From positions 1 through 31,036 of the IMG/VR virus record IMGVR_UViG_3300017772_000067: DNA of 31,036 bases; one strand, given 5' to 3'. Both the position numbers and the translations under genes were made by a program. This stretch comes from a virus. Shown here one piece after another: positions 1-31,036 of the stretch. The notes under the pieces are model-generated. The model was not told the origin of the DNA. It worked only from the letters and a program-made list of their open reading frames with translations, and did no database searches. How positions within the stretch are numbered: the first letter of the stretch is position 1; the number at the start of each line of letters is the position of its first letter.

Positions 1-2
1 GT

Positions 3-767
3 GGTAAGACCATGGCCGCCAAGTCAATCGTTAACGCGTTAGATCGTCCAGATTTTTACTTCAATCTAGGAGCTACTCAGGATCCACGAGCAACGCTAAT
101 AGGTAACACGCATTTCAGCAAAGAGGAAGGAACGTACTTCAGCGAGGCGTTATTCGTGAAAGCTATCCAGACGGAGAATGCTGTGATACTATTAGATGAG
201 TTGTCTCGTGCGCATCCTGAAGCTCACAATATACTAATGACCGTACTAGATGAGGGTCAGCGATACCTAAGACTTGATGAAGCAGATGGTGCGCCTACAA
301 TCAATGTGGCGCCTGGAGTGACATTCATAGCGACTGCTAACATAGGTAATGAGTACACGGCCACGCGAGTGATAGATAGAGCGCTACTAGATAGATTCAC
401 TATCATAGAGATGGAGACGCTTAATGCAGATGATGAGAGATCCCTACTAGCGTATCTATACCCTCAGCTAGATGATAGCGCGATATTCAATATATCAGAA
501 GTAGTGGCAGCAACACGTATAGAGATGCGTACAGAGTCACCACGTATAAGCACTCATGTATCCACGAGAGCGAGCGTAGAGATGGCTGGACTAATGTATG
601 ATGGCTTCAATCTAGAAGAGGCTGCTGAAGTGATGATGTATCCTCAGTATGATGCCGCCGGAGGTATAGACTCGGAAAGAACATTCGTGAAGCAGCTAGT
701 ACAGAAGTATGCTGGCTCGCAGGCAGGAGAAGAAGATTTATTTAATATAGATGACATAGAGTCATAA
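3..767 (+). CDS. AAA+ ATPase, CobS/MoxR type (5' truncated)
   Basis: The reading frame is open to the window edge and begins with Gly-Lys-Thr at base 3, the end of a Walker A P-loop, so the true start lies upstream. Counting from the Met at base 12, Walker B is VILLDE at residues 58-63, a sensor-1 stretch ATAN is at 107-110, and arginines in DRALLDRF (about 122-129) are candidate arginine fingers. Proteins of this MoxR/CobS/GvpN clade are ATP-driven remodelling enzymes. T4-like marine phages often carry a cobS-like copy whose role is unsettled. A terminator follows at 780-820. The family call is secure from the motifs; the substrate is unknown. Confidence 0.85.
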   Translation, partial: GKTMAAKSIVNALDRPDFYFNLGATQDPRATLIGNTHFSKEEGTYFSEALFVKAIQTENAVILLDELSRAHPEAHNILMTVLDEGQRYLRLDEADGAPTINVAPGVTFIATANIGNEYTATRVIDRALLDRFTIIEMETLNADDERSLLAYLYPQLDDSAIFNISEVVAATRIEMRTESPRISTHVSTRASVEMAGLMYDGFNLEEAAEVMMYPQYDAAGGIDSERTFVKQLVQKYAGSQAGEEDLFNIDDIES

Positions 768-779
768 GATGTGTGTGAG

Positions 780-820
780 AAGGCCCTGGACTGCTGTGTG
801 TGGTAGGAAGGGGTCTTTTA
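780..820 (+). terminator. Rho-independent terminator after the AAA+ ATPase gene
   Basis: Arms AAGGCCCT (780-787) and GGGGTCTT (810-817) pair over 8 positions with two G-U pairs. A 22-base loop separates them and a short T run follows. It lies 13 bases after the ATPase stop. The next 130 bases, to 948, are T-rich then G-rich, and I see no gene there. Confidence 0.6.
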
Positions 821-948
821 CTATAAATCAACGCGTTTTTTTTTAATTTCGTGGGGGGTGTGTGGTGTGTCTGTCGGGGCAAGATTTTTCGCCTATAGGA
901 CAATAGTTTGAAGAGATATGCAACGCATATAATAAGTAATAAAGAGAT

Positions 949-1077
949 ATGAGAGAAGAAGACAACATTCGTAAAACGACCCTAATATGGGCAGCATTCA
1001 TGCTAGGATTCATGGCTATCGCATTTTCAATAGCAGCCATAGTTATAGCCATAACAACACATATACAGGTATGTTAG
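949..1077 (+). CDS. Small single-pass membrane protein, 42 aa
   Basis: A short reading frame encodes a charged N-terminus (MREEDNIRK) followed by about 24 uninterrupted hydrophobic residues, a clear transmembrane helix. An AAAGAG ribosome-binding-like sequence precedes the ATG. The stop codon overlaps the start of the next small gene (ATGTTAG), which suggests translational coupling. No family is recognised. Small membrane proteins are common in phage accessory regions, but nothing here points to a particular role. Confidence 0.5.
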   Translation: MREEDNIRKTTLIWAAFMLGFMAIAFSIAAIVIAITTHIQVC

Positions 1078-1214
1078 AGTTTATAAAGCATTTGTTGGGG
1101 GTGTGCGGAGAACACACACACCCTACCATATGGACATTCCTAGCAGGTGGTGTATCGTTCAGTACCATGTGGTGCTACATACGCAGTAAATTTGCAAAAA
1201 AAGTAGAAAAATAG
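1071..1214 (+). CDS. Small hypothetical protein, 47 aa, probable membrane segment
   Basis: The frame is open further upstream to a Met at 987, but the ATG at 1071 is preferred because it overlaps the stop of the preceding small gene by 7 bases, the packing seen across this block. The product has a His/Cys-bearing stretch (VCGEHTHP), a moderately hydrophobic middle (about residues 19-37) and a basic tail (KFAKKVEK). The function is unknown. The early-type promoter at 1215-1245 begins right after its stop. Confidence 0.45.
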   Translation: MLEFIKHLLGVCGEHTHPTIWTFLAGGVSFSTMWCYIRSKFAKKVEK

Positions 1215-1245
1215 TTGCATATATGAAACATAGTTCGTATATTAA
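1215..1245 (+). promoter_or_regulatory. Early-type Bacteroidetes-like promoter P1
   Basis: TTG at 1215-1217, a 20-base spacer, then TATATTAA at 1238-1245. The spacer carries GAAACATAGTTC at 1225-1236, the GAA-N6-TTC dyad also found at P2 and P3. The predicted start of transcription, about 1251-1253, falls at the first base of the structured RNA candidate. Confidence 0.65.
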
Positions 1246-1251
1246 GGTATA

Positions 1252-1395
1252 ATGATTGAGAGGGTAAAGAGCGTGACAGAGTACACCAGGTAGTTACAGA
1301 AGTGCTACAGGGGTATTAAGTGCATGACAGCTGGACCCACAAAACTAACTGACGCACCGAGCCATCGACGGATGGTGATCCTCTCGATCTTATTT
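1252..1395 (+). ncRNA. Candidate structured non-coding RNA, about 140 nt
   Basis: No convincing protein is encoded here. The ends pair: GATTGAGAGG (1254-1263) with CCTCTCGATC (1380-1389), ten pairs including one U-G, extendable by two more (1264-1265 with 1378-1379). Inside are a hairpin CCATC-GACG-GATGG (1362-1375), a GUAGU/GCUAC stem (1290-1294 with 1304-1308) and a possible CCAG/CTGG pairing (1286-1289 with 1331-1334). A promoter ends seven bases before the closing helix and a T-rich run (TTATTTT) follows it, as expected of a discrete transcript with paired ends. It could instead be a structured leader for the SWIM gene. It has no tRNA or tmRNA landmarks. Confidence 0.5.
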
Positions 1396-1415
1396 TAACA
1401 CATAAAATATAAAAA

Positions 1416-1484
1416 ATGAAAAAAATGAAAATTTGTATGGCAGTGATTATCAATTTCGTAATCTCGTTAATCATATTCACATGA
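1416..1484 (+). CDS. Possible 22-aa hydrophobic leader peptide
   Basis: ATG at 1416 opens a 22-codon frame with a basic start (MKKMK) and a hydrophobic remainder. Its TGA stop overlaps the ATG at 1481 of the SWIM-domain frame in the sequence ATGA. The arrangement resembles a translated leader or upstream frame coupled to the following gene, but so short a frame in AT-rich sequence can arise by chance. Confidence 0.3.
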   Translation: MKKMKICMAVIINFVISLIIFT

Positions 1485-1663
1485 TAGCCAAGTATAGAGA
1501 GATGGGAACACGCAACAAGAAGACAGGGCGTCTCCCTTATTATAACATAGAGAGAAACATGTCAAACAATACTTGGCAGTGTTCTTGTCCGGCCGCAGAG
1601 TTCCGCCGGCATACAGAGTGTAAACACGTTAAACATTTAAAACATAAATTAAGATTAGTATGA
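1481..1663 (+). CDS. SWIM-type zinc-finger small protein, 60 aa
   Basis: The product has WQCSC followed by CKHVKHL, the CxC...CxH pattern of SWIM zinc fingers, at residues C34, C36, C47 and H49, preceded by a YYNIERN strand typical of the fold. SWIM domains bind DNA or protein partners. I chose the ATG at 1481 because it overlaps the stop of a 22-codon upstream frame (ATGA) and keeps the whole finger. The frame could also start at a TTG at 1433, adding 16 residues; no in-frame ATG lies further upstream. The next gene overlaps its stop, again as ATGA. Confidence 0.7.
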   Translation: MIAKYREMGTRNKKTGRLPYYNIERNMSNNTWQCSCPAAEFRRHTECKHVKHLKHKLRLV

Positions 1664-1821
1664 CAAAGAAATTATTCAAATGGGTAGGGATTATAGAAGT
1701 TCCCTTTCTTACAGCGCTCATAGCAGTAATGCATTACAATGGAGCAAACATGGCCATGGCCTACACGTTCGGTATATTAACATTAGCAAGATTTTGCATT
1801 AACACAGCATCAGATGTATAG
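1660..1821 (+). CDS. Small membrane protein, 53 aa
   Basis: The start overlaps the stop of the SWIM gene (ATGA). The product begins MTKKLFKWVG and continues with hydrophobic stretches at about residues 9-24 and 30-47, consistent with one or two membrane segments. The following gene starts inside its last codons at 1814. The tight overlaps on both sides argue that it is translated. No family is recognised. Confidence 0.5.
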   Translation: MTKKLFKWVGIIEVPFLTALIAVMHYNGANMAMAYTFGILTLARFCINTASDV

Positions 1822-1948
1822 TTCCGATGTACCAGGTGATGCTTCAATAGATGAGATCATCTTGGAGTTATATGGACCATTGGAGTTATTACGCCAACGT
1901 ATGGCATTGAACGCATTATTACAACAACTAAGCATCACAATAATATGA
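1814..1948 (+). CDS. Small hypothetical protein, 44 aa
   Basis: The start lies 8 bases inside the end of the preceding gene and the stop overlaps the next start (ATGA). The product is acidic at its N-terminus (VPGDASIDEI) and then leucine-rich and helical (LELLRQRMALNALLQQL), which suggests a small amphipathic helical protein. No family is recognised. Its support is its place in a chain of overlapping genes. Confidence 0.45.
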   Translation: MYSSDVPGDASIDEIILELYGPLELLRQRMALNALLQQLSITII

Positions 1949-2232
1949 TAAGAAGAAAATATCAAAAAGATCGTGAGATCTTGATGGGCGAGTTAGTCGC
2001 ACGCAATCGCAAAGCCATGATACTATCCATCGAGCTAGTAGGGCTATCTAAAGTAGCCGATCATGTGATATATGAAGTGGTGGTGCTTGACTCCGGCAAA
2101 GAGAAAACTGTGCCCGTGATAGCCATCGATGTGACACAAGCACTAGCTAAACTAGAAACATATATAGATTCGGGTATACCTGAAGCCACCATGAGATGGA
2201 TGTTAGGTAATGAACGAAACATAAACTTGTAG
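1945..2232 (+). CDS. Hypothetical protein, 95 aa
   Basis: The start overlaps the previous stop. The protein is soluble, with a basic N-terminus (MIRRKYQKDRE) followed by alternating hydrophobic strands (HVIYEVVVLDSGKEKTVPVI), a pattern compatible with a small alpha/beta fold. It has no cysteine motif, membrane segment or signal peptide. No family is recognised. A 19-base gap separates it from the next gene. Confidence 0.6.
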   Translation: MIRRKYQKDREILMGELVARNRKAMILSIELVGLSKVADHVIYEVVVLDSGKEKTVPVIAIDVTQALAKLETYIDSGIPEATMRWMLGNERNINL

Positions 2233-2251
2233 CAATATAAAGAGGATTAGC

Positions 2252-2485
2252 ATGAGCAAGGAAAGAACATTAGACGAGTATAGACAAGTGAAAACATACG
2301 GATACAAATCACCGCAAGTGAATTCACTCACGGCGGAGGACTTCTTAGATGAATGCAATTACGTGTCACAAGATGGTGACACCGTGTTTATAGATGAACA
2401 GGAGTTGATCAAGTGCATGGAGCAGTATGCCATATATCATACAAGTCAATCAACGCCACCCACCAAGTTCAAAAAAACCAAGTAA
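2252..2485 (+). CDS. Hypothetical protein, 77 aa
   Basis: The start is preceded by AGAGGA (about 2240-2245), a plausible ribosome-binding site. The product is hydrophilic and acidic in the middle (LTAEDFLDECNYVSQDGD), with a lysine-rich tail (TKFKKTK). No domain is recognised. It ends the run of genes that follows the RNA candidate; promoter P2 begins a few bases after its stop. Confidence 0.55.
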   Translation: MSKERTLDEYRQVKTYGYKSPQVNSLTAEDFLDECNYVSQDGDTVFIDEQELIKCMEQYAIYHTSQSTPPTKFKKTK

Positions 2486-2489
2486 ATAG

Positions 2490-2520
2490 TTGCATAATCG
2501 AAATATTTTTCTTATCTTTA
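2490..2520 (+). promoter_or_regulatory. Early-type promoter P2
   Basis: TTG at 2490-2492, a 20-base spacer, TATCTTTA at 2513-2520. The GAA-N6-TTC dyad is at 2500-2511, at the same offset as in P1 and P3. A 14-bp palindrome overlaps the end of the -7 box. It precedes the zinc-finger, transglycosylase and nuclease genes. Confidence 0.7.
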
Positions 2521-2531
2521 AGTTAACTTAA
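2518..2531. promoter_or_regulatory. Palindromic operator-like site TTAAGTTAACTTAA
   Basis: A perfect 14-bp palindrome covers the last three bases of the -7 box of P2 and the expected transcription start. The symmetry continues imperfectly outward (ATCTTTAAG on the left, CTTAAAAGAT on the right). Its position would let a bound dimeric regulator block or tune P2. No regulator is identified. Confidence 0.4.
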
Positions 2532-2542
2532 AAGATCAAAAT

Positions 2543-2785
2543 ATGAATTGTACAAAATGTCAAACAGAAATACCTGCAGCTAGGCTGTTGATTTTACCCA
2601 CCACACGCACCTGCGTGCAATGCTCTACTGCAAGTAAATGGTACGCACGTGCCGTTATCACCGGTAAGACAACTTACTCCGAGGTGGAAGTTATAAAAGA
2701 TGAGGCCGCTGCCGAGGAAATGAAGCGATACGACGCGTCTGGTCGCACCGGATGGGGATCATCATTACATAGAGTGAAGAGATAA
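2543..2785 (+). CDS. TraR/DksA-type C4 zinc-finger protein, 80 aa
   Basis: Cysteines at 3, 6, 24 and 27 are arranged CxxC-17-CxxC around ..EIPAARLLILP.., matching the C4 zinc finger of TraR/DksA-type proteins, which has an 'IP..RL...P' core. Members bind RNA polymerase through the secondary channel or act as small phage zinc-ribbon proteins. This one lacks the long N-terminal coiled coil of DksA, so a polymerase role is only a possibility. It is the first gene after P2, has no strong Shine-Dalgarno sequence, and sits 2 bases before the transglycosylase gene. Confidence 0.65.
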   Translation: MNCTKCQTEIPAARLLILPTTRTCVQCSTASKWYARAVITGKTTYSEVEVIKDEAAAEEMKRYDASGRTGWGSSLHRVKR

Positions 2786-2787
2786 CC

Positions 2788-3243
2788 ATGAAAAATTTCC
2801 TCGCAATCGCTGCGCTCTTCGTCCCGCTCACGGCCGCAATCGCACCGCAACCCGACCCGGGTCGTTCGATCGATCTACCGATCATTACTGTGGAGCATAT
2901 CTCTCACGATGATGTAGTGCAAGCTATTATATTCGTTGAAAGTAGTGGTAATGATGCAGCACATAGGGTATCAGAAGATGCTGTAGGTGCTTTACAGATA
3001 CGTCGCACTATGGTACGTGATGTAAATCGTATACTACGCCGTAATGGTTCTGATACACGGTACAGTTATAAAGATAGATGGGTTAGACAGTTATCTATAG
3101 AGATGTTTGATATTTATTGTAAGCATTATAATTTAATTACACCAGAAGAAAAAGCACGTTGTTGGAATGGCGGACCTAGAGGGTTACAAAAATTAAATAC
3201 CAAACGTTACTGGGAGAAAGTAAAAAGGAGACTCAATGGATAA
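2788..3243 (+). CDS. Secreted lytic transglycosylase-like protein, 151 aa
   Basis: The N-terminus (MKNFLAIAALFVPLTAAIA, about residues 1-19) is a signal peptide. The SLT-type active region follows: ESSGND with the presumed catalytic Glu at 51, GALQI at 67-71, and a C-terminal WNGGP motif followed by a KRYWEKV helix. SLT-family enzymes cleave the glycan strands of peptidoglycan, so a role in lysis or wall remodelling is likely. The signal-peptide segment is unusually GC-rich for the region. The gene overlaps the nuclease gene by 8 bases. The fold call is good; activity is inferred. Confidence 0.75.
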   Translation: MKNFLAIAALFVPLTAAIAPQPDPGRSIDLPIITVEHISHDDVVQAIIFVESSGNDAAHRVSEDAVGALQIRRTMVRDVNRILRRNGSDTRYSYKDRWVRQLSIEMFDIYCKHYNLITPEEKARCWNGGPRGLQKLNTKRYWEKVKRRLNG

Positions 3244-3625
3244 ATATATATACAGAGCGAAATTAGACCGAGTTGTAGATGGCGATACTATAGATGCTAT
3301 GATTGATGTTGGTTTTGATATTTGGATCAAGCGTAGAATTAGATACATGGGTATTGATACTTGGGAATCAAGGACTAGAGACCTTGATGAGAAGAAAAAA
3401 GGTCTTGCTGCTAAAGCTAGAAATAAAGAGCTTATAGAAGAGGTGAGTAATAAACCTGGGTTCTTTAGACTAAAGTCACATGGTGTTGGCAAGTATGGTA
3501 GAGTACTTGGAGAGATTTTTATTGAGGCAGCTGACGGTACGCGGTTATGTGTTAACGAGCAGTTAAAAACGGAAGGTCATGCTTATGTATACCATGGCGG
3601 TAAGAAGCAATTATTTAAAGGATAA
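3236..3625 (+). CDS. Thermonuclease-like (SNase family) nuclease, 129 aa
   Basis: The protein matches the staphylococcal nuclease fold: VVDGDTID at 13-20, RRIRYMGIDTWE at 33-44 (arginine plus the Asp and Glu that bind calcium and activate water), GKYGRVLGEI with the second catalytic arginine, and a C-terminal VNEQLKTEGHAYVY segment. Length is close to a bare SNase domain. There is no obvious signal peptide, so it is probably intracellular, where it could act on host or phage nucleic acid. It overlaps the end of the transglycosylase gene by 8 bases. Confidence 0.85.
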   Translation: MDKYIYRAKLDRVVDGDTIDAMIDVGFDIWIKRRIRYMGIDTWESRTRDLDEKKKGLAAKARNKELIEEVSNKPGFFRLKSHGVGKYGRVLGEIFIEAADGTRLCVNEQLKTEGHAYVYHGGKKQLFKG

Positions 3626-3627
3626 CT

Positions 3628-3777
3628 ATGAATTGGATTAATGGATTTAGAACAAGTAATAAAAAAGAACGCTATGAGATTACTATTCGTATCGGAACGT
3701 TTACATTGTTAGAGTTAATAGCTGAACGAAAGTATTATAGGTTTATGATATTTAATCTAGGCTTAGAGATTTCGTAA
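3628..3777 (+). CDS. Small hypothetical protein, 49 aa
   Basis: ATG at 3628 follows the nuclease stop by 2 bases. The product is basic and moderately hydrophobic, with segments such as YEITIRIGTFTLLELIAERKYYRFMIF, probably a small beta/alpha domain and not a membrane protein. No family is recognised. It is supported by tight spacing to the upstream gene. Confidence 0.45.
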   Translation: MNWINGFRTSNKKERYEITIRIGTFTLLELIAERKYYRFMIFNLGLEIS

Positions 3778-3809
3778 ACTTCTCTTAAACTGGTATATGT
3801 GTTTAATAT

Positions 3810-3817
3810 ATATTTAT
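3810..3817 (+). promoter_or_regulatory. Late-type -10-like box ATATTTAT (L1)
   Basis: This is an intergenic ATATTTAT followed by AAG. It lies only 4 bases before the ATG of the following 40-aa frame, which is too close for a normal leader, so either that ATG is not the real start or this copy is fortuitous. Confidence 0.3.
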
Positions 3818-3821
3818 AAGC

Positions 3822-3944
3822 ATGATAAAAAAAGATAACTTTAGATACTATCAATCACGTCCTATAGTAACAGAAGGGGTGGAAGTATCTACGTTTTTGT
3901 ATGCAGCTATTATGATTGTAGCATTTACTTTAGGAACTATTTAA
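3822..3944 (+). CDS. Possible small membrane protein, 40 aa
   Basis: The frame encodes a polar N-terminus (MIKKDNFRYYQSRP) and a C-terminal hydrophobic helix (about residues 24-40). There is no clear ribosome-binding site. A GTG at 3879 could start a shorter, purely membrane-spanning peptide. Its stop overlaps the convergent minus-strand gene by 4 bases. No family is recognised. Confidence 0.35.
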   Translation: MIKKDNFRYYQSRPIVTEGVEVSTFLYAAIMIVAFTLGTI

Positions 3945-4312
3945 AAGTTAATACGTATTACTGCTACACCAGCAGTGCTACCTATTATATCAGCAATTAG
4001 ATCATCAATACTGGGATCACCGTATTTGATGTCATATATCTCTTTTAATAATCCTGCACCAATACCTACAGCTAACCCTGTTATAATAGCTCGCTTTCTA
4101 TTACGTGTTTTGTTATATACAATTGCAGATGTTATAGAAGAGAGTACAAAGCACCCTCCCATATGTAATTGTTTATCTTGAGCGAATGTAAATTGTTGAA
4201 CTTGGGATACAGCATATTGAACAGCAGAGGGGTCAGATACACTAGGTGGTGTAGGTGCAAGCGATTGTGCAGCGCAACTCCAATTTATTAATATGATAAT
4301 TAGCAATCTCAT
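3941..4312 (-). CDS. Exported or membrane protein, 123 aa, resembling bacterial DUF2279-like proteins
   Basis: This is the only convincing minus-strand gene. It has a hydrophobic N-terminus (MRLLIIILINWSC, a signal peptide possibly ending in a lipobox-like cysteine), then DKQLHMGGCF, two glycine-rich hydrophobic stretches, and GLLKEIYDIKYGDPSIDDLIADIIG. The spaced D-K..H, K-E..D and D..A...G pattern recalls DUF2279-like membrane proteins of Bacteroidetes, a match from memory that is not certain. A strong Shine-Dalgarno sequence (AGGAGG on the minus strand) lies just before the ATG. The function is unknown; envelope modification or superinfection exclusion would be guesses. Confidence 0.7.
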   Translation of the reverse strand: MRLLIIILINWSCAAQSLAPTPPSVSDPSAVQYAVSQVQQFTFAQDKQLHMGGCFVLSSITSAIVYNKTRNRKRAIITGLAVGIGAGLLKEIYDIKYGDPSIDDLIADIIGSTAGVAVIRINF

Positions 4313-4328
4313 TATGCCCTCCTAAAAA

Positions 4329-4336
4329 TAAATATA
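4329..4336 (-). promoter_or_regulatory. Late-type -10-like box on the minus strand (L2)
   Basis: On the minus strand this reads ATATTTAT followed by TTTTA and then the AGGAGG of the minus-strand gene. It is the only copy in the opposite orientation and sits in front of the only minus-strand gene, which supports a directional role for the motif. Confidence 0.45.
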
Positions 4337-4356
4337 AAAATAATTGTGCAAACAGT

Positions 4357-4387
4357 TGCCTCCCCGAATATTTGTTCGTATATTTAT
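4357..4387 (+). promoter_or_regulatory. Early-type promoter P3, also containing ATATTTAT
   Basis: TTG at 4357-4359, a 20-base spacer, TATATTTA at 4380-4387, with the GAA-N6-TTC dyad at 4367-4378. The -7 region also spells ATATTTAT (4381-4388), so this site fits both promoter classes and could be used early and late. It drives the run beginning at 4433 and is divergent from L2. Confidence 0.7.
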
Positions 4388-4432
4388 GAAGTAAATAAGA
4401 GATAACAATTAACAATTACTAAATAACTAATT

Positions 4433-4888
4433 ATGGCAAGAGCTAAAAAAACTCCAACTTTCCAATACGGAATCGAAATCACAAGAACTCACTCTACAGA
4501 AATGTACGAACATAATGATAATGTTGCTAATATTATGAAGATCAATATTAGCGATGTTGCTACTGCTATATGGAATGATCTATTTTACTCTAAGTGGGAA
4601 AGTGCTGATTGGTTAAATCATAAAGATGATAAATTTAAGACATTTACAGTTGAGCAATTCCAGAAAGCTATTTGCTATTCAGGATTCGGCTCTGGGTTTA
4701 CTGTGCTGGATGTTTTCAATGAAATTAAGACTGCAGTAGATGATTCTGAAAACTGGAGAATGCACGAGTTGTATCAAGAGATGCATGAAGCGGGTATGGT
4801 ACCAGCTATCGAGCATGAGATGGTTGGATTCACTAACAACTACAATAAAGATTATCCAACTTACGCAACAACCCCTAAAACAGTATAA
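4433..4888 (+). CDS. Hypothetical protein, 151 aa
   Basis: This is the first gene after promoter P3. The 5' leader is AT-rich with no Shine-Dalgarno sequence, as often seen in Bacteroidetes. The product is soluble, starts with a short basic patch (MARAKKTP) and is rich in aromatic and acidic residues, with a likely helical middle (VEQFQKAICYSGF). No motif or family is recognised. It is the best-spaced gene in the operon and probably highly expressed, judging by promoter quality alone. Confidence 0.65.
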   Translation: MARAKKTPTFQYGIEITRTHSTEMYEHNDNVANIMKINISDVATAIWNDLFYSKWESADWLNHKDDKFKTFTVEQFQKAICYSGFGSGFTVLDVFNEIKTAVDDSENWRMHELYQEMHEAGMVPAIEHEMVGFTNNYNKDYPTYATTPKTV

Positions 4889-4889
4889 T

Positions 4890-5138
4890 ATGCAATCAAG
4901 TAAATTAATTAAAGTAATGTCACACTTACGTGTAATCGAGGTACCAATGTTATTAGTAACAATATCTATGTTATTTAGATATTTGGGCAATATAAACTTC
5001 TTTACAGGAGTAATGGTTTATGCAATCATACGACTATTTATTAATATACGATTTAAAATATCACAGGATAAATTTCAGAGAGCGCTGATGACGCATCTTG
5101 ATGATGTAATGGAAACGTATGATGAAGAGGAGAACTAA
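4890..5138 (+). CDS. Small membrane protein, 82 aa
   Basis: ATG at 4890 begins 1 base after the previous stop and is preferred over the longer upstream extension of the same frame, which would lie wholly inside the preceding gene. Two hydrophobic helices (about residues 17-32 and 37-53) are followed by a charged tail ending in DEEEN. The stop overlaps the next start by one base (TAATG). No family is recognised. Confidence 0.6.
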   Translation: MQSSKLIKVMSHLRVIEVPMLLVTISMLFRYLGNINFFTGVMVYAIIRLFINIRFKISQDKFQRALMTHLDDVMETYDEEEN

Positions 5139-5365
5139 TGGGATTCTATAAACGACATTTAACCAAAGAGACAATACTACATACTTATACAAGTAAAGGT
5201 ATGGACGGTGTTAAACAATTGCTAAGAGGGGGAGACGCACTAATGTACGACGACCTGTTCTGTGGTATTGTTGTAGAGATGTATCATGAGCTCGGTGAGA
5301 GTTTCGATATGACCCGGTCCTGGAGAGAGATAGAGCAAACCATACTAGACGAGTTACCTAACTAG
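5138..5365 (+). CDS. Hypothetical protein, 75 aa
   Basis: The start overlaps the previous stop by one base and is preceded by GAAGAGGAG, a good ribosome-binding site. The product looks soluble and helical, with a conserved-looking LLRGGDALMYDDLF segment and an acidic C-terminus. No family is recognised. It is co-transcribed with its neighbours from P3. Confidence 0.6.
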   Translation: MGFYKRHLTKETILHTYTSKGMDGVKQLLRGGDALMYDDLFCGIVVEMYHELGESFDMTRSWREIEQTILDELPN

Positions 5366-5366
5366 T

Positions 5367-5603
5367 ATGTACATGAATGGTAAAAAAATATCATTATCGC
5401 GATTAGATAAGTTTACGCATAATTTACTTACATTACTAATCGACGAATTATACACGACAGTAACCACAAAGGGTGCGTCTGCAGTGTTTCCTGATGACTC
5501 TTATGAGCAAGGTAAGTTGATAAGAGTTATGACCAAGTACTATGAAGATATTGAGCAATACGAGAGATGCGCAGTACTTCATAAATTAAAAGTAATCAAT
5601 TAA
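5367..5603 (+). CDS. Hypothetical protein, 78 aa
   Basis: It begins one base after the previous stop. The sequence reads as two helical stretches (SRLDKFTHNLLTLLIDELYTTV and EQYERCAVLHKLKVI) around a loop. A second ATG two codons later (MNGKKIS) could also be the start. No recognisable family and no membrane segment. Confidence 0.55.
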   Translation: MYMNGKKISLSRLDKFTHNLLTLLIDELYTTVTTKGASAVFPDDSYEQGKLIRVMTKYYEDIEQYERCAVLHKLKVIN

Positions 5604-5631
5604 ATTCAAATAACCAACAAAAATTAGTTTT

Positions 5632-5922
5632 ATGGCTTACAAAGCAAAAAATGTCGAGAGACCAGCAAGTACAGATCGTCCAAAGTTCAACCCAGGTAAA
5701 TATGGTAAGGTATGGAATACCGTTTCATTTGATCATAAATGGAATCGAGTGCCTATAGGCGAAGCTAAGCAACCTGTTATAGGATCGCTATGCATCGATG
5801 GAAAGGAGGTGAACCTTACTTTTACAGAATGCAATCGCATTATTGAGGTACTAGAGGATGCAAAGCAAACTCACAATATAGGTACACGAATGGGTAGAGC
5901 GGATAACGGCTGGAAAATTTAA
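5632..5922 (+). CDS. Hypothetical protein, 96 aa
   Basis: A small basic protein with an unstructured-looking N-terminus (KNVERPASTDRPKFNPGKYG) and a strand-rich middle (VIGSLCIDGKEVNLTFTECNRIIEVL). No Shine-Dalgarno sequence is visible before the ATG. It ends just before the large hairpin and promoter P4. The function is not recognised. Confidence 0.6.
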   Translation: MAYKAKNVERPASTDRPKFNPGKYGKVWNTVSFDHKWNRVPIGEAKQPVIGSLCIDGKEVNLTFTECNRIIEVLEDAKQTHNIGTRMGRADNGWKI

Positions 5923-5928
5923 GTAAAG

Positions 5929-6004
5929 TAATCATGTGAATAGTTGATTAATTGATAAAAAAACATTATATTTACAATCAATTAAATAATTGTTCACATG
6001 ATTA
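5929..6004. repeat. Large nested inverted repeat surrounding promoter P4
   Basis: TAATCATGTGAA (5929-5940) is the exact reverse complement of 5993-6004, and TTAATTGAT (5948-5956) that of 5977-5985. The seven positions between the arms also pair except one, using three G-U pairs. Overall 5929-5956 can pair with 5977-6004 over 28 positions with one mismatch, leaving a 20-base loop that contains the -7 box of P4. It may be an RNA hairpin in read-through transcripts or a pair of operator half-sites. Confidence 0.6.
5944..5974 (+). promoter_or_regulatory. Early-type promoter P4
   Basis: TTG at 5944-5946, a 20-base spacer, TATATTTA at 5967-5974. Unlike P1-P3 it lacks the GAA-N6-TTC dyad; instead the whole promoter sits inside a large inverted repeat, suggesting different control. 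It leads into the genes at 6046 and 6182. Confidence 0.6.
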
Positions 6005-6045
6005 ATTAAAATTAATCTTGAGAAAATTAAAAAGGATAAAGTAAT

Positions 6046-6306
6046 ATGGCATTAATAGGGATATTTATAATCGGTACTGTAATAGGTATATTTATAGGTA
6101 ATTGGAAGTTTAGATCTTTCCGCGAGCACTACTCACTTAAGAGTAGGTATTTGAAAGATCATATTAAAAAACTAGAGCATCATGCAAAGCAACGACAACA
6201 AAAAAACGCTAACCGAACTAGCAAACGGTATACTAAAAAAGGTAGATCAAGCGGATCAGTTAAGAGAGCTAGCGGAGAGAAATCCGGAGGAAGCGAGCAG
6301 AGTTAA
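6046..6306 (+). CDS. Small membrane-anchored basic protein, 86 aa
   Basis: The N-terminus is a glycine/isoleucine-rich transmembrane helix (residues 2-20), followed by a helical basic region and a lysine/arginine/serine-rich tail. An AAAAAGGA sequence precedes the ATG. The last 125 bases are also used, in the +1 frame, by the next gene; the low-complexity basic tail there suggests that the other frame is the more constrained one. No family is recognised. Confidence 0.5.
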   Translation: MALIGIFIIGTVIGIFIGNWKFRSFREHYSLKSRYLKDHIKKLEHHAKQRQQKNANRTSKRYTKKGRSSGSVKRASGEKSGGSEQS

Positions 6307-6595
6307 TATCATTATTGATGCATTCATGAACCCGGGTTCGAATTTAGCTGAGAAAGAAAAAGTGTACGAGAAGATAAGTAAGATTACTACACTTATAGAT
6401 GCTAATATCGCTATCGTAAAGCAAAAGATGACACAATCTTATGACTGGTTAGAGTACAATCGTGATAACGGATTTGTATTTAATATTAAAGCAAAGATAG
6501 CATCGACTGGGATTATTGATAAAAAAGATCTGCAATATTTAAATGATGTATACAAACAACATACTCGATTAAATAAGCTATTTACAGAGAGTTAG
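6182..6595 (+). CDS. Hypothetical helical protein, 137 aa
   Basis: The start lies inside the preceding gene, in the +1 frame. The product is mostly helical and charged, with heptad-like stretches (ELANGILKKVDQADQLRELAERNPEEA and EKEKVYEKISKITTLIDANIAIVKQKM), which suggests a coiled-coil or small assembly protein. An alternative later start near Met-48 would avoid most of the overlap but would lose well-formed sequence. No family is recognised. Confidence 0.6.
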   Translation: MQSNDNKKTLTELANGILKKVDQADQLRELAERNPEEASRVNIIIDAFMNPGSNLAEKEKVYEKISKITTLIDANIAIVKQKMTQSYDWLEYNRDNGFVFNIKAKIASTGIIDKKDLQYLNDVYKQHTRLNKLFTES

Positions 6596-6603
6596 ATATT
6601 TAT
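6596..6603 (+). promoter_or_regulatory. Late-type -10-like box ATATTTAT (L3)
   Basis: ATATTTAT followed by TATAG, 15 bases before the ATG at 6619. It has no TTG at the -33 position. Confidence 0.45.
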
Positions 6604-6618
6604 TATAGAGAGATATAT

Positions 6619-7065
6619 ATGAGTATAACAGCAAACATAAGTCCATTCTGCCTGCTAAACGGTACATTAGATGAGCAATTGTTTAATTATACTCAAGACG
6701 AGCTCGATGACTTTCATAAAGTGCTACAAGCTGACGTGCTGTCAGATGTATTTACTGCTGTAGAGCAAGAATATAATAGTCAGTTTGCATCTGACATTAC
6801 ATTGGACAGTCTATCAGATGAAGATTGTGAACTACTAAATGATTTCATCGATCAGCGATTGAGTACAAGTAACAGTGCAGTACTACCACCTACGTTAGAG
6901 TTACTAGATGGATATATTGCAATTAGCTCATCGAATCTACGCACGTTAGATACATTCAGAGATCGTTTAATCGATGATGGTATAGAGTGGGAGCATAGAA
7001 TTAAAAAGCATGACGGTGTAGTGATACATAGCTATGTTTTTAATACAAACGAAGTTAGTGAATAA
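6619..7065 (+). CDS. Hypothetical acidic protein, 148 aa
   Basis: A strongly acidic, serine-rich soluble protein (for example TLDSLSDEDCELLNDFIDQRL), with no cysteine cluster, signal or membrane segment. A GAGAGA stretch precedes the ATG. It has its own late-type box and its stop overlaps the first arm of the 13-bp inverted repeat around the Hsp20 gene. The family is not recognised; a structural or assembly role would fit the promoter class but is only a guess. Confidence 0.6.
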   Translation: MSITANISPFCLLNGTLDEQLFNYTQDELDDFHKVLQADVLSDVFTAVEQEYNSQFASDITLDSLSDEDCELLNDFIDQRLSTSNSAVLPPTLELLDGYIAISSSNLRTLDTFRDRLIDDGIEWEHRIKKHDGVVIHSYVFNTNEVSE

Positions 7066-7581
7066 ATACAGACAGGTTTATTACTATTTTAAATAAATAA
7101 AATAGAAATCATCTAAGGAGATTATATGACAACAATACTAAACGATCGCGTCTTTCCGACCGATCTACTATTCAGAAACTTTTTTGAAAAAGGCACTATA
7201 TTTGAATCATTTGCAGATAAGAAGCCAAATTACCCGGTAGATATAAAGCTGGGTGAGGAATGCTTATGCTTTGATATTGCATGTGTCGGGTTAAAGAAAG
7301 AAGAAATACAAATTACTACAGAAAGTAACTTACTTAAAGTAAAGTATAAAAAACCATCTATTGAATCAAATCCATCAGATGTCGAAGCCTGTGAGTATAT
7401 TCACAAGGGAATTACAAGAAAAAGCTTCGATATGGGATGGAAGATAAGCCCAAAATTTGACTTAACTAACATTTCTGCTCATATGGAAGATGGGCTATTA
7501 ACATTAACAATACCTACATCAGAGGATTGTTTACCAAAAACGGTTATAATTAAGTAATAAAATCCTGTCTGTATTTTTACA
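7064..7581 (+). repeat. Exact 13-bp inverted repeat flanking the Hsp20 gene (split-terminator-like)
   Basis: AAATACAGACAGG at 7064-7076 and its exact reverse complement CCTGTCTGTATTT at 7564-7576, the latter followed by more T. The first arm overlaps the stop of the upstream gene and the second begins just after the Hsp20 stop. Joined together they would form a textbook terminator hairpin with a T tail, which suggests that the Hsp20 gene was inserted into its loop. Confidence 0.6.
7126..7557 (+). CDS. hsp20: Hsp20 / alpha-crystallin small heat-shock protein, 143 aa
   Basis: The alpha-crystallin domain runs from about residue 36 (YPVDIKLGEECLCFDIACVG), through LKKEEIQITTESNLLKVKYK, to SAHMEDGLLTLTIP near the C-terminus, followed by a short tail (KTVIIK) resembling the I-x-I anchor. 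Length is typical. These proteins are ATP-independent holdases that keep unfolded proteins soluble; T4-like marine phages often carry one, possibly for capsid or tail assembly under stress. A good ribosome-binding site (CTAAGGAG) precedes the ATG. The gene sits between the arms of a 13-bp inverted repeat. Confidence 0.9.
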   Translation: MTTILNDRVFPTDLLFRNFFEKGTIFESFADKKPNYPVDIKLGEECLCFDIACVGLKKEEIQITTESNLLKVKYKKPSIESNPSDVEACEYIHKGITRKSFDMGWKISPKFDLTNISAHMEDGLLTLTIPTSEDCLPKTVIIK

Positions 7582-7602
7582 CTTTACTATATATATTAAT
7601 AT

Positions 7603-8070
7603 ATGAAGAAAAACATTGAATATTATACCGAGGTACGAAACGGTGTTAGGTTTATGGAATGCAAATGCTGCGGCGTTATGGAATCAGTTACAAGTAATAC
7701 AACTGCTACAACATGTGCGTTATGTGTCAGAGAGAATTTCAATAAAGATTTCCCGTTCACACCTGCAAAGAGTTATGTATCGAGCGGTCGACCTAGAGGG
7801 TGGAAGTTTATGAAAGAGTTTGTTGATCAAGATGGTACCGTATACCATAAAGGAGTTGATCAACCAAAGTTAAAAGGTACTCTACCACCGACACCTAAAA
7901 AAGAGAAAGTCATTACTAAGAAGCTGAGTAAAGGACAAAAAGCGCAGCTCTATAATGATACGCTATCTAAAATACATAAACTTAAGAAGCAGTTAGCGAA
8001 AGCTAAATTTAAGAAAGATCAGAGGCGTATAACGTCAGAGATTAAAAAGTTACAAAAAAGCATCAGGTAA
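7603..8070 (+). CDS. Zinc-finger and coiled-coil protein, 155 aa
   Basis: The N-terminal third has a cysteine cluster, C22/C23 and CALC at 38-41, which probably binds one zinc ion. The middle is basic and proline-rich (TLPPTPKKEK) and the C-terminal third is a lysine-rich helix (SKGQKAQLYNDTLSKIHKLK and following). This architecture suggests nucleic-acid or virion-protein binding, but no family is recognised. The start has no clear Shine-Dalgarno sequence and lies 26 bases after the second arm of the Hsp20 inverted repeat. Confidence 0.6.
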   Translation: MKKNIEYYTEVRNGVRFMECKCCGVMESVTSNTTATTCALCVRENFNKDFPFTPAKSYVSSGRPRGWKFMKEFVDQDGTVYHKGVDQPKLKGTLPPTPKKEKVITKKLSKGQKAQLYNDTLSKIHKLKKQLAKAKFKKDQRRITSEIKKLQKSIR

Positions 8071-8071
8071 G

Positions 8072-8102
8072 TTGTATGTTCCAATATTATTTCTTATATT
8101 AA
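8072..8102 (+). promoter_or_regulatory. Early-type promoter P5
   Basis: TTG at 8072-8074, a 20-base spacer, TATATTAA at 8095-8102. The TTC+T element next to the -7 box is kept, but the GAA half of the dyad is CAA. It precedes the operon with the HD protein and the late sigma factor. Confidence 0.65.
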
Positions 8103-8126
8103 GAGTAATAAACGAATAGGAGCCTT

Positions 8127-8354
8127 ATGAACAAACTTATATTTGAGCGATGTAATACTAGTGAGTTAAATACTATACGAGAACCATCACGTATTGTACT
8201 CGAGCTCGATACAAATCTTGATATTGCAGAGTTTAAAATTACATGTATACGGTTAGCGCATGCTATGGGATACAGTAATGAGAGTGTAAAAAGAGAATTT
8301 GGAGCTGACACAGAGCGCGGTAATCCAGAACAATTAAAATTATTATTAGATTAA
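8127..8354 (+). CDS. Hypothetical protein, 75 aa
   Basis: First gene of the sigma-factor operon, with a ribosome-binding site (AATAGGAG) 5 bases before the ATG. The product is soluble, with strand-rich and helical segments (SRIVLELDTNLDIAEFKITC, then IRLAHAMGYSNESVKREFG). No family is recognised. One base separates it from the HD-domain gene. Confidence 0.6.
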   Translation: MNKLIFERCNTSELNTIREPSRIVLELDTNLDIAEFKITCIRLAHAMGYSNESVKREFGADTERGNPEQLKLLLD

Positions 8355-8355
8355 T

Positions 8356-9114
8356 ATGATAGACGAAAACAAAATTGCCCAGAATTGGGAAGAGCTAATG
8401 AAGCGTATTCATAGCGAATTTAAATCTCCTGTGCGCAAGCATAACCTTGAGACGATGTATAACTCATTTCAAGATAGAATGATGTTTATGCCTGCTTCAA
8501 GTTTTGAGCATTACCATAATTGCTTTGCAGGCGGCTACGTGGATCACGTGCTACGAGTAATGGATTGTGCAGAAGCTGTGTATAATAACTGGCAAGCTCT
8601 TGGATCAGAGTGTAACGGGTATACACGTGAGGAACTAATGTTCGCTGCTCTAAACCATGATTTAGGTAAAGTCGGTACACAAGAACATGAGATGTATCGA
8701 CCTAATCCATCTGATTGGCATAGAAAAAATCAAGGTAAAATATATGAGATAAATCCTGATATACCGTTTATGTCTGTACCTGATCGCTCCTTGCTATTAT
8801 TACAGGAGTTCGATGTTAAGTTTTCTCAAAACGAGATGATGGGTATAAAGTTACATGACGGAATGTATGATGATGCAAATAAACCATATTTTATTGCATT
8901 TAGACCTGAATCGAGAATGCGCAATAACTTACCTATAATACTTCATCATGCTGATCATATGGCTTCGCAGATAGAGTACGAGCAATGGAAGAATTCTGAT
9001 AATGTAGTTGTTAAGACAGCGCAGCGTAAGGTACGTAAGACTAGTTCTAAAACAGTAACAAACTCTTCTGAATCTGCAACTGAGTTATTTAAGGATCTGT
9101 TCGGCGATGTATAA
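8356..9114 (+). CDS. HD-domain phosphohydrolase, 252 aa
   Basis: The metal-binding HD pattern is complete: an early histidine in GGYVDHVLRV (His-64), the HD pair in ALNHDLGKVG (101-102), a later histidine in KLHDG (167) and HHADHMA (197-203). HD enzymes hydrolyse phosphate esters, for example dNTPs, cyclic nucleotides or alarmones. The 60-residue spacing and the GKVG motif resemble HD phosphohydrolases seen in T4-like phages. The C-terminus is serine/lysine-rich. The substrate cannot be told from the sequence; nucleotide-pool or signalling control are both possible. Confidence 0.8.
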   Translation: MIDENKIAQNWEELMKRIHSEFKSPVRKHNLETMYNSFQDRMMFMPASSFEHYHNCFAGGYVDHVLRVMDCAEAVYNNWQALGSECNGYTREELMFAALNHDLGKVGTQEHEMYRPNPSDWHRKNQGKIYEINPDIPFMSVPDRSLLLLQEFDVKFSQNEMMGIKLHDGMYDDANKPYFIAFRPESRMRNNLPIILHHADHMASQIEYEQWKNSDNVVVKTAQRKVRKTSSKTVTNSSESATELFKDLFGDV

Positions 9115-9379
9115 TTTAATATATATTGCGTTAAGTTTATGTATAGTAGCTTGCATTGCAATCATCTATAACTTAATGCGTAAGGTAGAAGAACTCGAAG
9201 ATAGTGTTGTGGAGCAGTATAATGAATCATCTCGTATTAACGAGACACTACAAGCCATGCAAATACAAATGCTAGAGATTGATAGTACTGGAGCGTTCCA
9301 ATCAGATGATGAAGTCGGTGCTGTGTTTAATCAACTTAAGCAAGTTGTTGATATGGAGAAGGAGGACATCAATGAATAA
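9107..9379 (+). CDS. Membrane-anchored coiled-coil protein, 90 aa
   Basis: It overlaps the HD gene by 8 bases and the sigma gene by 8. An N-terminal transmembrane helix (about residues 4-22) is followed by a heptad-rich helix (MRKVEELEDSVVEQYNESSRI) and an acidic tail. The topology suggests a membrane protein with a cytoplasmic or periplasmic coiled coil, similar in shape to small spanins or division-affecting proteins, but no family is recognised. The coupling to the sigma gene may only reflect compact packing. Confidence 0.6.
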   Translation: MYNLIYIALSLCIVACIAIIYNLMRKVEELEDSVVEQYNESSRINETLQAMQIQMLEIDSTGAFQSDDEVGAVFNQLKQVVDMEKEDINE

Positions 9380-10145
9380 TAACTCACCAGTACAGGAATT
9401 CTATAAACTTATTGAGCAGCGCCGTAAGACAGAAGCAGAGGCAGCTCTAAAAGAAGTTACTAAGAAGAGACGAGGTAGACCTCGTAAAAATAAGCTGTAT
9501 TTCACCCAGGATACGGAAGATGCTATAATCGCGTATAACATCGAGCCATCTCACTCACTACGTAATAGGGTATTCAATGAATTTATACATCGACCGCTAT
9601 TTAAAATGACAGAGAGCTTAATACATAGGTATAAGTTCTACCATTTCAACGCGCCGACACAAGATGTGCAATATGAAGTAATTGCATTTATACTTGAGAA
9701 GTTACCGAAATATACGCAAGATAAAGGTAAAGCCTTTTCCTATTTTAGCATTGTCGCAAAGAATTACCTTATTCAGAACAATTATAAGCACTACAACAAT
9801 AAGAAATCTAAAGCCCCGGTACTGGAGATAGATTCACGTCGTAGTGTTGTGAATGAAGTATTACGTGATGAGAACCGGACAGAGACGCAAGACTTTTTCC
9901 ACTTATTTATATCACATTGTACTGATAACATTGATACTATTATTAAATATAAACGTGACATACCAACAGCATACGCGCTATTAGAGATATTTAGTAATTG
10001 TGAAAATATAGAAACATATAATAAGAAAGCTTTATATATTATGGTCAGGGAGATGGTTGATGTTAAAACACAATACATAACCCGGGTTGTTAATATATTA
10101 AAGAACGAGTATAGTCGACTATACTCGGTATATAAGAGGCAGTAG
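9372..10145 (+). CDS. 55: Late-transcription sigma factor, T4 gp55-like, 257 aa
   Basis: The ATG at 9372 is chosen because AAGGAGG (about 9358-9364) sits at the right distance; the frame continues upstream but without support. The central part has the divergent sigma-70 region 2 pattern of gp55: a helical segment LFKMTESLIHRYKFY, then VIAFILEKLPKYTQDKGKAF and SYFSIVAKNYLIQNNYKHYN, the counterpart of the -10-binding region. At 257 aa it is longer than T4 gp55 (185 aa). Residues 31-41 (KKRRGRPRKNK) form an AT-hook-like motif. gp55 directs RNA polymerase to late promoters with help from the sliding clamp. The call rests on motifs and T4-like context. Confidence 0.75.
   Translation: MNNNSPVQEFYKLIEQRRKTEAEAALKEVTKKRRGRPRKNKLYFTQDTEDAIIAYNIEPSHSLRNRVFNEFIHRPLFKMTESLIHRYKFYHFNAPTQDVQYEVIAFILEKLPKYTQDKGKAFSYFSIVAKNYLIQNNYKHYNNKKSKAPVLEIDSRRSVVNEVLRDENRTETQDFFHLFISHCTDNIDTIIKYKRDIPTAYALLEIFSNCENIETYNKKALYIMVREMVDVKTQYITRVVNILKNEYSRLYSVYKRQ
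10106..10127. repeat. Perfect 22-bp palindrome near the 3' end of the sigma gene
   Basis: CGAGTATAGTC followed by its exact reverse complement GACTATACTCG, with no spacer, within the codons for NEYSRLYSV. A palindrome this long is unexpected in coding sequence. It could be a protein-binding site or an mRNA 3' hairpin. Confidence 0.5.
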
Positions 10146-10198
10146 TGCATTACCCTCTTGGCAATAATGCCACAACAATTAAATAAAAGGAGATAATT

Positions 10199-10423
10199 AT
10201 GGATTCAGTAATTAAGTATGTAGTAGGATTCTTTGGTGGACTGTTAGCTATTATGACAGCTGTTCTACCTGTAACAATTCTATGGACTGTTCTAACTGGT
10301 CGCGCTATATTCGGAATGGATGTAGTTGCAAATCTTGGAAATCTAGTTGCTCGCTTAGGTGAGGGTGGATTTGTAGGATTGGTAGTACTAGTTATAGTGG
10401 TATCATTCTTTACGAAGAAGTAG
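10199..10423 (+). CDS. Small membrane protein with two transmembrane segments, 74 aa
   Basis: A strong ribosome-binding site (AAAAGGAGA) precedes the ATG. Two hydrophobic helices (about residues 7-31 and 55-71) flank a glycine-containing loop, and the C-terminus is basic (TKK). Two helices, small size and a terminal charge cluster are compatible with a class II holin, but the family is not recognised and no lysis gene adjoins it. A strong terminator follows. Confidence 0.6.
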   Translation: MDSVIKYVVGFFGGLLAIMTAVLPVTILWTVLTGRAIFGMDVVANLGNLVARLGEGGFVGLVVLVIVVSFFTKK

Positions 10424-10441
10424 TTTTTGAATTACAATAAT

Positions 10442-10474
10442 GAAGAAGCGCTTTTATAGCGCTTTTTCTTTTTT
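10442..10474 (+). terminator. Strong rho-independent terminator
   Basis: GAAGAAGCGC (10442-10451) pairs with GCGCTTTTTC (10459-10468) over 10 positions with one G-U pair and a TTTTATA loop, followed by a T run. It separates the sigma/membrane-protein operon from the late structural block, and a late-type box follows at once. Confidence 0.85.
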
Positions 10475-10477
10475 GCA

Positions 10478-10485
10478 ATATTTAT
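10478..10485 (+). promoter_or_regulatory. Late-type -10-like box ATATTTAT (L4)
   Basis: ATATTTAT followed by ATACA, directly after the terminator and 15 bases before the ATG at 10501 with its GGAG ribosome-binding site. There is no -33 box. A promoter is needed here because the terminator would stop transcription arriving from upstream. Confidence 0.55.
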
Positions 10486-10500
10486 ATACAAGGAGTAAGT

Positions 10501-10839
10501 ATGAGCAAAGATAGTATCGAGGTATTTAAAGGTAAGACATTTGAGAACTTATTAGAGGACATTTATAATAACTCTAAAAAGAAAGAGATGCAAATCCAAG
10601 TCCTCATAACTGAATTAAAGCCTATGATTAAAAATATAGGTGATGCAATTATAATTGTACCACTTATAAAGGACTATATGGAGATTGCTGTTAAGAACGA
10701 TGAAGCATTAATTAAAATGGCAGCGATAGTTCAGAAAGCACAGGGGCGCAGTACAGGACCGTCTGATAGCTTGATGCTAACAGAGCAAGAGAAGCGCGAC
10801 TTAATTGAGCAAGCAGAGAAGGTGGGGAGCGGTGTCTAA
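10501..10839 (+). CDS. Hypothetical protein, first gene of the tail/baseplate block, 112 aa
   Basis: A helical, charged protein (FENLLEDIYNNSKKKEMQIQ, then IIIVPLIKDYMEIAVKNDEAL) with a polar linker (QGRSTGPSDS) and a terminal helix. No signal or membrane segment. It lies just upstream of the spike/hub-like gene and overlaps it by 8 bases, so it may be a small tail or baseplate assembly protein, but no family is recognised. Confidence 0.65.
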   Translation: MSKDSIEVFKGKTFENLLEDIYNNSKKKEMQIQVLITELKPMIKNIGDAIIIVPLIKDYMEIAVKNDEALIKMAAIVQKAQGRSTGPSDSLMLTEQEKRDLIEQAEKVGSGV

Positions 10840-11857
10840 GTATACAAACAAGTATAATGCAGCATCGATTAATACACAATCAAAGGTATCCCTTATGAGT
10901 GAAGATGTCGCATCAGTAATTAGTGTAGGTACAGTTATAGATGTAATATCTGATGATAGTGAGAGTTTAGGAGCGATCATTATATCAGTGAAAAAATCTG
11001 ATAACACGTATTCAAATAAAATAGCAACTCCACTGTCGCAACACTCATTTACATTACCACTACCTAACGAGCGTGTTTGTATAATAAAGGATACAACATC
11101 AGGGCTATGGTACTACATTTCAACCGTCGGATCACTCGGATTTGTAAACCACATGCATAATGGATTTAAAAAAACTGTTAAAGCAGATACTACAACCCTG
11201 CATTTAGGTAAAACATTTAATGAAAATGAGGTATTACGATCACTACCTGTATACGAAGGTGATACTGTACTGCAGGGTCGCAATGGTCAAAGCATACGGC
11301 TAGGTAGCACAGCAAATGGATCAACAGCGGAGTGGTCAACCGGTGACATAAACGATAACCCTATTATAACGATTAGGAATGGACTGTCCAGTGCAGAAGA
11401 TCTTACTAATGACTTCTCATCAATATACTTAACAGCCGGTCAACAGTTACCCATCATACTAGAATCACGACTACCTAGTGCGTTTGTTAATGTAAATGAA
11501 TTTACTGATAGCCAAGTGCTATTAACGAGTGATAGAGTAGTAATAAATACAAAGAAAGATAATATAATACTCGCTAGCGCAGATAATATTGGGCTATCAA
11601 CATCTGAGTGGTCAATTGACGTAAATGAGTTCGCAACACAACTCGCTACTCTATGCGACCAAGTAATCGCGTTAGGACAACAGGTACAAAAGCAAGGTAT
11701 AGCATCATCTGTATCCACGCACATCAGCGCTGCACCCGGAGTGCCAACTACACCACCCTCTAACATAGCAGACTTTCAGCTAGTCAGTAACAATTCAATT
11801 AACATAGCAAATAAGTGTCAACAAATTAAGAATAAGTTAGACATTATGAAGCAGTAA
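10832..11857 (+). CDS. Baseplate hub/spike-like protein with OB-type N-terminal region (gp5-like), 341 aa
   Basis: The start is read as GTG at 10832, supported by a GGGGAG ribosome-binding site; a TTG 27 bases upstream in frame is less likely. The N-terminal half has strand-rich sequence (VGTVIDVISDDSESLGAIII, later LPLPNERVCIIKDTTSGLWY) typical of an OB-fold hub domain. The middle has EGDTVLQGRNGQSIRLGST, a motif I associate with gp5-like spike proteins of T4-like phages. The C-terminal part is helical and polar. There is no lysozyme domain, unlike T4 gp5. The location next to gp25 and gp6 supports a central baseplate role. Confidence 0.6.
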   Translation: MSKYTNKYNAASINTQSKVSLMSEDVASVISVGTVIDVISDDSESLGAIIISVKKSDNTYSNKIATPLSQHSFTLPLPNERVCIIKDTTSGLWYYISTVGSLGFVNHMHNGFKKTVKADTTTLHLGKTFNENEVLRSLPVYEGDTVLQGRNGQSIRLGSTANGSTAEWSTGDINDNPIITIRNGLSSAEDLTNDFSSIYLTAGQQLPIILESRLPSAFVNVNEFTDSQVLLTSDRVVINTKKDNIILASADNIGLSTSEWSIDVNEFATQLATLCDQVIALGQQVQKQGIASSVSTHISAAPGVPTTPPSNIADFQLVSNNSINIANKCQQIKNKLDIMKQ

Positions 11858-11870
11858 GTAGCATCAAGCT

Positions 11871-11878
11871 ATATTTAT
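11871..11878 (+). promoter_or_regulatory. Late-type -10-like box ATATTTAT (L5)
   Basis: ATATTTAT followed by TATAAG, 22 bases before the ATG at 11901, in a 43-base intergenic gap. It has no -33 box. Confidence 0.45.
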
Positions 11879-11900
11879 TATAAGAAATGGAGTACATATT

Positions 11901-12206
11901 ATGAAGACAAAAGAATTTGTAAGAGCAATTAAGAAGATTATTAAAGAAGAAGTTGCTAAGCAAGTAAAAGTAGTATTAGCAGAGCAGAAAGCTGCTACTA
12001 CCACGCCATCGATAACAGAAGAATATAAAACTATAGGAACGTTTTCCGCAGCAAATGCTCGAGCAGGATTTGCAGCTATGAACGGAGCTAATCCACTATC
12101 AACACCTGATAATAATGGGAGAACGATTGATCCAGCTAATGTACCTGAATCAATGCAAAAAGCATTAACACGTGATTATAGTGAGTTGGTAAAACGATTT
12201 AAGTAG
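11901..12206 (+). CDS. Hypothetical tail-region protein, 101 aa
   Basis: The N-terminal 30 residues form a lysine-rich amphipathic helix (TKEFVRAIKKIIKEEVAKQV), followed by an alanine/threonine-rich linker and a loosely structured second half (GTFSAANARAGFAAMNGANP). It lies just before gp25 in the baseplate operon, so a structural or assembly function is likely by context, but the family is not recognised. A GGAG site (11889-11892) precedes the start. Confidence 0.6.
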   Translation: MKTKEFVRAIKKIIKEEVAKQVKVVLAEQKAATTTPSITEEYKTIGTFSAANARAGFAAMNGANPLSTPDNNGRTIDPANVPESMQKALTRDYSELVKRFK

Positions 12207-12213
12207 GTATAGT

Positions 12214-12618
12214 ATGTTGAATAAAAAAATTAATCCACTAGATTTTGAATCGGATATCGCAATAGGTATTGGATTACCATTTAATTCCGATTTAAGTGGA
12301 TTTAAATTAAATTATACAACAGAAGAGCAGATACATAGTAATTTTAGAAATCTAATTCTAACAAGACGCGGTGAGAGAGTAATGCACCCGACATTTGGAT
12401 CACTACTGTATGATCTACTATTCGAGCCTGCAAACGATAGTGAGTTTGATACTAAGGCAAAGGAAGCAGTTATTAAGGCTACATCTGAATGGATGCCGTT
12501 CGTGAGTATACAGTACGTTGATATCACATATCATGATAACACCGCGCATGTGTCAATTAATTATAAAGTTAAAGATTTAGATATAAATAATATACTAGAT
12601 GTAACAGTTAAGGTGTAA
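12214..12618 (+). CDS. 25: Baseplate wedge protein gp25 (W/gp25 family), 134 aa
   Basis: The sequence reads as the W/gp25 lysozyme-like fold: a signature region LILTRRGERVMHPTFGSLLYDLLFEP at residues 47-72, followed by an alternating helix and strands (AVIKATSEWMPFVSIQYVDITY, VSINYKVK). T4 gp25 is 132 aa, nearly the same length. gp25 forms the wedge core with gp6 and connects to the sheath and inner baseplate. It directly precedes the gp6-like gene with a one-base gap, the usual order. Confidence 0.9.
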   Translation: MLNKKINPLDFESDIAIGIGLPFNSDLSGFKLNYTTEEQIHSNFRNLILTRRGERVMHPTFGSLLYDLLFEPANDSEFDTKAKEAVIKATSEWMPFVSIQYVDITYHDNTAHVSINYKVKDLDINNILDVTVKV

Positions 12619-12619
12619 T

Positions 12620-14488
12620 ATGTCAATTATAAAAAAAGATATAAAATATGTAAATAAGGATTTCACTGAGTTTAAAACAAGCTTAGTAGAATACTCTAAA
12701 AATTACTTTCCTAAGATATATAACGATTTTAACGAAGCATCACCAGGTATGATGTTTATTGAACTAGCGTCATATATAGGAGATGTATTATCTTACTACA
12801 CTGATTATAGTATGAAGGAGACAATGCTCCAACATGCTCAAGAGAAGAAAAATATATATAATATCGCACAAACGTTTGGATATAAACCAAAAATAGCATC
12901 TTCTGCAGACGCGCAGCTATCTGTCTATCAATTAATACCGAGTACAGGAACTGGATTAAACTCTAGACCTGATTACGATTACGCATTTACATTAGAACGT
13001 GATGCGATAGTGTCAAGTAATAATATTGAATTTGCAACAACACAACCAGTGAACTTTGCATTTTCGAGTTCTGAATCACCAACCGATGTATCTGTGTATC
13101 AGGTGAACACTACAACAGGTCAACCTGAGCAGTATCTATTAAAGAAAGTGGTACCTGCAAAGAGTGGTGAGCGTAGAGTGAAGACTATAACTGTAGGAAA
13201 TGCTACACCGTATTTAAAGTTGCTTGTTGATGATACCAATATAATAGCAATTGAATCGATTATAGATAGCGATGGTAATAAATGGAGCGAGGTACCATAT
13301 CTAGCGCAAGATACTATATTTAGCGATACCGTAAACTCTGATGCTAATGATCCTACATTAACATCAGCAAATAGTAAAACGCCATATATATTAAAGCTAG
13401 TAAAAACAGCGAGGCGATTTGTATCGAGAATAACTGCTGATGATAAGATTGAAATACAATTCGGTGCTGGTATATCGAGCTCACCTGATGAAGAGATTAT
13501 ACCTAATCCATCAAACGTAGGCTCACCTATACCAGGTAGTACCACGCAATTAGACACATCATTTGATCCAGCTAACTTCTTATATACAGACACGTATGGT
13601 CAATCACCATCCAATACAGCATTAACAATAACATATATTGTAGGGTACGGATTAGAAGCAAATGTAGCTGCAGGTACAGTTACAGGTATTAAGAGTAAGA
13701 CTATAACGTTTGATTCATCTAAAGTACTTAATAGTGACTTAAAGTCATCTGCTGAGAATTCTCTAGAGATAACTAATATAGATCCTGCAACAGGAGCAAC
13801 GCGATCTGAACCACTTGAATCCATTAAGCAAAATGCATTAGCATTTTTCGGAACACAAAATAGAGTAGTTACCAAGGAAGATTATATAATACGAGCACTA
13901 TCACTGCCTAGTAGATTTGGTGCTGTAACTAAAGCGTATGTCGCTTCAGATGAGCAACTATCCGGTACAGGTCAAGTTGTAGATAACCCGTTAGGAATAA
14001 ATTTATATGTACTGGGGTATGATAATAATAAAAGTTTAACACGAGTAAATACGATAACTAAACAAAATCTTAAAACGTATTTATCACAGTACAGAATGAT
14101 GACGGATGCAATAAATATAAAGAATGGATATATAATTAATTTTGGTATTGATTTTGAGATAACTGTACTCAAGAGTTTTAATACGCGCGCTGTATTACTT
14201 AAATGTATTGATATTCTTAAGAAGGAATTTTCAATTGATAATATGACATTCACAACACCGATTATAATAAAAGACATATATCTATTACTAGCAAACGTCG
14301 AAGGCGTGCAATCTGTAGTAGACGTACAATTACTAAATTATTATGATACAGATGCAGGCTATTCTGGCAATATGTATTCATTTGAATCTGCGACACATAA
14401 AGGGGTTATATACCCATCACTTGATCCATCTGTATTTGAGATAAAGTACCCTAATAATGATATACGAGGTAAGGTAGTAACATACTAA
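12620..14488 (+). CDS. 6: Baseplate wedge protein gp6-like (gpJ-like), 622 aa
   Basis: The N-terminus has the typical gp6/gpJ opening, with FNEASPGMMFIELASYIGDVLSYYTDYSMKETML at about residues 37-70, then a long strand-rich middle, and a C-terminal segment including VVTKEDYIIRALSLPSRFG and EGVQSVVDVQLLNYYD. T4 gp6 is 660 aa. Two copies of gp6 with gp25 and gp7 build each baseplate wedge. It follows gp25 immediately. Confidence 0.88.
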   Translation: MSIIKKDIKYVNKDFTEFKTSLVEYSKNYFPKIYNDFNEASPGMMFIELASYIGDVLSYYTDYSMKETMLQHAQEKKNIYNIAQTFGYKPKIASSADAQLSVYQLIPSTGTGLNSRPDYDYAFTLERDAIVSSNNIEFATTQPVNFAFSSSESPTDVSVYQVNTTTGQPEQYLLKKVVPAKSGERRVKTITVGNATPYLKLLVDDTNIIAIESIIDSDGNKWSEVPYLAQDTIFSDTVNSDANDPTLTSANSKTPYILKLVKTARRFVSRITADDKIEIQFGAGISSSPDEEIIPNPSNVGSPIPGSTTQLDTSFDPANFLYTDTYGQSPSNTALTITYIVGYGLEANVAAGTVTGIKSKTITFDSSKVLNSDLKSSAENSLEITNIDPATGATRSEPLESIKQNALAFFGTQNRVVTKEDYIIRALSLPSRFGAVTKAYVASDEQLSGTGQVVDNPLGINLYVLGYDNNKSLTRVNTITKQNLKTYLSQYRMMTDAINIKNGYIINFGIDFEITVLKSFNTRAVLLKCIDILKKEFSIDNMTFTTPIIIKDIYLLLANVEGVQSVVDVQLLNYYDTDAGYSGNMYSFESATHKGVIYPSLDPSVFEIKYPNNDIRGKVVTY

Positions 14489-14496
14489 GGTAATAT

Positions 14497-15573
14497 ATGA
14501 TATACTCAATTTATGCACATAGAGACACAACAATATATGAGAGCAATAAGACTCAGAACACTGGTATAGATGAGATACTTGAAATAACTAAAACTGTCTC
14601 CTCATCATTGCAACCAGGTGTAACTAACACACGGTTCTTAATAGATTTTAGCACTACGGAATTATCAAAATCTGTAGTAGATGGTGTAATACCATCTGGA
14701 TCTGAAGGCCCTGTGCGAGCTGAGTATAGATTGCGTGTATTTAATTCAACACAAGAGCAAGTACCTCATACATATACATTAACAGCTAATCCGGTATCCC
14801 AATCATGGTCAACAGGTGTTGGTAAGGCGTTAGATACACCTGTAACGCAGGAAGGTTGTAGTTGGAGATATAGAGATGGGCTAACACCTAACACTGCTTG
14901 GCAGACTGAAGGCGCGACAGTATACGCTGGATTTGAATGCTCGCAATCATTTACTAATGCATCTGGAGATATATATATGGATATAACTACTATCGTTACC
15001 AATTCATTTAATGATCCTGTAGATACATTAGCAGGGATAATGGTACAGCGCCCAGTGCTTGCAGAGCAAGACGGCGTTCGATACGGATCCCTAAAATATT
15101 TCTCAACAGAGACACACACAATTTATCCACCACGATTGGATGTAATGTGGGATGATACAGTGTACAACGTAACTGGATTAGCAGCTATATCTTCAACAGA
15201 GGATATTAATATCACGATACCTAATCTACAGGAAGAGTATAGCACTCAAGCAAAAACATCTTTACGTGTAATACCTAAGTTGAGGTATCCACAACGGACA
15301 TACGCAACATCGAGTGTTGGGTATTCAAACAATCACCTCCCTTCAACTACGTATTATTCTATCATAGATGGTGAGACTGGTGAAGTGTTAATAGATTATA
15401 ACACAAACTATACTAAAGTGAGCTGCGATAGTAACGGTAACTTTTTTAAATTGTGGATGACAAGCTTCCTACCAGAGCGATATTACGCTATCAACATACG
15501 AGTTGATGATAGATTATATGCAGGTAGTAGAGAATTTTACTCACCAGCTCAAATGTTTAAAGTAGTTAGATAA
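14497..15573 (+). CDS. Baseplate/tail structural protein with DNRLRE-like domain, 358 aa
   Basis: The first half has features of a DNRLRE-type beta-sandwich: DTTIYESNKTQNTGIDEILEI near the N-terminus, then SWSTGVGK and a CSWRYRDG..WQTEGATVY region. The second half is strand-rich with YPPRLDVMWDD and FLPERYYAINIRVDDR. It follows gp6 with a GGT-AAT leader and precedes two other large structural proteins, so it is likely part of the wedge or peripheral baseplate. The T4 counterpart, if any, is not recognisable. Confidence 0.6.
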   Translation: MIYSIYAHRDTTIYESNKTQNTGIDEILEITKTVSSSLQPGVTNTRFLIDFSTTELSKSVVDGVIPSGSEGPVRAEYRLRVFNSTQEQVPHTYTLTANPVSQSWSTGVGKALDTPVTQEGCSWRYRDGLTPNTAWQTEGATVYAGFECSQSFTNASGDIYMDITTIVTNSFNDPVDTLAGIMVQRPVLAEQDGVRYGSLKYFSTETHTIYPPRLDVMWDDTVYNVTGLAAISSTEDINITIPNLQEEYSTQAKTSLRVIPKLRYPQRTYATSSVGYSNNHLPSTTYYSIIDGETGEVLIDYNTNYTKVSCDSNGNFFKLWMTSFLPERYYAINIRVDDRLYAGSREFYSPAQMFKVVR

Positions 15574-16664
15574 TGGCAGGTGTAGAGAACATATCAAGCA
15601 GTGTATGGGGTAATGTAACAATTATCAACGATAGGGTGTTAATAACAGATGCTCTAGATTCAGCAAATAGTGTCTCACGATTAGCACAAGGAACATTACT
15701 GCAGGAGAGTGATTTAGTGGATCTAATTGATGATACTATATACGAGTTAGTGCCTAAACCAGTAGAATATCCTACAAAGCCACCTATTTCTGGTGAGATT
15801 CGTGCAGCGAATTGGGGAAAAATAGTAGAGTTTGGCGGTTCAACCGATCCGGGAATAGATGTTGGTGCTAGCTGGGTACCGAGAGATCACCATGAATACC
15901 CTGCAATATATGCATTAAACCCTGTATATAGATTCTATACAAGTGATAATCCACTATTTTACGCACATAACGCTGTGAGTTATATTGATACAGATACTAA
16001 TGAAAGTTTCCCTGTCACAAAAATGATCTGGAAGGTAGATGGTCAAGAAATACATCGCGGTGAATATTTACAGATGTATAATACAAGCGCAACGCCTGGT
16101 AGAAAGGCATTAACTTTAGAGCTGCACAACGAGGTAGGAGTAACATCGCAAACACTGTACTACGATATAGTGGATTCAGAGCAAGATGGAGATGCGCAAG
16201 GATTCTCATCGACATATCAAGGAATGTATACGTATGATACGGAACTTAAACGAGCCGTGTTTGGGGATGATCCGAGATACAGTCCTAGGTGGATAAAATT
16301 TAAAGTACATTATAATAATACGTATAATGGTGAAAATAAGAAAGGTAAGTTTAAAGATTATAAGAACCCTATCACTATAGATGGTAATAAAGTGCAGTTG
16401 TATACTGCAGATAAGGTACCTATAAATTATGATATATCTGCATATAATTTAGAAACAACATATGGTGATACTGGTGTGTATATACATTATAAACCTGGCC
16501 CACTATCAATAGAAATACGATGTCAGTTTAATTATAGATCATGGGGTAAGTATAGAAGAAAATTTTATAAAAACTATGAAACGTATATAGATCCTGACAG
16601 CAGTATCACAGAAGATATAGATTTAGGTAAAATTAACGTAGGTAAGACAGATGAATCGAGGTAA
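15573..16664 (+). CDS. Structural protein of the baseplate block, 363 aa
   Basis: It starts at the last base of the previous stop (TAATG). The protein is strand-rich, with a middle section resembling an immunoglobulin-like sandwich (FPVTKMIWKVDGQEIHRGEY, then KALTLELHNEVGVTSQTLYY) and a lysine/tyrosine-rich C-terminus (YRSWGKYRRKFYKNYETY). It is unrecognised by name. By position it belongs to the baseplate or peripheral tail. Confidence 0.55.
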   Translation: MAGVENISSSVWGNVTIINDRVLITDALDSANSVSRLAQGTLLQESDLVDLIDDTIYELVPKPVEYPTKPPISGEIRAANWGKIVEFGGSTDPGIDVGASWVPRDHHEYPAIYALNPVYRFYTSDNPLFYAHNAVSYIDTDTNESFPVTKMIWKVDGQEIHRGEYLQMYNTSATPGRKALTLELHNEVGVTSQTLYYDIVDSEQDGDAQGFSSTYQGMYTYDTELKRAVFGDDPRYSPRWIKFKVHYNNTYNGENKKGKFKDYKNPITIDGNKVQLYTADKVPINYDISAYNLETTYGDTGVYIHYKPGPLSIEIRCQFNYRSWGKYRRKFYKNYETYIDPDSSITEDIDLGKINVGKTDESR

Positions 16665-16665
16665 T

Positions 16666-19600
16666 ATGGATCTAAATGACAAGTCAGATGTTGAGAATGC
16701 AACAGCGTTAATTGATAGAAATACCATTGTTAATATACCTGCAGATATAGCTAAATCTGTTGAATTTCAAGGTGTATATATTGACATAGATACCTCGTCT
16801 GATAATATATACGTATTACTAGAAGCTTATACAAACGATAGACGTATAGCTTACACTACATTACCTATATCAGATAATGTGTTCAATATTAGTGATACAA
16901 ATCTTAATATAGATGTATTATCAGTCATACAGGATAAGCTTGCACTTAGCAATGGTATATACGATTTAAGAGTATGTGTATATGAGAACATTATATACTC
17001 TAATGTAGATAGCACTGATGTTGGTGAGCTACAGGTAGAGCAGATATCACCCACGCGATATGAAATACGTACTAAGTCAACTTTACCTAAATATTACTCA
17101 GCATTTGAGAGTATAGAAAATATATCTAGACAAGGTGATGTACCAGGTACCATTGCTCCGCTTATATTAAAAAGCGTTGTTGATAACGTAACAATTGTAT
17201 CAACAAATTGGCAGTTAATAGAGTATCAAGATAATAACAGACAAACAAGCTTTCAATTAATATTTAGATCAATTGAACCTATTCCTACAGATATACAGAC
17301 TGCTAGTAAGCTACAGGTGATACGTGAGCTTATAACTCCTTACACTATACCGCTTGTTGTTGAGTTTGAAGCAACATCAATATCTGATGCGACATTATTA
17401 CGTGGACCAAACTTTAAAAGTATTGATATATTACATAAACCTGCAAGGAGTACAGTGCAGGAGACATGGTCAAGTCTGTTAGGCTCAAATACACAAACAT
17501 CGCAGCAGATAGTAAATCAATTTCTTTCTGGATCATCGGGAGCTGAACTAAATGAAGATTTTAGAGACTATAGCAACTTTATACACTTCTCATCTGCAGC
17601 TGAGCGTTTAAAGAATTTTAAATATAAGGTTGAGCTAATAGAGCATTACGTATCACAATCTAATTTTGTATCAACACAGTGGGCAGGGACAGGGCAATCA
17701 CAAGCTACTGGGTCAAGTGAATTCTTAGCTAATAAAGCAGCGTATGATACAAAGCGCGAAAATATAATATCAGGATTCGACTCATATGAGAAATACTTAT
17801 ATTTTGAATCACACTCTACAGAGATAACAACGTACGGTACATATCCAGCAGCAACATGGCCAAAGAGCACCAGTGTAAAGCCGTATTCATTAATACATAC
17901 AACAGGGTCAGAAGCTGTATCATGGTATAACGCACAGCTCACAGCTGCAACACTATATGATGATACAAATATTAATATGTTACGTAATACAATACCTACT
18001 CACATAGCTGAAGATGCAAATAGTAATAGCTACGTTTTATTTGTAGATATGATTGGTCAGCACTTCGATGTAATGTATAATTATATTAGTAATATTACTA
18101 CGCAGAATGATTCTAATGAATCACTATTTAGTGGTGTTAGTAAAGACCTCGTATATGATGTAGCTAAGAGCTTTGGATGGAATTTAGAATCAGGCTTCGA
18201 TACAAGTAAGCTGTGGGAGTATACACTCGGTACTAATGAGCAAGGAGTATATAACTCAGGTAATACATATGTACGAGAGCAATCGTACTCACATGGTGAT
18301 ATAGAGAAGCAAGTATGGAAGCGCATACTCAATAATATACCTTATTTATTAAAAACTAAAGGTACCTCACGTGGTATTAAAGCATTATTATCAACATATG
18401 GTATACCATCCACTATACTACAGGTGCAAGAATATGGAGGCCCTGTACTAGATGATGTATTAGATATGCGACGGGAGATTGAAAAATTTAGCTATGCTCC
18501 ATTGTTTGATGATGAAGCATATATTAAAACACAGCACCGTCCAATTGATTACGATAAAGCAACACTAAGCTTGACAGCACCTGGTTCATCTAATAGATAC
18601 CCATCTATGTATGAATTGCGCTTCGATGTCAATCATAAAGAAGATATGCACCTTGTTTCATGTATGGCAAACAATGGCGATGGCTCACCTAAGTGGCAAT
18701 TATACTTACAGCATTCAAGCTCTGCTGCAGCAGACTCAATGTATTATAATTATGGTAGGTTAGTATTTAAGGTAACACATGATGCATCAAATGAAACGGA
18801 GCTACAATCAGAGTACTTACCATTCTATGATAATGATTGGTGGAACGTATCATTCGGAGCAACAGATCACCCGAACGCGGCAAATGTACCTAACACCTTC
18901 AAACTACGCTATGCAAAGATAGCTGATCACTCTGACGAAATAACTTTTAGTGGATCACAAACAGGAGCAGCTAATAGTAACGTGATGGGTCAATGGAGAA
19001 GCGCACAAACAGTTAGATGGGGTGGTAAATACAATAATAGTAGCGGCATAGAGGCATTCAGTGGATCTATGCAAGAAATAAGGATGTGGGCAGAGCATAT
19101 AAGTGACAGTGCTTTTCATCAACACACTTTAGCTGCTACATCTATATTAGGTGACTCTACTGAGATGGCATATAATGATTTACTAATGAGAATACCACTA
19201 GGTACTAATGGTATAACATATAATCATTCAACGGCAACAACTACACCTAATCGAGTACCTAACTTAAGCAATAATACTCCGTTCGTTGGTGATACGAATA
19301 CAACCACCCCTGTGTATGTTAACTGGGATGATGCTAATAAGTATCAAGGTAAGTCTGAAGTATATTATGTAAATGTACCTAATCCAGTAGGATCAAGGCC
19401 ACATGATAAGAAAATCCGTATCGAAGATAATGCATTAACAGGTAATTTGCTAAGCCACGATCAAAGTTACGAGACCTCATCATATAACGCAAACGCTATA
19501 GATAACGATGAGATATCAATTGCATTATCTCCGCAAGATCAGATTGATATTGATATAGCATTACAGTTCGGTGGATTACGGTTAGATGATTATATAGGTG

Positions 19601-20265
19601 ATCCACGCGATCAATACTCCGCAGAATACAAGTCGTTAACTAATATACGGAATTTGTATTTTAAAAAGTTCGATGATAAGTATAATATATGGGCATTTAT
19701 TAGATTACTATCATTCTTTAATACAGGCTTATTCAAGCAAATTGAAACACTGCTACCGGCCCGAGCAAATGCAACTGTTGGACTTGTTATTAGACCTAAT
19801 ATACTTGAACGCAGTAAAGTAGGGACTAGAGCATCAATGAGCTTTAGTAATATTATATACAATACTAGCCTATCTGCAACGCCGACTCTTAATCAAAGTA
19901 GTGTGTATTCAAATAGCGGATTAATTAAAGTAGGGGAGCGACCTGGTAACCCTGGTTTCAATAGGTTTGATCAAGGTATGGAATACATGTATGGAGATTA
20001 TACAGAATCCGGAGTATTCACACCTACATTATCTACAGGTAGTAATCCCGTGTATACCGATTCAACAGCGTTTAGAAACTTACTATATGATGGATGTAAG
20101 ATATCCTCAGCTGATTTTAACGAACCATCTCCACAAACAATAGATGGTAATCCTGTAGTAGAGTATATTTTAACTAATCCAAATGTACTAATAACGACAG
20201 ATACTATACCTGTGCGAGGAAGTATAGGAACACTTGCACCAAATACGGATCTAAGAACACTTTAA
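16666..20265 (+). CDS. Very large baseplate/tail protein with LamG-like domain, candidate gp7 counterpart, 1199 aa
   Basis: I start at ATG 16666, which follows the previous stop by one base and has a GAGG site; an ATG at 16651 would add five residues. The first 540 residues are strand-rich. Around residue 548 comes IPYLLKTKGTSRGIKALLSTYGIP, a motif seen in large wedge proteins of T4-like phages. A concanavalin/LamG-like beta-sandwich follows at about 643-825, ending with SGSMQEIRMWAEHISDSAF. The remainder is probably fibrous. Size and place fit a gp7-like wedge organiser (T4 gp7 is 1032 aa), but this is inference; LamG domains could bind host surface glycans. Confidence 0.6.
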   Translation: MDLNDKSDVENATALIDRNTIVNIPADIAKSVEFQGVYIDIDTSSDNIYVLLEAYTNDRRIAYTTLPISDNVFNISDTNLNIDVLSVIQDKLALSNGIYDLRVCVYENIIYSNVDSTDVGELQVEQISPTRYEIRTKSTLPKYYSAFESIENISRQGDVPGTIAPLILKSVVDNVTIVSTNWQLIEYQDNNRQTSFQLIFRSIEPIPTDIQTASKLQVIRELITPYTIPLVVEFEATSISDATLLRGPNFKSIDILHKPARSTVQETWSSLLGSNTQTSQQIVNQFLSGSSGAELNEDFRDYSNFIHFSSAAERLKNFKYKVELIEHYVSQSNFVSTQWAGTGQSQATGSSEFLANKAAYDTKRENIISGFDSYEKYLYFESHSTEITTYGTYPAATWPKSTSVKPYSLIHTTGSEAVSWYNAQLTAATLYDDTNINMLRNTIPTHIAEDANSNSYVLFVDMIGQHFDVMYNYISNITTQNDSNESLFSGVSKDLVYDVAKSFGWNLESGFDTSKLWEYTLGTNEQGVYNSGNTYVREQSYSHGDIEKQVWKRILNNIPYLLKTKGTSRGIKALLSTYGIPSTILQVQEYGGPVLDDVLDMRREIEKFSYAPLFDDEAYIKTQHRPIDYDKATLSLTAPGSSNRYPSMYELRFDVNHKEDMHLVSCMANNGDGSPKWQLYLQHSSSAAADSMYYNYGRLVFKVTHDASNETELQSEYLPFYDNDWWNVSFGATDHPNAANVPNTFKLRYAKIADHSDEITFSGSQTGAANSNVMGQWRSAQTVRWGGKYNNSSGIEAFSGSMQEIRMWAEHISDSAFHQHTLAATSILGDSTEMAYNDLLMRIPLGTNGITYNHSTATTTPNRVPNLSNNTPFVGDTNTTTPVYVNWDDANKYQGKSEVYYVNVPNPVGSRPHDKKIRIEDNALTGNLLSHDQSYETSSYNANAIDNDEISIALSPQDQIDIDIALQFGGLRLDDYIGDPRDQYSAEYKSLTNIRNLYFKKFDDKYNIWAFIRLLSFFNTGLFKQIETLLPARANATVGLVIRPNILERSKVGTRASMSFSNIIYNTSLSATPTLNQSSVYSNSGLIKVGERPGNPGFNRFDQGMEYMYGDYTESGVFTPTLSTGSNPVYTDSTAFRNLLYDGCKISSADFNEPSPQTIDGNPVVEYILTNPNVLITTDTIPVRGSIGTLAPNTDLRTL

Positions 20266-20278
20266 ATTGAGAATAGGT

Positions 20279-20286
20279 ATATTTAT
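20279..20286 (+). promoter_or_regulatory. Late-type -10-like box ATATTTAT (L6)
   Basis: ATATTTAT followed by AATATATAAC, 27 bases before the ATG at 20314 and its GGAGC site. It lies in a 48-base gap after the large baseplate gene and has no -33 box. Confidence 0.5.
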
Positions 20287-20313
20287 AATATATAACAATA
20301 ATGGAGCTAACAC

Positions 20314-20961
20314 ATGGGATATTTAGATAACAGTTCTGTAACAGTAGATGCTGTCCTTACGAAACGAGGTAGAGAATTACTTGCAACTGGTAACTTACAA
20401 ATAACAAAATTTGCATTAGGTGATGATGAGATTGATTACAATCTCTGGGATCCTAATCATGATAATGGTACAAACTACTACGGTGAAGCAATCGAGCAGC
20501 TACCTATACTTGAAGGATTTACAAATGATCCACAGACACTCAAGTATAAGTTAATAACTTTGCCTAAAAATACACAGGTATTACCTGTTGTGACAGTTGC
20601 AGAGAGTAGCATTGTATTAGCTCTACCAGGCACTAATACTGTGGTTACACCGCAGACATCTAATATATCGAACGGTAATCAGCAGCTTGGGTACACATTC
20701 ACGGTAGGTAACGCAGATATAGTATCAATAGGTGCTAACTCATTACCAATGAATAGCAATATAGTTAACGCAACACATACACCGGATGGTAACGCAACAT
20801 CACATACAGTTACCGCTCTCGCTGTAACCATAACATCGCGCGCTATTACACGGACAACATCAACAACACTAACAATTACAGGTAATGAGACAGGTGGTAG
20901 TATTACAATACCAATTACAGTAGAAGCAGATACTGTACTAACGTCTGGCCGAATATTATAG
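20314..20961 (+). CDS. Tail structural protein, 215 aa
   Basis: The N-terminus (NSSVTVDAVLTKRGRELLATG and FALGDDEIDYNLWDP) is a motif found at the start of structural proteins in T4-like marine phages, as far as I recall. The second half is threonine/valine-rich and beta-structured (SRAITRTTSTTLTITGNETG), resembling an immunoglobulin-like or fibrous domain. It begins the second late block after L6. A GGAGC ribosome-binding site precedes the ATG. Confidence 0.6.
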   Translation: MGYLDNSSVTVDAVLTKRGRELLATGNLQITKFALGDDEIDYNLWDPNHDNGTNYYGEAIEQLPILEGFTNDPQTLKYKLITLPKNTQVLPVVTVAESSIVLALPGTNTVVTPQTSNISNGNQQLGYTFTVGNADIVSIGANSLPMNSNIVNATHTPDGNATSHTVTALAVTITSRAITRTTSTTLTITGNETGGSITIPITVEADTVLTSGRIL

Positions 20962-20970
20962 GAGAAATAA

Positions 20971-22119
20971 ATGGCTGTTAATAGAGATAACAACTCCATG
21001 GGAAATGCGTCAAATAGAGCACAAGCTGCGAGAACAGCTGATTATCAAGAGCAGGTACTACAATCTGGTCCGCTACCCAGTCAGGTAACTGAGGTTTTTG
21101 AGACATTCGATTTATCTGAGGATGTTGTAGCAGGCAACGTATCTAAAGGAATTACGTCAGGATTGTTCTCAGGTAATGGTGGCCAGCTGACAACATTTTT
21201 CTCCGGATCAGAAGGTGCAGCGGATACCACAAAGGGTGCTTATTACTGGGATGTATATGATAAAGCATTAACAGATCCAGCCGCAGAAGTACAATTTAAT
21301 ATTGCGTATGGGCACTATGCAGGCTCAGGGTCCGCAAGATCTGCTGGAGCTACAGTAGGTATGTCACCATCACGTGCAGTATACGGGCAGTTTAGAAACT
21401 TATTGCTAGATGATACATCACCAAACTCCAAGTTTAAATTCGGTGATAATACTACATCTGAAGGCATGATTTTTATAACTTTAAATAGATCTAGATTCAA
21501 GCAGAAGTTTAACCCAGGTAACTGGCAATTAAATATGTTTGGAGCAGCAGCTGCAAACAAATATCACCTTATTGATGATAGTAATGATACAGCAGCAGGG
21601 TCAGAAAATGGGCACGTATACTACAATATTATAAGTGGATCTGGAACAACACCATTTTTATCTAGTGGTGATCGAGTGTATATAGGTAAAGTGTATCCAG
21701 AGTTAGGTGTATTAGCAATAAGTGGTGATAAGTTACTTAGAGGTGTTGGTATAGCAGGATCTGGGTTTAACACAACTGTAAGCGCTAACGCAAACGATGG
21801 AGCACTCAGCTCATCATTCTCTGCAATAAAAGTAGGTGCAAATTTTACGGCAAGAGCGGAAGAAGATATATCATCAACACACTTCTTTATACGAGCAAAA
21901 AACGGCCGACATAACTTTTCAACTAACCCGACATTTAGAGTGACAGGATCTTCAGGACAGCTCAAGCATACATCTATGATTGGTGACCCTAATGTATTTA
22001 TCACAACAGTTGGACTATATAACAATCAAAATGAGTTAGTAGCTGTTGCAAAGTTAAGTAAAGCGCTACTAAAAAATTACGAGAGAGAAGCTACAATTAG
22101 AGTTAAGTTAGATTATTAG
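20971..22119 (+). CDS. Tail structural protein, paralogue of the next gene, 382 aa
   Basis: A strand-rich protein with GQFRNLLLDD, SRFKQKFNPGNWQLNMFG and HLIDDS in the first half, and a C-terminal module ITTVGLYNNQNELVAVAKLS. The same order of elements is found in the 542-aa protein encoded next (QYRN.., SIFGDKIKPGSVKLQG, YIDDGVGNLY and the same C-terminal module), so they share an origin. A GGAGAAA site precedes the ATG. Likely a peripheral tail or fiber-attachment protein; no T4 name fits. Confidence 0.6.
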   Translation: MAVNRDNNSMGNASNRAQAARTADYQEQVLQSGPLPSQVTEVFETFDLSEDVVAGNVSKGITSGLFSGNGGQLTTFFSGSEGAADTTKGAYYWDVYDKALTDPAAEVQFNIAYGHYAGSGSARSAGATVGMSPSRAVYGQFRNLLLDDTSPNSKFKFGDNTTSEGMIFITLNRSRFKQKFNPGNWQLNMFGAAAANKYHLIDDSNDTAAGSENGHVYYNIISGSGTTPFLSSGDRVYIGKVYPELGVLAISGDKLLRGVGIAGSGFNTTVSANANDGALSSSFSAIKVGANFTARAEEDISSTHFFIRAKNGRHNFSTNPTFRVTGSSGQLKHTSMIGDPNVFITTVGLYNNQNELVAVAKLSKALLKNYEREATIRVKLDY

Positions 22120-22128
22120 GAGATGTAA

Positions 22129-23757
22129 ATGTCGAGGTTTACTTTTAAAAATATTGATTCTAGGCAATCAACAGTAAAAAAGTACACCGCACATAAGTCG
22201 TGGACTATAACTGATGAGACAGCTCCTGACTACGGTGTAGTGGTATACTCTGGATCATACGGTGATGCATCGTTTGACTCCTTAAGGCATATATACTACC
22301 ATAATCCAAAAGACTCTCACACTTCCGGTGATAATGAGTTTCTACACTCACAGTATCGAAATATAACAGAGCAAGTGGAGGCGTGGTCAATACCAGCAAG
22401 TATATTTGGTGATAAGATTAAACCTGGTTCTGTAAAGCTACAGGGAGCGTCAAAAACATATATAGATGATGGAGTAGGTAATTTATATTGTACCACTGAG
22501 GGCAACGGTAATAATGTTCACTGGCCACCATCACCGAGGGATACACTACTACATGTTAATTTCGATTCTAATGTACAATATAGTATAGGTGATACAGTTA
22601 ACGATAATGGACATATTATAGCGCAAGCTAATGACCATGCAACTCGATTACATACTCAAAATACAAAAATATATCACAGTCGCCGTACCGGTGGTAGGGC
22701 ATTATCGTTTGCAGGTACAAGCTCGTTTGCAACAGAATCTAATAGCATAATGAGCGTTATTGCAGGGTATAGTAGAGATACATGGGACAGGGATTTTGCC
22801 ATACATACATGGGTAAATATACCTCCTGCTCAATTAGTAAATGAATCGTTTATAGGACAATTTGATACAGCTGGTAAACGTAAGCTTGAAGATATAACAT
22901 ACAATGTAATTGCAACATCACGGGTTGATGAGAATACAGTTCCATGGGAGATAGGTGTAACAAACACTAATCATAGCCAAGGTGCAGGTAGGATTGTGGC
23001 ATTTAGAGGTAAAGATTCAGATATCGCTACTATTACTACAACAAGTAATTGGAATTTCAGTAAACCTGTTCACATTATATTTCAAAAAACAGGTTCAAAC
23101 CTCGAATTATATATAGGCTCGGGTTCAAATTCAGCTGGTACGATGGTAGGGCTCAACACAACAGCATCAATGCTAACACACGTTGATCTAATTAATGAAG
23201 AGCACGTTACTAGTAATGAGATTACCCTAGGTGGGTATAAAAATGGAGTTATGGAGCGTCAAACTCGAATTGTTAGTAAATTGACTGAACGCGTTATTCG
23301 ACCGTTCTCAGGTTCAGTAGATGAATTTGTTATATATAATCGAGCACTAGCACCGTCGCAAATAAACAGCCTATACAAGTACAGTACATCAAATGTTGTT
23401 GGTAATATATTTTACAAAAACGGGTTTGTTGTTCTAGCTGATTTACGGAACGGCTCTGAAGCAGATGATTACACCTTAACATTCAAAGGTAGCCAAGATG
23501 TTGAGACACACAAATACAGGTGTACTATAGAAGACGGTGAGTTTAATACAACACTTAACGCTACAGCAAGACAGATGTATTCACTTACTAATCCATACCC
23601 ACGTGGATTTGTTACAAGCTCTGAATTTACACCATATATTACCACATTAGGGTTATACAATGATAGTAACGAGTTATTAGCTATAGGGAAGCTAGCACAG
23701 CCGATAAAGAGTCCTAAGGATTTTGATATCTCAATCGACGTGCAGTTTGATATATAA
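22129..23757 (+). CDS. LamG-like tail/fiber structural protein, 542 aa
   Basis: The N-terminal 130 residues share a pattern with the preceding protein (QYRN, KIKPGSVKLQG, YIDDGVGNLY). Residues of about 140-425 form a LamG/concanavalin-type beta-sandwich, recognised from LSFAGTSSFAT, FAIHTWVNI and the C-terminal SGSVDEFVIYNRALAPSQI. The C-terminal 60 residues carry ITTLGLYNDSNELLAIGKLA, the module shared with its paralogue. LamG domains commonly bind glycans, which suggests receptor recognition or tail decoration. A GGAGA site precedes the ATG. Confidence 0.65.
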   Translation: MSRFTFKNIDSRQSTVKKYTAHKSWTITDETAPDYGVVVYSGSYGDASFDSLRHIYYHNPKDSHTSGDNEFLHSQYRNITEQVEAWSIPASIFGDKIKPGSVKLQGASKTYIDDGVGNLYCTTEGNGNNVHWPPSPRDTLLHVNFDSNVQYSIGDTVNDNGHIIAQANDHATRLHTQNTKIYHSRRTGGRALSFAGTSSFATESNSIMSVIAGYSRDTWDRDFAIHTWVNIPPAQLVNESFIGQFDTAGKRKLEDITYNVIATSRVDENTVPWEIGVTNTNHSQGAGRIVAFRGKDSDIATITTTSNWNFSKPVHIIFQKTGSNLELYIGSGSNSAGTMVGLNTTASMLTHVDLINEEHVTSNEITLGGYKNGVMERQTRIVSKLTERVIRPFSGSVDEFVIYNRALAPSQINSLYKYSTSNVVGNIFYKNGFVVLADLRNGSEADDYTLTFKGSQDVETHKYRCTIEDGEFNTTLNATARQMYSLTNPYPRGFVTSSEFTPYITTLGLYNDSNELLAIGKLAQPIKSPKDFDISIDVQFDI

Positions 23758-23758
23758 T

Positions 23759-24199
23759 ATGAGTCATTGGTTATATAAAGATAAGATTCTTACAGAATCC
23801 CCAAGTGAATATTTCGGATTCGTGTACTTAATAAAACACAAGAAGAGTGGTATGAAGTACATCGGTAGAAAGTATTTTGGTACAACGCGTCGCATGAAAG
23901 TTAAAGGTAAAAAGCGCCGTAAGGTTGTGCGCAAGGAATCTGACTGGGCTACATATACTGGATCATCTAAAAAACTACAACGAGACATTGAAGAGCAAGG
24001 TAAGGACAGTTTTGAATTTACAATACTAATAATGGGTGAAACCAAAGGTCAAGTGAACTATCTCGAAGAAAACATACATCATAAATTTCATGTATCAGCT
24101 AACGCAGAATTCTATAACGATTGTATAGGACCTCGACGGTTTGCAAAAGTGAGATTTGATGAAATGGTAGCAAAAAAAATTAATAAAATAGTTGTTTAA
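23759..24199 (+). CDS. GIY-YIG-like nuclease, 146 aa
   Basis: The ATG at 23759 follows the tail gene stop by one base; the same frame is open a little upstream inside that gene. The N-terminus has FGFVYLIKHKKSGMKYIGRKYF, a divergent GIY-YIG core (FVY and KYIG with an arginine after), then DWATYTGSSKKLQRDI and NYLEENIHH with the candidate metal-binding Glu at 103 or 104. Homologous proteins occur in T4-like phages as stand-alone nucleases, some of them homing enzymes. It is followed by the early-type promoter P6. Confidence 0.75.
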   Translation: MSHWLYKDKILTESPSEYFGFVYLIKHKKSGMKYIGRKYFGTTRRMKVKGKKRRKVVRKESDWATYTGSSKKLQRDIEEQGKDSFEFTILIMGETKGQVNYLEENIHHKFHVSANAEFYNDCIGPRRFAKVRFDEMVAKKINKIVV

Positions 24200-24222
24200 C
24201 TTAATAAATATTCTTATATTTA
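24192..24222 (+). promoter_or_regulatory. Early-type promoter P6
   Basis: TTG at 24192-24194, a 20-base spacer, TATATTTA at 24215-24222, with TTC+T just before the -7 box. It overlaps the stop region of the nuclease gene, and the primase ATG at 24226 is only 3 bases after the box, so transcripts from it would need a later start codon or use this site mainly for the recombination gene. Confidence 0.5.
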
Positions 24223-24225
24223 AGG

Positions 24226-25137
24226 ATGGGTTTATTAAGTATATTAGAGGTAGTATTAGGTAGGTCAAAGAAAACGTCCGGTAATAACGTGTCGTTTAAG
24301 TGTCCGTCATGCAGTCATTACAAGCATAAGCTTGAGATAGATTTAGCAACACAGTACTGGCATTGCTGGGTATGTAACGCTAAAGGGCGTAAGTTATATT
24401 CACTATTTAAACGAGCTAACGCGACACAGGTGCAGCTCGATGATTTAAATAAAGAGGTGGGTACATATATACCTACTCGAGTGACAACAGATAAAGAATC
24501 TGTTATGTTACCACCTGAATTCCAGCCAATACTTAATGGTAATAAGAACAATCCAGAGTTCCGTAATGCAGTGCATTACTTAAAGACGCGTGGTATAACT
24601 AGGCATGATATTGTTAAGTATAATATAGGGTATTGTGAGACAGGTGAGTATGGGGGTATGATTATAATACCTAGCTACGATAAAACCGGTAAACTAAATT
24701 TCTTCACCGGTCGTACATACTATACAGAAGCTACCTTCAAGCACAAGAATCCTAAAGTGAGTAAAGATATTATAGGGTTCGAGTTACTCGTGAATTGGAA
24801 TGAACCTATAACAATTGTAGAAGGGGCATTTGATGCAATTGCAGTAAAACGAAATGCAATTCCACTATTTGGTAAAATAGTGCTCGATAAATTAAAATCT
24901 GCAATAATAACTAACAACGTACAAACAGTGTATATAGGATTAGATACTGATGCTAGAGCTAAAGCGTTAGAAATATGTCAATACTTTATAAACAACGGTA
25001 TTACAGTATACTTAATTGAGCTCGGTGATACAGATCCTAGTGAACTGGGATATGTAGAGTTTACTGAAACATACAGTAAAGCTAGACCACTAACAGGTAG
25101 TAATTTAATGATGCAGAAAATGGGGTTAAAAATTTGA
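24226..25137 (+). CDS. DNA primase, DnaG/gp61-type, 303 aa
   Basis: An N-terminal zinc ribbon has cysteines at 26, 29, 47 and 50 (CPSC...HCWVC), as in DnaG-type primases. The TOPRIM domain follows: ITIVEGAFDAIAV at about 195-207 with the key Glu-199, YIGLDTDARAKA at 236-247 with the Asp-x-Asp pair, and GDTDPSE near 267-273. Primases make RNA primers for lagging-strand synthesis. T4 gp61 is 342 aa. It overlaps the gp47-gp46 gene by 4 bases (TTGA), so the two are probably co-translated. Confidence 0.8.
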   Translation: MGLLSILEVVLGRSKKTSGNNVSFKCPSCSHYKHKLEIDLATQYWHCWVCNAKGRKLYSLFKRANATQVQLDDLNKEVGTYIPTRVTTDKESVMLPPEFQPILNGNKNNPEFRNAVHYLKTRGITRHDIVKYNIGYCETGEYGGMIIIPSYDKTGKLNFFTGRTYYTEATFKHKNPKVSKDIIGFELLVNWNEPITIVEGAFDAIAVKRNAIPLFGKIVLDKLKSAIITNNVQTVYIGLDTDARAKALEICQYFINNGITVYLIELGDTDPSELGYVEFTETYSKARPLTGSNLMMQKMGLKI

Positions 25138-28100
25138 AAATTAAAAATATAAGTGTCGGGTTTGATAAACTAGAAAATATATTACATGTTGCTGATATAC
25201 ATATCAGGAACTACCAACGACATGCTGAGTACCGTGACATATTTAGAGAGTTATATGCTGGTGTTGATCAACTACCAGAAAATGCAATTGTGTATGTAGC
25301 TGGTGATGTTGTGCATAATAAGACAGACATATCACCAGAGTTGATATCGCTGACATCCGAATTCCTAAAGAATTTAGCTGATAGACGGCACACTATTGTT
25401 ATTACAGGTAATCATGATACCAACCTTAACAATACGAGTAGACTGGATGCGCTAACACCTATTATAAACAACTTAAATCACCCACAGTTACATTACCTTA
25501 AAGACTCAGGGGTATATAAGATTGCTGATGTACATTTTACTGTGTTTAGTATATTTGATGCACCTAGTACATTTATAAAAGCTAGTGCATTCGATGGTAC
25601 AACAAAAATTGCACTATTTCATGGACCTGTACAATCGTCGAAGACGGATATAGGTTACGAAGTTACCGGTGAGGAATATACTTCAAATTTATTTAATGGA
25701 TACGATCTCTCACTATTAGGGGACATACATAAACGTCAATACGTTGACAAGCAAAAGACAATATGCTACCCAGGGTCACTAATTCAGCAAAACTTCGGTG
25801 AAGCATTCGGTAAACACGGTTACGCTGTATGGGATGTAGCAAAACGTAAACCTAAGTATGTGGATATATTAAATAAACACGGGTTCTACACGATAGATGT
25901 AAAGAACGGGGTATTACCTGACATTACAGATATACCAGAACAACCTAGGCTACGTATTAGAACAACAAATACAACTGAAGCAGAGCTGAAAGGCTTAGTG
26001 AAAGACATAAAGAAAGTATGCCGTGTTAATGATATAATTACTATCAAGCAAGATAAGATAAAAGGTGTAGCTACTACATCCAGAGCGTTAACACGTGATG
26101 TTAGAGATGTTAACTATCAGAATAAGCTTCTACAAGAGTATATTGAGAAAAATCACAGTGTAGACGCTAACGTACTACAACAGGTTAAATCCATTAATAA
26201 GATACTGAACAGTAGCTTACAAAATGAATCTATAACTCGAAATGTAACATGGAAGTTGAAAACGTTTGAGTTTGCAAATATGTTCAGCTACGGTGATGGT
26301 AATACTATAAATTTTAAGAAAGCTAAAGATGTAATTGGATTGTTTGCTCCTAATCACGCTGGTAAATCAGCAATACTTGATGCACTCACCTTCTGCATAT
26401 TTGACAGATGCAGTAGAGGTAAATCCGCTGGTGATATAATGAATAATACAAAAACTACATTTCAATGTAAATTACACTTTGAAATTGATGGTACTGATTA
26501 TTTTATTGAGCGGAAAGCGAAGCGTATTATGAAAGGGTGGATGAAAGGTAAGGTGCGTGTAGATGTGGATTTCTGGATGGTGGATGAAGAGGGAAATAAT
26601 ATATCACTAAACGGAGAGCAACGACGAGATACAGATAAAAATATACAAGGGTACCTAGGTGAATACGATGACTTCGTATTAACAGCACTCTCAGTACAAA
26701 ATAATAATACAGGGTTCATTGATAAATCGCAATTTGAAAAAAAAGACCTATTATCACAGTTTTTAGATATCACAGTGTTCGAAGAGCTATACAGCTTAGC
26801 TAACGAAGAAATACGAGATGTACAAGCACTGTTAAAGGATTTCGGAAGCACAGATTACTCACAGCAGATTATCGACGCTGAAGATAAGTTAGCAATCGAT
26901 CAAGCACGGTATACAGAATATGAACAGCAGCGTGTTGAGCATGAGCAATCTGTTAAGGTAATCCAAAAAGAAATATTAGCGAAAACAAAAGCGTTACATA
27001 AACGTGTACCCCTAGATGATGTAAACTTACTTGAACTAAAACTAATTGATACTCAAAATCAAATACAGTCTATTAATCATAGGTTAGAATCCGATGAAGC
27101 TATATCAGATGGAAATAAACTGAAAGCTAAAAAAGCTAGAGAGATATTACACTCGTATAATAAAGAGGATGTTGAGTATACGTATAAGCTCTATAACGAT
27201 GCACAGGATAGTATAACTACATGCAATCAACGGCTCGAGCGGTTGAAGTTAGAAGTGAAGCATAAATTAGAGAGATTACAGAGTAACAGTGATTTTGACC
27301 CTAACTGCGATTTTTGTAAAAAACGAGAGAGCGAGTTTATACTAATGGCCAATACCACTCGCGCGCAACTTGAACAGGATAAGCAATCCGTCAGTAAAGT
27401 GCGAAGTGAGTTAACTACACATACGGAATTTGTAGAAAATAACGCATCAGTGATTGATGATTATAATAAAATAAATCAGCTCAATTCACTGCTAAACACG
27501 ATTGAGCAAGAGCGTAATATTGGTAGAATAGCATACTATCAAGCTAAAGATACTAAAACGGGGTTGCAATATGAATGTAACAAGCTTGAGAAGCAAATAA
27601 AAAAATACCATGCTAATATTCAAGCAATTGAAGAGAATAAGCAGATAAATCAAGAAATACATACACTTACTCAGAGTGAGAATGTGAGTAAGGTAGAGTT
27701 AGCTACTATAGTAAACAACTGCCAGCTATGTTTTAGTGATATTAAAGTACTTAAGACGCGAATAAAAACTATTGATGCGCAGATAAAGAAAGCGCATACA
27801 TTGGAAGTTAAACTGAAAGCGTATGAGTACTATTTAGATGCAATAAAACGAGACGGAATACCATATGAAATAATATCAGACACTCTACCATATATACAAG
27901 AGGAAGTAAATAATATACTATCACAGGTAGTTAACTTTGAGCTCATATTTGATGTGGATGGTAAAAATATATTAACATATATAAAGTATGGTGATCAGCT
28001 ATGGTCTCTAGAGATGACATCAGGAATGGAAAAATTTATATCATCACTTGCAATCCGCGTAGCACTTATTAACGTATCAAATTTACCGAGACCCACCTTT

Positions 28101-28289
28101 TTAGCTATAGATGAGGGATTCGGTAACCTAGACACATCCAATATAAATTCAATGGCTATGTTATTCGATTACTTGAAGACTGAGTTTGATTTTATATTAA
28201 TAATATCTCATATTGATATAATGAAAGATATGGTGGATGATGTTATAGAGATTTCTAAACAAAGTGATTTGAGTAAAGTAATTTATTAA
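25134..28289 (+). CDS. 47-46: Fused recombination nuclease: gp47 (SbcD/Mre11)-gp46 (SbcC/Rad50) in one chain, 1051 aa
   Basis: The start is TTG at 25134, overlapping the primase stop as TTGA; no ATG precedes the first motif. Residues 15-245 are a metallophosphoesterase: ADIH (20-23), GDVVHN (57-62), GNHD (92-95), FHGP (162-165) and GDIH (196-199). From about 377 comes an SMC/Rad50 ATPase: P-loop APNHAGKS (405-412), a coiled coil, a CDFC zinc hook (725-728), a returning coiled coil, a SGMEKF signature (963-968), Walker B FLAIDEGFG (989-997) and His-1026. In T4 these are two proteins, gp47 (339 aa) and gp46 (560 aa). The complex resects DNA ends for recombination-dependent replication. The P-loop departs from the usual GxNGxGKS. 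Confidence 0.88.
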   Translation: MKIKNISVGFDKLENILHVADIHIRNYQRHAEYRDIFRELYAGVDQLPENAIVYVAGDVVHNKTDISPELISLTSEFLKNLADRRHTIVITGNHDTNLNNTSRLDALTPIINNLNHPQLHYLKDSGVYKIADVHFTVFSIFDAPSTFIKASAFDGTTKIALFHGPVQSSKTDIGYEVTGEEYTSNLFNGYDLSLLGDIHKRQYVDKQKTICYPGSLIQQNFGEAFGKHGYAVWDVAKRKPKYVDILNKHGFYTIDVKNGVLPDITDIPEQPRLRIRTTNTTEAELKGLVKDIKKVCRVNDIITIKQDKIKGVATTSRALTRDVRDVNYQNKLLQEYIEKNHSVDANVLQQVKSINKILNSSLQNESITRNVTWKLKTFEFANMFSYGDGNTINFKKAKDVIGLFAPNHAGKSAILDALTFCIFDRCSRGKSAGDIMNNTKTTFQCKLHFEIDGTDYFIERKAKRIMKGWMKGKVRVDVDFWMVDEEGNNISLNGEQRRDTDKNIQGYLGEYDDFVLTALSVQNNNTGFIDKSQFEKKDLLSQFLDITVFEELYSLANEEIRDVQALLKDFGSTDYSQQIIDAEDKLAIDQARYTEYEQQRVEHEQSVKVIQKEILAKTKALHKRVPLDDVNLLELKLIDTQNQIQSINHRLESDEAISDGNKLKAKKAREILHSYNKEDVEYTYKLYNDAQDSITTCNQRLERLKLEVKHKLERLQSNSDFDPNCDFCKKRESEFILMANTTRAQLEQDKQSVSKVRSELTTHTEFVENNASVIDDYNKINQLNSLLNTIEQERNIGRIAYYQAKDTKTGLQYECNKLEKQIKKYHANIQAIEENKQINQEIHTLTQSENVSKVELATIVNNCQLCFSDIKVLKTRIKTIDAQIKKAHTLEVKLKAYEYYLDAIKRDGIPYEIISDTLPYIQEEVNNILSQVVNFELIFDVDGKNILTYIKYGDQLWSLEMTSGMEKFISSLAIRVALINVSNLPRPTFLAIDEGFGNLDTSNINSMAMLFDYLKTEFDFILIISHIDIMKDMVDDVIEISKQSDLSKVIY

Positions 28290-28296
28290 CCGCTGT

Positions 28297-28304
28297 ATAT
28301 TTAT
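28297..28304 (+). promoter_or_regulatory. Late-type -10-like box ATATTTAT (L7)
   Basis: ATATTTAT within GTATATTTATATAC, 44 bases before the GTG start at 28349, in a 59-base gap. It restarts late-class expression after the recombination genes. Confidence 0.5.
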
Positions 28305-28348
28305 ATACGATACTTGAGGTAGACTCTAGTAGTAATATCGGAGACGGC

Positions 28349-30346
28349 GTGATACAAAGAAAAAATCCAAAATTAGGGTTAGCATCTATCCCTACATTAA
28401 TAAATGATACAAGTGCTCTATCTGAGTACTTTAGAGTCTCTGATATACCAACCGAATTAACCTCAGGTAAAAATTATTTTAAGCTGCTCGGTAACTCCGC
28501 ATTATTGCAAAATAATACAGAGGTGCTGGTTGAGGTAACAGATGCAAATAATAATCCGATATATCACCATATAAATAAATTTATCGATGAAGCTGGGCGT
28601 AGAGTAATTAGTATTTATATATACGAAGATACTGTACCTGGTCCTGCTAATATAACTATTCTCGGTATTGCAAATTATCGACCAAACGGATCACCAGTAA
28701 CACCTGCATGGAAAGGTAAATATAACGTAAAGTGGAAAACGAGCGTAATTGTAACACCTGCTAAGCAAAATGTATCTGATATTATATTCAGCACAGTGCC
28801 CGGTGCTAAAGTCGAAGAAAAAATACGCGAATTTCTGACGTATAGTTACGCAACAGGTGCTACTAACGCATCCGGGTCTGGTGCAACATTAGCAGCAACG
28901 TTATCATACTCTAATCCAGGTAGTGGTGTAGCATACCTTGACATTGAAGGGGCTACATTCAATCACGATATGATGGATATCAGTATAAATATACCATCAC
29001 CAAATTATACATTAGGTTCTAATAAAGAATTGCAAATAGGTGAAACGCTAGAATTTAACACATATGTGCAGAACATAATTAGTGATACACGGGTACAGGT
29101 TTCACCATGGCAGTTAAATGTCGTGACAACCACTAATGTTGCCACAAGTAGAGGGCAAATACCTAGGTACGCTGTAACACCATCTGTACTAGCACCTAGT
29201 GGCTTTAACTCTACAACCGATTGGAGTATGACATATCAGCAGCAAGGTATACCTGCAACCGGCTCAAATAACTCACAATCTTTTGCGAATATTACATTAA
29301 AAAATATAGATCCTATCGCTGGCGATGTATTCAAGGTTAAGACATATATGAAGAGTCAGGGGTTCCAAGCATACACCCTTGTAAGTGAGGATAATCTCGA
29401 AGATCTAGATCTACTTAATGATCAGAATCAAGCACTATCACAAACATCTATGGGCGTATTTACAACACAATCTGTAGTTGATGATTACTGGATAGTATCT
29501 GCAAACGGATATACTCCGATAACAGATTACCCAAAAGCAATACAGACAAATAACATTGTCATGTCCGGGGTAACTATATCAGGAAGTGAGAGCATAACAT
29601 CTGAGGAGTCAGGGTATATACAGTTTAAAACCAGTACACCTGTAGATTTATATAAAGATAATGAGTATACGATCTTGCTAGATATATCTGCTACAAAAAC
29701 AGAGGCTCAAGCATATCCATCTCGCACTGATATATTTATATCAGGCTCAAATATAGGAGGTACAGATCATGGTGAATTACTTACTACACTAGAGAGTGAA
29801 TTAGTAGAAACGCCGCGAGTTACCTCTAGAAATATGGTAGTACGGGGAGCAGAAGCACAATTTAGGCGACAGGTGCGATCTACATCTAGGCGAGGTGGTA
29901 GACGTGGAGCGAGTGTAGTAGAGGTACCTGCAACATTTACCGCTAATGAGGTTACCACTATAACGCAGAACCCAGGTATCATTGAGAAGGAATTCTTAAC
30001 ACTATCATACAAGCCAACGCAAGATTCAACAGGGCATATAATATTCAACATCTATCACGGGGAGTGGACGATAAGCAATTTAACAATACGAGGCTCATCG
30101 CAAACAGGCTTTACTCCTAACCACACTTTTATTGAATTCCCTGTACCAACATATCAAGCTGATGATGTATTAGATTTTAAGTTCGAATTTATAAATGTGA
30201 ACGGTATTTCAGCTAATGTAGTATTAACAAAGTATGGAGTGGATTTTGCAGGTAGCAATACGCACATACAAGGATCAAACAATTACCTTGATGGTAGTTT
30301 ATTTATCGGAGACGGTATAATAATAGAAGGAATAGAGGTAGAGTAG
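28349..30346 (+). CDS. Large tail/fiber structural protein, 665 aa
   Basis: The start is GTG at 28349 with a CGGAGA ribosome-binding site. The protein is long and strand-rich, threonine/serine/asparagine-rich in its middle (SYATGATNASGSGATLAATLSYS). It is similar in style to T4-like fiber or baseplate-periphery proteins, but no domain is securely named. An unusual arginine/glycine-rich stretch is present around residues 505-520 (RSTSRRGGRRG). The next fiber-like gene follows without a gap. A tail or fiber function is inferred from composition and context. Confidence 0.6.
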   Translation: MIQRKNPKLGLASIPTLINDTSALSEYFRVSDIPTELTSGKNYFKLLGNSALLQNNTEVLVEVTDANNNPIYHHINKFIDEAGRRVISIYIYEDTVPGPANITILGIANYRPNGSPVTPAWKGKYNVKWKTSVIVTPAKQNVSDIIFSTVPGAKVEEKIREFLTYSYATGATNASGSGATLAATLSYSNPGSGVAYLDIEGATFNHDMMDISINIPSPNYTLGSNKELQIGETLEFNTYVQNIISDTRVQVSPWQLNVVTTTNVATSRGQIPRYAVTPSVLAPSGFNSTTDWSMTYQQQGIPATGSNNSQSFANITLKNIDPIAGDVFKVKTYMKSQGFQAYTLVSEDNLEDLDLLNDQNQALSQTSMGVFTTQSVVDDYWIVSANGYTPITDYPKAIQTNNIVMSGVTISGSESITSEESGYIQFKTSTPVDLYKDNEYTILLDISATKTEAQAYPSRTDIFISGSNIGGTDHGELLTTLESELVETPRVTSRNMVVRGAEAQFRRQVRSTSRRGGRRGASVVEVPATFTANEVTTITQNPGIIEKEFLTLSYKPTQDSTGHIIFNIYHGEWTISNLTIRGSSQTGFTPNHTFIEFPVPTYQADDVLDFKFEFINVNGISANVVLTKYGVDFAGSNTHIQGSNNYLDGSLFIGDGIIIEGIEVE

Positions 30347-31036
30347 ATGGCTAATTTACGCACACAAGATTATAAAGGATGGAACCAGTTCTCAGGATCA
30401 CTAGATGGACCTAGCGGTATACTATTTTGGTCCGGATCACTAACACTTCCACCAGCAGCTGGATTTGGTCAAACAACATACGACGGTGTTGGATTTGAAC
30501 TTGCTGGTGATCAAGATAATTATTTACGGTTTTCCACACAAGGTAATAGTAGTCTTGATATACACGCTAAAGAGTTCTTTATAGGTACAGAAACGACACA
30601 ATATATTTCCGCATCCAATGGGCTGATTGAAATATCTTCAAGTAATTTTATACTAACAAATGCTGGAGAGATAACTGCATCAGCTGGTAGTATAGCAGGC
30701 TGGGATATCGGTGCTACTCAATTAACTGGAGGTAAGCTAATATTCGATAAAGACGGCTCTATCTATTCTAAAGACTTTGAATCTTCAGCTGTACCACAAG
30801 GAGGTGCAGGGTTCATGCTCACTGTGGATAGTGGAACAGGCAACAGCTATCTTGAAGTAGAGAATGCTAGGATCCGCGGAACACTATCATCAGCTGTATT
30901 TGAGAAAGAGTCTGTTAATGCAGTTGGTGGCCAATTATTAGTTGCAAACTCCACAACACTAGATTCCGGATCAGCTATAGCAGCTACTACTACAACTATG
31001 TCGGTAATGAACGTTACCGGGTTTGAAGTAGGTGAA
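30347..31036 (+). CDS. Tail fiber/tip-like protein (3' truncated by the window)
   Basis: The frame opens immediately after the previous stop and remains open to the window end, giving at least 230 residues. The sequence is rich in Gly, Ser and Thr, with SAGSIAGWDIGATQLTGGKL and YLEVENARIRGTLSSAVFEK, motifs that recur in long tail-tip and fiber proteins of T4-like phages. The rest of the protein lies beyond the window. Likely a host-recognition or fiber component, but its receptor is unknown. Confidence 0.6.
   Translation, partial: MANLRTQDYKGWNQFSGSLDGPSGILFWSGSLTLPPAAGFGQTTYDGVGFELAGDQDNYLRFSTQGNSSLDIHAKEFFIGTETTQYISASNGLIEISSSNFILTNAGEITASAGSIAGWDIGATQLTGGKLIFDKDGSIYSKDFESSAVPQGGAGFMLTVDSGTGNSYLEVENARIRGTLSSAVFEKESVNAVGGQLLVANSTTLDSGSAIAATTTTMSVMNVTGFEVGE

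Follow-up and report, generated by a model that had tools for sequence, protein, structure and literature searches.

The window analyzed here, at 31,036 bases a whole viral record, probably represents part of a larger genome. The gp6-like baseplate wedge protein that it encodes matched PHROG 219 and was 43 to 49% identical to its counterparts in two phages, immuto of Flavobacterium and Mel-JY01 of Microcystis. We infer a host among the Bacteroidota from the promoter type together with the link to Flavobacterium, with some caution because Mel-JY01 is labelled Microcystis. On the plus strand of the window, a predicted phage promoter (positions 1213 to 1253) is followed by a structured RNA of about 136 to 144 nt (1254 to 1389), a small membrane-type open reading frame (ORF; 1416 to 1484) and a gene for a SWIM-type small protein (1481 to 1663). 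The RNA occurs in a small set of Bacteroidota-type phages from the sea, of which three related members are known: the window phage and those represented by contigs L003 and L083.

The first-pass annotation had placed a promoter just ahead of the helix that closes the RNA. No sigma-70 consensus site was found there, and we took instead a phage motif of fixed spacing that is common to immuto. It consists of AGTTG at 1213 to 1217 and a −7-type box, TTCGTATATTAA, at 1234 to 1245, followed by GGTATAAT; the usual geometry of Bacteroidota promoters is −33/−7. The site from 1213 to 1245 reads AGTTG-N16-TTCgTATATTaa, and the motif AGTTG-N16-TTCTTATATTTA recurs 20 times in related contigs with its spacing unchanged. 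Slightly changed, it is found four times in the window, with boxes near 1234, 2509, 4375, and 24211; none of four shuffled sequences contained it above threshold. By the Bacteroidota geometry, transcription is predicted to start at about 1248 to 1251, some 6 nt upstream of the closing helix. In the relatives and in immuto the motif precedes ordinary genes. Written as a 45-base element of fixed spacing, AGTTG-N16-TTC.TATATTTA..TATAA, it begins at 1213, 2488, 4354, and 24190 in the window, recurs in the relatives and immuto, and fronts many operons.

Two further observations concern the upstream side. The ORF ahead of the RNA promoter in L083 (1 to 270) resembles by eye an immuto ORF (L002, 3064 to 3393) that lies behind a matching promoter, the two sharing a WYRTT... 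motif. A T-run followed by CTATAG forms a conserved intergenic motif 3' of the AAA gene in most loci (window, about 885 to 900; L003, 1180; L004, 3812; L007, 1648; L009, 5893; L021, 2168; L093, 30, where the AAA gene lies outside the stretch examined).

Fold and conservation of the RNA

The stretch from 1252 to 1395 folded with a minimum free energy of −45.9 kcal/mol (z = −3.35), and 1 of 200 dinucleotide shuffles did as well. With z-scores of −3.24 in L003 and −2.82 in L083, the fold is more stable than composition predicts in all three sequences. When both strands of the window were scanned in 100-nt steps, the RNA had the lowest free energy among 620 stretches; its z-score was among the better ones but not the best. 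Folding alone would not single the RNA out, because several other stretches had lower z-scores. Those with z below −4 (20 shuffles each) lie at 5902 (minus strand), 7302 (both strands), 10302 (plus strand), and 12202 (minus strand).

The ends of the RNA had been described as paired over 10 to 12 positions. We computed 12 contiguous pairs, G-U counted, between GATTGAGAGGGT (1254 to 1265) and ATCCTCTCGATC (1378 to 1389). This helix, P1, closes a junction, and folding and alignment place it in all three sequences. Eleven of its 12 pairs are unchanged and one alternates between U-A and U-G, so that P1 is conserved and yields little covariation signal. Inside the junction, RNAalifold placed a helix-loop with an inner hairpin, P2 (1272 to 1326), whose loop varies in length and whose outer part is uncertain, and a tentative helix, P3 (1328 to 1351), around the conserved loop ACCCACRAAACTAAC, with two pairs broken in L083. 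Folded alone, L003 preferred a different inner fold in the P2 region and L083 a different register in the P3 region; both inner helices are uncertain.

The 3' hairpin can be drawn in two registers. In P4 (1361 to 1376, GCCAUC-GACG-GAUGGU), L003 keeps pairing through a C-G to U-A and a G-U to G-C change. In the rival register P4', CAC at 1355 to 1357 pairs with GUG at 1375 to 1377, and CAC/GUG becomes UGU/ACA, with both sides changed at three pairs. These two-sided changes, which are confined to the 3' hairpin, support pairing in P4' in a way that is suggestive but not proof. In a permutation test, 36 of 500 shuffles equalled the covariation of P1 plus P4' and 159 of 500 that of the full structure, on three sequences, which are too few for formal covariation. 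The 12 substitutions of L003 broke no pair of the window fold (random mean, 1.9; P = 0.07); those of L083 broke three, about equal to the 3.6 expected at random. The first-pass annotation had made the keeping of pairs in homologues its test of the RNA, and P1 intact in all three sequences and a 3' hairpin kept through paired changes are what the homologues gave. The sequence GGUGAUCC in this hairpin is similar to the complement of the 16S rRNA 3' end; a role as such a complement was rejected, as L003 has GACAAUCC.

Sequence conservation was high. With gaps excluded, the RNA of L003 is 91.5% and that of L083 92.9% identical to the window copy. In the SWIM, CxxC, Slt, and SNase genes, identity is 47 to 72% at third codon positions and 75 to 84% overall. 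The AAA gene is 89.6% identical between the window and L003. Judged from these comparisons, the RNA is under strong constraint for which no long reading frame accounts.

Homologues were sought by scans anchored on the neighboring AAA gene and on the SWIM gene, which found the RNA in two contigs, L003 and L083. Scans from the CxxC gene, the SNase gene, and RNA patterns added no copies, and patterns built from conserved blocks matched in viral contigs only the two known relatives and chance sequences. A covariance model of the RNA (R1) likewise recovered L003 and L083 only when it was applied to some 130 related viral loci together with 36 whole phage records besides the window (22 in one run and 14 in another that also took in a bacterial genome). 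The 395 Bacteroidota genomes searched gave two weak matches, both rejected. One lies inside an acyl-CoA dehydrogenase gene; the other, at L184 1501 to 1607, shares a 20-base hairpin and was judged a chance match, since it belongs to a dispersed repeat with 38 matches, of which one copy has the hairpin pattern. About 180 related loci and the 395 genomes contained no further credible copy, and the RNA is narrowly distributed.

The SWIM operon and the leader question

In the window, the T-rich stretch CTTATTTT lies at 1389 to 1396, and the transcript would be U-rich from 1390 to 1396, directly after P1. The RNA had first been read as a discrete small RNA ending at 1390 to 1400. Its T-rich stretch is there; the discrete end was not borne out, as no terminator-like site was scored at the stretch and the next start codon follows 14 nt after P1 in two relatives. 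The U-rich stretch likely belongs to the leader that precedes the next start codon. In L003 and L083 that codon is the SWIM ATG, with no room for a second promoter between it and P1, so the RNA is also the 5' leader of the SWIM mRNA there, and transcription must continue at least partly past the T-rich stretch.

The SWIM-type protein has 60 amino acids with a CxC...CxH pattern, matches the Pfam SWIM model at an E value of 0.023, short of the curated cutoff, and is 82% identical in L003 and L083, where its gene is the first after the RNA. In the window a 22-codon membrane-type ORF (MKKMKICMAVIINFVISLIIFT) comes first, 26 nt past P1, and overlaps the SWIM start. This ORF is absent between the RNA and SWIM in L003 and L083; L093, which is without the RNA, has a small ORF in a similar position ahead of SWIM.

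The main alternative to a stable RNA is that the element is a structured leader that acts in cis at the 5' end of the SWIM operon and never as a separate RNA, which we consider a serious possibility at somewhat less than even odds. Such a leader could control translation or elongation, in the manner of a riboswitch, a protein-binding site, or put-like antitermination, or it could protect the 5' end of the mRNA. It would fit an RNA that stands upstream of the SWIM operon in all three phages, occupies nearly the entire 5' leader, and is followed by the SWIM start at exactly the same distance in both relatives. A multi-helix junction closed by P1, the arrangement seen here, is also usual in riboswitch aptamers. 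Against a leader role, we saw neither a terminator nor an alternative pairing that would hide the start codon; the SWIM start region is open in L003 and about half open in L083. A leader tuned to SWIM also sits poorly with the window, where a different small ORF comes first at a different spacing, and with L004, L007, L008, L009, L021, and L093, which have SWIM homologues and no RNA; two of these, L004 and L008, have SWIM directly under a promoter of the same type. The RNA matched no Rfam riboswitch.

Stable RNA genes of the relatives bear on the same question. In L009, the promoter variant TATATTAAGGTAT, as in the window, lies between the AAA and SWIM genes and is followed by a tRNA-Leu gene, whose 5' end lies as far behind the promoter, to within 1 base, as the start of P1. 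L094 has a tRNA-Glu whose end is followed, about 18 nt on, by the start codon of an operon gene. It is therefore normal in these phages for one unit to hold both a stable RNA and an ORF, and by analogy the arrangement in L009 and L094 leans, thinly and from a single example of the slot, toward a stable RNA gene ahead of the operon. The first-pass annotation had left a choice between a separate RNA and a SWIM leader; the relatives make the leader role possible, and the L009 tRNA in the promoter slot favors a stable RNA.

Further tRNA-like and tmRNA sequences occur in the relatives. Directly after the L009 tRNA-Leu, at about 6875 to 6955, is a degenerate tRNA-like sequence with a T-arm (GGGTTCAAGTCCC) and an acceptor stem (TAGGCA/TGCCTA), seen by eye and matched by neither ARAGORN nor Rfam. 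ARAGORN found permuted (two-piece) tmRNAs with the tag GEQVE(Y/M)AMAA in L004 (7408 to 7702), L007 (5264 to 5558), L008 (5170 to 5464), and L009 (10314 to 10607), those of L004, L008, and L009 also matching Rfam RF04321; there was none in the window or in the examined 40 kb of the L083 contig.

Readings of the conserved element

The region had been noted as lacking a convincing protein, and it holds two small ORFs only, of 13 codons (1252 to 1293) and 24 codons (1324 to 1398). That these encode conserved peptides, with the fold secondary, is very unlikely. All three sequences retain an intact 13-codon ORF, and its ATG is near the predicted transcript start, but this ORF coincides with the 5' strand of P1, and the noncoding strand that pairs with it is conserved just as well. 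The 24-codon ORF is put out of frame in L083 by the loss of one base, so that a conserved product of the small ORFs is not supported, and changes between the window and L003 alter amino acids yet keep pairing.

The RNA had also been called undescribed and without landmarks of tRNA or tmRNA, with a search of Rfam proposed as a check. Searched against Rfam with a limit of E = 10, the element gave nothing credible (best score, 15.6 bits against a cutoff of 55; E = 4.3), and Rfam run over the window and related loci gave no match for the RNA. ARAGORN identified no tRNA or tmRNA in the RNA stretch, and we found no intermediate homologue that would link it with an established family. That the element is a stable RNA of known type, such as a tmRNA or tRNA, that has diverged too far for the models to recognize is very unlikely: genes for permuted tmRNA and for tRNAs do lie in this region in the relatives, but in addition to these search results the element has no T-arm and no CCA end, and its closing helix has 12 rather than 7 bp. 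On sequence grounds we regard it as a new structured phage RNA without a match to known RNA families.

This RNA is probably either a stable phage RNA not described before or the folded leader of an mRNA; we favor, at a probability of about one-half, a stable phage RNA domain cotranscribed with the SWIM operon. The reasons are that folding is significant in every sequence, that the RNA is far better conserved than third codon positions nearby, that P1 is paired throughout and the 3' hairpin, whichever register is drawn, stays paired through changes on both sides, and that no L003 substitution breaks a pair. The promoter, the RNA, and SWIM also stay together in L083, where the gene upstream is different. 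The tRNA-Leu in the same promoter slot and the tRNA-Glu ahead of an operon gene point the same way, as does a first start codon that belongs to the membrane-type ORF in the window and to SWIM in the relatives and is unsequestered in L003. Weighing against a stable RNA are a 3' end with neither a terminator nor a known processing site, a comparison of only three sequences in which L083 breaks pairs about as random changes would, and the constant company of the SWIM operon, which a leader would predict too. A search of phage sequence for antisense targets of the RNA found none beyond chance, which also counts against this reading. The original observation is confirmed, and its first interpretation is partly supported.

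If the RNA is stable, RNA polymerase would start about 6 bases upstream of P1 and the transcript would fold into the junction, with the 12-bp P1 protecting its 5' end, and extend into the SWIM-type operon. The relatives' tRNA genes, in the promoter slot or ahead of an operon gene, suggest by analogy that the RNA would most likely be released from the longer transcript or outlive it. It would then act separately in the infection, with a protein or a second RNA as its binding partner. A bolder proposal, which we think doubtful, is a new class of stable, trans-acting RNAs that marine Bacteroidota-type myophages swap with tRNA genes in this promoter slot and that act on host translation or RNA turnover early in infection. 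To our knowledge, few phage structured RNAs have been described besides tRNA, tmRNA, GOLLD, and ROOL, and almost none for Bacteroidota-type marine phages. A stable RNA here would offer a defined test object, with a promoter, boundaries, and mutable helices, in a region where phages seem to swap stable RNA genes.

Comparison with known phage RNAs

In kind, the RNA resembles stable RNAs of other phages, among them RNA C and RNA D, small stable RNAs of the phage T4 tRNA cluster. Like them, the RNA here is a short non-tRNA of a myophage, encoded where tRNAs are made. Unlike them, it is a single RNA that heads a protein operon without a tRNA cluster, and we know of no sequence relation between them.

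The HK022 put RNA is a structured phage leader. A glutamine riboswitch occurs in marine phages (PMC9004378). With these leaders the present RNA shares a P1-closed fold at the 5' end of a phage transcript; it differs in being a single copy without a known aptamer or a visible expression platform.

GOLLD and ROOL are phage-encoded structured RNAs of several hundred nucleotides, often near tRNAs, and are recognized families (PMC7567579, PMC12286853), whereas the RNA described here, likewise structured and encoded by a phage, is about 140 nt long and matches no family. Two-piece tmRNAs lie behind early promoters in marine phages (PMC9004378). The present RNA lacks their tRNA-like domain, tag frame, and Rfam match, but its position is like theirs, that of a candidate stable RNA that opens an operon immediately after a phage promoter.
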